46,942 nucleotides of DNA from contig JAJXUF010000016.1 in assembly GCA_021783175.1 (NCBI GenBank), forward strand, positions 1 to 46,942, written 5' to 3'. Source of the DNA: Pseudomonadota bacterium (GTDB lineage Bacteria > Pseudomonadota > Gammaproteobacteria > Acidiferrobacterales > UBA6901). Shown here piece by piece: positions 1 through 46,942 of this stretch. The position numbers were made by a program, and so were the translations under genes. The stretch's first letter is position 1, and the number at the start of each line of letters is the position of its first letter. The notes beneath the pieces are model-generated. The model searched no databases, had not been told where the DNA came from, and was given only the letters and a program-made list of their open reading frames with translations.

Positions 1-1
1 T

Positions 2-484
2 CACGGCGCCAATCTTGGCGACGATGTGATCTATTCAGGTACGGTAGCGGCTGCGATGGAAGGGCGGTTTCTCGGCCTGCCGGCAATAGCGGTTTCGATG
101 GCCGGCCGTTCCGGCAAGAATTTCTCCACCGGCGCCGGTGTCGTCGTACGTCTGCTGGAGCAACTGCAACGCGACCGTCTGCCGGCAGACACCATACTCA
201 ACGTGAATGTCCCTGATGTACCACCGTCAGAGATCGCCGGTTACGAAGCCACGCGTCTTGGTCATCGCCACAAGGCCGAACCGGTCGTGCGGTCCAGCGA
301 CCCGCATGGTAATCCGATTTACTGGGTAGGAGGTCCGGGGCCTGAGGCCGATGCCGGTCCGGGCACCGATTTTCATGCGATCCGACGCAATTGTGTTTCC
401 ATTACCCCGCTGCACGTAGACCTGACTCGCTATGCTGCGCTCGATCACGTCGCCTCCTGGTTGGGCGAGATGAAGCCGCAATGA
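2..484 (+). CDS. surE: 5'-nucleotidase SurE, 5'-truncated by window edge
   Basis: SurE is a metal-dependent survival phosphatase that dephosphorylates nucleoside 5'- and 3'-monophosphates. Reading in frame from base 2 gives HGANLGDDVIYSGTVAAAME, the family's conserved Asn/Asp loop near residue 95 of a full protein, so roughly the first third lies outside the window. The C-terminal part is complete and has the usual NVNVPD segment and the T-R-L-G-H-R stretch. The stop codon overlaps the ATG of pcm (ATGA), which suggests translational coupling. The surE-pcm-nlpD-rpoS order is the classical gammaproteobacterial arrangement, so the identification is firm even though the start cannot be seen. Confidence 0.95.
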   Translation, partial: HGANLGDDVIYSGTVAAAMEGRFLGLPAIAVSMAGRSGKNFSTGAGVVVRLLEQLQRDRLPADTILNVNVPDVPPSEIAGYEATRLGHRHKAEPVVRSSDPHGNPIYWVGGPGPEADAGPGTDFHAIRRNCVSITPLHVDLTRYAALDHVASWLGEMKPQ

Positions 485-1143
485 ACATGGATTGGCAAGG
501 CATCGGATTCACATCGCAGCGCACGCGCGAGCGCCTTATCCAGCGTTTGCGATCAGGCGGCATCCGCGATGAGCGGGTGCTATCCGCCATGCTCAATATC
601 CCGCGCCACGTTTTCGTGGATGAAGCGCTGGCAACCCGTGCCTATGAGGATACGGCGCTGCCGATAGGACACAACCAGACGATCTCCCAGCCTTACATCG
701 TCGCCCGGATGACTGAGGCCCTGCTTGGCGCAGGTCCGCTGCGCCGGGTGCTTGAAGTTGGCTCGGGTTCCGGCTATCAGACGGCGATCCTGGCGGCGCT
801 GGTGGATGAAGTCTTCTCCGTCGAACGCGTTGAACCGCTGTTAAAGCTTACGCGCCGCCGCTTGCAGAATCTGGGTTACCGCAATTTCCGCCTGAAGCTC
901 TCGGATGGCAGCTGGGGCTGGCCCGAGCACGGTCCTTATGACGGAATCTTGGTGACGGCGGCACCCGAAGACCTGCCGGAAGCGCTGTGCGGGCAGCTTG
1001 CGCCGGGGGCGCGCATGGTGATACCCGTGGGTCTGAGAACCAGTCAGCAAGAATTGCTGCTTATTACCGCCGTCGATGGTGGCTACCAGCGCGAGCTGCT
1101 GGAAATGGTCAATTTCGTGCCGCTGGTTCGGGATGACGATTAA
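481..1143 (+). CDS. pcm: Protein-L-isoaspartate O-methyltransferase
   Basis: Pcm uses S-adenosylmethionine to methylate isoaspartyl residues in damaged proteins, which starts their repair. The 220-residue product has the normal length. It shows the PIGHNQTISQPYIVA substrate segment near residue 57 and SAM-binding motif I (VLEVGSGSGYQTA) near residue 85. I chose the ATG at 481 because it overlaps the surE stop as ATGA and gives the family's usual N-terminus; an upstream in-frame ATG at 391 would lie inside surE. The 3' end overlaps nlpD by 11 bases. This is a conserved stress-survival operon leading into rpoS. Confidence 0.96.
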   Translation: MNMDWQGIGFTSQRTRERLIQRLRSGGIRDERVLSAMLNIPRHVFVDEALATRAYEDTALPIGHNQTISQPYIVARMTEALLGAGPLRRVLEVGSGSGYQTAILAALVDEVFSVERVEPLLKLTRRRLQNLGYRNFRLKLSDGSWGWPEHGPYDGILVTAAPEDLPEALCGQLAPGARMVIPVGLRTSQQELLLITAVDGGYQRELLEMVNFVPLVRDDD

Positions 1144-1951
1144 AACGCGCAGCCATGTACCCGCATTCGGGATAATCCTCATCGCCGCAGTGCTGCTGCC
1201 TGGCTGCGGCGGGCAGCGTGTCACTCCCGAGGTGAGCGATCAGGCCATGAGCCTGCGTTTCCCGGAAACCCGCTACCGCACGGTTTTCCACGGCGATACG
1301 CTCTACAGTATCGCTTGGGAGAGCGGACGGGATTATCGCGAGCTGGCGGCATGGAACAATATCCCCCCGCCGTATACCATCCACGTCGGCCAGCGCCTGC
1401 GTCTGTTTCCGCCGCGCCACAAGTCGCGGCCGGCTAGACGATCGGTAGAAACCAGACCGAATCACCCGCCACAGGCCATCGTACGGTCGGATCGGGAGGC
1501 CGCAGGACATATTGAATCACATGCACTGCCGCGTACTCGGCATACGCAGGGGAGTCCGCGCCAGCGGGCTGTGCAAACCGGGCCCGGACCCTGGGTCTGG
1601 CCGGCAAAGGGCAAAATCATTGGTTGGTTCAACCACAGCGGGACAGAAAACGGGCTGGACATTGCCGGATGGCGCGGGGAGCCGGTATTCGCGGCTGCCG
1701 CCGGTAAGGTCGTTTATCAGGGAAGTGGACTTCGCGGATACGGACAGCTTATCATCATTAAACATAATGATGATTATTTCAGTGCTTACGCTCACAATAA
1801 CCGAATCCTCGTAAGAGATGGGGAATGGGTTAAGCGAGGCCAGAAGATTGCGGAAATGGGAGATACGGGTACCGACAAAGTGAAGTTGCACTTTGAAATT
1901 CGGCGCCACGGCTCTCCCGTAAATCCCCTGAGATATCTCCCCAAACTTTGA
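1133..1951 (+). CDS. nlpD: NlpD-type lipoprotein, LysM + degenerate M23 domain
   Basis: NlpD activates the amidase AmiC during septal peptidoglycan splitting and sits in the periplasm as a lipoprotein. The 272-residue product has a signal peptide ending in the lipobox LLPGC (Cys25). A LysM domain follows at about residues 48-94, then a basic, low-complexity linker, then an M23 (LytM) domain from about residue 175. The first zinc-ligand His of active M23 peptidases is replaced (NGLDI in place of H-x-x-x-D), while YAHN and LHFEIR are kept. This fits the catalytically dead LytM fold of NlpD/EnvC activators. The start at 1133 overlaps the end of pcm and places the lipobox correctly. In many gammaproteobacteria the main rpoS promoter lies inside nlpD; I could not place one here by eye. 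Confidence 0.9.
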
Positions 1952-1958
1952 ACGATTT

Positions 1959-3014
1959 ATGGCTCGCCGAAAGAAATCTGACCAGACGGAAAAGGAAGAC
2001 AAGCTCGAGTTAGAGGACTCCGAGGAAGGCTCAGTCGCGCCCGAGGAAGCCGAAGCGGAGGAAGAAGCGCAGGCTGAAGCGGAGGAAGAAGGCCATGAGG
2101 AAGAGGCCGTGGCTGCGCCAGCCAAGTCCGCTTCGACCGAAAGCAGCGAGGCCAGTGAATCGAGTGAAGCCGGGGCGGCCGTGGTACAGGCCGATGCCAC
2201 TCGGTTATATCTTAAGGAAATTGGCTTTTCGGCATTGCTGACGGCGGAAGAAGAAGTCTTCTACGCACGCCGCGCGCGCAAAGGTAACGAAGCTGCGCGC
2301 AAACGCATGATCGAAAGCAATCTGCGTTTGGTCGTGAAGATTGCGCGCCGCTATATGAATCGCGGCTTGGCACTGCTGGATCTTATTGAAGAGGGGAATC
2401 TCGGACTGATCCGCGCCGTCGAGAAATTCGACCCGGAGCGCGGTTTCCGCTTTTCCACTTATGCTACCTGGTGGATACGCCAGACTATCGAGCGTGCCAT
2501 CATGAATCAGACACGTACCATCCGATTGCCGGTGCATGTGCTGAAGGAAATCAACATCTATCTGCGCGCCGCGCGCTACCTTTCGCAGAAGATGGATCAC
2601 GAGCCGACGCCCGAAGAAGTCGCCACGCTGCTCGACAAGCCAATCGAGGATGTAAAGGAGATGCTGGGCCTGAACGAGCGCATAGCGTCGATGGACGCAC
2701 CGCTCGACGCCGATCCAGAACGCTCACTGCTTGACGCGATTGCCGATGAGCGTACGCCGGATCCGGAGAAGATTCTGCAGGATGAGGATCTCCATGGACA
2801 AATACGCGCCTGGCTCAATGAGTTGAATGACAAACAGCGCGAGGTGGTGGAGCGCCGTTTCGGGCTCAACGGACGTGAGATCTCGACTCTCGAGGAGGTG
2901 GGCGCGGACATTGGTGTGACGCGCGAACGCGTCCGCCAGATTCAAGTTGAAGCGTTGCGTCGCCTGCGTTCCATGCTGGAAAAAAACGGCTACTCGATCG
3001 ATTCGCTCTTCTGA
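1959..3014 (+). CDS. rpoS: RNA polymerase sigma factor RpoS with acidic N-terminal extension
   Basis: This is the stationary-phase and general-stress sigma factor. The 351-residue product has region 1.2 from about residue 79 ([11 protein letters not shown]), region 2 with [19 protein letters not shown] and [16 protein letters not shown], region 3 with [11 protein letters not shown], and region 4 ending [18 protein letters not shown]. Residues 1-78 are unusual: a Lys/Arg start is followed by a Glu/Ala/Ser-rich, strongly acidic tract. It lies seven bases after the nlpD stop. RpoS and RpoD share these regions, but the length, the nlpD neighbour and the absence of RpoD region 1.1 favour RpoS. No clear Shine-Dalgarno sequence precedes the ATG, so upstream transcription and coupling may matter. 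Confidence 0.93.
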
Positions 3015-3084
3015 TCCGACAGTATGGCGGCGCTGTACGCCGGGCATCGATACCGCGGGTGATTTGCGGCATGCAACGGTTTGT

Positions 3085-3462
3085 TCATGGTTCAATCATC
3101 AGCAGCGCTGCTGCAACTCGACGGTCTTCCCCCATCAGGATGTTATAGGTGCGGCAGGCAGCTGCGGTATCCATGACCTCCCAGCCGATGTTCAGCTTCG
3201 CCAGCGGCGCGGTCACTACTGCCCGTGGAAACTGCAATCGCCGTCCTGTACCGAGAATAACGAGCTCCGCTCCCAGTTCCGCAAGCGTTTGGAAGTGTTC
3301 TGGTGCGAGGTCGTCGAACGTTTGCGGTGGCCAGTCATGGACGAGGCGTTGTGGCAGCACAATGATGCTGCACTTGAAGGCGTCCTGGTTCACGGTGACC
3401 TGGCCGGGGCCATAGGTACGGATAATGTTGTGTCCGTCACCGGTCTGTAGATGGATTTTCAT
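3085..3462 (-). CDS. Mth938-like domain protein (DUF498/NDUFAF3-like)
   Basis: This is a single-domain 125-residue protein of the Mth938/Xcc1710 family, whose eukaryotic relative NDUFAF3 helps assemble complex I; the bacterial role is not established. Supporting features are the paired segments YGPGQVTVNQ near the N-terminus, ELVILGTGRRLQFP in the middle, and a C-terminal GWEVMDTAAACRTYNILMGE followed by a short hydrophobic strand. The length matches the family. It is convergent with rpoS and divergent from alaC, so it is probably a monocistronic gene. The function stays open; the family assignment is fairly secure. Confidence 0.8.
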   Translation of the reverse strand: MKIHLQTGDGHNIIRTYGPGQVTVNQDAFKCSIIVLPQRLVHDWPPQTFDDLAPEHFQTLAELGAELVILGTGRRLQFPRAVVTAPLAKLNIGWEVMDTAAACRTYNILMGEDRRVAAALLMIEP

Positions 3463-3542
3463 TCCTCTATTCCCGTATTCGGTAGCCGCGCCCTGGCTTC
3501 TGCCAGTGCGCGGATTGACAGCATGGCGTTACGCCAGTTATG

Positions 3543-3570
3543 TTTCACCTTTTGCGTAATGCTCTATATT
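3543..3570 (+). promoter_or_regulatory. Candidate sigma-70 promoter upstream of alaC
   Basis: TTTCAC (3543-3548) and TATATT (3565-3570) are separated by 16 bases and lie about 50 bases upstream of the alaC ATG. The -35 match is weak, so this is a suggestion only. Confidence 0.3.
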
Positions 3571-3620
3571 ACAAGGATTTCCACCCGGCCGGGTAACCTG
3601 CCCGTGACCGCATCCATGCC

Positions 3621-4835
3621 ATGAATCCATCCGACCAATTTCCCCGTATTCAGAGACTTCCGCCGTATGTTTTCAACATTGTCAACGAGCTGAAGGCCAA
3701 GGCGCGCCACGCCGGGGAAGACATCATCGATTTTGGCATGGGCAATCCGGATGAACCCACGCCACAACATATCGTTGATAAAATGTGCGAAGCGGCGCAG
3801 CGCGGTGACACCCACCGCTACTCGGTATCGCGCGGCATTCCTCGCCTGCGCCGGGCGATCTGCAACTGGTACAAGCGTCGCTATGACGTCGATCTCGACA
3901 TGGACAGCGAGGCCATCGTAACCATCGGCTCCAAGGAGGGCCTGGCGCATCTAGCGCTTGCCACCGTGGATCGTGGGGACGCGGTGCTCGTCCCGAACCC
4001 GACATATCCCATTCATCCCTACGGCTTCGTCATTGCCGGGGCGGATATCAGGCACGTTCCGCTGGTGCCCGGCGTTGATTTCTTCTCCGAGCTCGAGAAG
4101 GCGATCAAGACCTCCTGGCCCAAGCCGAAAATGCTGGTGCTCAACTTCCCCGGCAACCCCACCGCGATGTGCGTGGAGCTGGACTTTTTTGACAAGGTCA
4201 TCGCCATCGCGCGCGAGCACGGCATCTGGGTTATTCACGATCTGGCCTATGCCGATATCGTGTTCGACGGCTACAAGGCGCCTTCGATCCTGCAGGTTCC
4301 CGGTGCCAAGGACATCGCGGTCGAGTTCTTCACCCTGTCCAAGAGCTACAACATGCCTGGCTGGCGCGTCGGTTTCATGTGTGGCAACAAGAAGCTGGTG
4401 GCGGCGCTGGCACGCATCAAATCCTATCTCGACTACGGCATGTTCACTCCAATTCAAGTGGCTTCGATACTGGCGCTTGACGGACCGCAGGACTGCGTCG
4501 AGGAGATTCGCATGCGCTACCAGAACCGGCGCGATGTATTGTGCCATGGCCTGCATGCCGCCGGCTGGATGGTCGACGTACCAAAGGCAACCATGTTTGT
4601 ATGGGCGAAAATCCCCCCGCAGTACCGGCAGATGGGATCGCTCGAGTTTTCCAAGAAGCTCCTGATTGAGGCTAAGGTAGCGGTGGCGCCGGGAGTGGGA
4701 TTCGGGGAGTATGGCGACGATTACGTGCGTTTCGGTCTGATCGAAAACGAACATCGCACCCGTCAAGCGGTGCGCTCGATAAAGGATATGATGCGCCGCG
4801 ACCGCGGCAACGACAATCAGATTGGTCAGGTCTAA
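3621..4835 (+). CDS. alaC: Pyridoxal-phosphate aminotransferase, AlaC type (glutamate-pyruvate transaminase)
   Basis: This is a 404-residue class I/II aminotransferase that most resembles AlaC, which makes alanine from pyruvate with glutamate as amino donor. Family features include [12 protein letters not shown] near residue 37, the cofactor loop [12 protein letters not shown], the NFPGNPTA motif at about 175-182, and [17 protein letters not shown]. The Schiff-base lysine is K241 in [11 protein letters not shown]. It stops three bases before the GTG of hom, so the two are probably co-transcribed with thrC as an aspartate-family and alanine block. It could act on related keto acids such as 2-aminobutyrate precursors. 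The fold is certain; the exact substrate is inferred. Confidence 0.9.
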
Positions 4836-4838
4836 AAA

Positions 4839-6161
4839 GTGAAACCGGTAAATATAGGGCTCCTCGGCCTCGGCACGGTAGGTGCCGGTACGGTAAACGT
4901 GCTGGTACGCAATGCCGCGGAAATAACGCGCCGCGCGGGACGCGAGATCCGTGTCGTGCATGCCGCAGCACGCGACATGGGCCGTGCGCGATCCTGTCCT
5001 TTGCAGGACATACGCCTGACGACGGATCCGTTCGAGGTTGTCAATGATCCGCAGATCGACGTTATTGTGGAGCTTATTGGTGGCGAGGATCCGGCACGCC
5101 AGCTCGTCATGCGTGCCATTGAGAACGGCAAGCATGTAGTGACTGCCAACAAGGCGCTCATTGCCAAGCACGGCAACGAAGTCTTTGCTGCGGCGCGCGG
5201 CAAGGGCGTCATGGTCGGCTTCGAAGCGGCCGTGGCCGGCGGAATTCCGATCATCAAGACCATCCGCGAAGGTCTGGCAGGTAACCGCATCGAATGGCTC
5301 GCCGGAATCATCAACGGCACGGGTAACTTCATTCTCACGGAAATGCGCGACCGCGGGCGCGAATTTTCCGATGTGCTGGCCGAGGCGCAGCGCCTGGGTT
5401 ATGCCGAGGCCGATCCGTCTTTCGATGTGGAAGGCATCGATGCGGCACACAAGCTCACGATACTTGCGGCGATAGCCTTCGGCATTCCGCTGCAGTTCAA
5501 TAAGGTCTATACCGAAGGCATCGCGCGTATTACTCGCAGCGACGTGTCATATGCCGAACAGCTCGGTTATCGCATCAAGCATCTCGGCATTGCGCGCCGC
5601 ACCCAACATGGCGTGGAGTTGCGCGTGCACCCGACTCTGATTCCGGAGCGCCGCCTCATCGCAAGCGTCGACGGAGTCATGAATGCCATACTGGTGAAGG
5701 GAGATGCCGTCGGTCCGACTCTGTATTATGGCGCTGGCGCTGGCGCCGAGCCGACTGCCTCGGCGGTGGTGGCCGACATCGTCGACGAGGTGCGCATGCT
5801 GACTGCCGATCCGAATCATCGCGTGCCGCACCTGGCGTTTCAGGACGACCAGCTTTCGGATCAGCCCATCCTGCGGATGGAAGAGGTTGAATCCGCTTAT
5901 TATTTGCGCATGCAGGCTCAGGACCGGCCTGGCGTGCTGGCTGACATAACGCGCATCCTTGCCGATCTCGATATCAGCATCGAGGCGATCATTCAGAAGG
6001 AACCCGCGCCGGGCGAGAGGGAGGTCCCCGTGATTCTCCTGACGCACCGCGTGGTAGAGAGAAATATGAATCAGGCGATTGCGCGTACCGAGGCCCTGGG
6101 TTCCGTCAATGGCAAGATCATGCGTATCCGCGTCGAGCATTTGAACCGCGACTGGAAATAA
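4839..6161 (+). CDS. hom: Homoserine dehydrogenase
   Basis: Hom reduces aspartate semialdehyde to homoserine with NAD(P)H, the branch point to threonine and methionine. The 440-residue product has an N-terminal nucleotide-binding fold (GLLGLGTVGAGTVNVL), the ANKALIAKHG segment, the catalytic-domain stretch GGIPIIKT near residue 138 and the GTGNFILTEM motif. A C-terminal ACT domain (about 350-430, AQDRPGVLADITRIL) is the usual site of threonine feedback control. Translation starts at GTG 4839, three bases after alaC, because the next in-frame start would remove the dinucleotide-binding loop. thrC follows after a three-base gap, consistent with an operon. Confidence 0.96.
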   Translation: MKPVNIGLLGLGTVGAGTVNVLVRNAAEITRRAGREIRVVHAAARDMGRARSCPLQDIRLTTDPFEVVNDPQIDVIVELIGGEDPARQLVMRAIENGKHVVTANKALIAKHGNEVFAAARGKGVMVGFEAAVAGGIPIIKTIREGLAGNRIEWLAGIINGTGNFILTEMRDRGREFSDVLAEAQRLGYAEADPSFDVEGIDAAHKLTILAAIAFGIPLQFNKVYTEGIARITRSDVSYAEQLGYRIKHLGIARRTQHGVELRVHPTLIPERRLIASVDGVMNAILVKGDAVGPTLYYGAGAGAEPTASAVVADIVDEVRMLTADPNHRVPHLAFQDDQLSDQPILRMEEVESAYYLRMQAQDRPGVLADITRILADLDISIEAIIQKEPAPGEREVPVILLTHRVVERNMNQAIARTEALGSVNGKIMRIRVEHLNRDWK

Positions 6162-6164
6162 TTT

Positions 6165-7307
6165 ATGACATCGCATAACCGCTACACCGGCCTCATTGAA
6201 AAGTACCGCGATCGCCTGCCGGTACACGACGATACGCGTATTATCAGCCTGGGTGAGGGCAACACGCCGCTAATCCGGCTGACTCACATTCCGCGCGAGC
6301 TCGGCGACAGGGTCGACATTTATGTGAAATTCGAAGGCCTGAATCCGACCGGATCGTTCAAGGACCGCGGCATGACGATGGCTGTGACCAAGGCCGTTGA
6401 AGAGGGCAGTCGAGCCATCATCTGCGCGTCGACCGGCAATACTTCGGCTGCCGCAGCTGCCTACGCGGCTCGTGCCGGTATCACCTGCTTCGTGCTGATC
6501 CCGGAAGGCAAGATCGCACTTGGCAAGCTGGCACAGGCCATGATTCACGGTGCGGTCGTGATCCAGATCGAGGGAAATTTCGACGCAGGGATGGAGCTGG
6601 TAAAGCAGGTGGCCAAGGATGCCCCGGTCACGATCGTCAATTCGATCAATCCCTACCGTCTGCAGGGACAAAAAACCGCCGCTTTCGAGATCATCGAGGA
6701 ACTCGGGCGGGCCCCCGACTATCACTGTCTGCCGGTGGGTAATGCAGGCAACATCACCGCACACTGGATCGGATACTGCGAATATTCATCGGCTTCAGGC
6801 GAACATGTCACCGCCGCCTGTAGCTTCTGCCAGGGCAAATGCATCTATGCTGGCGGAGCGGTCTGCGGAAACCGCCCGCATATGGTCGGCTATCAGGCAG
6901 CCGGTAGTGCCCCATTTCTGCGCGGGCGTATGGTAGACAATCCCGAAACCGTCGCCACCGCCATTCGCATCGGCCATCCCCAGTCCTGGGACAGCGCGTG
7001 GAAGGTCGTCCAGGAATCCGGCGGCTGGTTCGACGAATGCAGCGACGAAGAAATTCTCGCCGCCCAGAAATTGCTTGCCGAAAAGGAGGGTGTATTCTGT
7101 GAACCTGCCTCGGCGACGTCTCTGGCCGGCGCCTTGCGCGATGTACACAACGGCCGGATACCTGCCGGCAGCAGCATTGTCTGCACGCTGACCGGACATG
7201 GACTCAAGGATCCGGATACTGCCATCAAGCAAAGCAGCCGACCGTTGATCAAAATCAAGGCCGACCTTGCGGCCGTCAAGCGCGCCATCCTCGAGAATCT
7301 CGCCTGA
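6165..7307 (+). CDS. thrC: Threonine synthase with a cysteine-rich insertion
   Basis: ThrC converts O-phosphohomoserine to threonine using pyridoxal phosphate. The 380-residue product shows the [10 protein letters not shown] motif, the PLP lysine K66 in GSFKDRG, the ASTGNTSAA loop near residue 88, the phosphate-binding GNAGN motif near residue 192 and the C-terminal [12 protein letters not shown]. Between WIGYCEYSS and [12 protein letters not shown], at about residues 210-235, lies a stretch with four cysteines (C219, C222, C226, C234; spacing Cx2Cx3Cx7C), plus C205 nearby. This looks longer and more Cys-rich than the short loop I expect in this subfamily. Whether it binds a metal is unknown. 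It is the third gene of the alaC-hom-thrC run. Confidence 0.95.
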
Positions 7308-7519
7308 TCCGGACGCAGTAACGGCGCGTTTTTTTGCTGGTTGTGCTCGGTGTCGGGAACCGCGACCCTAACCCTGATTGCAGGGCTGCGTGCTGTGCGT
7401 GGGTGCAGTCCGCGCGCGACCTTTTTTCCGCGCAAAGGAAACAAGATGATGGTATTCATTACCGCTCGGCGCTTGGCGCAATGCTGCGTGCCTGGAAGCG
7501 TTGGCGGCAAGGAACAGAA

Positions 7520-8632
7520 GTGACCAGTCTGATGCCGGATGATGCACAAAGGCACCTGAGCGTTCTGGTGGCTGGACTCTACGGTCCAGGCGGTGACGTT
7601 CCAGACACACTTGCTGAAGATCTGATGCCGCAGCTCGAGATGCTGCTGGCACGCGCAACGCCTGTCGATTTCGCTGCAGCTCCTGCCGCGGATGACCGTT
7701 GTGCCGGATTCGACACGCTGCTTTACCGCTTATTCGAGGTCGATATCGCGCATGGCGTTGACCTGCCGATCGCTGCAACCACGCGCTTTTCCGATTGCGG
7801 GATCAGCGACAGCAACTGGTGGATCCGTGCCGATCCGGTACATCTCGAGCCGCATGGCACCGGACTGGTACTGAGCGGCAATGAAATGCTTGACCTTACC
7901 CAAAGCGAAGCCGAGCGCTTGGCGGTCGAGTTGCGCGAAATATTCACCGCGGACACCTGGCTACTGGAAACGCCGCGGCCCGAGCGCTGGTACCTGCGCG
8001 CACCTGCCGCGCAGCGCATTAAGACACACAGCCCTGACGAAATACGCGGCCGCGATGTCGGCAATTATCTGCCCAGCGGGCCGGACGCGAAAACCTGGCA
8101 TTCTCTGCTCAACGAGGCGCAGATCCTTTTGCACGCCTCCCCGGTCAATCTCGAACGTGAACAGCGTGGATGCCCCCCAATAAACAGCCTATGGTTCTGG
8201 GGCGGGGGGTGCCTGCCGTCCGTCGCGGCTGCCGGCTGGACTCAGCTGTGGGGTGAAGATGCGCTGGCTCGCGGTCTTGCGCGCCTTGCTGGTGCTGCTG
8301 TGCGTGCCTTGCCGGCCAATGCGACTCACTGGTTGCGAGCAGCCACTAGGCCCGGGGCGCAGCTTCTGGTGTTTGATCAAGCGCGCGCCGCGGTACAGTA
8401 CGGCGACTGGGCCAACTGGCAAAACGTCATGGGCGTATTCGAGGAACTTTGGATTGCGCCGCTGGTGAGGGCGCTGCGGGCGCGCGAGATTACAAGCCTC
8501 ACGCTGTACACGGAACAGGGCAGCGGCATGCGCGTCACCCGCCGTGACCTCGGACGCTGGTGGCGTCATCGCCGCCGCGTGCCGCAATATCGAATGCGCG
8601 AACATCATGAGCGGATCAATCAGCGCCGGTAG
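7520..8632 (+). CDS. RpfE-like conserved protein next to recJ (COG4255-type)
   Basis: This 370-residue protein resembles the conserved family represented by Xanthomonas RpfE. Those genes also neighbour recJ and are annotated as regulatory or phosphoglycerate-mutase-like without a proven reaction. Visible family traits are the motif ADPVHLEPHGTGLVLSG near residue 107, GRDVGNYLPSGPDAKTWHSL in the middle, and NSLWFWGGGCLP near residue 220. I chose GTG 7520 because AAGGA (7509-7513) lies six bases upstream; in-frame upstream codons lack this and read as non-coding. The gene overlaps recJ by 26 bases. A short reading frame at 7449-7523 could be a leader, but I see no support for it. Confidence 0.75.
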   Translation: MTSLMPDDAQRHLSVLVAGLYGPGGDVPDTLAEDLMPQLEMLLARATPVDFAAAPAADDRCAGFDTLLYRLFEVDIAHGVDLPIAATTRFSDCGISDSNWWIRADPVHLEPHGTGLVLSGNEMLDLTQSEAERLAVELREIFTADTWLLETPRPERWYLRAPAAQRIKTHSPDEIRGRDVGNYLPSGPDAKTWHSLLNEAQILLHASPVNLEREQRGCPPINSLWFWGGGCLPSVAAAGWTQLWGEDALARGLARLAGAAVRALPANATHWLRAATRPGAQLLVFDQARAAVQYGDWANWQNVMGVFEELWIAPLVRALRAREITSLTLYTEQGSGMRVTRRDLGRWWRHRRRVPQYRMREHHERINQRR

Positions 8633-10367
8633 GGTCGGGGTGCGCATCGTGCGCCGCCCGGACAAGGAAATACACTGCGATCTGGGTGGACTGCATCCCG
8701 TGCTGGCGCGGGTATACAGTCACCGCGACGTGACTGAAGTGGGTGAGCTGGATCTCGCGCTCGATCGCCTGCTGCCGCCGGCGAGTCTTAGCGGCATGGA
8801 GGCGGCCGTGCATCTCCTTGCGGACACGCTGACTGCGCGTGGACGCATCCTCGTCATCGGCGATTTTGATGCTGACGGTGCCACCAGCTGCGCTTTGGCA
8901 TTGCGCGCGCTGCGTGCCATGGGGGCGGCGGACGTCGACTTTCTTGTGCCGAACCGCTTCGAGTATGGTTACGGACTGACGCCGGAGATCGTCGAAGTCG
9001 CCGCGCGTAGGTCGCCGGGTCTCATTGTGACTGTCGACAACGGCATTTCCAGTCTGCAGGGAGCGCAGGCGGCGCAGGCGCGCGGAATCAAGCTGTTAAT
9101 TACTGATCACCACCTGCCAGGCAGCGAGCTGCCAGCGGCGACTGCCATCGTCAATCCGAATCAAGCGGGCGACAGTTTCGCTAGCAAGAACCTCGCGGGT
9201 GTCGGTGTTATCTTTTACGTCATGCTCGCATTGCGCGCGCATTTACGTGCCAGCGAGTGGTTCGCGAGCCGGGGAATACCCGAGCCGAATCTGGGGCAGC
9301 TGCTCGATCTGGTGGCCCTGGGAACCGTCGCGGATGTCGTGTCCCTCGATTACAACAATCGCATTCTCGTGGCCCAGGGGCTGCGGCGTATCCGCCAGGG
9401 TCAATGTTGTGCCGGCATCAGCGCATTGCTCGAGGTCGGTGGCCGCGAGTCGCAACGGATTACCGCCATGGATCTCGGTTTCGTCGTCGCCCCGCGGCTC
9501 AATGCCGCGGGGCGACTGGAGGATATGTCGGTTGGCATCGCCTGTCTGTTAGCCGACGACCTGCGTCAGGCGCGAGAACTGGCGCGACAGCTCGATACGC
9601 TCAATCGTGAGCGCCGTAGCATCGAAGCCGGCATGGAGGCGCAGGCGCTGGATGCCTTGCGCAATCTCGAGCTGCAATCGACTCTGCCCGCCGGACTGTG
9701 TCTGTTCGATGAATCATGGCACCAGGGAGTCATCGGCATTCTGGCGGCACGCATCAAGGAGCGTTTTCATAGGCCGGTGATCGCGTTCGCCCCGGCTAGC
9801 GCCACGGAGATCAAGGGTTCGGCACGTTCGGTGAGCGGTCTACATATCCGCGACACTCTGGATGCTGTCGCGGCGCGCAGACCGGACCTTCTGCAGCGTT
9901 TCGGTGGTCATGCCATGGCTGCCGGCTTGACGCTGGCGCGCGGTCACCTGGAAGCGTTTCGCCTGGCCTTTTCGGAGGAAGTGGCACGTCGATTGGACGA
10001 GAGCAGCATGCAGGGCGTGGTGCTGACGGATGGAGAACTGCCCGGACGCGAGATCACTCTCGAACTCGCCGAGCTGTTGCGGGCCGCGGGCCCTTGGGGA
10101 CAGGGTTTTGCAGAGCCACTCTTCGATGGCGTGTTTGAAATCTCATCGGCACGTATAGTGGGCGAAAAGCATCTCAAGCTGATTCTGCGTGACGCCGACG
10201 GCAGTATGCTCGACGCATTGGCCTTTAACCACGCTCCCGAGCCGTGGCAGGCTGGGCAACGCGTGCGGGCGGCCTTCCGCCTGGATATCAACACTTTCCG
10301 TGGCAGTTCCGCTGTTCAACTCGTGGTAACCCACCTATGTTTGGTACCGAACGAGTCAGGGAATTGA
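8607..10367 (+). CDS. recJ: Single-stranded-DNA-specific exonuclease RecJ
   Basis: RecJ degrades single-stranded DNA 5'-3' in RecF-pathway recombination, mismatch repair and base-excision repair. The 586-residue product (family about 570) has the DHH phosphoesterase core with VIGDFDADGATS, VTVDNGISS and ITDHHLPG. APRLNAAGRLEDM follows, then the DHHA1 domain with HQGVIGILAARIKERF and RFGGHAMAAGLTL. The C-terminal OB-fold region precedes the stop. ATG 8607 is preferred because it gives the usual short N-terminal leader; an in-frame upstream ATG at 8544 would add 21 residues wholly inside the rpfE-like gene. The 26-base overlap with that gene suggests coupling. Confidence 0.96.
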   Translation: MSGSISAGRVGVRIVRRPDKEIHCDLGGLHPVLARVYSHRDVTEVGELDLALDRLLPPASLSGMEAAVHLLADTLTARGRILVIGDFDADGATSCALALRALRAMGAADVDFLVPNRFEYGYGLTPEIVEVAARRSPGLIVTVDNGISSLQGAQAAQARGIKLLITDHHLPGSELPAATAIVNPNQAGDSFASKNLAGVGVIFYVMLALRAHLRASEWFASRGIPEPNLGQLLDLVALGTVADVVSLDYNNRILVAQGLRRIRQGQCCAGISALLEVGGRESQRITAMDLGFVVAPRLNAAGRLEDMSVGIACLLADDLRQARELARQLDTLNRERRSIEAGMEAQALDALRNLELQSTLPAGLCLFDESWHQGVIGILAARIKERFHRPVIAFAPASATEIKGSARSVSGLHIRDTLDAVAARRPDLLQRFGGHAMAAGLTLARGHLEAFRLAFSEEVARRLDESSMQGVVLTDGELPGREITLELAELLRAAGPWGQGFAEPLFDGVFEISSARIVGEKHLKLILRDADGSMLDALAFNHAPEPWQAGQRVRAAFRLDINTFRGSSAVQLVVTHLCLVPNESGN

Positions 10368-10430
10368 AAAGGCCGCGGTCGCTGCATCAAATCGCATGCC
10401 CTTGCGACGGGTTTGCTTTAAAATGCCGCC

Positions 10431-11321
10431 ATGAAGACCCGGACCCTGGAAGAATTTGTCGGAAATACCCCCTTGGTGCGCCTGCAGCGCCTGGGAGATG
10501 ACGGCAAGAACATCCTGCTGGTCAAACTGGAAGGCAATAATCCGGCAGGCTCAGTCAAGGACCGGCCGGCCCTGAACATGATTCGCGCGGCCGAGGAGCG
10601 CGGCGATATTCGCCCCGGCGACACCCTGATAGAGGCGACCAGCGGCAATACCGGCATTGCACTGGCTATGGCCGCGGCAATCAAGGGTTACCGCATGATC
10701 CTGATCATGCCGGAGAACATGAGTGCCGAAAGGCGTGCGGTTATGAAGGCTTTCGGCGGTGAAATCGTGCTGGTCTCGCGCAAGGAAGGCATGGAGGGCG
10801 CGCGCGATCTCGCAAAGACCATGGAGGCCGAAGGGCGCGGCAAGGTTCTCGATCAGTTTTCCAATCCGGACAATCCGGCTGCTCATTATATTGGGACAGG
10901 GCCGGAGATCTGGCGCGATACGGAAGGCGAAATAACGCATTTCGTGAGTTCCATGGGCACAACCGGCACGATTATGGGAACATCGCGTTTCCTTAAGGAG
11001 CGCAATCCAGAGATCCAGGTGATCGGTGTCCACCCGAAGGAAGGTGCTTCGATTCCCGGGATCCGGCGCTGGACTCAGGCCTATTTACCCGAGATCTACG
11101 ACGCCCATCGGGTGGACCGGGTATTGGAAGTATCACAAGAAGAGGCGGAAGTGATGACCCGCAGGCTGGCTGCGGAAGAGGGCATTTTCTGCGGGATTTC
11201 GTCTGGCGGGGCTGTGGCGGCCATGCTCAATCTCGCGCACGAGTTGCGCGACGCCGTGGTGGTCGCCATTATCTGCGACCGCGGCGATCGCTACGTGTCG
11301 ACTGGTGTGTTTCCGGACTGA
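10431..11321 (+). CDS. cysM: Cysteine synthase B (O-acetylserine sulfhydrylase)
   Basis: CysM makes cysteine from O-acetylserine and sulfide or thiosulfate with a PLP cofactor. The 296-residue product has FVGNTPLVRLQRL, the PLP lysine K43 in NPAGSVKDRPA, the ATSGNTGIALAM loop and SSMGTTGTIMGTSRFL. IPGIRRW near residue 205 is a segment typical of the CysM branch rather than CysK. The C-terminal CDRGDRYVSTGVF completes the fold. It stands 63 bases after recJ and probably has its own promoter. CysM can use thiosulfate, which would suit a sulfur-oxidising host, although the sequence does not show substrate choice. Confidence 0.94.
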   Translation: MKTRTLEEFVGNTPLVRLQRLGDDGKNILLVKLEGNNPAGSVKDRPALNMIRAAEERGDIRPGDTLIEATSGNTGIALAMAAAIKGYRMILIMPENMSAERRAVMKAFGGEIVLVSRKEGMEGARDLAKTMEAEGRGKVLDQFSNPDNPAAHYIGTGPEIWRDTEGEITHFVSSMGTTGTIMGTSRFLKERNPEIQVIGVHPKEGASIPGIRRWTQAYLPEIYDAHRVDRVLEVSQEEAEVMTRRLAAEEGIFCGISSGGAVAAMLNLAHELRDAVVVAIICDRGDRYVSTGVFPD

Positions 11322-11434
11322 GACATGATGATCGCAGCTGGCATCAGAATTGCCGCGGGCGGGCTCTTCGACCGGCAAATGGGGTTATGCAAAGATACGC
11401 CCTGTCGCTACAACCCAGTGGTGGTGCACCGGTC

Positions 11435-12205
11435 ATGAACGTACTGGTTTTCGACATCGAAACCGTTCCCGACATCGAGTCCGGGCGGCGGTTGTATCAT
11501 CTGGACGGACTGGGCGATGCCGATGTCGCCAAAGTCATGTTTCACAAGCGCCGGGAGCAGACCGGAGATTCCGAATTCCTGCGCCATCACCTCCACCGCA
11601 TCATCACCATCTCAGCCGTGCTGCGTCACGCGGATACGCTGCGAGTATGGTCGCTTGGCGACACAGACGCCGACGAGCCGGAACTCATTCGCCGGTTCTT
11701 CGATGGCATCGACAAATACACCCCTATGCTGGTGTCGTGGAACGGAGGCGGATTCGACCTTCCGGTTCTGCATTACCGTTCGCTTTTGCACGGCATCAGT
11801 GCGCCGCGCTACTGGGATACGGGAGAAAGCGATCGCGAGTTCAAGTGGAATAATTATCTCAGCCGCTATCATGCGCGCCATACCGATCTCATGGACGTGC
11901 TGTCCGGCTATCAGCCGCGCGCCGCGGCGCCGCTCGACGAGGTTGCGCAGATTCTTGGACTGCCGGGCAAGCTTGGTATGCACGGATCGGAGGTCTGGGA
12001 ACAGTACCAGGCAGGTAATATCGGCGATATCCGCAATTATTGTGAAGCCGATGCTCTTAACACGTATCTCGTTTTCCTGCGTTTCGAGCTTATCCGTGGA
12101 AATCTGCAGCAATTCGCCTGGGAGGCGGAAGTGCGCCGCGTACGGGAGCTGCTGAGTGCCGAAGATAAACCTCACTGGCGCGCTTTTCTAGAGGCCTGGC
12201 GTTGA
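11435..12205 (+). CDS. Predicted 3'-5' exonuclease, DEDDy (PolB-like proofreading) family
   Basis: This 256-residue protein has the DnaQ/PolB-type exonuclease fold without a polymerase. ExoI is VFDIETVPD at residues 5-13, ExoII is VSWNGGGFDLPVL near residue 105, and ExoIII is YCEADALNTY near residue 205, where Tyr replaces His (DEDDy class). These acidic residues normally bind two catalytic metals. I used ATG 11435, which puts ExoI at the N-terminus as in relatives, rather than an upstream ATG at 11387. The gene sits between cysM and rlmD. Substrate and role are unknown; proofreading-like trimming of DNA or RNA is the generic inference. Confidence 0.8.
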   Translation: MNVLVFDIETVPDIESGRRLYHLDGLGDADVAKVMFHKRREQTGDSEFLRHHLHRIITISAVLRHADTLRVWSLGDTDADEPELIRRFFDGIDKYTPMLVSWNGGGFDLPVLHYRSLLHGISAPRYWDTGESDREFKWNNYLSRYHARHTDLMDVLSGYQPRAAAPLDEVAQILGLPGKLGMHGSEVWEQYQAGNIGDIRNYCEADALNTYLVFLRFELIRGNLQQFAWEAEVRRVRELLSAEDKPHWRAFLEAWR

Positions 12206-12284
12206 TGATGGCATGTCTTGTGCTGCCCGCCGCTATCGACCGCGTGCAAACTCTTTTTTGAAGGCCTGCGCCGGCGAGATATCC

Positions 12285-13670
12285 ATGCCCGATCAATTCC
12301 TATCGCGCCGCGCCGCGCCTGCCATCCCGGAATCCGGCGGCGACATCGCGCGCGCGACTATTGAGTCGCTGGACTACGAAGGCAATGGCGTTGCCCATAT
12401 CGACGGCAAGGCGGTCTTCATTGAAGGCGCGGCGCCCGGCGATGAAGTGCGTTTCCGCTACCACAACAAGAAGCGAAAATTCGATACCGGGCGCGTTATC
12501 GAGATTCTGCAGCCGTCGCCGGACCGCGTGCCCCCGCGTTGCGCGCATTTCGGTGTGTGCGGGGGTTGCAGTCTGCAACACGTGCGACCGGAGGCGCAGC
12601 TGCGTGAGAAGCAGCGGGTACTGCGCGAGAATCTCGCCCACATTGGCAAGGTTGAGCCGGAAAGCTGGCTGGCGCCGCTGCCGGGGCCGGTTTGGGGATA
12701 TCGCCGCAAGGCCCGTCTGGGTGTGCGCGTCGTGGCAAAGAAGGGCGGGGTATTAATCGGATTTCGCGAGAAACGCCATTCTTTCATCACTCCGCTGAGC
12801 AGTTGCGACGTACTTGATCCGACCATCTCCGCGCTGCTGCCGCAGTTGCGTGAGCTGATCGGGCAGATGTCCCGTCCCGAGCGCATGCCACAAATCGAAG
12901 TTGCGGTCGGAGACGCGGGCGCGGCTGCTTTTTACGCGGCGCTGGTGTTCCGCCATCTCGAGCCGCTCAGCGTCGCCGATATCGAGCTGCTGGAGCGATT
13001 TGGTGAGCGCCACAGTCTGCAGATTTACCGTCAGCCGGGCGGTCCGGACTCGATTGTCCGGTTATGGCCGGAAACGGAGGTTGCGCTTGCCTACCGCCTG
13101 GCGCAGCAGGGTCTGGAATTGCGCTTTCTGCCGACGGATTTCATCCAGGTGAACGCCGGCGCGAACCAGGCACTGGTGACGCGCGCTTTGCAAGTTCTCG
13201 ACCCGCAGGCGTGCGAGGAGGTCCTGGACTTGTTCTGCGGTCTCGGCAATTTCACCCTGCCGCTGGCGCAGCGTGCGCGGCGGGTTGTTGGCTTCGAGGC
13301 GGATGCAGCGCTGGTGGAACGGGCACGCGCCAACGCCGCCCATAACGCGATCCATAACAGCGAGTTTCATACTGCCAATCTGTATGACGAAACGACGCCG
13401 TTACCCTGGGGTGAAGCACGTTTTGACAGCTGGCTGATCGATCCGCCGCGTACCGGGGCGATGGAGGTGATCAAACGGTTGGCCCAGAATGGATCCGGGC
13501 CGCGGCGCATTCTTTACGTATCGTGCAATCCGGGGACGCTCGCCCGGGACAGCGAGGTGCTGGTGCACGTCAAGCGCTACCGTCTGGTCAGCGCGGGTGT
13601 GATCGACATGTTTCCCCATACTTCCCATGTGGAGTCCATGGCCCTGTTCGAGATGGCGCCGGGACAATAG
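12285..13670 (+). CDS. rlmD: 23S rRNA (uracil-1939-C5) methyltransferase RlmD
   Basis: RlmD (RumA) methylates U1939 of 23S rRNA. The 461-residue product starts with a TRAM domain (IESLDYEGNGVAHIDGKAVF) and carries the iron-sulfur cysteine pattern CAHFGVCGGCSLQH plus a downstream Cys (SSCDVLDP). Then come the DFIQVNAGANQALV segment, the SAM site LDLFCGLGNFTLPLA, the DPPRTGA motif and the nucleophilic Cys in YVSCNPGTLARD. ATG 12285 leaves a short N-terminal leader before TRAM; ATG 12213 is in frame and possible. All cluster and catalytic cysteines are present, so the enzyme should be active. The length fits the family (about 430-460). Confidence 0.93.
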   Translation: MPDQFLSRRAAPAIPESGGDIARATIESLDYEGNGVAHIDGKAVFIEGAAPGDEVRFRYHNKKRKFDTGRVIEILQPSPDRVPPRCAHFGVCGGCSLQHVRPEAQLREKQRVLRENLAHIGKVEPESWLAPLPGPVWGYRRKARLGVRVVAKKGGVLIGFREKRHSFITPLSSCDVLDPTISALLPQLRELIGQMSRPERMPQIEVAVGDAGAAAFYAALVFRHLEPLSVADIELLERFGERHSLQIYRQPGGPDSIVRLWPETEVALAYRLAQQGLELRFLPTDFIQVNAGANQALVTRALQVLDPQACEEVLDLFCGLGNFTLPLAQRARRVVGFEADAALVERARANAAHNAIHNSEFHTANLYDETTPLPWGEARFDSWLIDPPRTGAMEVIKRLAQNGSGPRRILYVSCNPGTLARDSEVLVHVKRYRLVSAGVIDMFPHTSHVESMALFEMAPGQ

Positions 13671-13681
13671 AATGCGAGCCC

Positions 13682-14167
13682 ATGCTGATTGAAGTTCATG
13701 TGCCGACCCAGATGCTGACATTGCGCGACGCCGACGGGCAGGTTTTGATGCGCACCCGCGTGGCTACGGCGCGCAAGGGTGTGGGCGAGGAATACGGCAG
13801 TGAGCGCACGCCGCGCGGCTGGCATGTCGTCCGCGCCAAGATCGGCCAGGGCCTGGCTGCTGGCGCGGTGCTTGTCTCGCGCCGACCCACGGGGGAAATC
13901 TATACCCCGGCGCTGCGCCGCCAGTTCCCTGAACGCGACTGGATACTGACGCGCATCCTGTGGCTGAGCGGACTGGAACCCGGTAAAAACCGGCTCGGCA
14001 AAGTTGATACCATGCGCCGCAAAATCTACATCCATGGTTGTCCGGACGAGGATGCAATGGGTATTCCAAGTTCACACGGATGCGTCAAGATGCGTAACAG
14101 CGAGGTCATCGAGCTGTTCGACCGTGTACCCGCCGGTACGCGGGTGCATATCATTGCACAGGACTGA
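13682..14167 (+). CDS. YkuD-domain protein without signal peptide; possible cytosolic L,D-carboxypeptidase
   Basis: The 161-residue product is essentially one YkuD catalytic domain. It contains the [20 protein letters not shown] signature, with H118, H132 and the nucleophile C134. Most L,D-transpeptidases are exported, but from the ATG at 13682 there is no signal peptide or membrane segment. The gene ends one base before the nagZ ATG, which is separated only by the end of the TGA codon. NagZ trims muropeptides in the cytosol, and the known cytosolic YkuD proteins (ElsL in Acinetobacter, LdcV in Vibrio) are L,D-carboxypeptidases of peptidoglycan recycling. I therefore infer a recycling role. 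An upstream in-frame ATG at 13523 lies inside rlmD and would not add a signal sequence. Confidence 0.8.
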
Positions 14168-14168
14168 C

Positions 14169-15188
14169 ATGCCCCTCGGCCCGCTGATGCTGGATCTGGC
14201 AGGAACGACGCTCGACGCGGTTGAGCGCGAACGACTGCGCCACCCGCTGGTTGGGGGTGTAATACTTTTCAGCCGCAACTATGAGTCGCCTGCGCAGATC
14301 GAGGCGCTGGTGCGTGATGTTCATGCCTTGCGCGAACCGCAGCTGCTGGTAGCGGTAGACCATGAAGGCGGGCGCGTGCAACGCTTCCGCGACGGGTTTA
14401 CGCACTTGCCGCCGGCCGCCAGGCTCGGCGCGCTGTACGACGAAAACCCACAGCGCGCAACGCGCCTGGCACAGGCCTGTGGGTGGCTCATGGCGCGCGA
14501 GCTGCGTGCCGTGGGAGTCGATTTCAGCTTTGCTCCGGTGCTCGATCTCGACCGAGGCATAAGCCGTGTGATTGGCGACCGAGCGTTTCATTCGGACCCG
14601 GAGGCGGTTGCTCATATCGCGCATGCATACATGAACGGCATGACGCATGCGGGGATGGCTGCCACAGGTAAGCATTTCCCCGGTCATGGGGGTGTCGAGG
14701 CGGATTCACACGTGGCGCTGCCACGCGATGAGCGCCGTTTTGAGGATATATTCGCCGAAGATGTCTTGCCGTTTGCGCGCATGATTCATTATGGCCTCGC
14801 CGGCATCATGCCTGCGCACGTGGTCTATATGGCGGTGGATGCCCAACCGGCAGGTTTTTCCCGTTTCTGGCTGCAGGAGGTTCTGCGTCGACGCCTGGAG
14901 TTTCAGGGGGTCATCTTCAGTGATGACCTTTCCATGGAAGGGGCCACGATTGCCGGCGGCATAGTTGAAAGGGCCCGGGCCGCGCTTGCCGCCGGCTGCG
15001 ATATCGCATTGGTGTGCAATGACCCGCAGGGTGCAGACCGGGTGCTGGACGGTCTTGGCTCCTATGACGAGCCCGTGTCACATATGCGGCTTGCGCGTAT
15101 GCACGGGCGGCATGCAGTCAGTCGTGGCGAACTGGCGGGCGACGAGGAGTACCAGCAGGCACTGCGTATGGTACGTAATGTGGTGTAA
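14169..15188 (+). CDS. nagZ: Beta-N-acetylhexosaminidase NagZ (GH3)
   Basis: NagZ removes GlcNAc from GlcNAc-anhydroMurNAc-peptides in the cytoplasm during cell-wall recycling; its products can induce AmpC in some species. The 339-residue product has [13 protein letters not shown], the GH3 motif [26 protein letters not shown], the His loop [14 protein letters not shown] and the nucleophile region [13 protein letters not shown] 14169 gives the family's short N-terminus ([12 protein letters not shown]). There is no signal peptide, as expected. It follows the YkuD-domain gene with no intergenic room, which makes a two-gene recycling unit likely. The length matches E. coli NagZ (341). Confidence 0.95.
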
Positions 15189-15277
15189 ATTTTCTATTGC
15201 AATGTGCCGGTTTCTGTCCTACAAAGCGCATTACCGAATGGGTGGTCACCGTGCAGCAAGATTGGAGGAAGTAAGCG

Positions 15278-16087
15278 TTGGCTGATTTGATTCAACCGCT
15301 CAAGAAGCTCAAACTGGAAAGTTTCAATAACCTCACCAAGACGCTGAGTTTCAATATCTATGATATCTGCTATGCCCAAAGCGAACGGGCACAGAAAGAA
15401 TATATTGCCTATATTGACGAGGCTTACAATGCCGAACGCCTGACCGCCATTCTGACCGAGGTGGCCCGCATTATAGGCGCGAATATTCTCAATATCGCCC
15501 ACCAGGACTACGATCCGGAAGGGGCAAGTGTGACCATGCTCATTTCCGAGCTGCCGATTGCCGAAGAACCGCTCAACCCGGAGGCGCCCGGCCCGTTGCC
15601 TGATGCGGTCGTCGCGCATCTCGACAAGAGCCATATTACGGTGCATACGTATCCCGAGAGTCATCCGGACAACGGCATCAGCAGCTTTCGTGCGGATATC
15701 GACGTATCAACCTGCGGGCGCATTTCACCGCTGCGGGCACTGAACTATCTGATCCATACTTTTGAATCGGATGTGGTTATTATCGATTATCGCGTGCGTG
15801 GTTTTACGCGTGATGTGCGTGGTGTAAAACATTACATCGACCACAAGATAAACTCAGTCCAGAATTTCGTGGACAAGGCTACCCTCGGCCGCTACCACGC
15901 CATTGACGTGAACGTCTATCAGGAAAACATCTTTCATACCAAGATGATGCTGAAGGACTTCAATCTCAATAATTACCTGTTCGGTATCACCGAGAACGAC
16001 CTGGCGCCGCATGACCGCAAGACCGTCACCCAGCGTCTGCAGCGCGAAGTCGTCGAAATCTTCAACGGGACTAATATTCCGAAGTAA
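15278..16087 (+). CDS. speD: S-adenosylmethionine decarboxylase proenzyme, class 1A
   Basis: SpeD decarboxylates S-adenosylmethionine to supply aminopropyl groups for spermidine. The enzyme self-cleaves at a serine to form its pyruvoyl cofactor. The 269-residue product closely follows E. coli SpeD (264). The cleavage serine is S118 in [16 protein letters not shown], followed by [20 protein letters not shown] and [19 protein letters not shown] segments. The start is TTG 15278, supported by GGAGG at 15264-15268 eight to nine bases upstream; no ATG is nearby in frame. No spermidine synthase gene (speE) is next to it here. Confidence 0.95.
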
Positions 16088-16383
16088 CCCCAGCAGCTAT
16101 CGGTCCGCGCTCTGGCCATTGCGGCCAGTCGCCCGCCAGATGCTGCCCCACGCCAGGGGCTGTACCCGACGCCCCGGCGCTGTGGACAGGTCACTGCGGA
16201 ACGCAAACTTAATTTTGTAATATCAATGTGTTGAGACTGATATCTAAGAGAGAGTCTAGTGTCCGCACCGTTTCTCTCCAGCTACCACTCACCGCTAGTA
16301 ATGGCCGGCCGACGGTCTTACCCTGACCAATTCAGCCGCTGCACTGCGGGCCAAGTGGGTTCTCTGGAAGGACGGGGTGGCAA
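16088..16383. other. Gap between speD and the uracil-DNA glycosylase gene
   Basis: There is no supported gene in these 296 bases. A perfect six-base stem with a five-base loop (CTGGCC/GGCCAG, 16112-16128) lies 25 bases after the speD stop and may mark transcript end, but it lacks a T-tract. An AT-rich patch near 16205-16250 could hold the promoter of the next gene. Confidence 0.4.
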
Positions 16384-17052
16384 ATGAGGCGTTTTTCCAG
16401 GAATTGCGTTGCCTGTCCGCGTTTGGCGACTCACCTGCGGTCGATCAGGTCGGAATATCCTGGCTACTATGCGCGCCCGGTAGCCGCCTTTGGCGACCCT
16501 CTGGCGCGTCTTTTAATCGTTGGCTTGGCGCCCGGCATGCATGGCGCCAATCGTACGGGGCGTCCCTTTACCGGCGACTATGCGGGGATCTTGCTATACC
16601 GCACACTCTACAAATTCGGCCTTGCCACGAAGGCGGAATCCATCGCTCGCGATGACGGATTGGAGCTGCGCAACTGTCGCATTACCAATGCGGTTAAATG
16701 CCTGCCGCCGCAGAATAAACCGGCACCGGAGGAGGTGCGGACCTGCAATGTTTACCTTGAAAGCGAACTCAGGCAACTGCCCGCGGGTGCAGTAATACTG
16801 GCGCTCGGATCCATTGCCCACGTTGCCGTCCTGCGCGCGACGGGTTTGCGGCAGGCGGAATACCCCTTCGCACACGGCGCGCGGTATGATTTGCCGCATG
16901 GCTATATCCTTCTCGATTCCTATCACTGCAGCCGCTACAACACCCAGACGCGCCGACTCACTACGCGAATGTTTGAAAGCGTGGTTGGCCGGGCGGCCAA
17001 GCTGTCGGTCAGCGCGCGCCGGGGGAGGCGCAGCACGCCGGTGCGCCGCTGA
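16384..17052 (+). CDS. Uracil-DNA glycosylase, family 5 (UDGb-like)
   Basis: The 222-residue protein excises uracil, and in family 5 also some oxidised or deaminated purines, from DNA. It shows the family-5 motif 1 GLAPGMHGANRTGRPFTGD at about residues 48-66, the pocket segment NCRITNAVKCLPPQNKP, and motif 2 SYHCSRYNTQTRRLT near residue 188. The N-terminal CVACPR and further cysteines fit an iron-sulfur cluster as in related UDG families. Its stop lies two bases before the uvrC start, so the two repair genes are probably co-transcribed. A GGAAGGA sequence lies upstream of the ATG. Confidence 0.85.
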   Translation: MRRFSRNCVACPRLATHLRSIRSEYPGYYARPVAAFGDPLARLLIVGLAPGMHGANRTGRPFTGDYAGILLYRTLYKFGLATKAESIARDDGLELRNCRITNAVKCLPPQNKPAPEEVRTCNVYLESELRQLPAGAVILALGSIAHVAVLRATGLRQAEYPFAHGARYDLPHGYILLDSYHCSRYNTQTRRLTTRMFESVVGRAAKLSVSARRGRRSTPVRR

Positions 17053-17054
17053 TC

Positions 17055-18881
17055 ATGGCGTTTGACTCCGCCGCATTCGTAAAGACCCTTTCCACCTCCC
17101 CGGGCGTTTACCGCATGCTGGGTGCTAGCGGTGAAATTCTCTACGTCGGCAAGGCGCGCAACTTGCGTCAGCGCGTATCGAGTTATTTCCGGTCAAACGG
17201 TCTGGCGCCGCGCACGCAGGCGCTCATGCGTCATGTGCAGGGTATGGAGGTTACGGTCACGCATACCGAAAGCGAAGCGCTGCTGCTCGAGAATAACCTG
17301 ATCAAATCGCTGCATCCGCGCTACAACATTGTGTTGCGCGACGATAAAAGTTACCCCTTCATCTTTCTTTCCGGTCACGAATTTCCACGGCTGGCATTCC
17401 ATCGCGGGGCAAAGCACGAAAAAGGTCAGTATTTCGGTCCGTTTCCCTCGGCCTTCAGCGTGCGCGAAAGCCTGAATCTTCTGCAGAAGGTGTTTCCGGT
17501 GCGGCAGTGTGAAGACAGTTTCTTCCGCAACCGCTCGCGCCCGTGTCTCCAATACCAGATCAAGCGCTGTTCGGCGCCCTGCGTCGGCTATATCGATGCT
17601 GCAGCCTATGCTGAGGATGTGCGCCATGCAGTGCTGTTTTTGGAAGGGCAGAGCCAAACGGTAATCGAAGAGATGGTGGCGCGCATGGAGGAAGCGGCGG
17701 AGCGCTGCGAATTCGAATCTGCCGCGCTCTATCGCGATCGCATTGCAGCGCTGCGGCGCGTACAGGAACGCCAGGCCGTAAGCGGCGATGGCGGCGATGC
17801 TGACGTGCTGGCTGTCGTGGTGGAGCAGGGTTCAGCCTGCGTCGTTGTGACGTTTATCCGTAATGGCCGCAATCTCGGTAACAAGAATTTCTTTCCCCGT
17901 ATCGGCGAAGAGACCGACCCGGCAACGATCTTGGGTGCATTCCTGCCGCAATACTACATCGGAAAACCTGCACCACCGTCGATCTATTTAAACCACGTCG
18001 TGGCCGATCAGGATCTGCTGGAAGCGGCATTTAGCGAACAGCTGGGCGCGCGCGTCCAGCTCATTGCCAATTCGCGCGGCTTGCGCCGACGCTGGGTGCG
18101 GCTTTGCGAACTCAACGCGCGCGATGCGCTGCGACGTTACCAGAGTGATAAGGCGAGTTTGCGCAGACGATTCGAAGCCTTGCAGGAAGCGCTCCTGCTT
18201 GATGCCGTGCCGGAGCGCATCGAATGCTTCGATATCAGTCATACTCTCGGGGAGGCCACGGTGGCCTCGTGCGTTGTATTTACTCCGGACGGGCCGCTGA
18301 AGTCGGACTACCGGCGCTTTAACATTGAGAACGTGGCCGCCGGGGATGATTACGCTGCGATGGCTCAAGCACTGATGCGCCGCTACCGGCGGGTTCTCGA
18401 GAATGAAGCAGAAGATGGCGGTCGGCTGCCGGACTTGCTGCTGATTGACGGTGGCAAGGGTCAACTTAGTGCTGCAGAAGGCGTCATGCGCGAGCTGTCA
18501 ACGGCCAACGTGCGCCTGGTGGCGGTTGCAAAGGGACGCTCCCGCAAACCAGGTCGCGAGCAGTTGTTCTTGTCCGGCCAGCGTGGCGCCACTATACTGC
18601 CGGCGGATTCCGGAGCGCTGCATCTGATTCAGCAGATTCGCGACGAGGCGCATCGTTTTGCCATCACCGGTCACCGCCAGCGGCGTGGCCGGGCGCGCCA
18701 GACATCCATGCTGGAGAGTATTCCTGGAATTGGCGACAAGCGCCGTCAGGCGCTGCTCAAGAACCTTGGCGGCATGCAGGAAGTGGCTCGCGCCGGAGTC
18801 GAGGATCTGGCACGTGTGCCGGGAATCAGTCCGAGCCTGGCCCGTCGCATCTACGAGCAGTTTCACGAAGGCGGGTCCTAG
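17055..18881 (+). CDS. uvrC: Excinuclease ABC subunit C
   Basis: UvrC makes both incisions in nucleotide-excision repair after UvrAB loads it on damage. The 608-residue product has the N-terminal GIY-YIG nuclease (SPGVYRMLGASGEILYVGKA), a cysteine-containing segment CLQYQIKRCSAPCVGYI, and a UVR motif near residue 205. The RNase-H-like domain follows (IECFDISHTLGEATVAS and LLIDGGKGQLSA), with a C-terminal helix-hairpin-helix pair (SIPGIGDKRRQALLKNLGG). The length is standard (610 in E. coli). It stands between the glycosylase and pgsA; uvrC-pgsA-tRNA is a common gammaproteobacterial order. Confidence 0.97.
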   Translation: MAFDSAAFVKTLSTSPGVYRMLGASGEILYVGKARNLRQRVSSYFRSNGLAPRTQALMRHVQGMEVTVTHTESEALLLENNLIKSLHPRYNIVLRDDKSYPFIFLSGHEFPRLAFHRGAKHEKGQYFGPFPSAFSVRESLNLLQKVFPVRQCEDSFFRNRSRPCLQYQIKRCSAPCVGYIDAAAYAEDVRHAVLFLEGQSQTVIEEMVARMEEAAERCEFESAALYRDRIAALRRVQERQAVSGDGGDADVLAVVVEQGSACVVVTFIRNGRNLGNKNFFPRIGEETDPATILGAFLPQYYIGKPAPPSIYLNHVVADQDLLEAAFSEQLGARVQLIANSRGLRRRWVRLCELNARDALRRYQSDKASLRRRFEALQEALLLDAVPERIECFDISHTLGEATVASCVVFTPDGPLKSDYRRFNIENVAAGDDYAAMAQALMRRYRRVLENEAEDGGRLPDLLLIDGGKGQLSAAEGVMRELSTANVRLVAVAKGRSRKPGREQLFLSGQRGATILPADSGALHLIQQIRDEAHRFAITGHRQRRGRARQTSMLESIPGIGDKRRQALLKNLGGMQEVARAGVEDLARVPGISPSLARRIYEQFHEGGS

Positions 18882-19038
18882 CGCGGCATATTCCGCCCTA
18901 TCCAGGGGGCCCGCTGATTTCAGCCTCGCCAGCCGACAGGCGTAGACAAAAAGCGTTACTGTCGGCGCGGGAACCGGGAAAAGTGCAACTGACAAAAATG
19001 AATGAAAACTGCGGAGTTCGATTTTTAGGCCATCAATC

Positions 19039-19623
19039 GTGTGGAATACGCCCAATCTGCTGACGCTGCTACGGATCGTGCTGATCCCGGTCTTTGTAGT
19101 CGCTTTTTACCTTCCGTACCCGTGGGCAGCGCCCTTGGCGACGCTATTGTTCATCCTGGCGGCGCTGACCGACTGGCTGGACGGATATCTGGCTCGGCGC
19201 CTCAATCAGATGTCCGCTTTTGGGGCATTTCTCGATCCGGTGGCCGATAAACTTATGGTGGTGAGCGCCCTGGTACTACTCGTATCCGATCCTCGGGTAG
19301 AAGCGCGAGTCATAGACGTGCGCCTTTTCGCCGTGGTAGTAATCATTATTATCGGCAGAGAAATCACAATTTCGGCATTGCGCGAGTGGATGGCCGTCCT
19401 TGGTCGCCGTGCAAGGGTGGCGGTGTCAGTGATCGGCAAGCTCAAGACAATCGCGCAAATGATGGCAATTCCTTTCATGATTTACCGTGAGCCGCTGTGG
19501 GGCATGCCGGTATTCAACATTGGTGAGACCTTGCTTTACCTGGCCGGAGGCCTGACGCTCTGGTCGATGGTTGTCTATCTCAAAGCCGCATGGCCCAGCC
19601 TCACGCGGCCTGGCCCCCAGTGA
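19039..19623 (+). CDS. pgsA: CDP-diacylglycerol-glycerol-3-phosphate 3-phosphatidyltransferase
   Basis: PgsA makes phosphatidylglycerophosphate, the committed step to phosphatidylglycerol and cardiolipin, in the inner membrane. The 194-residue product contains the CDP-alcohol phosphatidyltransferase signature DWLDGYLARRLNQMSAFGAF...DPVADK (residues about 45-72), with the metal-binding aspartates intact, and four to five hydrophobic helices. It starts at GTG 19039, giving the conserved N-terminus WNTPNLLTLLRIVLIP. A 157-base gap separates it from uvrC, so it may have its own promoter. The tRNA-Gly promoter begins just 29 bases after its stop. Confidence 0.95.
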   Translation: MWNTPNLLTLLRIVLIPVFVVAFYLPYPWAAPLATLLFILAALTDWLDGYLARRLNQMSAFGAFLDPVADKLMVVSALVLLVSDPRVEARVIDVRLFAVVVIIIIGREITISALREWMAVLGRRARVAVSVIGKLKTIAQMMAIPFMIYREPLWGMPVFNIGETLLYLAGGLTLWSMVVYLKAAWPSLTRPGPQ

Positions 19624-19651
19624 CCCAAAACGGGGGGGCGTAGGCTGTCGC

Positions 19652-19679
19652 TTGACAGGCCGGAGACCACGTTTACAAT
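19652..19679 (+). promoter_or_regulatory. Sigma-70 promoter for tRNA-Gly
   Basis: TTGACA (19652-19657), a 16-base spacer and TACAAT (19674-19679) make a near-consensus promoter 48 bases before the mature tRNA. A GC-rich stretch follows the -10 box, as is common in promoters of stable RNA under stringent control. Confidence 0.75.
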
Positions 19680-19727
19680 AGCCACCCTTGTCGGCCGCTC
19701 CCTTGCCAAGGGGCGGACATTTTTAGT

Positions 19728-19802
19728 GCGGGAATAGCTCAGTGGTAGAGCACAACCTTGCCAAGGTTGGGGTCGCGAGTTCGAATCTCGTTTCCCGCTC
19801 CA
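19728..19802 (+). tRNA. tRNA-Gly (anticodon GCC)
   Basis: A cloverleaf can be drawn. The acceptor stem GCGGGAA pairs with TTCCCGC, the D arm contains AGCTCAGTGGTAGAGC, the anticodon loop reads TTGCCAA and the T arm contains GTTCGAATC. U73 is followed by an encoded CCA. Confidence 0.96.
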
Positions 19803-19812
19803 GATTCGTGAT

Positions 19813-19844
19813 AACAGGGGAAGCCAGGCCTTCCCTGTTTTTTT
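19813..19844 (+). terminator. Rho-independent terminator after tRNA-Gly
   Basis: ACAGGGGAAG pairs with CTTCCCTGT (one bulged G) and is followed by a run of seven T. It separates tRNA-Gly from tRNA-Cys, so part of the transcription should stop here. Confidence 0.75.
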
Positions 19845-19858
19845 GTCCCGATTTCCGC

Positions 19859-19932
19859 GGCTGGGTGGCAGAGTGGTTATGCAGCGGCCTGCAAAGCCGT
19901 GTACGCCGGTTCGATTCCGACCCCAGCCTCCA
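19859..19932 (+). tRNA. tRNA-Cys (anticodon GCA)
   Basis: The acceptor GGCTGGG pairs with CCCAGCC, the anticodon loop is CTGCAAA and the T loop is TTCGATT. U73, the identity base for cysteine tRNA, is followed by encoded CCA. Confidence 0.96.
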
Positions 19933-20406
19933 CTTTTACGTTTGACCCCCCAAAAACCACCGAAGGGCGTATGTGCCTCTTTGGTCGGGCCTCTAACTGG
20001 TAATATTTGTCCCCAGCAGCGTTCTGTTGGCCAGTTTTGACTACGCCGGTTTGATCGACAGCTGTCGGTTATTGCGGAGCGTTCACTTGACAGGGCGACT
20101 GCAGATTCCAAACAGGCAAAAATAGGTGTCGATCTGGCTTCCGTGCCCGGGTTCGTGGCAAAACCGCAATTGCCAGCAGCCGGTTACAAATGCGGTCCAA
20201 TACCTGGTACGTGGCAAAGTTGCGTGAAGCGGATCTCGCGGAACGTCTAAAGTCCGTTTTTGAGTATCGCCATTGGCATCTGTAGGCGCCATTCATTCCC
20301 TGCAACAACAAGGGACAACTCCTATATAATTCGCATACGCCGGTCGTATAAGGTGAAATGCTGGTGCGACCAGACCAAGTCTGGTATCGCGGTGCCTTCA
20401 AGATTA
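19933..20406. other. Gap between tRNA-Cys and tRNA-Leu
   Basis: I see no gene in these 474 bases. All reading frames are short, without ribosome binding sites or recognisable motifs. The right end holds the likely tRNA-Leu promoter. Confidence 0.6.
20301..20330 (+). promoter_or_regulatory. Candidate promoter of tRNA-Leu
   Basis: A perfect TATAAT lies at 20325-20330, 77 bases before the tRNA. The -35 region (TGCAAC at 20301) is a poor match at 18 bases spacing. Confidence 0.45.
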
Positions 20407-20493
20407 GCCCGAGTGGCGGAATTGGTAGACGCAAGGGACTTAAAATCCCTCGATCGCAAGGTCGTGCCGGTTCGATTCCGGCCTCGGGCACCA
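20407..20493 (+). tRNA. tRNA-Leu (anticodon UAA)
   Basis: This is an 87-base tRNA with a long variable arm, as expected for leucine. The acceptor GCCCGAG pairs with CTCGGGC, the anticodon loop is CTTAAAA, and A73 plus CCA are encoded. It marks the border between compact core genes and a mosaic region with mobile-element scars. Leucine tRNA genes are frequent integration sites, though I found no second copy of its 3' end in the window. Confidence 0.97.
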
Positions 20494-20639
20494 ATTAAAG
20501 CAAGCACTTATACGCGTGCTGCGAAAGCTTCTATTTTTTGGTGGGACGTTTTTGGGACGCCGCGATGCCTGACCTGCCCGGCAGTTTTCGGACCACGCGA
20601 TTCTTGAGAAGATGGCCCTCGAAGGCAAGCGAGGAGCCC

Positions 20640-20929
20640 ATGAAGAATACCCGGTTCAGTGAAGAGCAGATGGTGAAGATCTTGCGCGAGGCAGACAGCA
20701 GTCCGGTGGCGGAAGTGGCCAAGAAGCACGCGGTGAGCGAAGTCGCGATGACGAGTGTCTCAGCATGCAGTGGTTGAAAAACAGAATCGACGCGAAGATC
20801 CTGATCGAGCAGTTCCGGCGCGAGTACAACGAGGTGCGTCCGCATTCAAGCCTCGATAACCTCACGCCAAAGCAATTCAAACAACGTCTTTCAACAACCA
20901 GTCCCGAAGGAGCCATTTCCCAGAGATGA
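20640..20929 (+). pseudogene. IS3-type transposase remnant, OrfA start fused to OrfB end by deletion
   Basis: The left part (20640-20777) encodes the N-terminus of an IS3-family OrfA (KNTRFSEEQMVKILREAD followed by a helix-turn-helix start) and then runs out of homology. The right part, in another frame from about 20768 to the stop at 20927-20929, encodes the C-terminal end of an OrfB transposase (EYNEVRPHSSLDNLTPKQF). The helix-turn-helix, leucine zipper and all DDE residues between are gone, so a deletion of about 1 kb inactivated the element. It differs from the intact IS at the right end of the window. A short frame from 20955 (MALETLPKTFRH) may be further debris. Confidence 0.85.
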
Positions 20930-21113
20930 CTGGTTCGAGGAAAGCAGGCGGGTCATGGCCCTCGAGACGCTTCCGAAAACGTTTCGCCACTGTGTCGAGC
21001 GCATAATCGTCTTGATGGTAACGAAGCTTCAATAACGCTCGTTTGCGCCCGGCTCAATGGGCCCGATAACTCCTTTTGCCTCCCAGTTTCGCAACTGCGG
21101 ATGATGCCGACGG

Positions 21114-21626
21114 TCACTCCATCGGATAGGCTTCGCGCTTGCGATCGTTGGCTAATGCTTTCAGATAAGCAGCATAGCGGCGTTTAAATGCCGCAAGCTT
21201 GGCGGCGTCATTGGATGCTTGACGGTTCGGGGCAGCGGCTGTTGGCACAGCGGCTATCGAAATCGTTTTCGCTTGTGACGGGACCTTGGTCTTAGGTGGG
21301 GTCAGTGGCGCAGCAAGGTGTTTTGCTGCCTCATTCTGAGTACGGATGCTATCCTCGTTCAGAATTTTCTCTTTGGCTTCCGCGTACCCTTGTTGAGCTG
21401 CTTTGCCGTACCATTCGAACGCCTTGTCCATATTCTGGGGTGTTCCGTACCCATTTTCGTACATCTCGCCAAGATAATATTCAGCGCTAGCTCGGTTAGA
21501 TTGCGCCAACTGCTGTTGCGCGTGGAACAATTGCGCCATTGCACCGTTGTCGTCATTTGAGCAAAGTACAGCCGGAGAAAAAATCAGCGCCACAAAGAGA
21601 AACAGCAGCTGTCGATAGAGCGTCAT
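21114..21626 (-). CDS. Secreted Sel1-repeat protein, small
   Basis: The 170-residue product has a signal peptide (TLYRQLLFLFVALIFSPAV) and a segment matching one Sel1/TPR-like repeat (EYYLGEMYENGYGTPQNMDK, then AFEWYGKAAQQGYAEAKEKI) at about residues 44-83. The C-terminal half is Ala/Lys/Pro-rich and ends in a basic helical stretch. ATG 21626 is chosen because GGGAGG lies just upstream on this strand and the signal peptide then starts correctly. Sel1 proteins usually scaffold protein complexes; with one repeat the partner cannot be guessed. It stands alone among mobile-element debris. Confidence 0.7.
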   Translation of the reverse strand: MTLYRQLLFLFVALIFSPAVLCSNDDNGAMAQLFHAQQQLAQSNRASAEYYLGEMYENGYGTPQNMDKAFEWYGKAAQQGYAEAKEKILNEDSIRTQNEAAKHLAAPLTPPKTKVPSQAKTISIAAVPTAAAPNRQASNDAAKLAAFKRRYAAYLKALANDRKREAYPME

Positions 21627-22454
21627 TGGGCCTCCCTGGTAGCCGTACCAACACAGGAAACAGAGGCTACATATCACAGAAAATCCATAAGGCCGGTTCG
21701 ACAATTTCATACTTTGACCGGCTGTCACAAGTTGACAAATCCGAATTAAATATAGACTGCGAGCGGCGAACGTCAAAGGCCGTTAGCAAAAAGGCAGTCA
21801 TCATGTACAAATGCTCGCGCAAAATTTGTGAAGGAAGTGCCTTGCAATCAGCAGATCGAATAAAAGTGAAAATCAGCGATTAAAAAAATATATAAGGGAT
21901 GAGTCTGGCTACTGGCATATATTTTTCCGACCCTGGTAACTCGAATGAGGGAGCCAATTTAGATTGATCCTATTTCGAGCCAGAGACCGACGTGGTGTCG
22001 TAGTGATCGGAGACCAGTTGTACAAAATAAGGACAACCGATATGCGACCCTGGCGTTTGTAGTACAAATGTCCAGTGGGCTCGTCGGTTAGTGAAGTGCT
22101 CTGGTGCGGAGCGCGACATGGCAATGTTGCCGTCCATGGGTAGTGAGTTCGTTGCGCGCAACTCCGCGCGTGTAACTTGGGATCATCCTGCGTTTAGCGG
22201 AAGCGTGCGTGCAATTATGGTGGGTGTTGGATCGTGTGCCTTAAAAACTCGCTTTTGGGTGCTGGCGCTTTATCTGCGTAGTCCGTTGTGGATTTTCTGT
22301 TGATGGAATAAGCCTGCAGCATGTCGCGTTCGCTCAATGCAGTGTCGATAGTATTTCTAGGTTCAAGTAGCCAACTCGGTGACATAGCATTAGTGAAGAA
22401 TCTGGCAGCGTACGCAATTGCCGAATCAACAGCGGGGATCATCAAAACAGCGGA
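21627..22454. other. Non-coding or decayed stretch
   Basis: No supported gene. It is more AT-rich than the core region (for example 21875-21900). Open frames here are short and lack motifs or ribosome binding sites. It lies between the Sel1 gene and the decayed efflux locus and probably represents eroded accessory DNA. Confidence 0.5.
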
Positions 22455-22559
22455 TTATTGGCAGTTGTCGCTTTGGCTATTAGCTGGGGGACGGGTGGCG
22501 GCAGTTGCGCTCCAATATCCGCCACCCATTGCCACCAGGCCACTGGCGACAGAAAGGTA
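22455..22559 (-). pseudogene. Possible C-terminal tail of an outer-membrane efflux (OMF) protein
   Basis: On the minus strand the frame ending at TAA 22457-22455 reads SGLVAMGGGYWSATAA. This resembles the ending (ALYKALGGGW) of NodT/TolC-type outer-membrane factors that pair with MacAB-like pumps. Only about 30 residues remain, directly behind the MacB remnant. The match is short and tentative. Confidence 0.3.
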
Positions 22560-22561
22560 GG

Positions 22562-22860
22562 CTAACCGGCAACGGCGGAAATGATCTTCGATATGGTTAC
22601 CCCGATGACGACGCCGGCCCCGCTACCGATGGCGCTAAGCAACACAGCTTCGACCAGGAACTGCAGCAGCACATGTATCCGGCGAGCGCCGATCGCCATG
22701 GGGATGCCAATTTCACGCGTGGTCCGGTCAACGAAACGAGCAGTATGTTCATGATTCCGATTCCGCCAACTAGCAGGGAAATCGATGCTACCGACGCCAG
22801 CAAAATCGCCATGATGCGACTGCTGCTCTCGGCAACAGGCGGCGCATGGCAAAGAACCAA
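22562..22860 (-). pseudogene. MacB-type ABC efflux permease remnant (C-terminal FtsX domain), frameshifted
   Basis: Two minus-strand frames together encode the end of a MacB-like permease. One reads ASVASISLLVGGIGIMNILL. After an indel near 22725-22735 the second continues TREIGIPMAIGARRIHVLLQ and EAVLLSAIGSGAGVVIGVTI. These are the hallmark FtsX/MacB transmembrane and cytoplasmic-loop sequences. The ATPase domain and the periplasmic domain are missing. The fragment follows the response-regulator stop with no spacing, so a deletion probably joined the two. It cannot make a working pump. Confidence 0.8.
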
Positions 22861-23545
22861 TCAAGCAAGAGTATATTGATAGCCGATACCACGAACGGTC
22901 TGAATTCTCTCCTGGTTGTTCGGCAATGGACCAAGTTTTTTTTCGCAAATTGCTGACGTGCATGTCGAGACTGCGGTCATAGGACGTAAGGATGAGACCA
23001 AGCGCCCGTTCGGACAGGGCGGGCTTTGACACCACGTGTCCGGCATCGGGCAACAGAACCTCCAGACCACAGTATTCGGTGCTGGTCAACGGAACCGCAT
23101 CGCCGGCACGATATGCCGTGCGCGTGCCTGTATTAATTTCGATATCACCGAGAGTCAGGGATTCTTCGCCGATCTGCGGCGTGACAGGTGTTCGGCGCAA
23201 TATCGCGCGAATGCGGGCTACAAGCACGCGCGGATTGCGCGGTTTGGCGAGATGATCGTTGGCCCCGAGTTCAAGGCCTACGATGCTATCCACGTCGGCG
23301 CCGCGCGCAGTCAGAATTAGCACCGGCACAAGCGAGCGCATTCGCAAAGCACGCAGTACGTTGAAACCGTTTATGCGTGGCATCATGATGTCGAGGACGA
23401 TGAGATCATAATCGCCGCGTCGCGCCATCGCGCGTGCGGTCTCCCCATCATGCGCTGTGTCGACAAGGAAATCCTCGGAGGAGAGATACTGTGTTAGCAT
23501 TTCGCCAAGCTCGACATCATCGTCAGCTAGCAGAATGCGGTCCAC
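22861..23545 (-). pseudogene. CpxR-like response regulator, frameshifted in an A8 run
   Basis: This is an OmpR-family regulator. The receiver domain has acidic pocket D8-D10, phosphorylation site D52 (LIVLDIMMPRING) and K101; the winged-helix DNA-binding domain starts near residue 130. The frame is intact to SNLRKK. Then eight A on the coding strand (T8 at 22936-22943 on +) shift it by one base: with seven, it would read RKKLGPLPNNQERIQTVRGI and end YQYTLA at TGA 22863-22861. The shift removes the recognition-wing end of the domain. It could be a true inactivation, a slippage-based switch or a sequencing error. Decayed neighbours favour inactivation. No histidine kinase gene follows. Confidence 0.8.
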
Positions 23546-24065
23546 GGGATGTTAGAGTGGCAGCCTTTCAGGAAGATCCAGGACCAAATCGTGCCACAGC
23601 GATAAGCGGGTTAACAGCGCTATCGGGCACATTTTCCAAAGATTTACATGCTTTGACATGCTTACCGACTCTTTACGCAAAACCTCTCTAGAGAGTGGAC
23701 CGCCGCAAGAGTGCGTCCGTCTGCAGCGTGTGGCAAGAGCGCTCGCTCTGTGTGAATAGCGCCATTGTTGCAGGTTTTGCCGTGTGGCAGCGGAGCGAAA
23801 TCAGAAGCGGTACATGGCAATCGCACTGATTGTATGCAACGCCATTCAACACGCTGCCATGCACGCGAAGGCGTAGACGACATGCTTTGCCGTGCGCGCG
23901 ATCTGCTGTTGCCAGGTGCTGAGTGGTTGATGCGGCGGCAGGGGCCTCTTTTGCCTATGTCAGTCGAACGTGACGACCTTGGGTCAGTTGGACTCCGTGT
24001 GAGGTCTTCAGTATACTCAAAACGTCTTTGTATCCGCTGACAAGTGGAGGTCCGGCAGCAACGTC
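23546..24065. other. Gap upstream of the decayed regulator and the copper cluster
   Basis: There is no supported gene in 520 bases. It separates the leftward regulator from the rightward copper genes, so promoters for both should lie here. A TTGACA at 23655-23660 has no convincing -10 partner. Confidence 0.5.
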
Positions 24066-24428
24066 ATGCAAAAAGTTGCAGACATTTCTCCAGGCGACCA
24101 CGTGCCGCGTGTCGCCTTGATCCGTTGCCTGCGACGCAAGGCCTGGTTTCAGTGGGTAGCGATTCTTGCGCTGGCATGTACGGTTGGTCTCTATGCCGCT
24201 GAGTCCAATCACCATCATAAAACACAAGCAAGTGAACTTCTCTGCCCGGTATGCAAGGCGATCGGTCAGGGTGCCTTGGACCTCTTTACGCCCGAGACTG
24301 GACTGACCTTTTCCGGCACCAGTGGCTATTTTCTCAGGCTGGCAAAACCGAAGGCCTCTTCTCTATCGTCGTTCTTCCTCGCGCTACCGCAGTCACGCGC
24401 ACCGCCCCGCTCATCATCTCAGGTGTAA
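24066..24428 (+). CDS. DUF2946-like small membrane protein with HHH and CxxC motifs
   Basis: The 120-residue product has a basic N-terminus, one membrane segment (WFQWVAILALACTVGLYAA, residues 27-45), then SNHHHKTQASELLCPVCKA with His49-51 and Cys60/Cys63, and a Pro/Ser-rich tail. This layout resembles DUF2946 proteins, which are small and often found beside copper genes. Here the copper genes copC and copD lie downstream. The His and CxxC residues would face the periplasm and could bind metal, which is an inference. GGAGG lies rather far (about 15 bases) upstream of the ATG. The family call is moderate. Confidence 0.6.
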   Translation: MQKVADISPGDHVPRVALIRCLRRKAWFQWVAILALACTVGLYAAESNHHHKTQASELLCPVCKAIGQGALDLFTPETGLTFSGTSGYFLRLAKPKASSLSSFFLALPQSRAPPRSSSQV

Positions 24429-24510
24429 GTCACGCTACCGAGGCGCCGCAGGCAACGCGTCGTCTCAGAGCCCCGATTGCGAGTGTTGCAGTCTACGTGT
24501 TGGCCCGCAA

Positions 24511-24553
24511 GCTCGGGTTGCTGACAATCTTATTGATAGTCAGCATCTCGAGC
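24511..24553. repeat. 43-bp imperfect palindrome with two matched arms
   Basis: Outer arms GCTCG/CGAGC (24511-24515, 24549-24553) and inner arms GCTGAC/GTCAGC (24520-24525, 24539-24544) share one centre at 24532; overall 16 of 21 positions pair. It lies in the 324-base gap between the DUF2946-like gene and the next reading frame. It could be an operator or an RNA hairpin. CTCGAGCCG, part of its right flank, recurs at 24601 and, inverted, at 24716. I see no gene in the rest of this gap. Confidence 0.55.
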
Positions 24554-24752
24554 CGCGGCATTTGCCGTAGGTAGTTTTTTCACAACACTTATGGGGAAAC
24601 CTCGAGCCGCGCAACGGCCGGACGGACCGCCCGCAAGATTACCCGCGGCATACGTTCGAGCAACTTGTACGGAATGGCGTGCAAGGCGGTACTTGTACAG
24701 ATAAGCCGTCCGGCACGGCTCGAGAGATGTGAATTTGAGGAGACTAGGAGAG

Positions 24753-24959
24753 ATGAACGGTGGCGAAGAGTGTGTCTTGGCGACCATCTTTAGAAAAGGC
24801 CCAATTGGCGGATCAGAGGAAAGGGCGGTTGGCCAGGCGATAAATTCGGATGCCCGAGTCGCTTCGGTAATGTTTGCTAGCTGCAAAGTGCCTGTGAAAA
24901 TCGCTGACGTATTAGGAACAAATCTTGGTGCCATGCGATCCGACATGGAGGTCGCATGA
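24753..24959 (+). CDS. Possible small ORF coupled to the beta-barrel gene
   Basis: This 68-codon frame has GAGGAG about ten bases upstream of its ATG. Its TGA overlaps the ATG of the next gene (ATGA), the arrangement expected for translational coupling. The product has no signal peptide, membrane segment or recognised motif. It may be a leader controlling the copper operon or a chance frame. Confidence 0.3.
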   Translation: MNGGEECVLATIFRKGPIGGSEERAVGQAINSDARVASVMFASCKVPVKIADVLGTNLGAMRSDMEVA

Positions 24960-25846
24960 AAAAGTTACGGGCCTGGATGGTGCGTTTGACGGGCGTTTTG
25001 GTGATGGCCGCGGGTTCGGTTTCCACCGCCTCTGCGCACGCCATTTCCGGCATGCGGGTGTTTCCAGCCACGATGAGTTTCGACGATCCGGGCGTGGCGG
25101 ACGAAGCACCGTGGGTTTACAGCCACATCAATGCCAACGGCACGAGGCAGGATTCCGTTAGTCTTGCGTTTGCCAAGCGGCTGACGTCAAGTTTTGGCTT
25201 GGCGGTTAGCACTGATTATCAGCGCCACGTCCCGGGAGATGGATCGCCGACTGTCGAAGGATGGGACAACTTCACAGTTGCTGCTGCCTATCAACTATTC
25301 GTTCATCCAGATGCTGAATCGATTGGCATGTTGCAGCTTGCAGATAGCGTCGGTAAAAGTGGCAGCACCGTCATCGGATCCTCGTACTCCACCTACACAC
25401 CGGAATTCACCTACGGCAAGGGATTTGGCGGTCTGTCGGACAAGTGGCAGATGTTGCGGCCGATGGCATTTACTGCCGCAGTATCCGAGGACTTTCCGAC
25501 CGCTTCAGGCGTACCGCATGCGCTCAATTGGGCGTTTTCACTGCAATACAATATTCGATACCTGCAGAACTTTGTTCGCTACGTGGGGCTCAAAGCACCA
25601 TTCGACAAAATGGTGCCGATCGTCGAATTTCCACTGCAGACTTGCCTTGATCGCGGTTGTTCGCATGAGACCACTGGCTACGCGAATCCCGGAGTGATCT
25701 GGGTCGGGCGGTATTTTCAGTGGGGCATTGAGGCGCAGGTACCAATAAACGACCGGACGGGCAAGTCCGTTGGGATCTTGCTGGGGATGGATTTCTATTT
25801 TGACGACATCGCGCCGCATAGTCTGGGCAGGCCGATGTTTCGCTGA
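24956..25846 (+). CDS. Predicted outer-membrane beta-barrel protein of the copper cluster
   Basis: The 296-residue product has a clear signal peptide ending STASAHA. The mature part alternates hydrophobic and polar residues with many aromatics (for example SVSLAFAKRLTSSFGLAVST and WAFSLQYNIRYLQNFVRYVG), as in an outer-membrane barrel. It has two cysteines near residue 228-233 (TCLDRGC). The start is supported by GGAGG five bases upstream. It is followed after 21 bases by copC and then copD, so it probably belongs to copper or redox-metal handling. I do not recognise a named family. Its role as a channel or a structural partner is unknown. Confidence 0.7.
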   Translation: MKKLRAWMVRLTGVLVMAAGSVSTASAHAISGMRVFPATMSFDDPGVADEAPWVYSHINANGTRQDSVSLAFAKRLTSSFGLAVSTDYQRHVPGDGSPTVEGWDNFTVAAAYQLFVHPDAESIGMLQLADSVGKSGSTVIGSSYSTYTPEFTYGKGFGGLSDKWQMLRPMAFTAAVSEDFPTASGVPHALNWAFSLQYNIRYLQNFVRYVGLKAPFDKMVPIVEFPLQTCLDRGCSHETTGYANPGVIWVGRYFQWGIEAQVPINDRTGKSVGILLGMDFYFDDIAPHSLGRPMFR

Positions 25847-25867
25847 TCGACGCGGACTTTCCATATC

Positions 25868-26239
25868 ATGCCAAAGTTGAAATTTCTAAATTGCCTTGCG
25901 CCCTTGTTGCTCACGCTATCTATTATGCGGCCGGCATCAGCCCATGCTTTTCCGGATCGTTCCATTCCTCATGTGGGTTCGGCGGTCGCGACTGCTCCAC
26001 GATCGGTACGCATCTGGTTCGACGGAGACCTGGAACCCGTATTTTCCACCCTGATGGTCAAGACCGAATCAGGGACACAGGTCAGCATGGGACAAGGCCG
26101 GGTGTCGACTTCCGACCGTACGCTTCTGGAAACAGATCTGCCGGCGACTTTGCCGCCCGGCAAGTATTACGTCTACTGGAGCGTCATTGCGCGGGACGGC
26201 CATCACACCGAAGGTCGATTTTCCTTTTCGGTAAAATGA
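25868..26239 (+). CDS. copC: Periplasmic copper-binding protein CopC
   Basis: CopC is a small beta-barrel copper chaperone of the periplasm. The 123-residue product has a signal peptide ending PASAHA. Depending on the cleavage site, the mature N-terminus provides His in AHAFPDRSIPHVGSAV. The fold then runs through VRIWFDGDLEPVFSTLMV and ends YVYWSVIARDGHHTEGRFSF. The DGHH motif and the N-terminal His match the Cu(II) site of CopC; the Met-rich Cu(I) site of Pseudomonas CopC is not evident. It precedes copD by 17 bases, and the pair is a known copper-uptake or delivery module. Confidence 0.9.
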   Translation: MPKLKFLNCLAPLLLTLSIMRPASAHAFPDRSIPHVGSAVATAPRSVRIWFDGDLEPVFSTLMVKTESGTQVSMGQGRVSTSDRTLLETDLPATLPPGKYYVYWSVIARDGHHTEGRFSFSVK

Positions 26240-26256
26240 CGGTGGACTAGTCGCCT

Positions 26257-27825
26257 ATGCACCTGCTTTACATTGCCTTTAGCGGCGCTGACGTTTTGGC
26301 GCTGGTGGCCCTGATCGGCATGCTCGCATGTTGGCGCGTCGTATTGCCGCAAGAGCCGCTTGAGTCGCTTGAGTCGCTTGATACAACAATGCGTCGATTG
26401 CTCTTCGCGACAACATTGTTCTTGACGATCAGCAGCGGAGGAATTCTGCTGGCGCGCACCATGGAGATGGTGCAGGGGCGCTGGACTGCAGTACCGTCGG
26501 CGCTGCCCCTTGTTGTCAGAATGACACATTACGGTCATGTCTGGTTGTTTCGCATACCTGCGCTGATTGCGCTTTGGGTTGGTCAGATACCAAAGGCCAA
26601 GCACCACCGTCGCTGGTGGCAGGGGTGGATCATGATGATCGCGGCTGCTGGAATTGCGATGACCCGCAGCGAAACCGGACACCCTGCCGATCACGGCGAC
26701 TTTACGCTGGCGGTCTGGATCGACTGGGCGCATCTGCTGGCGGGGTCGCTGTGGGTGGGCAGCCTGTTCGGCATGTCGCTCGGGGTTTTTCCCAGCCTGC
26801 TCACCAGGGTGTCGGACCCGGGGCCGCGCACCGCTGAGATCTTCGCCAGACTGTCGCGTCTTGCCGCTCTCGCCCTCGGAGTCGTCCTGGTAAGCGGCGC
26901 GTATACAGCCTGGCACGAACTCGATTCCTTGAGTGCCCTGTGGGATTTCGCGTATGGGCGGACCCTGTCGGTCAAATTGTTGGCGGTGGCCGGCATGGTC
27001 GGTCTTGGTGCCTGGAATCGGTACGTGCACCTGCCGCGTCTCGAGGTGCTTTCGGGTAAAGCGCCTCGCCGGTGGTGGGCGCACCTTGCCGCCTTCGGGA
27101 CAGACCGCAGCCGGCTTGTCCGGCTGTCTGCTGGAACTGTCATCCGGGAGTGTTCATGCACCGTCAGCAAGGAAGCGCTGTTGGGCGTAATTGTTATCGC
27201 TGCGGCATCGACCCTGCTGCACGGGATGCCGCCGGCAGAAATGATAAAGACCGCCGCTGCGGCTGGCATGCCAGGCATGGTTATGGCCCCCGCGGGCAGC
27301 CCCGTTCCCGCGCTCGGCCCTCACCACTGGGTCGACTGGCCGACAGCGCAGGCTTATATTCGGCGCTCGGTGCACGCCGGGCGCGCCGATCGAGCGGGTC
27401 GCGTGCACTTTCGCGGGCAGGCCGTGACGATTGACCTGATCGCGGTCCAGCCGCACTACCCGGACATGAGTTTCGAACTTGCCAATCGAGTGAATCCACC
27501 GATCGTCGTGTCGGCAGGGGTGCGGGTGACGCTCAATTTGCTTAATATGGACTACGGCCCGGGGATGGACCACGGAGTGGTGCTAATTGCGGCCCGTCCT
27601 CCTTACCCTGCGTTGGGGGTGGAGCGTCTGAAACCGCGTCTCGCAATGCTAGATCCCATCCCCGCGCGCAGCGAGGCGTCGCTTGCGGACTCCCGGTACG
27701 CCCAGGCGAGCGTGCGTTTCACCACCCCGAGTGTCCCAGGGACTTATTACTATGCCTGTCAGTGGCCTGGTCACGCCGAGGGCTACCACATGTACGGAAA
27801 ATTCGAGGTACGGAAGGGGAAATGA
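26257..27825 (+). CDS. CopD membrane protein fused to a C-terminal rusticyanin-like cupredoxin
   Basis: This is one uninterrupted 522-residue frame. Residues about 1-335 form a CopD-type multi-helix membrane protein (LYIAFSGADVLALVALIGML, then WIDWAHLLAGSLWVGSLFGM, and LVSGAYTAWHELDSL). After a last helix ending LLHGMPPA comes a Met/Pro/Gly linker. A cupredoxin domain of about 150 residues follows. Its sequence VHFRGQAVTIDLIAVQPHYP, then NPPIVVSAGVRVTLNLLNMD, and GTYYYACQWPGHAEGYHMYG follows rusticyanin closely. Candidate type-1 copper ligands are H439, C501, H506 and M512. The Cys-to-His spacing matches rusticyanin; the His-to-Met spacing is one residue longer. I infer copper oxidation, delivery or electron transfer at the periplasmic face. 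Most CopD proteins lack such a domain. Confidence 0.85.
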   Translation: MHLLYIAFSGADVLALVALIGMLACWRVVLPQEPLESLESLDTTMRRLLFATTLFLTISSGGILLARTMEMVQGRWTAVPSALPLVVRMTHYGHVWLFRIPALIALWVGQIPKAKHHRRWWQGWIMMIAAAGIAMTRSETGHPADHGDFTLAVWIDWAHLLAGSLWVGSLFGMSLGVFPSLLTRVSDPGPRTAEIFARLSRLAALALGVVLVSGAYTAWHELDSLSALWDFAYGRTLSVKLLAVAGMVGLGAWNRYVHLPRLEVLSGKAPRRWWAHLAAFGTDRSRLVRLSAGTVIRECSCTVSKEALLGVIVIAAASTLLHGMPPAEMIKTAAAAGMPGMVMAPAGSPVPALGPHHWVDWPTAQAYIRRSVHAGRADRAGRVHFRGQAVTIDLIAVQPHYPDMSFELANRVNPPIVVSAGVRVTLNLLNMDYGPGMDHGVVLIAARPPYPALGVERLKPRLAMLDPIPARSEASLADSRYAQASVRFTTPSVPGTYYYACQWPGHAEGYHMYGKFEVRKGK

Positions 27826-27976
27826 ATCAGCCTGGGTGGGACGAGATCCGCTGCAGTTCCTGCTCGACTAAAAGCTGAATCGGACTTGTTCGGGGCATGG
27901 TGCCTGCGCGATGCCGCAGCGCGTATTGGTCAGGTCAGCACGCGAGAAGCATCAGGTTTCGCGGCAATGATCGCTG

Positions 27977-28876
27977 TCAGTTGGTCTTTCGGAGAGAAAA
28001 GCCGGAGTTGGTTTTCACTTCGTGCAGGGAGCGCACAAACGCGTAGACGGCCACAACGAACAGCACGACGACAACAAGCAGGAAGCCGATTCCAAGGTGT
28101 GCCAGATTATGCAGCTGGATTCCCGTGTCGATCTGAATCTTGTCGATGTCTGGATAGAGCAGTCCAAGAATAGCGATGACAATAAAGGCAAATCCACCCC
28201 AGGACAGAGTGCGCCCGGCAACTGCACGAGCGACGTAGATTCGGGCGTCATCGCCCAGGTGGCGGCGCGCCATCCAGGCGCCGACCAGCGCGCCGAAAAG
28301 AATCTGCATTACCATGGTGCCGAGGCCGAACAGCAGGCCGGGAACGAAGCCAAGATAGGCGTTCGGCATCGACGGCGCCAGTACCGTGTACGTGATGAGA
28401 GCAAATGCGCCGCTTCCCCAGCCAGCAATGAAGCCGTGAACCAGAGGCATGTAAGCAGGCATGGCATGCGGCTGCTGCAAATGACCGAGCTGCGGTTTCA
28501 GCTTGTGACTGTGAAAAAGATGCAGAATTGTCCCGCGTCGAAGTACATAGTAGCCGGAAACAAGCATGACAATGCCAACGACCAAATCGACGCCGAATTC
28601 CAGACGCACGTTATGGATCAATTTGGCGAATTCGGTCATGCCGAAATAGGCGATTTCGCTTGCGATCGCCCTTTGGAGCGTAAAGGCTGTCGAAAAAAGC
28701 AGACCGGCACGCATGCCTCCTTTCGTGCTGTAGCTGCCGATGGAATAACTGAAGGTGATCGGCCAGGTGTGCTCGTCAGGAGTGATTCCGTGAATCACTC
28801 CGAGCATAAAGGCGGTAATCAGCACCAGGTCAATGCCAAGCCCCAGCTGGGGATTCCAAAGGTCGAGGGCGCTCAT
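27977..28876 (-). CDS. NicO-like transition-metal permease
   Basis: The 299-residue inner-membrane protein has six to eight hydrophobic helices. Helix 2 ends in VIHGITPDEHTWPI, where H29, D34 and H36 resemble the HX4DH signature of nickel/cobalt permeases, with one extra residue before the last His. A His-rich loop (HLFHSHKLKPQLGHLQQPH) follows near residue 140, as in RcnA/NicO exporters. ATG 28876 is preferred because the upstream in-frame extension reads as non-coding. The gene converges on copD. The direction of transport and the metal (Ni, Co, Cu or other) cannot be decided from sequence. Confidence 0.65.
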   Translation of the reverse strand: MSALDLWNPQLGLGIDLVLITAFMLGVIHGITPDEHTWPITFSYSIGSYSTKGGMRAGLLFSTAFTLQRAIASEIAYFGMTEFAKLIHNVRLEFGVDLVVGIVMLVSGYYVLRRGTILHLFHSHKLKPQLGHLQQPHAMPAYMPLVHGFIAGWGSGAFALITYTVLAPSMPNAYLGFVPGLLFGLGTMVMQILFGALVGAWMARRHLGDDARIYVARAVAGRTLSWGGFAFIVIAILGLLYPDIDKIQIDTGIQLHNLAHLGIGFLLVVVVLFVVAVYAFVRSLHEVKTNSGFSLRKTN

Positions 28877-30041
28877 GATCACGTTACTAGGCCAGAAAGT
28901 CGGGGGAAATGTGGTGCCGGCCAATATTTGCGCAGCGACGCATACCGTTTCATTCCGAGGAAATAACGTAGTGTAACATCGAAAGCGCTGCCCGTGCGGA
29001 CTATCGGGATCTTCCGCGGAGATCTCCCAAGAGTACGTGAAGCGACGTGCAACATAAAGACTGGTCCGATGGGTGAGGGTGTTACGTTCTCTATCCGATG
29101 GACCGCCGACCTGCATGGGGGTCGGCGAGACAAACATAACCTGACCAATTAAAACGCACAGGGGAGTCCAGGTCACGGGGTAATTCTGTAGGCGTGACGT
29201 TTTGTCGTGTAACCCTCACGCTCCGATCGAACCGACAACTGGTTGATAACCACTTTCCGCTGGCATCCGCGCTGGGCCAGCTTGCTGTTGCCGTGCATAG
29301 CCGAGCGCAGGATTGCGAGGCGGACAGCCGAAGAAAAAGTCAGGCCGGCTTTTGTACGTTTATTCTGGTCGCGATGCGACTTCTCTCGAATTGGTTGCGG
29401 ACGGAATTACCATTCGACGGTCAGTTGTCGGTAAACGTTTGTCCATGGAAATGTTGCGCGCGCGGATTTTGTTGAACAGGCCGGTAGCATAATGAGCGAG
29501 CACGCCATCGGACCCGGGGCGGCTCGTGCCAGAAGTTACCGAATCTGTTCCGCTGTACGATCCCCAGGCAACATCGGGAAAATGGACGCGCTTCGTGTCA
29601 TGGCGTGGGTATTGCACTCGATGATTCCGGCAGCGGCTATTCGTCGCCCGGACACCCCGAGATGTTGCCTCAGGACGTAAACAACGATTGGCCAGGGCTT
29701 CATCAATCGACTCGCGCTTGGATCTGAAAGCTCCCTTGTCGTTGTTTCGATTGGCCGTCACCTGAAACTCAAATTAGTGGCGCGAGGAATAGAGACCGAA
29801 TACCAATGGTCCGCGCTGGCTCAAATGGTTTGCGAAAGATTCCAGGGGTTCCTGTTTTGCCGCCCGTAGGCAGAGCAGGAATTTCTGAGATGGCCCGAAG
29901 GCAATCAAGCCGAGGTCGTTAGCGACGTCGGCCGCATAGTGTAAAAAATCAGGAAGGACGTAATAGCGCCATAGTCTAGCCGCTCGCCATAGTCGAAATG
30001 TCGTTTTGCCTCTGCAGTACCGACTGATCAGAATGCGCTGC
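28877..30041. other. Long gap without a supported gene
   Basis: These 1165 bases have open frames on both strands, but none with a start, ribosome binding site and recognisable product. The minus-strand stretch 29774-30000 reads protein-like (for example HYAADVANDLGLIAFG) but has no start codon in its own frame, so it may be a gene remnant. The left part should contain the nicO-like promoter. Confidence 0.5.
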
Positions 30042-30710
30042 TCAGGCTGCAACCTTCTGGCGCATTTCCGCGTTCTTGATGAGAATGACAGTCTGGCTGA
30101 AATTGCCTTGGATTGCGGCAGACAGGGCAGTGTTACCGGCGGCATCTTTCAGGTTGACAACGGCGCCATTATCAAGCAGCAGTTTTACGACCAATGCATG
30201 GCCGTGCCCTGCGGCGATGATAAGCGGCAAGTGGCCTTTTTCGTCGCGGAAATTCGGATTGATGCCGGCACTAATGAGCGAATAGACCATGGAGGCGTGA
30301 CCCTTTTGGGCGGCTTGGCAGAGCGCACGGGCGCCATGCAAGCTGTTAACTTGCACCATTGGCTTGACCCCTTTCGGCAGTTTTAGAAGGAAATTCATGA
30401 AGGACACGACAACCATAGCGATAAGCGCGAACAGCATGATATGCGGATCTATACTCAGTTTCTGCGCGATATCGCTTGGCAGGTTAGCGCCGACAGCAAG
30501 AATGGCGATGACGAGAATGAGTGTGAATTTGAGATACCGAACCAGGGAGACCGCGATAATGGCAATCAGGCCGATAAGCAGGTAGTCCTTATTCAGGCCG
30601 AATTTCTTCGTCAGGGTATCTGGTAGATTGGCGCCGATGCTCATCAGCGTGACCAGGCTGATGATCGTAATATCCTGTGCCCAAGATGCGTATCGCTTAA
30701 GTTTCAACAT
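30042..30710 (-). CDS. Membrane-anchored ankyrin-repeat protein with tandem-duplicated helical hairpin
   Basis: The 222-residue product has two parts. Residues 13-60 and 61-108 are a gap-free tandem duplication of 48 residues with 15 identities, each holding a membrane segment, the motif GANLP and a second membrane segment. Residues about 125-215 are ankyrin repeats (GHLPLIIAAGHGHALVVKLL, then AAGNTALSAAIQGNFSQTVI). A strong ribosome binding site (GGAGGGGGGG) lies directly before ATG 30710. The ankyrin part probably faces the cytoplasm and binds a protein partner. I do not recognise a characterised relative of the membrane part. Confidence 0.8.
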   Translation of the reverse strand: MLKLKRYASWAQDITIISLVTLMSIGANLPDTLTKKFGLNKDYLLIGLIAIIAVSLVRYLKFTLILVIAILAVGANLPSDIAQKLSIDPHIMLFALIAMVVVSFMNFLLKLPKGVKPMVQVNSLHGARALCQAAQKGHASMVYSLISAGINPNFRDEKGHLPLIIAAGHGHALVVKLLLDNGAVVNLKDAAGNTALSAAIQGNFSQTVILIKNAEMRQKVAA

Positions 30711-30921
30711 TCCCCCCCTCCGGGCCGTTTACGCAACAGATTATACCTGAGGCCATGCAAGATGCAGGCCAATGGGCCGATATTATCCGGCCGCGCGGTT
30801 CATGATAAAAATCCGCGGTCCGGTGATGACATCCTTTTAAGCCCCAGGTGAATTATCATTGAGTATGCGCGGAAATGCACGGGTGGCTGGCTGCTATGTA
30901 GCACCCGGGTCGACAGTCCTG

Positions 30922-31374
30922 TCAGTTCACCGTTTGGCTAATGATCCGCTGTGCCCATACCAGAATCGGTTGCAGACGGGCGGGAAGGAGGTCTCGTGCT
31001 TCGTCATGCTCCACCCATCGGTACTCGTGATGCTCCGGATGCCCCAGTTCTGGGCTCACCGGCAGAGTGAGTTGTTCGGACTGGGTGCAGGCGATGTAGT
31101 AGCGTGCGACCTTGCCGTGTCCGTAAATTTGAGTGTCTTGGTAGGGTGTGCCCCAAAGAAATTCCAGGTCAGTAATTCCGGATTCTTCGCGCGTTTCCCG
31201 GATAGCGGTCGCCAGCGGCTCCTCGCCAGGCTCCACCAGGCCCTTGGGAAAGTCCCATTGGGAGTAAGCGCGCAATACAAGGAAACGCCAGCCGGATCCG
31301 GTTTCGCGGACAACTACGACGCCAGCTGAGTGAGAGACAATTTCGCGCTGGCCTGGTTTGGCAGGGGCCGACAA
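30922..31374 (-). CDS. NUDIX hydrolase, diadenosine-tetraphosphatase type
   Basis: The 150-residue product carries the Nudix box GLVEPGEEPLATAIRETREESG (G-x5-E-x7-REUxEE), so metal-dependent pyrophosphohydrolase activity is expected. The preceding segment SAGVVVVRETGSGWRFLVLR and WDFPKG resemble bis(5'-nucleosyl)-tetraphosphatases such as MutT/Ap4A hydrolases. The start is TTG 31374, with AAGGAAGG a few bases upstream on the minus strand; no ATG would keep the first strand. The true substrate (Ap4A, oxidised nucleotides or another) is not determined. It stands alone. Confidence 0.82.
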   Translation of the reverse strand: MSAPAKPGQREIVSHSAGVVVVRETGSGWRFLVLRAYSQWDFPKGLVEPGEEPLATAIRETREESGITDLEFLWGTPYQDTQIYGHGKVARYYIACTQSEQLTLPVSPELGHPEHHEYRWVEHDEARDLLPARLQPILVWAQRIISQTVN

Positions 31375-31875
31375 GCTCGCTTTCCTTCCTTACCCGGGAC
31401 GCCATGTTGGCTGAGCAACGGGAAAAAATCGACTTTTTCTAGAATTGAACATTATCTAGGCAGTAAACCGCTTTCAGCCCAGGTCGGCATTTGCTTCGCG
31501 TACTCGACACGCCATGCAATGTTTCGCTTTTGTTTCAGTCGGTACCAACTGTTTTCGGATGTTGTTTCGACTATCCGGGTTTGCTGCACTAGCGGGCTCT
31601 GGGGCGCAGAAAAGGGCCCTAGAACCAGTCAAAAGCGGTGCAGTTTTTACAACGTGACCGGCGCTTTTGTCTTTGCCGTCCTTGAAAGGCGACGGGGCAT
31701 CATCTTCAATTAATTAAGAGGAACGCGCAGAGAAAGCGCGGATCCACGGCAAGTGCGACTTGCGCCAAAGGGGTGGCGGGCTTTGCACCAAATCTGCCGT
31801 TTCAACAAGATAAATTTCAGAATCTCGATCGGCGCGCGTCTCGCCACAAATAAGAAGCCGACTTTTTAAGAACCT
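31375..31875. other. Gap between the NUDIX gene and the GGDEF-EAL gene
   Basis: There is no supported gene in 501 bases. The two flanking genes diverge, so both promoters should be here, but I could not place convincing boxes. Confidence 0.5.
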
Positions 31876-34800
31876 ATGAATCCAGCCGAATCGATGAGCA
31901 CCGTGCATGGGGCGCCTTCCATGACGGAGCTGGGGATGCGTGTTCTCTGGTTTGTCGGTGCCATCCTGGTCATCAGCCTGGCCATTTGGCTGTTGCTGAC
32001 ATGGCAGACGATCTCGCGGCGCCAGGTGCAGCGCATGAGCGTGGCCGCGGCGCTCGCTGCCGCTCACATGGACGGCTATTTCATGCTGCTGGAGGATCGT
32101 ACGCACGATCTGGCTGACGAGCTGCATCGCATTGATGTCTTGCATCATCCGCAGTTCGCCTTACCGGTGTTGCGCGATTTCGTGGGCGGCAATCCGGAAT
32201 TCAGTGGCGCCTCAGTTGTTCTTCCGGATGGCCGGATTCTAGTATCGAGCACGTCGTCGGCTGCTCGCATTCTGCCGGGCATTCCGGGTGATGCCGAGTG
32301 GCGCGCGGACTTTGCGCAGGCGCTTCGCGCGCGCGGGCTCACCATCAACCGGCCACAAGTAAGCGGGATTCTTCACAATTGGATCGTTCCGGTGCGCTAC
32401 GCAGTGCGCGATGGCCGGGGACGGGTGCTTTTTCTTGTTCAGGTGGGCGTCCTGCTGCAAAGACAGCAGGAGATCTGGAAGAGGCTGCATTTAATGCCGG
32501 GTGTTGTCATCGGTCTGGTGCGCGCTGATGGCGGACTCATTAGCCACGATTCTTTGCAGGATCCGATCCGCGACTACGTCGACTCTGGCTCGCCGGACTC
32601 GTTGACTACCGCCCTGCATCAGCACCGCACTAGCGGGGTATACGAGGACAGGGATAGGAACGGCCGCCTCAACGTGGGTGTTTACCAGCGCCTGCCGCAT
32701 TATCCACTATATGTGTTTCTGTCGGTGCCACGGTCCGGTGTAACTGCTATCTGGTGGCAATACGCGCGCTTTCCGCTTTACATGCTGGTCAGCGGGCTTA
32801 GTTTCGGTTTCGCTCTGTACGCCATCGTGGCCAGTCGCTTCGCTCGCCGCATGCGCGATATTGGGGAGTTTTTGCTGGATGACGAGCGTGTAGGAAAAAT
32901 GAATCCGCCAAGCAGCGGTGTGCGCGAGATTGATCTGCTGTGTGATAGCCTCGCGGAGGCCAGACGCAAGCTCAAGCAGGCCACTGAAAACCGGGAAAGA
33001 CTTCTCCTTTCCGCGGTTCAGGCAGGCACCTATGTCGTGCGCATGAAGGACGGTGTGGTCGTCGATGCCGACGACACTTTTGTTGGAATGCTTGGCAAGT
33101 CGCGCGCACAGGTCGTGGGCTCCGCGTGGTCCGGATTATTGACGGACCCCGGCCAGGCTGAGCGCATGAATCATGCAGCTGGTTCGGAGTCAATCGCGTT
33201 ATTGCGCTTCAAGCACGCCGGCGGGAAGCCGTTGTGGCTGTCGGTGGCCGAATACTCCGATGATATCCACGGCGAAAAAATGCGTAATGGTCTTGCCATT
33301 GATGTTAGCGAACGCGAGCAGCTACTGAGTGAGGTGCATTCGCAATCGCGCCGGTTGCAGGCGCTGTGGCGTGTCGCGGCCGATCGCACTTTGGCCGACG
33401 GCGAAAAGATCGCCCTCATCCTCGGGTTCGGTGTCGGGACGCTAGGAATGGAAACCGCAATGATAGGCGAGATCTCGGGAGAGCGCTATATCGTGCGGCA
33501 CGTGATCGACGCGATGGGCAGATTTGAGTCGAACATGGAATTTAACTTGAAGGATGCGCTTTGTCAGTTCGTTGCTCAGAACGACAAGAACCTTTATATC
33601 GCCAACGTTTCGCAGGATGAGAGATATCGTCACTTTCCTAGCGTGGTACAGCTCGGGATCAACACGTATGTCAGTGCGGCCATTCGCCTGGAAGACAAAC
33701 TTTACGGAACACTGGTATTCCTGAGGCGCAAGGCAGCCGAGCGCGACTTCACCGAGGATGATCGGGCCTTTATCGACCTGCTGGCTTCCTGGCTCAGTCA
33801 GTTGTTGCAACAGCAAAAACGGCGCGCTGAGCTCGAAGCAATGGCAATGACTGACAGCTTGACCGGATTGCCAAACAGGCGCGCCGCGGAAATACGCATC
33901 AACAACGAGTTGGCACGCGTGCGCAGGGGCGGCGCCACTTTTGCCGTAGCGGTGTGCGATCTCGACAACTTCAAGTTAGTCAACGACCATTTCGGGCACG
34001 AAGTCGGTGACAGGGTGTTGCGCCATGTGGCCGAGGTGATCCGGTGCGCGCTGCGTGACGGCGACTGGGTGGCGCGGTGGGGCGGAGAAGAATTCATCAT
34101 CGTTTTTTACGGTTCCGACAGTGCCGACGCGGTTTCTGCGTCGGAGCGCATCCGCCAGGCGATCCGTTCGCAGCCGGTAGAATCCGGACAGATGCTGCTG
34201 GAAGTGACGGCGAGCTTCGGCATAGGCGTGCTGGATCGGGACGAACGGGACATTGGTCAGGTTCTGCTGGATGCCGACGATTGCCTATATGAGGCGAAAA
34301 AGCGCGGGCGCGACAGCGTGGTGGCAACCGATATGGCGAGCAGCCATACGTTGCGACGATCGAATATGCTGCAACATGCGCTCCAGGAAAAGCGCCTGGT
34401 GCCGGCGTATCAATGCGTGGTAGATCTGCGGAGCGGTGCTGTTGTTGCGGAAGAGGCGCTGGCGCGCCTTTCCTTGGCCAACGGCGATATTCTGCCGGCG
34501 CGCGAGTTTATCGAGGCGGCCGAGGGACTCAATCTGATCCACCGGGTAGACAACCTCATTGCCCGTCAGGCAATGGAGCGTTGCACCCTGCACCAAAGAC
34601 AAAACCTGACGAACGGCAATCTGACTTATTTCATCAATCTTTCGCCGCAGTTTCTGGCACGCAAGGATATGGTCGAGTCGCTAATGCGCGATGTCGATGC
34701 GCTCTACCCGGCGTGCAGCTCGGGGCAAACCTCGAAGAGATTCTTCGTCTTCGAAATTACAGAACGCCAGTTCGTGGGCGACCTCGACAAGCTGCGTCAC

Positions 34801-35154
34801 GACCTGCAGCCTTTGCTGGACCGGGGTTTCCGGCTGGCGCTGGATGACTTCGGAAGTGGTTATTCGTCGTTCCTGTATCTCGCGAAATTGCCCATATCTT
34901 TTCTCAAGATCGAAGGCTGGATGGTGCAGAATATGCGGCGAAGTACTCACGTTATGCAGATGGTCAAGAGCATGGTCATGCTGGCCAAGACTCTCGGGGT
35001 AACAACCATTGGCGAGTGCGTTGAGGACGCCGAAACGGCGCAGGTACTGCGTGATGTAGGAGTCGACTGGGGGCAGGGCCATTTTTTCGGGGAGCCCCAA
35101 TGCGATGTATCGGCTCTGAACGCCGCCGCATCCGCTGTCGTGAGCGGCCGCTAA
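31876..35154 (+). CDS. Membrane PAS-GAF-GGDEF-EAL cyclic-di-GMP protein
   Basis: The 1092-residue protein has a membrane helix (about 21-45), a periplasmic sensor domain (about 46-295) and a second helix (about 298-320). A PAS region (about 370-480), a GAF domain (about 490-640), GGDEF (about 650-800) and EAL (about 825-1080) follow. The cyclase site is GGEEF (736-740), with an inhibitory RxxD site at 727-730 and DLDNFKLVNDHFGH upstream. The EAL side keeps EAL (860-862), INLSPQFL, FEITE, LDDFGSGYSS, LKIEG and QGHFFGEP, so both activities look possible. Such proteins set c-di-GMP levels and thus attachment or motility. The start could also be the ATG at 31894 or 31921. Confidence 0.93.
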   Translation: MNPAESMSTVHGAPSMTELGMRVLWFVGAILVISLAIWLLLTWQTISRRQVQRMSVAAALAAAHMDGYFMLLEDRTHDLADELHRIDVLHHPQFALPVLRDFVGGNPEFSGASVVLPDGRILVSSTSSAARILPGIPGDAEWRADFAQALRARGLTINRPQVSGILHNWIVPVRYAVRDGRGRVLFLVQVGVLLQRQQEIWKRLHLMPGVVIGLVRADGGLISHDSLQDPIRDYVDSGSPDSLTTALHQHRTSGVYEDRDRNGRLNVGVYQRLPHYPLYVFLSVPRSGVTAIWWQYARFPLYMLVSGLSFGFALYAIVASRFARRMRDIGEFLLDDERVGKMNPPSSGVREIDLLCDSLAEARRKLKQATENRERLLLSAVQAGTYVVRMKDGVVVDADDTFVGMLGKSRAQVVGSAWSGLLTDPGQAERMNHAAGSESIALLRFKHAGGKPLWLSVAEYSDDIHGEKMRNGLAIDVSEREQLLSEVHSQSRRLQALWRVAADRTLADGEKIALILGFGVGTLGMETAMIGEISGERYIVRHVIDAMGRFESNMEFNLKDALCQFVAQNDKNLYIANVSQDERYRHFPSVVQLGINTYVSAAIRLEDKLYGTLVFLRRKAAERDFTEDDRAFIDLLASWLSQLLQQQKRRAELEAMAMTDSLTGLPNRRAAEIRINNELARVRRGGATFAVAVCDLDNFKLVNDHFGHEVGDRVLRHVAEVIRCALRDGDWVARWGGEEFIIVFYGSDSADAVSASERIRQAIRSQPVESGQMLLEVTASFGIGVLDRDERDIGQVLLDADDCLYEAKKRGRDSVVATDMASSHTLRRSNMLQHALQEKRLVPAYQCVVDLRSGAVVAEEALARLSLANGDILPAREFIEAAEGLNLIHRVDNLIARQAMERCTLHQRQNLTNGNLTYFINLSPQFLARKDMVESLMRDVDALYPACSSGQTSKRFFVFEITERQFVGDLDKLRHDLQPLLDRGFRLALDDFGSGYSSFLYLAKLPISFLKIEGWMVQNMRRSTHVMQMVKSMVMLAKTLGVTTIGECVEDAETAQVLRDVGVDWGQGHFFGEPQCDVSALNAAASAVVSGR

Positions 35155-35473
35155 ATCGGCCCAAAAAAACCGCGGTTATCCGTGTGGCACGCTTCCTCTT
35201 GACGGAGGCGGGCGATATTGCGGTACGTGGGTACGCGCCGGTTTGATAGGATCAACCGCCGACGCGCGTGTTTTCGTCCTTTCAGGCGAATTGTCCGATC
35301 TTAATCCCCGCAAAGATGTTTTTCTTCTTCTGCCTTGCCAGTAGTTGATCGGGTCATGCTTCTGCAATACAGTCACGACAGGTCTTCCATCAAGACCAAC
35401 GTTCCCCGGCGGGTGGCGAGTATGGACGCAAAACCTGGGCCAGGCCGGGTTTTACAAATTCTGAGGGCTGGGC
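35155..35473. other. Gap before glgB
   Basis: There is no supported gene in 319 bases, and no clear terminator or promoter boxes. Confidence 0.5.
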
Positions 35474-37411
35474 ATGCCTTTAAAGGACGCGGAAGGATCG
35501 CTAGCGGGGGCCGCGCAAAGCAGCCTGCTCAGCGACTACGATATCCATCTTTTTCGCCAAGGGCAGCACTTCGGGTTGTATGGGAAACTTGGCGCACATT
35601 TTATGACGCGCAATGGCGTGTCCGGCACGCAGTTTGCCGTTTGGGCGCCCAACGCCTCCGCAGTCTCGGTAATAGGCGACTTTAACGCCTGGCAAGAGGC
35701 TGCGAATCGCCTGCAACCGCGCGTAGACAACAGCGGCATCTGGGAAGGTTTCGTCGCCGGGGTGGCGCCTGGGGCCTTGTACAAGTACCGCATAAAGTCG
35801 CATCACGGTGGCTATACCGTGGATAAAGCTGACCCCTTTGCCTGGCGCAGCGAAGTGCCGCCCCGCACGGCGTCGATTGTGTGGTCGCTCGACTATAAAT
35901 GGGGGGACGGCGAGTGGATGGCGCGCCGCGCGCAGGCCAATTCGCTTTCGGCGCCAATCAGTATCTATGAATTGCATCTTGGCTCCTGGCAACGGGTGCC
36001 GGAAGAGGCGAACCGCATTCTCAGCTACCGCGAAATTGCCCCGCGCCTGGTTAATTATTTGCGTGAAACCGGATTTACGCACGTGGAACTGTTGCCGATT
36101 ATGGAGCATCCGTTCTATGGGTCGTGGGGCTATCAGAGCACTGGCTATTTCGCCCCAAGCGCGCGTTACGGAACCCCACAGGACTTCATGTATTTGGTGG
36201 ATACGCTGCATCAGGCCGGCATCGGCGTGATCCTGGACTGGGTGCCATCCCACTTTCCCATGGACGAACACGGTCTTGGGTATTTTGATGGCACCTGGCT
36301 ATTTGAGCACGCTGATCCGAAACTGGGATACCACCCCGAGTGGTCGTCCAGTATTTTCAACTATGGACGGCATGAGGTGCGCGCATTTCTCGTGTCGAGC
36401 GCGCTTTTTTGGCTCGACAAGTATCATATCGATGGTCTGCGCGTGGACGCCGTGGCATCGATACTTTATCTCGATTACGCACGCAAGGATGGGGAATGGA
36501 TTGCCAACGAGTACGGGGGAAAAGAGAACATCGCCGCGATACAGTTTCTGCGCAACCTGAATGAGGCAGTCTATCGCGATCACCCGGACGTGCAGACCGT
36601 AGCGGAGGAGTCAACGGCGTGGCCGATGGTATCGCGGCCAACGCATGTCGGTGGTCTCGGTTTCGGCATGAAATGGAACATGGGCTGGATGCACGACACT
36701 CTTTACTACTTCTCGCGTGACCCGGTGCATCGGAAGTACCATCACGACCAGCTTACCTTTTCCATTTGGTATGCGTTCCATGAGAATTTCGTGTTACCGC
36801 TGTCGCATGACGAGGTGGTGCATGGCAAGGGTTCACTCATCGGGAAGATGCCAGGCGATGATTGGCAAAAATTCGCCAATTTGCGCGCCCTGTTTGGCTA
36901 CATGTGGACGCATCCCGGCAAGAAGCTGCTTTTTATGGGTGGCGAATTCGGCCAATGGAGCGAGTGGAATCACGAAGTAAGCCTCGACTGGCACTTGCTT
37001 AACTACGCTCCCCATAAAGGGCTGCACCGTTTCGTGAGCGACCTCAATCATCTTTATCGTTCCGAGCGGGCGCTATATGAATACGATTTCAGCAATGACG
37101 GTTTTGAGTGGGTAGACCTGCATGACTGGGAGTCGAGCGTTGTGAGCTATTTGCGAAAGGGAAAGGATGGACGCGATCAGCTGCTGGTCGTGTGCAACCT
37201 CACGCCGGTGCTCCGCCACGGCTATCGCGTCGGTGTACCGCGCGGCGGGTTTTGGCAGGAATTGCTGAACAGCGACGCTGAAATCTATGGCGGCAGCGGG
37301 CAAGGAAATTTTGGCGGCGTGCATGCGCAAGCGTTCCCGGCACATGGGCGCAATCATTCCTTGAATCTGACTTTGCCGCCGATGGCGGTATTGTGTTTCA
37401 AGCCGGCATGA
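35474..37411 (+). CDS. glgB: 1,4-alpha-glucan branching enzyme GlgB
   Basis: GlgB introduces alpha-1,6 branches into glycogen. The 645-residue product has a short N-terminal region and a CBM48 domain (about 40-125, [20 protein letters not shown]). The GH13 barrel shows DWVPSHFP, the nucleophile D325 in [12 protein letters not shown], acid E378/E379 in TVAEEST, and [17 protein letters not shown]-terminal beta domain completes it. It lacks the extra N-terminal module of E. coli GlgB (728 residues) and so belongs to the shorter class. No other glycogen gene is adjacent, but zwf follows nearby. Confidence 0.95.
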
Positions 37412-37564
37412 TGACGGTTTGAGATGATGGCGCCAGGCATCGCAGTCCCCGTCCGATCTGGATTGCGTTGCGTTTCGTTGACGATGTAAGTTCAGGAGTT
37501 AATCAGGTACGCTAGCGCTATCGGTGCCTCACCTTAAATAGTTCACTTGCAATCGGGAGAGAGT

Positions 37565-38194
37565 ATGGGACGTCTTCGCAGTGGCTTCTTCGCAGTGTCG
37601 CTTGTGCTGTTGGGCATTTGCAGTGGGCCGGTTTTTGCCCTTAATAGCGCATCGCGCGGGCCCAAAGGCGGTCCGATCCAGTTGGTTCAGGCCACCCAAG
37701 TCGGTCAGGCCATGTTTGCGGCCGGAGATACAGACCAGGGTGGAACCGGGCAGACGATTGATGGTATCCAGGGATCCAGCAGCGAAATGTTCGGGACGCA
37801 TATCCACGCTCATTTGTCGCTTTTTTACCAAGGTCAGCAGATTGCCATCCCCTACGGTATCGGAATCGTCAAACCGTTTTACGCGCAAAGCGGTTTTGTT
37901 GGTGCAGGGCGAGGATTTTATTGGATTCATACTCATGACGCCTCGGGCATTATCCATATCGAATCGCCGGACAAGCGCAAGTACACGCTTGGCAATTTTT
38001 TCGACATCTGGGGCGAGCCCCTGAATATGGGGGATGTTGCAGGACTTACTGGGGAATTGCGTGCTTACGTCGATGGTGCGCCATATTTCGGCGATCCACG
38101 TAATATCGTGCTCGCCCGTCACGCTCAGATTACGCTCGAGGTGGGCAAGCCGTTTGTTGTGCCCCCGGTCTATATATTTCCGAAGGGCATGTGA
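37565..38194 (+). CDS. Secreted His-rich conserved hypothetical protein
   Basis: The 209-residue product has a signal peptide (residues 1-25, ending GPVFA). It also has a core with HIHAHLSLFYQGQQIAIPYG (H79, H81, H83) and WIHTHDASGIIHIESPDKRK (H122, H124, H131), followed by YTLGNFFDIWGEPL and a C-terminal strand domain. I recall similar His-containing domains as uncharacterised proteins in several phyla, often exported. The six clustered histidines could form a metal site, which is inferred. GGGAGAG sits just before ATG 37565, making this start better than ATG 37547. It lies between glgB and zwf, and its relation to them is unclear. Confidence 0.75.
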   Translation: MGRLRSGFFAVSLVLLGICSGPVFALNSASRGPKGGPIQLVQATQVGQAMFAAGDTDQGGTGQTIDGIQGSSSEMFGTHIHAHLSLFYQGQQIAIPYGIGIVKPFYAQSGFVGAGRGFYWIHTHDASGIIHIESPDKRKYTLGNFFDIWGEPLNMGDVAGLTGELRAYVDGAPYFGDPRNIVLARHAQITLEVGKPFVVPPVYIFPKGM

Positions 38195-38273
38195 TCTCGG
38201 TGCGATGCTGTCCGCCGAACGGATTCATCTAGCCAGCAGGATGACTTGATCATCTCGGCGTCCTTTTCGTGTC

Positions 38274-39785
38274 TCAGGGATGGACGAGCGACGGGGTAAG
38301 CCAGCTCTTGCCGTCACGTGCCACCAAGGCTTCGGCGGCTTCCGGTCCCCAGGAGCCTGCCGCATAGTTTGGGAAGTCCGGGGCTGGATTGTTTTGCCAC
38401 ACCTCCAGCACTGGCAACAGTGTCTGCCAGGCGGTTTCCACCTGATCTGCCCGCATAAAGAGCGTCGCGTCGGCAATCATGACGTCCCAAAGAAGGGTTT
38501 CGTAAGCAGCTGGAGACTCATGCTGGAATGCATCTTTGTAGCTGAAGCGCATGTCGACCGGGCGCAGGCGCAGCGGCGAACCTGGCGCCTTGGCTATGAA
38601 CTTAAGCACGATACCCTGTTCAGGCTGAATTTGGATCACCAGTCTTACGGGTTGCGCGTCCTGGCCCATGGATGCGGGGAAGGCGCGGTGCGGCACGTCG
38701 CGGAAGCGGATTGAGATCTCGGACACGTCGGCCGCCATGCGTTTTCCCGTCCGCAGATAGAAGGGCACGTCATGCCAGCGCCAGTTATCGACAAAAAGTT
38801 TGAGTGCGACAAAGGTTTCCGTGTTCGAGTCCGCTGCAACGTCGGGTTCGGTTCGATAAGACGGCATGTGTGAGCCACGAATCCAGCCTTCGCCATATTG
38901 TCCGCGCGCGGCAAATTCATGCACTAGATCACGTGATATCGGACGCAGTGCGCGCAAGACGTCGACCTTCTTTCCACGAATATCATCGGCGTCATAAATG
39001 ACAGGCGGTTCCATTGCGACCAGACATAGCAGCTGGAATAGGTGATTCTGCACCATATCGCGTAAGGCCCCAGCGCTTTCGTAGTAATGGCCGCGATGTT
39101 CTACGCCGAGGGTTTCGGCAACCGTAATAACCACGTGATCCACGTAGCGCCGATTCCAGATCGGCTCGAAGATGGGATTGGCGAAACGCATCGCAAGGAT
39201 GTTCTGTACGGTCTCCTTACCCAGAAAATGATCGATGCGGAATATCTGGGGTTCAGCAAAGAATTGGCGCAAAACGCTATTGATTTTGCTGAACGAGACC
39301 ACGTCCCGACCAAGCGGTTTTTCCACGACAATGCGCACGTGGTCGGAATCCTGCGACAGGCCTGCCGTACCCAGACCCTGCGCGATGGGTTCGAAAAGCG
39401 ATGGTGGAGTGGCCAAGTAGAAAATGCGTTCCGCCTTGCCGGACCAACCGTTCTCGAATGCCTTCAGCTTGTGCCCCAGCTTCTCGTATGCGACCGGATC
39501 GAAGGCATCTGCCTTGAAATAGTGGATCATTTCGGCGAATTTCTTCCATGATTCCTCATTCGGTGCGCCCCGGCGCGAGAAACTGGCAACGCCGTCGTGA
39601 TAGTGCGCCGCGAGCGCGCTGTCAGCAAAATCGACCCGGTCGACGCCGAGCAGCAGAAAGTGCTCCGGCAGGTGCCCATCAAGATAGAGGTTGAACAAGG
39701 CCGGTACAATCAAACGCTGTGAAAGGTCGCCGGCCGCGCCAAAGAGGACAAAGAAGGTTTCAGGGACGGTGGTCAGCATCTTCAT
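38274..39785 (-). CDS. zwf: Glucose-6-phosphate 1-dehydrogenase
   Basis: Zwf oxidises glucose 6-phosphate to 6-phosphogluconolactone and makes NADPH for the oxidative pentose-phosphate or Entner-Doudoroff route. The 503-residue product has the nucleotide-binding start FVLFGAAGDLSQRLIVPAL, the EKPLGRD segment and the active-site motif RIDHFLGKE at residues 183-191. Toward the C-terminus are LRTGKRMAADVSEI and YETLLWDVMIADATLFMRAD. The usual GASGDLAKRK reads GAAGDLSQRL here, which is a mild change. pgl and gnd are not in the window. Confidence 0.95.
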   Translation of the reverse strand: MKMLTTVPETFFVLFGAAGDLSQRLIVPALFNLYLDGHLPEHFLLLGVDRVDFADSALAAHYHDGVASFSRRGAPNEESWKKFAEMIHYFKADAFDPVAYEKLGHKLKAFENGWSGKAERIFYLATPPSLFEPIAQGLGTAGLSQDSDHVRIVVEKPLGRDVVSFSKINSVLRQFFAEPQIFRIDHFLGKETVQNILAMRFANPIFEPIWNRRYVDHVVITVAETLGVEHRGHYYESAGALRDMVQNHLFQLLCLVAMEPPVIYDADDIRGKKVDVLRALRPISRDLVHEFAARGQYGEGWIRGSHMPSYRTEPDVAADSNTETFVALKLFVDNWRWHDVPFYLRTGKRMAADVSEISIRFRDVPHRAFPASMGQDAQPVRLVIQIQPEQGIVLKFIAKAPGSPLRLRPVDMRFSYKDAFQHESPAAYETLLWDVMIADATLFMRADQVETAWQTLLPVLEVWQNNPAPDFPNYAAGSWGPEAAEALVARDGKSWLTPSLVHP

Positions 39786-40320
39786 GGCTTTGGTCTTCTC
39801 CGGTCTCTGCGCCGGTTAAAGGACCTTGTTAGTCGATCCGCTTGGCCGCGCGCTGTTATAGCAGGTAAAAAACGCTCTGGCCCGGTTGGGGAGGTGGGCG
39901 TGATGCCCAGAGGCGCTGGTACGTCAGCACAATTAACGATAATCAATGAGCCGCCCCGGATGCGATGGCCGCATCGCTCGGAACTCTTGCTGCGTCTTTA
40001 TAGCAGTGTTACAGGGGCGTCAGTTGAGGTCAAGATTCGAGGCGCTGCAACTTCAATGGGCGTTGTGTTTGCCGGATGCCGGGGTCGAATTGGACAATAT
40101 CGGTTCTTTAACACCATGCCCAGACGACAAGCGAAAAGTAAAAAATGCCAGATACTCCGCTGTGATTGGGAGTTCAACTGAAGACAAGTCAATCGAACAC
40201 ACTGCGGCACTTCAATTCGCCGTAGTGGATGCGCAGGGGAAACGAAACCTGCCTGCGGCAGCTAGTTCGCAGCGAGCGACTAGGCGTCCAGCGGGTTTAG
40301 TGCCCGACCGGAGAGAAACT
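39786..40320. other. Gap upstream of zwf
   Basis: There is no supported gene in 535 bases. The right half of an open frame at 39946-40557 (+) has no motif or ribosome binding site. The left part should hold the zwf promoter. Confidence 0.5.
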
Positions 40321-40632
40321 TCAGGCGGCGCTTGCGTGCGTGGCGCAAGAATAGACTGTGTTATTTGGACATCGAGCGCTAATTTCGGGAATGTCCAGCA
40401 TGTGCAAACAAAACTTGAGGTCCCGCACCATGGCCGGATCGGTATTTTGCAGATGTGTTGGAAAGACAAAGCACATGCTGTCCGGGCAGGCAGCGCAGGT
40501 TCGGCAAGGCTGCGGTCCATTCCTGCCCTGCCAATGCGTTGCTGCGATTTCCATTAGACGATAAAACCAGTTGGAGGGGCGAATCTTGCGCTTCTCTGGA
40601 CTAAAAACCAGGAACTCGGTTGCAACTGTCAT
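40321..40632 (-). CDS. Small cysteine-rich hypothetical protein
   Basis: This 103-residue frame has a start preceded by AGGTAA seven bases upstream. The product shows a cysteine cluster CRTCAACPDSMC near residues 63-74 and three further cysteines, with aromatic and charged residues distributed as in a real protein (FSPEKRKIRPSNWFYRLMEI). I do not recognise a family. The cysteines could bind iron-sulfur or zinc. It may also be a remnant, since the surrounding DNA is sparse. Confidence 0.4.
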   Translation of the reverse strand: MTVATEFLVFSPEKRKIRPSNWFYRLMEIAATHWQGRNGPQPCRTCAACPDSMCFVFPTHLQNTDPAMVRDLKFCLHMLDIPEISARCPNNTVYSCATHASAA

Positions 40633-41017
40633 CGCACGTTACCTCGTGGCGAGCAGGATCTGCTCTCGCGACATTTCCAAGCAATCGCCGTGCCATACAT
40701 TCGCAAGCTAATATATTGTTTTTAATCAATAACTTAATGTGACAAAAGTACCTGATCTTGCATAGTCGCTGCACCAAAGTCAGCAAAGCGGCGATGGTGT
40801 TGCGCTTCCTTGGTGCAACTTCGATGGTGCGTGACGTTCGACAAATGCGACAGAGATGTTGCCGTCATCCGTGTGATGGATCTGGCGGACCAAAGGATGA
40901 CCTATGCCACAGGCAAGTATCGCAGATTGAAATGCGCCAAGAGATTGCTGAGACCAATCACGTTATCACGTCTTGTGAATGTGATCCGGCCCTTTGTGGT
41001 GGAACCTGTACGGTATT
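40633..41017. other. Gap upstream of cynS
   Basis: I see no supported gene. An AT-rich patch at 40705-40745 could carry the promoter of the small minus-strand gene. A frame open from 40810 into cynS lacks a ribosome binding site and is best read as untranslated. Confidence 0.5.
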
Positions 41018-41031
41018 ATTCTGTTCAGAAT
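41018..41031. promoter_or_regulatory. Perfect 14-bp palindrome upstream of cynS
   Basis: ATTCTG-TT-CAGAAT lies 24 bases before the cynS ATG and overlaps a TATTAT (41014-41019) that could be a -10 box. The position is right for an operator or activator site. No regulator gene such as cynR is adjacent. Confidence 0.4.
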
Positions 41032-41055
41032 TACATCGCACCAGAGGAGTCTGCC

Positions 41056-41499
41056 ATGACTCGCAATGACGTGACTGAAGAAATCATCACCGCAAAAATC
41101 CGCAAGGGCATCAAATGGGCCGATGTGGCCAAGGCCGTAGGTAAAAGCAAGGAGTGGGTCACCGCCGGCTGCCTGGGACAGATGACTTTCAACAAGGAGG
41201 AAGCTCAGGAGGTGGGCAGGCTTTTCCATTTGTCGCCGGAAGCGGTACAGCTGCTACAGGTCGTACCGTACAAAGCATCGCTGCCGACGGTAGTGCCGAC
41301 CGATCCATTGATCTATCGCTTTTATGAGTTGATTTGCGTGTACGGCACTACCATCAAGGCGCTGATTCACGAAGAGTTCGGGGACGGAATTATGAGTGCG
41401 ATCGATTTTTCTCTCGACCTTAGCCGTGAGCGCGATCCGAACGGAGACCGCGTCAGAATCGTTATGAGCGGGAAATTCTTGCCTTACAAATCGTACTGA
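41056..41499 (+). CDS. cynS: Cyanate hydratase (cyanase)
   Basis: CynS converts cyanate and bicarbonate to ammonia and carbon dioxide, giving detoxification and a nitrogen source. The 147-residue product has the N-terminal helix-turn-helix-like domain (AKIRKGIKWADVAKAVGKSK) and the C-terminal catalytic domain (LIYRFYELICVYGTTIKALI, then EEFGDGIMSAIDF). The catalytic residues R88, E91 and S114 match E. coli R96, E99 and S122. GAGGAG precedes ATG 41056. There is no cynT or cynX beside it, so cyanate uptake and bicarbonate supply must come from elsewhere. It is probably monocistronic. Confidence 0.96.
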   Translation: MTRNDVTEEIITAKIRKGIKWADVAKAVGKSKEWVTAGCLGQMTFNKEEAQEVGRLFHLSPEAVQLLQVVPYKASLPTVVPTDPLIYRFYELICVYGTTIKALIHEEFGDGIMSAIDFSLDLSRERDPNGDRVRIVMSGKFLPYKSY

Positions 41500-41625
41500 C
41501 GGCCAACATACCCGCTTCGGGTCGCGGCATGCGTTGATTGAAGAATTCCGATGCCGGCGGGATCTGCCTCCCAGCAGGCAATTGAAATGCATCGTTTGAA
41601 CTGGAACCCTGTTCGCTGCAGGCGA

Positions 41626-42693
41626 CTAATTGGCCTCGTACCACCGCTTTGTGCCAGTAACCACTTTCACGACCAACAGCATCACCGGAACTTCGATCAG
41701 CACGCCCACAACCGTGGAAAGCGCGGCCCCGGACTGGAATCCGAAAATACCGATCGCCGCGGCCACCGCCAGCTCGAAAAAATTGGATGCGCCAATTAAT
41801 GCCGAAGGACATGCAATTGAATGTTTTTCACCGGCAAGTCGATTGAGTGCATAGGCCAAGGCGGCATTGAAGAACACCTGGATCAAAATCGGCACGGCAA
41901 GAATCGCAATCACGAGCGGCTTCTGAAGAATCGCCTGACCCTGGAATGCAAATAGCAGGATTAAGGTGACGAGCAGAGCCGAAGTTGACCAGGGACCGGT
42001 CTTTTTCATTGCTGTATCGAAGACTTCCCGTCCCTTGGCCTTCAGAAACTTGCGCCAGAGCTGTGCCAGAACGACAGGGATAAGGATGTAGATAACAACC
42101 GAGGCGAGCAGCGTTGCCCAAGGAACGGTAATAGAAGATATTCCCAGCAGCAGGCCTACTAGCGGGGCGAAGGCGAAAATCATGATAGTGTCGTTAAGTG
42201 CCACCTGCGAGAGCGTGAAGAGCGGGTCACCGTTTGATAGCCGGCTCCAAACGAAGACCATGGCGGTACAGGGAGCGGCCGCCAGCAGGATCAAGCCTGC
42301 GATATAGCTGTCAATCTGATCGGCGGGCAGCATCGCGGCGAAGATGTGACGTACAAATAGCCAGCCAAGAAAGGCCATGGAAAAGGGTTTTACCAGCCAG
42401 TTGACGAACAGGGTGACGCCGATACCCCGCACATGCCGTCTGACCTCGTGGACTGCAGTGAAATCCACTTTGACCAGCATAGGGATGATCATTACCCAGA
42501 TGAGAATTCCGACCGGCAGGTTGACCTCGGCAATATCGAGTTGACCGATCGTCTGGAACAGCGCCGGCGCCATTTGGCCAAGAACAATGCCGGCAACAAT
42601 GCAGAGAAAGACCCATAGTGTGAGGTAACGCTCGAAAAGGTTCAGGGCTGTGCTGTCCGTTTCGTGGACAGCTGCGTCACATTGGGTGGACAT
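41626..42693 (-). CDS. acr3: Arsenite efflux permease Acr3
   Basis: Acr3 exports arsenite with the proton motive force. The 355-residue product has ten predicted helices, the Acr3 segment VNLPVGILIWVMIIPMLVKV, the conserved Cys142 in LILLAAAPCTAMVFVWSRLS, and IGASNFFELAVAAAIGIFG with the helix ending VLIEVPVMLLV. The length fits the family. It is the last gene of arsR-arsC-acr3, 18 bases after arsC. GGAGA lies upstream of the ATG. The Acr3 class differs from E. coli ArsB in sequence and is the common type in environmental bacteria. Confidence 0.95.
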   Translation of the reverse strand: MSTQCDAAVHETDSTALNLFERYLTLWVFLCIVAGIVLGQMAPALFQTIGQLDIAEVNLPVGILIWVMIIPMLVKVDFTAVHEVRRHVRGIGVTLFVNWLVKPFSMAFLGWLFVRHIFAAMLPADQIDSYIAGLILLAAAPCTAMVFVWSRLSNGDPLFTLSQVALNDTIMIFAFAPLVGLLLGISSITVPWATLLASVVIYILIPVVLAQLWRKFLKAKGREVFDTAMKKTGPWSTSALLVTLILLFAFQGQAILQKPLVIAILAVPILIQVFFNAALAYALNRLAGEKHSIACPSALIGASNFFELAVAAAIGIFGFQSGAALSTVVGVLIEVPVMLLVVKVVTGTKRWYEAN

Positions 42694-42711
42694 GCAAGGT
42701 CTCCGGGAAGT

Positions 42712-43125
42712 CTACAGTCCGAGTGCCGCACGTACTGCCGGCACCAGTCGGACGCGAATATCATCGCGCACGCGCACAAAGCCCTCGAGCGGCTCGCCAT
42801 GCGGGTCATGAAAAGGCAGGTGGATGGTTTTGTTCGCGCGTGGAAAAACCGGGCAGGTCTCCTTGGCCTTGTCGCAAACCGTAACGACTAGATCTATATC
42901 GCGATCGGTAATGCTTTCGACATTTTTTGGATGAAGCCCCTTTGTAGACAAACCCGCCAGGCGCAGCGCCTCGAGCGCTCCATCAGCCACAGCGGGCTGC
43001 GGTTGCGTGCCTGCAGACAGTGCGCGGACGACCCCGGTGAGATAATGGTTAAGAATAGCCTCGGCCATTTGCGACCGGCAGGAGTTTCCTGTGCACAGCA
43101 CTAGAACGGTCTTGATTTGATCCAT
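42712..43125 (-). CDS. arsC: Arsenate reductase ArsC, thioredoxin-coupled class
   Basis: ArsC reduces arsenate to arsenite so that Acr3 can export it. The 137-residue product is of the low-molecular-weight phosphatase type. The nucleophile loop is C11-TGNSC-R17, and the redox cysteines are C84 and C91 (TVCDKAKETCPVF), equivalent to C10, C82 and C89 of the S. aureus enzyme. All three are present, so thioredoxin-dependent activity is expected. It lies between arsR and acr3. Confidence 0.95.
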   Translation of the reverse strand: MDQIKTVLVLCTGNSCRSQMAEAILNHYLTGVVRALSAGTQPQPAVADGALEALRLAGLSTKGLHPKNVESITDRDIDLVVTVCDKAKETCPVFPRANKTIHLPFHDPHGEPLEGFVRVRDDIRVRLVPAVRAALGL

Positions 43126-43203
43126 AATTGGGAGGCCTTACTACTATCTATTCAGGGCGAGTCGCTGGAGGCGATTCAGAGCGCATTGGCAAACGGCAAT
43201 CAA

Positions 43204-43578
43204 TCATCGGTTGATATCGCCAACGGTCCTGGCCCGGCTTCGAGCGTCATGTGATTTGCTTTTGGTCGACGCAGCAGTCTTTGGCAGGCAAGGTGCACCT
43301 TGGCAGCAGTTACCAGTCATAAAAACAATGAGTGAGTCCATCTGTGCGTAATTTGCCATGTAGCATATAAAGCGGCCTTCCTTGCGGCCAAAAATCAGTC
43401 CCGTGCGCCTAAGATGTGCCAGATGAAAGGATAAGGTCGCTGCCGGCAACTCCAGACGATTGGCAATGACGCTGGCGTTGAGACCCTGCGGACCGGCTTC
43501 TACGAGTAGGCGAAAAATGACCAGACGAGTCTCGTGGCCGAGAGCCGCCAGACAGTTGCACGCATTCTTTAGTTCCAT
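43204..43578 (-). CDS. arsR: Arsenic-responsive repressor ArsR
   Basis: This is an ArsR/SmtB winged-helix repressor that releases its operator when arsenite binds. The 124-residue product has the DNA-recognition helix region LELPAATLSFHLAHLRRTGL and the wing FGRKEGRFICY. A cysteine trio C91, C92, C97 (NCCQGAPC) lies near the C-terminal end. This is close to the C95, C96, C102 site of Acidithiobacillus ArsR rather than the CxCxxC site in the DNA-binding helix of E. coli ArsR. I start at ATG 43578 because the frame upstream (ATG 43614, 43656) would cover the operator-like repeat. It heads the arsenic operon. Confidence 0.9.
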   Translation of the reverse strand: MELKNACNCLAALGHETRLVIFRLLVEAGPQGLNASVIANRLELPAATLSFHLAHLRRTGLIFGRKEGRFICYMANYAQMDSLIVFMTGNCCQGAPCLPKTAASTKSKSHDARSRARTVGDINR

Positions 43579-43583
43579 AATTC

Positions 43584-43602
43584 CAATATTATCGAAGTAT
43601 TG
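43584..43602. promoter_or_regulatory. Candidate ArsR operator
   Basis: Inverted repeat CAATA-N9-TATTG, AT-rich, lies five bases before the chosen arsR start. ArsR proteins bind such imperfect dyads over their own promoter. It is a pattern match only. Confidence 0.5.
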
Positions 43603-43656
43603 TTGCAACCTCATTACAACTGCGCGGGTTTGTTCGGAAACGCAAGAGCCGCCCAC

Positions 43657-43788
43657 ATGAAACTACATCTTTGCGAGAAACCTTCCCAGGCCGGCGACAC
43701 CGCGGCCGTGCTCGGCAACCGCCGGCGGCGGAATGGTTACTACGACACGGCCACGGACCGGGACAGCTTTACCCTCATTGTCGGTTGA
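43657..43788 (+). pseudogene. N-terminal stub of a topoisomerase III (topB-like)
   Basis: The 43-residue frame KLHLCEKPSQAGDTAAVLGN, then RRRRNGYY, matches the start of TopB-type topoisomerases (xLxLCEKPSQAxDIAxVLG). It then ends in an unrelated tail, so over 90% of the gene is missing. Plasmid-type topB copies are typical of integrative and conjugative elements, which suggests that one once stood here. The stub starts beyond the arsR operator and points away from arsR. Confidence 0.65.
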
Positions 43789-43867
43789 GGAGCGGGTAGT
43801 GGGCGATCATAATCTTGGATTCGTCCCCTAGTAAATGGAACCCACAACGATGCTGGGAGAGCGATCC

Positions 43868-44182
43868 ATGACCCCTGACGACAACAGGCCTCGCAGGCGG
43901 GTCCGCATCTTCATGGCGGCCCTGGCGATGCTCACCGCGAGTACCGCCTGGCCCGCAAGCCCAGCGACCCCACCACCGCCATCACCGGCTGTGCGGGCGA
44001 TGCTGAATTATGTGGGGGGGGATGCTGACTGGTACGTATTTCAAAAAATCACGACGGCACTGAAACCCGACTACCCGCAGCTTGCTCGCCTCATGCCGAC
44101 TGTCTGGGGCACTAAAAACAGACAGCAGATCGCAGCGGAAGAGCTGCGCGGAAGTCAATTGCGGCATTGTCCGAGAAGCTGA
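43868..44182 (+). CDS. Small exported hypothetical protein
   Basis: The 104-residue product has an Arg-rich N-terminus, a signal peptide (VRIFMAALAMLTASTAWPAS), a Pro-rich stretch and a short helical domain (AVRAMLNYVGGDADWYVFQK). GGGAGAG lies six bases before ATG 43868. I do not recognise the family. The last 15 residues may be a frameshifted end, as the sequence after the stop shows no domain. It follows the topB stub, so it may be a leftover of the same element. Confidence 0.5.
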   Translation: MTPDDNRPRRRVRIFMAALAMLTASTAWPASPATPPPPSPAVRAMLNYVGGDADWYVFQKITTALKPDYPQLARLMPTVWGTKNRQQIAAEELRGSQLRHCPRS

Positions 44183-44371
44183 TGGTCGCAATAGTACCCG
44201 ATAGGAATCGTAAGACGCAGACCACGCATGATTATGCTTCGAGGAACAGCACCACCTTGAAAGGGGGGTTACACGCCGTACATTAAGCAATAATGAGGCA
44301 GTGATCACGCCACTTTGTGACGCGTATTTCTGAACTCCTAATCCAGTGGGTGTGTGCCGAATAGACTGGAT

Positions 44372-44396
44372 CAAAGGCCACCAAACGCGGCCTTTG
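44372..44396 (+). terminator. Candidate terminator hairpin in the gap before the tail-anchored gene
   Basis: CAAAGGCC pairs with GGCCTTTG over a nine-base loop, followed by TCATTT. A short T-run makes it a moderate candidate. The rest of the gap 44183-44539 shows no gene. Confidence 0.55.
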
Positions 44397-44539
44397 TCAT
44401 TTCGGGTGTCCGGGCAGGGATCGACGCCGGCAGGGCGAGACTCGGCACGAGGCTTGATGCGTAGCAGGAGAGCGCGGCGCCGAAGGCGGGCCGCAGTCTG
44501 GTTCAATTAACAAAAGAGCAGCGGAGGTGCCCTACGCAT

Positions 44540-45691
44540 ATGCCGTGTCTCCAGAAGGCGATTTTTTCCATCAGCAGGTTCACGACTTCATTTCTAGCCG
44601 ACCCGAGCCTTTTATCGTTTCACGGTTTCACGAGCGAGTTCTTGACACTGAACGTACTCCTTGCGGGATTCCGAGCACTGATACCCAAGAATGTCATTGA
44701 AGTCGCGGTAGGGCGTCCACTATTCATTGTGAATTTCAGCCAGGCCGAAAGATCAACTTTCTACGGCGGAAGCCCTACTCTTGCCAAGTTTCGTGAATTC
44801 CTCCTAGGTGGGCAGGAAAACAGCGACCAGATCATGACCTGTTATCACAGCAACACCGGAGACATTAAGGTCAACGAGGAGTTCGGTCAGTGGGGTATGC
44901 GCAGCACCGAAGCTAGGCCCGTATATCGCTTAAAGGAAGGTAAGCGTGATTGGAAAAGCGATGTGGCGGTCACACGGCATCACCTCGGATGTTCTGGAGA
45001 CAATGCCAACGAGTTTTCCTACAAACAACCCCCACAGGATAAGGTCTCGCTGGTGCTTGACATCTTGCGGTTCCGTTACGGATACAGCCCTGAATCGGAA
45101 GGGACTTCTGGGACTCTATCTCTAGAACCCCGCGACGATGAGCAATACAGCGCAGAGTCCATATGCAATTTCTTTGAGGAGCGGTGTGCGTCAGATCAGG
45201 AAAAAGCCGCGGCTAACTGGGCAATTTTCCAATCGAGTAAAACGATAAATATCCTCCAGCTTAAGAATCGAACCCACAATGATGTTTCCAATATTGCTGT
45301 CCATATAGGTGCTAAGGCATATAAGTCCGGCAAAGTGATCGAGTCCGTCGCACGCGCGGAAGGTTTTGAGATCATCTCCGAAGGAACGTACTACACCCAC
45401 CTGATTGTGCGAAGCCTACCGGCCGGATCGTCCAGATTCTTAATCATCGAGGCAAGGGGCGGCCCTCTGGAAAAAGGGAATTTCAAAGTAGAAGCCGGTA
45501 TTACGACCAAGTTCGGCCCGAGCACCTTTCGGTGGATTGCGGCGATCGCCTTCGTCATTTGTCTGGGTCTGGCAGCCGCTACATACGTCAAAGCCCATTC
45601 AAGCGGTGGCAATCCAGCCGCCCAGTCCATAAGCCAGCGTGATGGTCGGACAACTCCTGGACTTCCCCCGTTTCCGTGGACACCGGGCTAA
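44540..45691 (+). CDS. Unrecognised protein with C-terminal membrane anchor, end altered by an IS
   Basis: The 383-residue product has no N-terminal signal. It has a mixed alpha/beta N-terminal half, a strand-rich region at about 240-325 (INILQLKNRTHNDVSNIAVH, then FLIIEARGGPLEKGNFKVEA) resembling an immunoglobulin-like sandwich, and one membrane helix at about 332-351 near the C-terminus. This suggests a tail-anchored protein facing the cytoplasm. The last residues after Thr372 come from the IS3 element inserted at 45658. Without the insertion the frame would read PAKP and stop at 46936-46938, so the body is essentially intact. GGAGG lies 12 bases upstream of ATG 44540. I do not recognise a family. 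Confidence 0.65.
   Translation: MPCLQKAIFSISRFTTSFLADPSLLSFHGFTSEFLTLNVLLAGFRALIPKNVIEVAVGRPLFIVNFSQAERSTFYGGSPTLAKFREFLLGGQENSDQIMTCYHSNTGDIKVNEEFGQWGMRSTEARPVYRLKEGKRDWKSDVAVTRHHLGCSGDNANEFSYKQPPQDKVSLVLDILRFRYGYSPESEGTSGTLSLEPRDDEQYSAESICNFFEERCASDQEKAAANWAIFQSSKTINILQLKNRTHNDVSNIAVHIGAKAYKSGKVIESVARAEGFEIISEGTYYTHLIVRSLPAGSSRFLIIEARGGPLEKGNFKVEAGITTKFGPSTFRWIAAIAFVICLGLAAATYVKAHSSGGNPAAQSISQRDGRTTPGLPPFPWTPG
45655..45657. repeat. Target-site duplication, left copy (TCC)
   Basis: Direct copy of 46923-46925. Three base pairs is a usual duplication length for IS3-family insertion. Confidence 0.75.
45658..45684 (+). repeat. IS3 terminal inverted repeat, left
   Basis: It begins TGGACTTCCCCC and ends GTGGACACC; it matches the right end in 22 of 27 positions after inversion. 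Confidence 0.85.
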
Positions 45692-46551
45692 GCAACTTTC
45701 ATGATCGCCTCGAACTCAGCCGGTGAACGGTAGCCGAGTGTCGAATGACGACGTTGCCGATTGTAGAACACTTCGATCCATTCGAAGATGTCCTGTTTGG
45801 CTTCTTCGCGCGTACGGTACTGCCGGTGATGCACGAGTTCTTTCTTGAGCGTGCCGAAGAAGCTTTCCACACAGGCGTTGTCCCAGCAGCTTCCCTTGCG
45901 GCTCATGGAGCACGTGATAGCGTGCTCGGTGAGCAGATCCTGGTAATCGTGGCTTGCGTATTGCACCCCACGGTCGGAATGACACAGCAGCTCCTTGTCG
46001 GGTTTACGCCGCCACAGCGCCATGGTGAGCGCGTCAGTGGCAAGATCCGCGGTGAGCCGGTTTCCCATGGCCCAGCCGATGGCCGCACGCGAGTACAGAT
46101 CGAGCACAACAGCGAGATACAGCCAGCCCTCCTCGGTCCAGCAGTACGTGATATCGCCCGCCCACACGCGGTTGGCTGCCGTGACTGCAAACTGCCGATC
46201 GAGGGTATTCGCTGCCACCGGCAGCCTATGGGAGGAATCCGTGGTCGCCTTCCATTTCTTCACGGTTTTCGCCCGGATGCTGTGCTCGCGCATGAGGCGT
46301 GCCACGCGATTCTCGCTCACGGGATGTCCTGCCTCGCGCAGATCGCGCGTAAGGCGCGGGCTGCCGTAGGTGTGGCGGGATCGCGCATGGAGTGTGCGGA
46401 TCTGCTCGGTGAGATCGCGGTTGCGCTGCGATCGTGTGCTCTGCGGGCGTCTTGCCCAGGCGTAGTAGCCGGCGGCAGAGACCTGAAGCATCCGGCACAT
46501 GAGACGCACGGGGAAGCGGCGGACATGTTCTGCGATGGCGCGGAATTTCAT
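45688..46551 (-). CDS. IS3-family transposase OrfB (DDE)
   Basis: The 287-residue product is the catalytic half of the transposase. The DDE triad is visible as D133 (WAGDITYCWTEEGWLYLAVV), D193 (CHSDRGVQYASHDYQDLL) and E229 (DNACVESFFGTLKKEL), with 35 residues between the second D and E, as in IS3. HTH_21-like and rve domains cover residues about 45-280. Its ATG overlaps the OrfA stop (ATGA), and it can also be made as an OrfAB fusion by -1 frameshift. Its own stop lies four bases inside the left inverted repeat boundary. Confidence 0.95.
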   Translation of the reverse strand: MKFRAIAEHVRRFPVRLMCRMLQVSAAGYYAWARRPQSTRSQRNRDLTEQIRTLHARSRHTYGSPRLTRDLREAGHPVSENRVARLMREHSIRAKTVKKWKATTDSSHRLPVAANTLDRQFAVTAANRVWAGDITYCWTEEGWLYLAVVLDLYSRAAIGWAMGNRLTADLATDALTMALWRRKPDKELLCHSDRGVQYASHDYQDLLTEHAITCSMSRKGSCWDNACVESFFGTLKKELVHHRQYRTREEAKQDIFEWIEVFYNRQRRHSTLGYRSPAEFEAIMKVA

Positions 46552-46859
46552 TTCCGTTCCTTCGCGAAGTATGCCGCCGCAGATCGCAAAAAATCCCTCT
46601 CCTTGCGCAGGATCTCGTTCTCCCGCTTGAGCCGCACCAGTTCTTCCGCATCGGCCTTGAGCGCTCCCGGGGTTGTCCCACGGGCAGCCGCGTGGTGCTC
46701 TTCCTGGCGCCAGCGTGACAGCAGATTGGGATTGATGCCGAGATCCCGGGCGACCGCCGCGATGGTCTTGCCTGATTCCTCAAGCAGGCGCACGGCCTCG
46801 GTCTTGAACTCCTCGGTGTATTGCCGACGTTTTGCTTCTGTTTCGTTTCTGTCTGACAT
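46548..46859 (-). CDS. IS3-family transposase OrfA (DNA-binding)
   Basis: The 103-residue product has a helix-turn-helix of the HTH_Tnp_1 type (EFKTEAVRLLEESGKTIAAV, then ARDLGINPNLLSRW) and a leucine-zipper-like helix (EELVRLKRENEILRKERDFL) for multimerisation. It binds the inverted repeats. It ends KERK, overlapping the start of OrfB. GGAGG lies upstream on the minus strand. Confidence 0.93.
   Translation of the reverse strand: MSDRNETEAKRRQYTEEFKTEAVRLLEESGKTIAAVARDLGINPNLLSRWRQEEHHAAARGTTPGALKADAEELVRLKRENEILRKERDFLRSAAAYFAKERK
46587..46593 (-). promoter_or_regulatory. Slippery heptamer for programmed -1 frameshift
   Basis: On the minus strand the OrfA frame GAT TTT TTG contains T TTT TTG. 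A shift of -1 here enters the OrfB frame without meeting a stop and gives an OrfAB fusion, as is standard for IS3 elements. Confidence 0.65.
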
Positions 46860-46895
46860 GACGACCTCCAGTTTCGGTATTGTCCACCTTCATGG

Positions 46896-46922
46896 GGTGT
46901 CTACGAAACTGGGGGAAGTTCA
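46896..46922 (-). repeat. IS3 terminal inverted repeat, right
   Basis: On the minus strand it begins TGAACTTCCCCC and ends GTAGACACC. The TCC duplication follows directly at 46923-46925. Confidence 0.85.
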
Positions 46923-46942
46923 TCCAGCAAAACCGTGAGGGG

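Follow-up and report, generated by a model that had tools for sequence, protein, structure and literature searches.

Copper-handling operons of bacteria may contain copD, a gene for a membrane protein, and in one such operon copD does not end with its membrane part. In the window (the whole stretch of 46,942 nucleotides that was analysed), it runs on into a domain resembling the blue-copper protein rusticyanin. The question that this locus raises is what a cupredoxin tethered to CopD could be for. The first-pass annotation had proposed that a redox-active site on a copper transporter might couple the oxidation state of copper to its uptake, or feed electrons to the periplasmic chain. We here consider both proposals next to a third reading, in which the domain would accept or buffer copper.

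One frame encodes a CopD membrane part and a cupredoxin

The gene and its parts are as follows.

26257..27825, + strand: CopD-cupredoxin fusion gene, 522 aa (open reading frame; full-length homologues P0002-P0005)
26257..27231, + strand: CopD membrane part, aa 1-325 (PF05425, NF033808)
27232..27327, + strand: Met-rich linker, aa 326-357 (Met counts; low model confidence)
27328..27816, + strand: rusticyanin-like cupredoxin domain, aa 358-520
27571..27573, + strand: codon of H439, proposed copper ligand (alignment)
27757..27759, + strand: codon of C501, proposed copper ligand (alignment)
27772..27774, + strand: codon of H506, proposed copper ligand (alignment)
27790..27792, + strand: codon of M512, proposed axial ligand (C-x4-H-x5-M)

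The frame at 26257-27825 is open from its ATG to its stop over 522 codons, and the CopD and rusticyanin profiles match their respective halves, which confirms the uninterrupted reading of the first-pass annotation. A frameshift or stop between the domains had been named as what would overturn that reading; since the full-length architecture recurs in the proteins P0002-P0005 and in the genomes G419 and G420, a frameshift or assembly accident can be ruled out.

The N-terminal half belongs to the Pfam CopD family (PF05425, aa 194-270, 54.4 bits; gathering cut-off 32.1). The CopD equivalog model NF033808 matched aa 6-319 (E 1.6e-25) with 90.3 bits, below its curated cut-off of 195, and we therefore refer to a CopD-family protein and not to a CopD equivalog. 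Helices of the CopD part are seen in the full-length structure model; eight membrane helices are predicted for this part, with the C-terminus on the periplasmic side. In the CopD loops of the window protein (P0001), Lys and Arg are most numerous in loops 3-4 and 7-8, and loop 5-6 has no positive excess. The linker stretch aligned to aa 324-356 holds 4-9 Met per protein in the five fusions, and the pLDDT of the full-length model is below 50 at residues 333-361.

Because the cupredoxin part of the full-length model was poor, this domain was modelled alone, which gave a predicted blue-copper fold of the rusticyanin type. H439, C501, H506 and M512, the candidate ligands of the first-pass annotation, lie at the positions claimed, are invariant in 5/5 aligned fusion proteins, and align with the His, Cys, His and Met ligands of rusticyanin, apart from a one-residue insertion ahead of the Met. 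With this putative ligand set on a predicted cupredoxin fold, the domain qualifies as a type-1 cupredoxin as judged from alignment and model.

The fusion is rare, stable and bound to a clade

A full-length search covered about 5.8 billion proteins, with scoring on the 7994 candidates that shared most words with the query. At least 140 proteins (including the query) matched among these scored candidates, and the best 120 of the 140 were inspected. Among the matches listed, P0002-P0005 were colinear with the query over its whole length at 59-67% identity; by alignment, the fusions are 59-69% identical to P0001. When aa 356-522 were searched among proteins of similar total length, the same four proteins plus the query made up 5 of the 808 scored candidates, and a search for the domain as a stand-alone protein returned two relatives among 180 candidates. 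The fusion was found in 2/57 genomes of one order (G419 and G420) and in 0/369 genomes of the class, where 12 matching frames were only 65-271 aa long. P0004 and P0005 apparently represent loci identical or almost identical to those of G419 and G420 (P0005 is little separated from L042, the G420 locus, in the CopD tree described below), which leaves about five independent full-length cases instead of seven.

Plasmid records that matched the query numbered 25, none over 80% of the query length; the best 15 of these 25 all matched within aa 58-270, the CopD part. The sole match of a contig search (L001) was dismissed as chance, being 46% over 28 residues and read in a frame other than that of the unrelated regulator-like gene that it overlaps. 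Keyword passages of candidate papers in the open-licence literature contained no description of a CopD-cupredoxin fusion.

Conservation between P0001 and each of the four other fusions is higher in the cupredoxin half (65-79%) than in the CopD half (59-65%). Between P0004 and P0005 this relation is reversed, with 66.0% for the cupredoxin and 68.9% for the CopD half.

The cupredoxin belongs beside rusticyanin

Rusticyanin is marked by a very high redox potential and by electron transfer from Fe(II). The rusticyanin model TIGR03095 matched the fusion at aa 383-518 (E 1e-16) with 61.4 bits, well short of its curated cut-off (146.7). For the four remaining fusions the scores were 74-77 bits, and the best E value of the window protein with solved rusticyanins was 1.3e-12. 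In a cupredoxin tree of 34 rows, 13 rusticyanin-type rows (one of them solved) were split with support 100/99 from 21 others, comprising six fusions and 15 stand-alone relatives. The rusticyanin-like label given at first pass is thus borne out by the profile match, but the domain is not a rusticyanin, since it scores below the cut-off and lies in a distinct sister clade. Left out of this tree were L031 (a copy of L018), L033, L035, L039 and L003, as well as L009, L013 and L028, in which the motif was not found; long branches in the trees were those of RUS_L005 and of L103, L106 and L102.

The six fusions share the spacing C-x4-H-x5-M with the 13 stand-alone rows of their group, including the database protein P0121. 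C-x4-H-x4-M is found in the rusticyanin-type rows, in a Jiella protein and in the G359 protein. These data mark out a cupredoxin clade beside rusticyanin, whose members the models used match weakly, as rusticyanin or sulfocyanin.

Within the order, a stand-alone gene of this kind is present in 14 genomes (15 loci, G375 having two). Its neighbours, profile-tested on examples and otherwise identified by tblastn, include a PAS-GGDEF-EAL gene in 12/14 genomes, a RibD_C gene in 9/14, a gene for about 215 aa without family match in 11/14, and in 10/14 a gene resembling that of type III sulfide:quinone reductase (288.9 bits, short of the family cut-off of 525). The loci L044-L056, L058 and L059 are those near the PAS-GGDEF-EAL, RibD_C and sulfide:quinone-reductase-like genes. 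Because these genes of the order do not stand in a copper cluster, they count against a copper-tolerance role for the family as a whole.

Two assignments in these surroundings were given up. The neighbour of about 800 aa had been taken for a copper ATPase, and in the order this was rejected because nine of ten scanned examples are PAS-GGDEF-EAL proteins; the only P-type ATPase among the ten was at L057. DUF1641 was dropped as a name for the 215-aa neighbour, as neither Pfam nor NCBIfam agrees.

In G359 the ATPase reading was kept, and at 84% identity it extends to G152. The stand-alone relatives of both genomes have a copper ATPase gene in their cluster, together with genes for a multicopper oxidase and a DUF302 protein, the families being assigned by Pfam or NCBIfam in G359 and by 83-87% identity in G152. 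Passages of a published study likewise place stand-alone cupredoxin genes of Alteromonas and others beside copper ATPase genes, with no CopD fusion mentioned there (PMC8478169).

The fusion lies in a conserved copC operon

The genes upstream of the fusion are given below.

22562..23545, - strand: divergent response regulator remnant, run together with the end of an FtsX permease (Pfam, NCBIfam)
24066..24428, + strand: DUF2946-like small gene (weak PF11162 match, E 0.063, under cut-off)
24956..25846, + strand: predicted "barrel" gene (a label of the first-pass annotation), 21 nt before copC
25868..26239, + strand: copC (PF04234), 17 nt before copD

The copC and "barrel" genes that had been noted upstream are both there, and G419 and G420 keep them in the same order. 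The copC product is a CopC family member by PF04234 (67.4 bits; gathering cut-off 23.3), and it reached 69.5 bits with the CopC equivalog model NF033814, under the cut-off of 95. The "barrel" protein had no Pfam or NCBIfam match and no convincing PDB relative. The gaps in the window are 527 nt between the DUF2946-like and "barrel" genes, 21 nt between "barrel" and copC, and 17 nt between copC and the fusion; the order DUF2946-like, "barrel", copC, copD-cupredoxin is kept at L042 (G420) and L043 (G419). Homologues of the DUF2946-like gene also occur at L080, L081, L082, L099 and L100.

A "barrel" match was obtained in 11/369 genomes of the class, with copC adjoining in 9/11 and copD in 8/11; two of the cases lacking such a neighbour are in G012 (on a contig of 3999 bases) and G137. 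The "barrel" family, with homologues at L042, L043, L080-L084 and L099-L109, is tied to copC and copD and may be a further part of the system.

On the reverse strand at 22562-23545, a CpxR-type response regulator is fused in frame to the end of an FtsX-type permease; in L043 the equivalent place is taken by genes for a regulator and a kinase, both with their domains complete.

Elsewhere in the window, a convergent membrane-protein-like frame with weak matches only (DsbD_2, E 0.018) lies directly downstream of the fusion at 27977-29176 (-). Further away are an ACR3 arsenite transporter gene at 41626-42693 (-) (384 bits, cut-off 282.8) and a transposase gene with an integrase core at 45688-46551 (-) (PF00665, 95.1 bits).

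Related operons contain CopI, separately or fused to CopD

Three operons with an unfused copD, in G422 (L080), in G421 (L081) and as a second copy in G420 (L082), contain the same genes plus a CopI-like gene for 173-191 aa directly before the "barrel" gene. Their products matched the CopI models with E 2e-27 to 5e-30 and 96-105 bits, under the equivalog cut-offs. P0001 itself gave no match to the CopI profiles NF051440 and NF047895 up to E 1 and falls outside that family, and a tblastn search (E < 1e-3) of the 527-nt gap upstream of the window's "barrel" gene detected no remnant of CopI.

CopI also occurs fused to CopD. Four such fusions were found in all (P0053, P0055, L099 and L100); among the "barrel"-bearing genomes of the class, copD runs in frame into CopI in 2/11, G041 and G235, with P0053 and P0055 coming in addition. 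The window protein is therefore not unique as a CopD protein with a cupredoxin at its end.

A CopD tree of 45 rows combined 24 database relatives with the fusions, the CopI-linked rows and the operon rows. One clade (98/98) comprised the six rusticyanin-like fusions, among which P0001 has a long branch (0.72), and a separate one (98/93) comprised the four CopD-CopI fusions. The sister of the rusticyanin-like fusion clade (91/94) is the group with separate CopI genes, the CopI-like gene being known from 3/9 of its rows and the other six being database proteins without operon context. The two kinds of fusion form separate CopD clades, so the C-terminus of CopD has acquired members of two cupredoxin families, for which two events are the simplest account. 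The "barrel"-copC-copD cluster takes up cupredoxins repeatedly.

The rusticyanin-like family is present in 16/57 genomes of the order (E < 1e-45) and CopI in 9/57, and only G420 has both. G419 has no CopD match at E < 1e-20 besides the fusion, and no CopI match at E < 1e-10. This near-exclusion may reflect replacement of one by the other in the same system; it could also be explained by kinship.

The cupredoxin probably serves as a CopI-like copper acceptor

We favour the reading that the domain is a CopI-like periplasmic copper acceptor or buffer tethered to CopD, and consider it probable that it serves copper tolerance. The type-1 cupredoxin would be held at the periplasmic side of the CopD membrane protein and would most likely fill the role that CopI has in the sister operons, binding periplasmic copper and either passing it to CopD and CopC or keeping it from them. 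The operon as a whole would then confer copper tolerance.

The link to copper tolerance is supported by the comparative context, namely the CopI-type cupredoxins and the shared operon. According to passages of a review (PMC7558416), copper stress induces CopI, which is periplasmic, and a copI mutant of Rubrivivax is more copper-sensitive than a copA mutant. In the same vein, passages of another paper propose that surplus copper in A. ferrooxidans is bound by rusticyanin itself (PMC5328820). Our reading is favoured by the CopI-like gene in the same operon of the fusion's sister clade, by the separate clade of CopD-CopI fusions and the lack of a CopI match in G419, by the copper clusters of G359 and G152, and by the higher conservation of the P0001 cupredoxin half. 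It is weakened by loop 5-6 with its missing positive excess, the long branch of P0001 and the broken regulator next to the operon, as well as by the reversed conservation in P0004 versus P0005, by kinship as a possible cause of the CopI near-exclusion, by the non-copper surroundings of most stand-alone genes in the order and by a sister clade in which the operon is known for 3/9 rows. Two cupredoxin families at the end of CopD, and a separate cupredoxin gene in the sister operons, indicate a periplasmic partner of CopD and suggest that CopD and the cupredoxin work together in copper tolerance. For CopD itself, a passage of the review calls the exact role unknown (PMC7558416).

Alternatively, the tethered type-1 site might pass electrons to and from copper at either CopC or CopD, thereby setting the oxidation state of the copper for uptake or retention. 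The complete and invariant ligand set, the blue-copper fold and the presence of CopC and CopD in the same operon agree with such a gate. However, among the surrounding genes that were examined, none was recognised as encoding a redox partner, reductase or c-type cytochrome; passages of the review describe CopD transport itself as unproven, and these also present CopI, the alternative in the sister operons, as a copper-stress protein of unknown mechanism (PMC7558416). We regard this gate as rather unlikely. In its broadest form, equally doubtful to us, the domain would cycle between Cu(I) and Cu(II) and control membrane passage of copper versus its periplasmic retention; if true, the repeated capture of cupredoxins by "barrel"-copC-copD operons would represent a general copper-redox module not described so far.

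The fusion might also be incidental, the domain either soaking up copper passively through Met and His or decaying as a mere passenger, with redox chemistry and exact place irrelevant in both cases. Its rarity (5/808 scored candidates including the query; 0/369 class genomes), the Met-rich linker and the regulator remnant in the window would fit this, yet the ligands are invariant in 5/5 fusions, the domain is kept across proteins 59-69% identical to P0001, and CopD-CopI fusions have arisen in parallel, which makes this explanation improbable.

Least probable, and a very slim prospect in our estimate, is a membrane-anchored rusticyanin in iron or sulfur oxidation: its fold, the rusticyanins over the TIGR03095 cut-off (197-200 bits) in G208, G370 and G382, the three genomes with a stand-alone relative among eight tested, and the sulfide:quinone-reductase-like gene (under its family cut-off) near the stand-alone gene in 10/14 genomes speak for it, but the clade is separate from rusticyanin (100/99) with a score far under the cut-off, TIGR03095 at E up to 0.001 found only the fusion in G419 and only the fusion plus a weak match (E 1e-4, the CopI-like gene) in G420, and no cluster gene has a CxxCH motif in frame (one at 27129 lies in an out-of-frame ORF), so that the earlier suggestion of feeding the periplasmic electron chain finds little support.

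Comparison with known systems

The closest counterpart of the proposed CopI-like acceptor is CopI itself (NF051440, NF047895), the cupredoxin of the copC-copD operon in relatives, where it is a separate gene or fused to CopD. CopI-like proteins share with the fusion a Met-rich stretch before the cupredoxin domain. By sequence, however, CopI is another cupredoxin family, and the CopI-like proteins studied here score under the CopI equivalog cut-offs.

Rusticyanin (TIGR03095; PDB 1rcy, 1e30) differs in forming a separate clade, whereas the fusion cupredoxin is joined to a membrane protein and its spacing from the second His to the Met is one residue longer. The sulfocyanin-like copper-binding protein of Jiella (P0122) is a stand-alone member of the fusion's own cupredoxin clade (42% identical), but with its 229 aa it has no CopD part, and its loop is H-x4-M. 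Finally, CopC-CopD fusions such as YcnJ, as presented in passages of two papers (PMC7558416; PMC7785015), resemble the window protein in joining a periplasmic copper-binding domain to CopD. There, the partner of CopD is CopC and not a type-1 cupredoxin, whereas in the window CopC is encoded by a separate gene.
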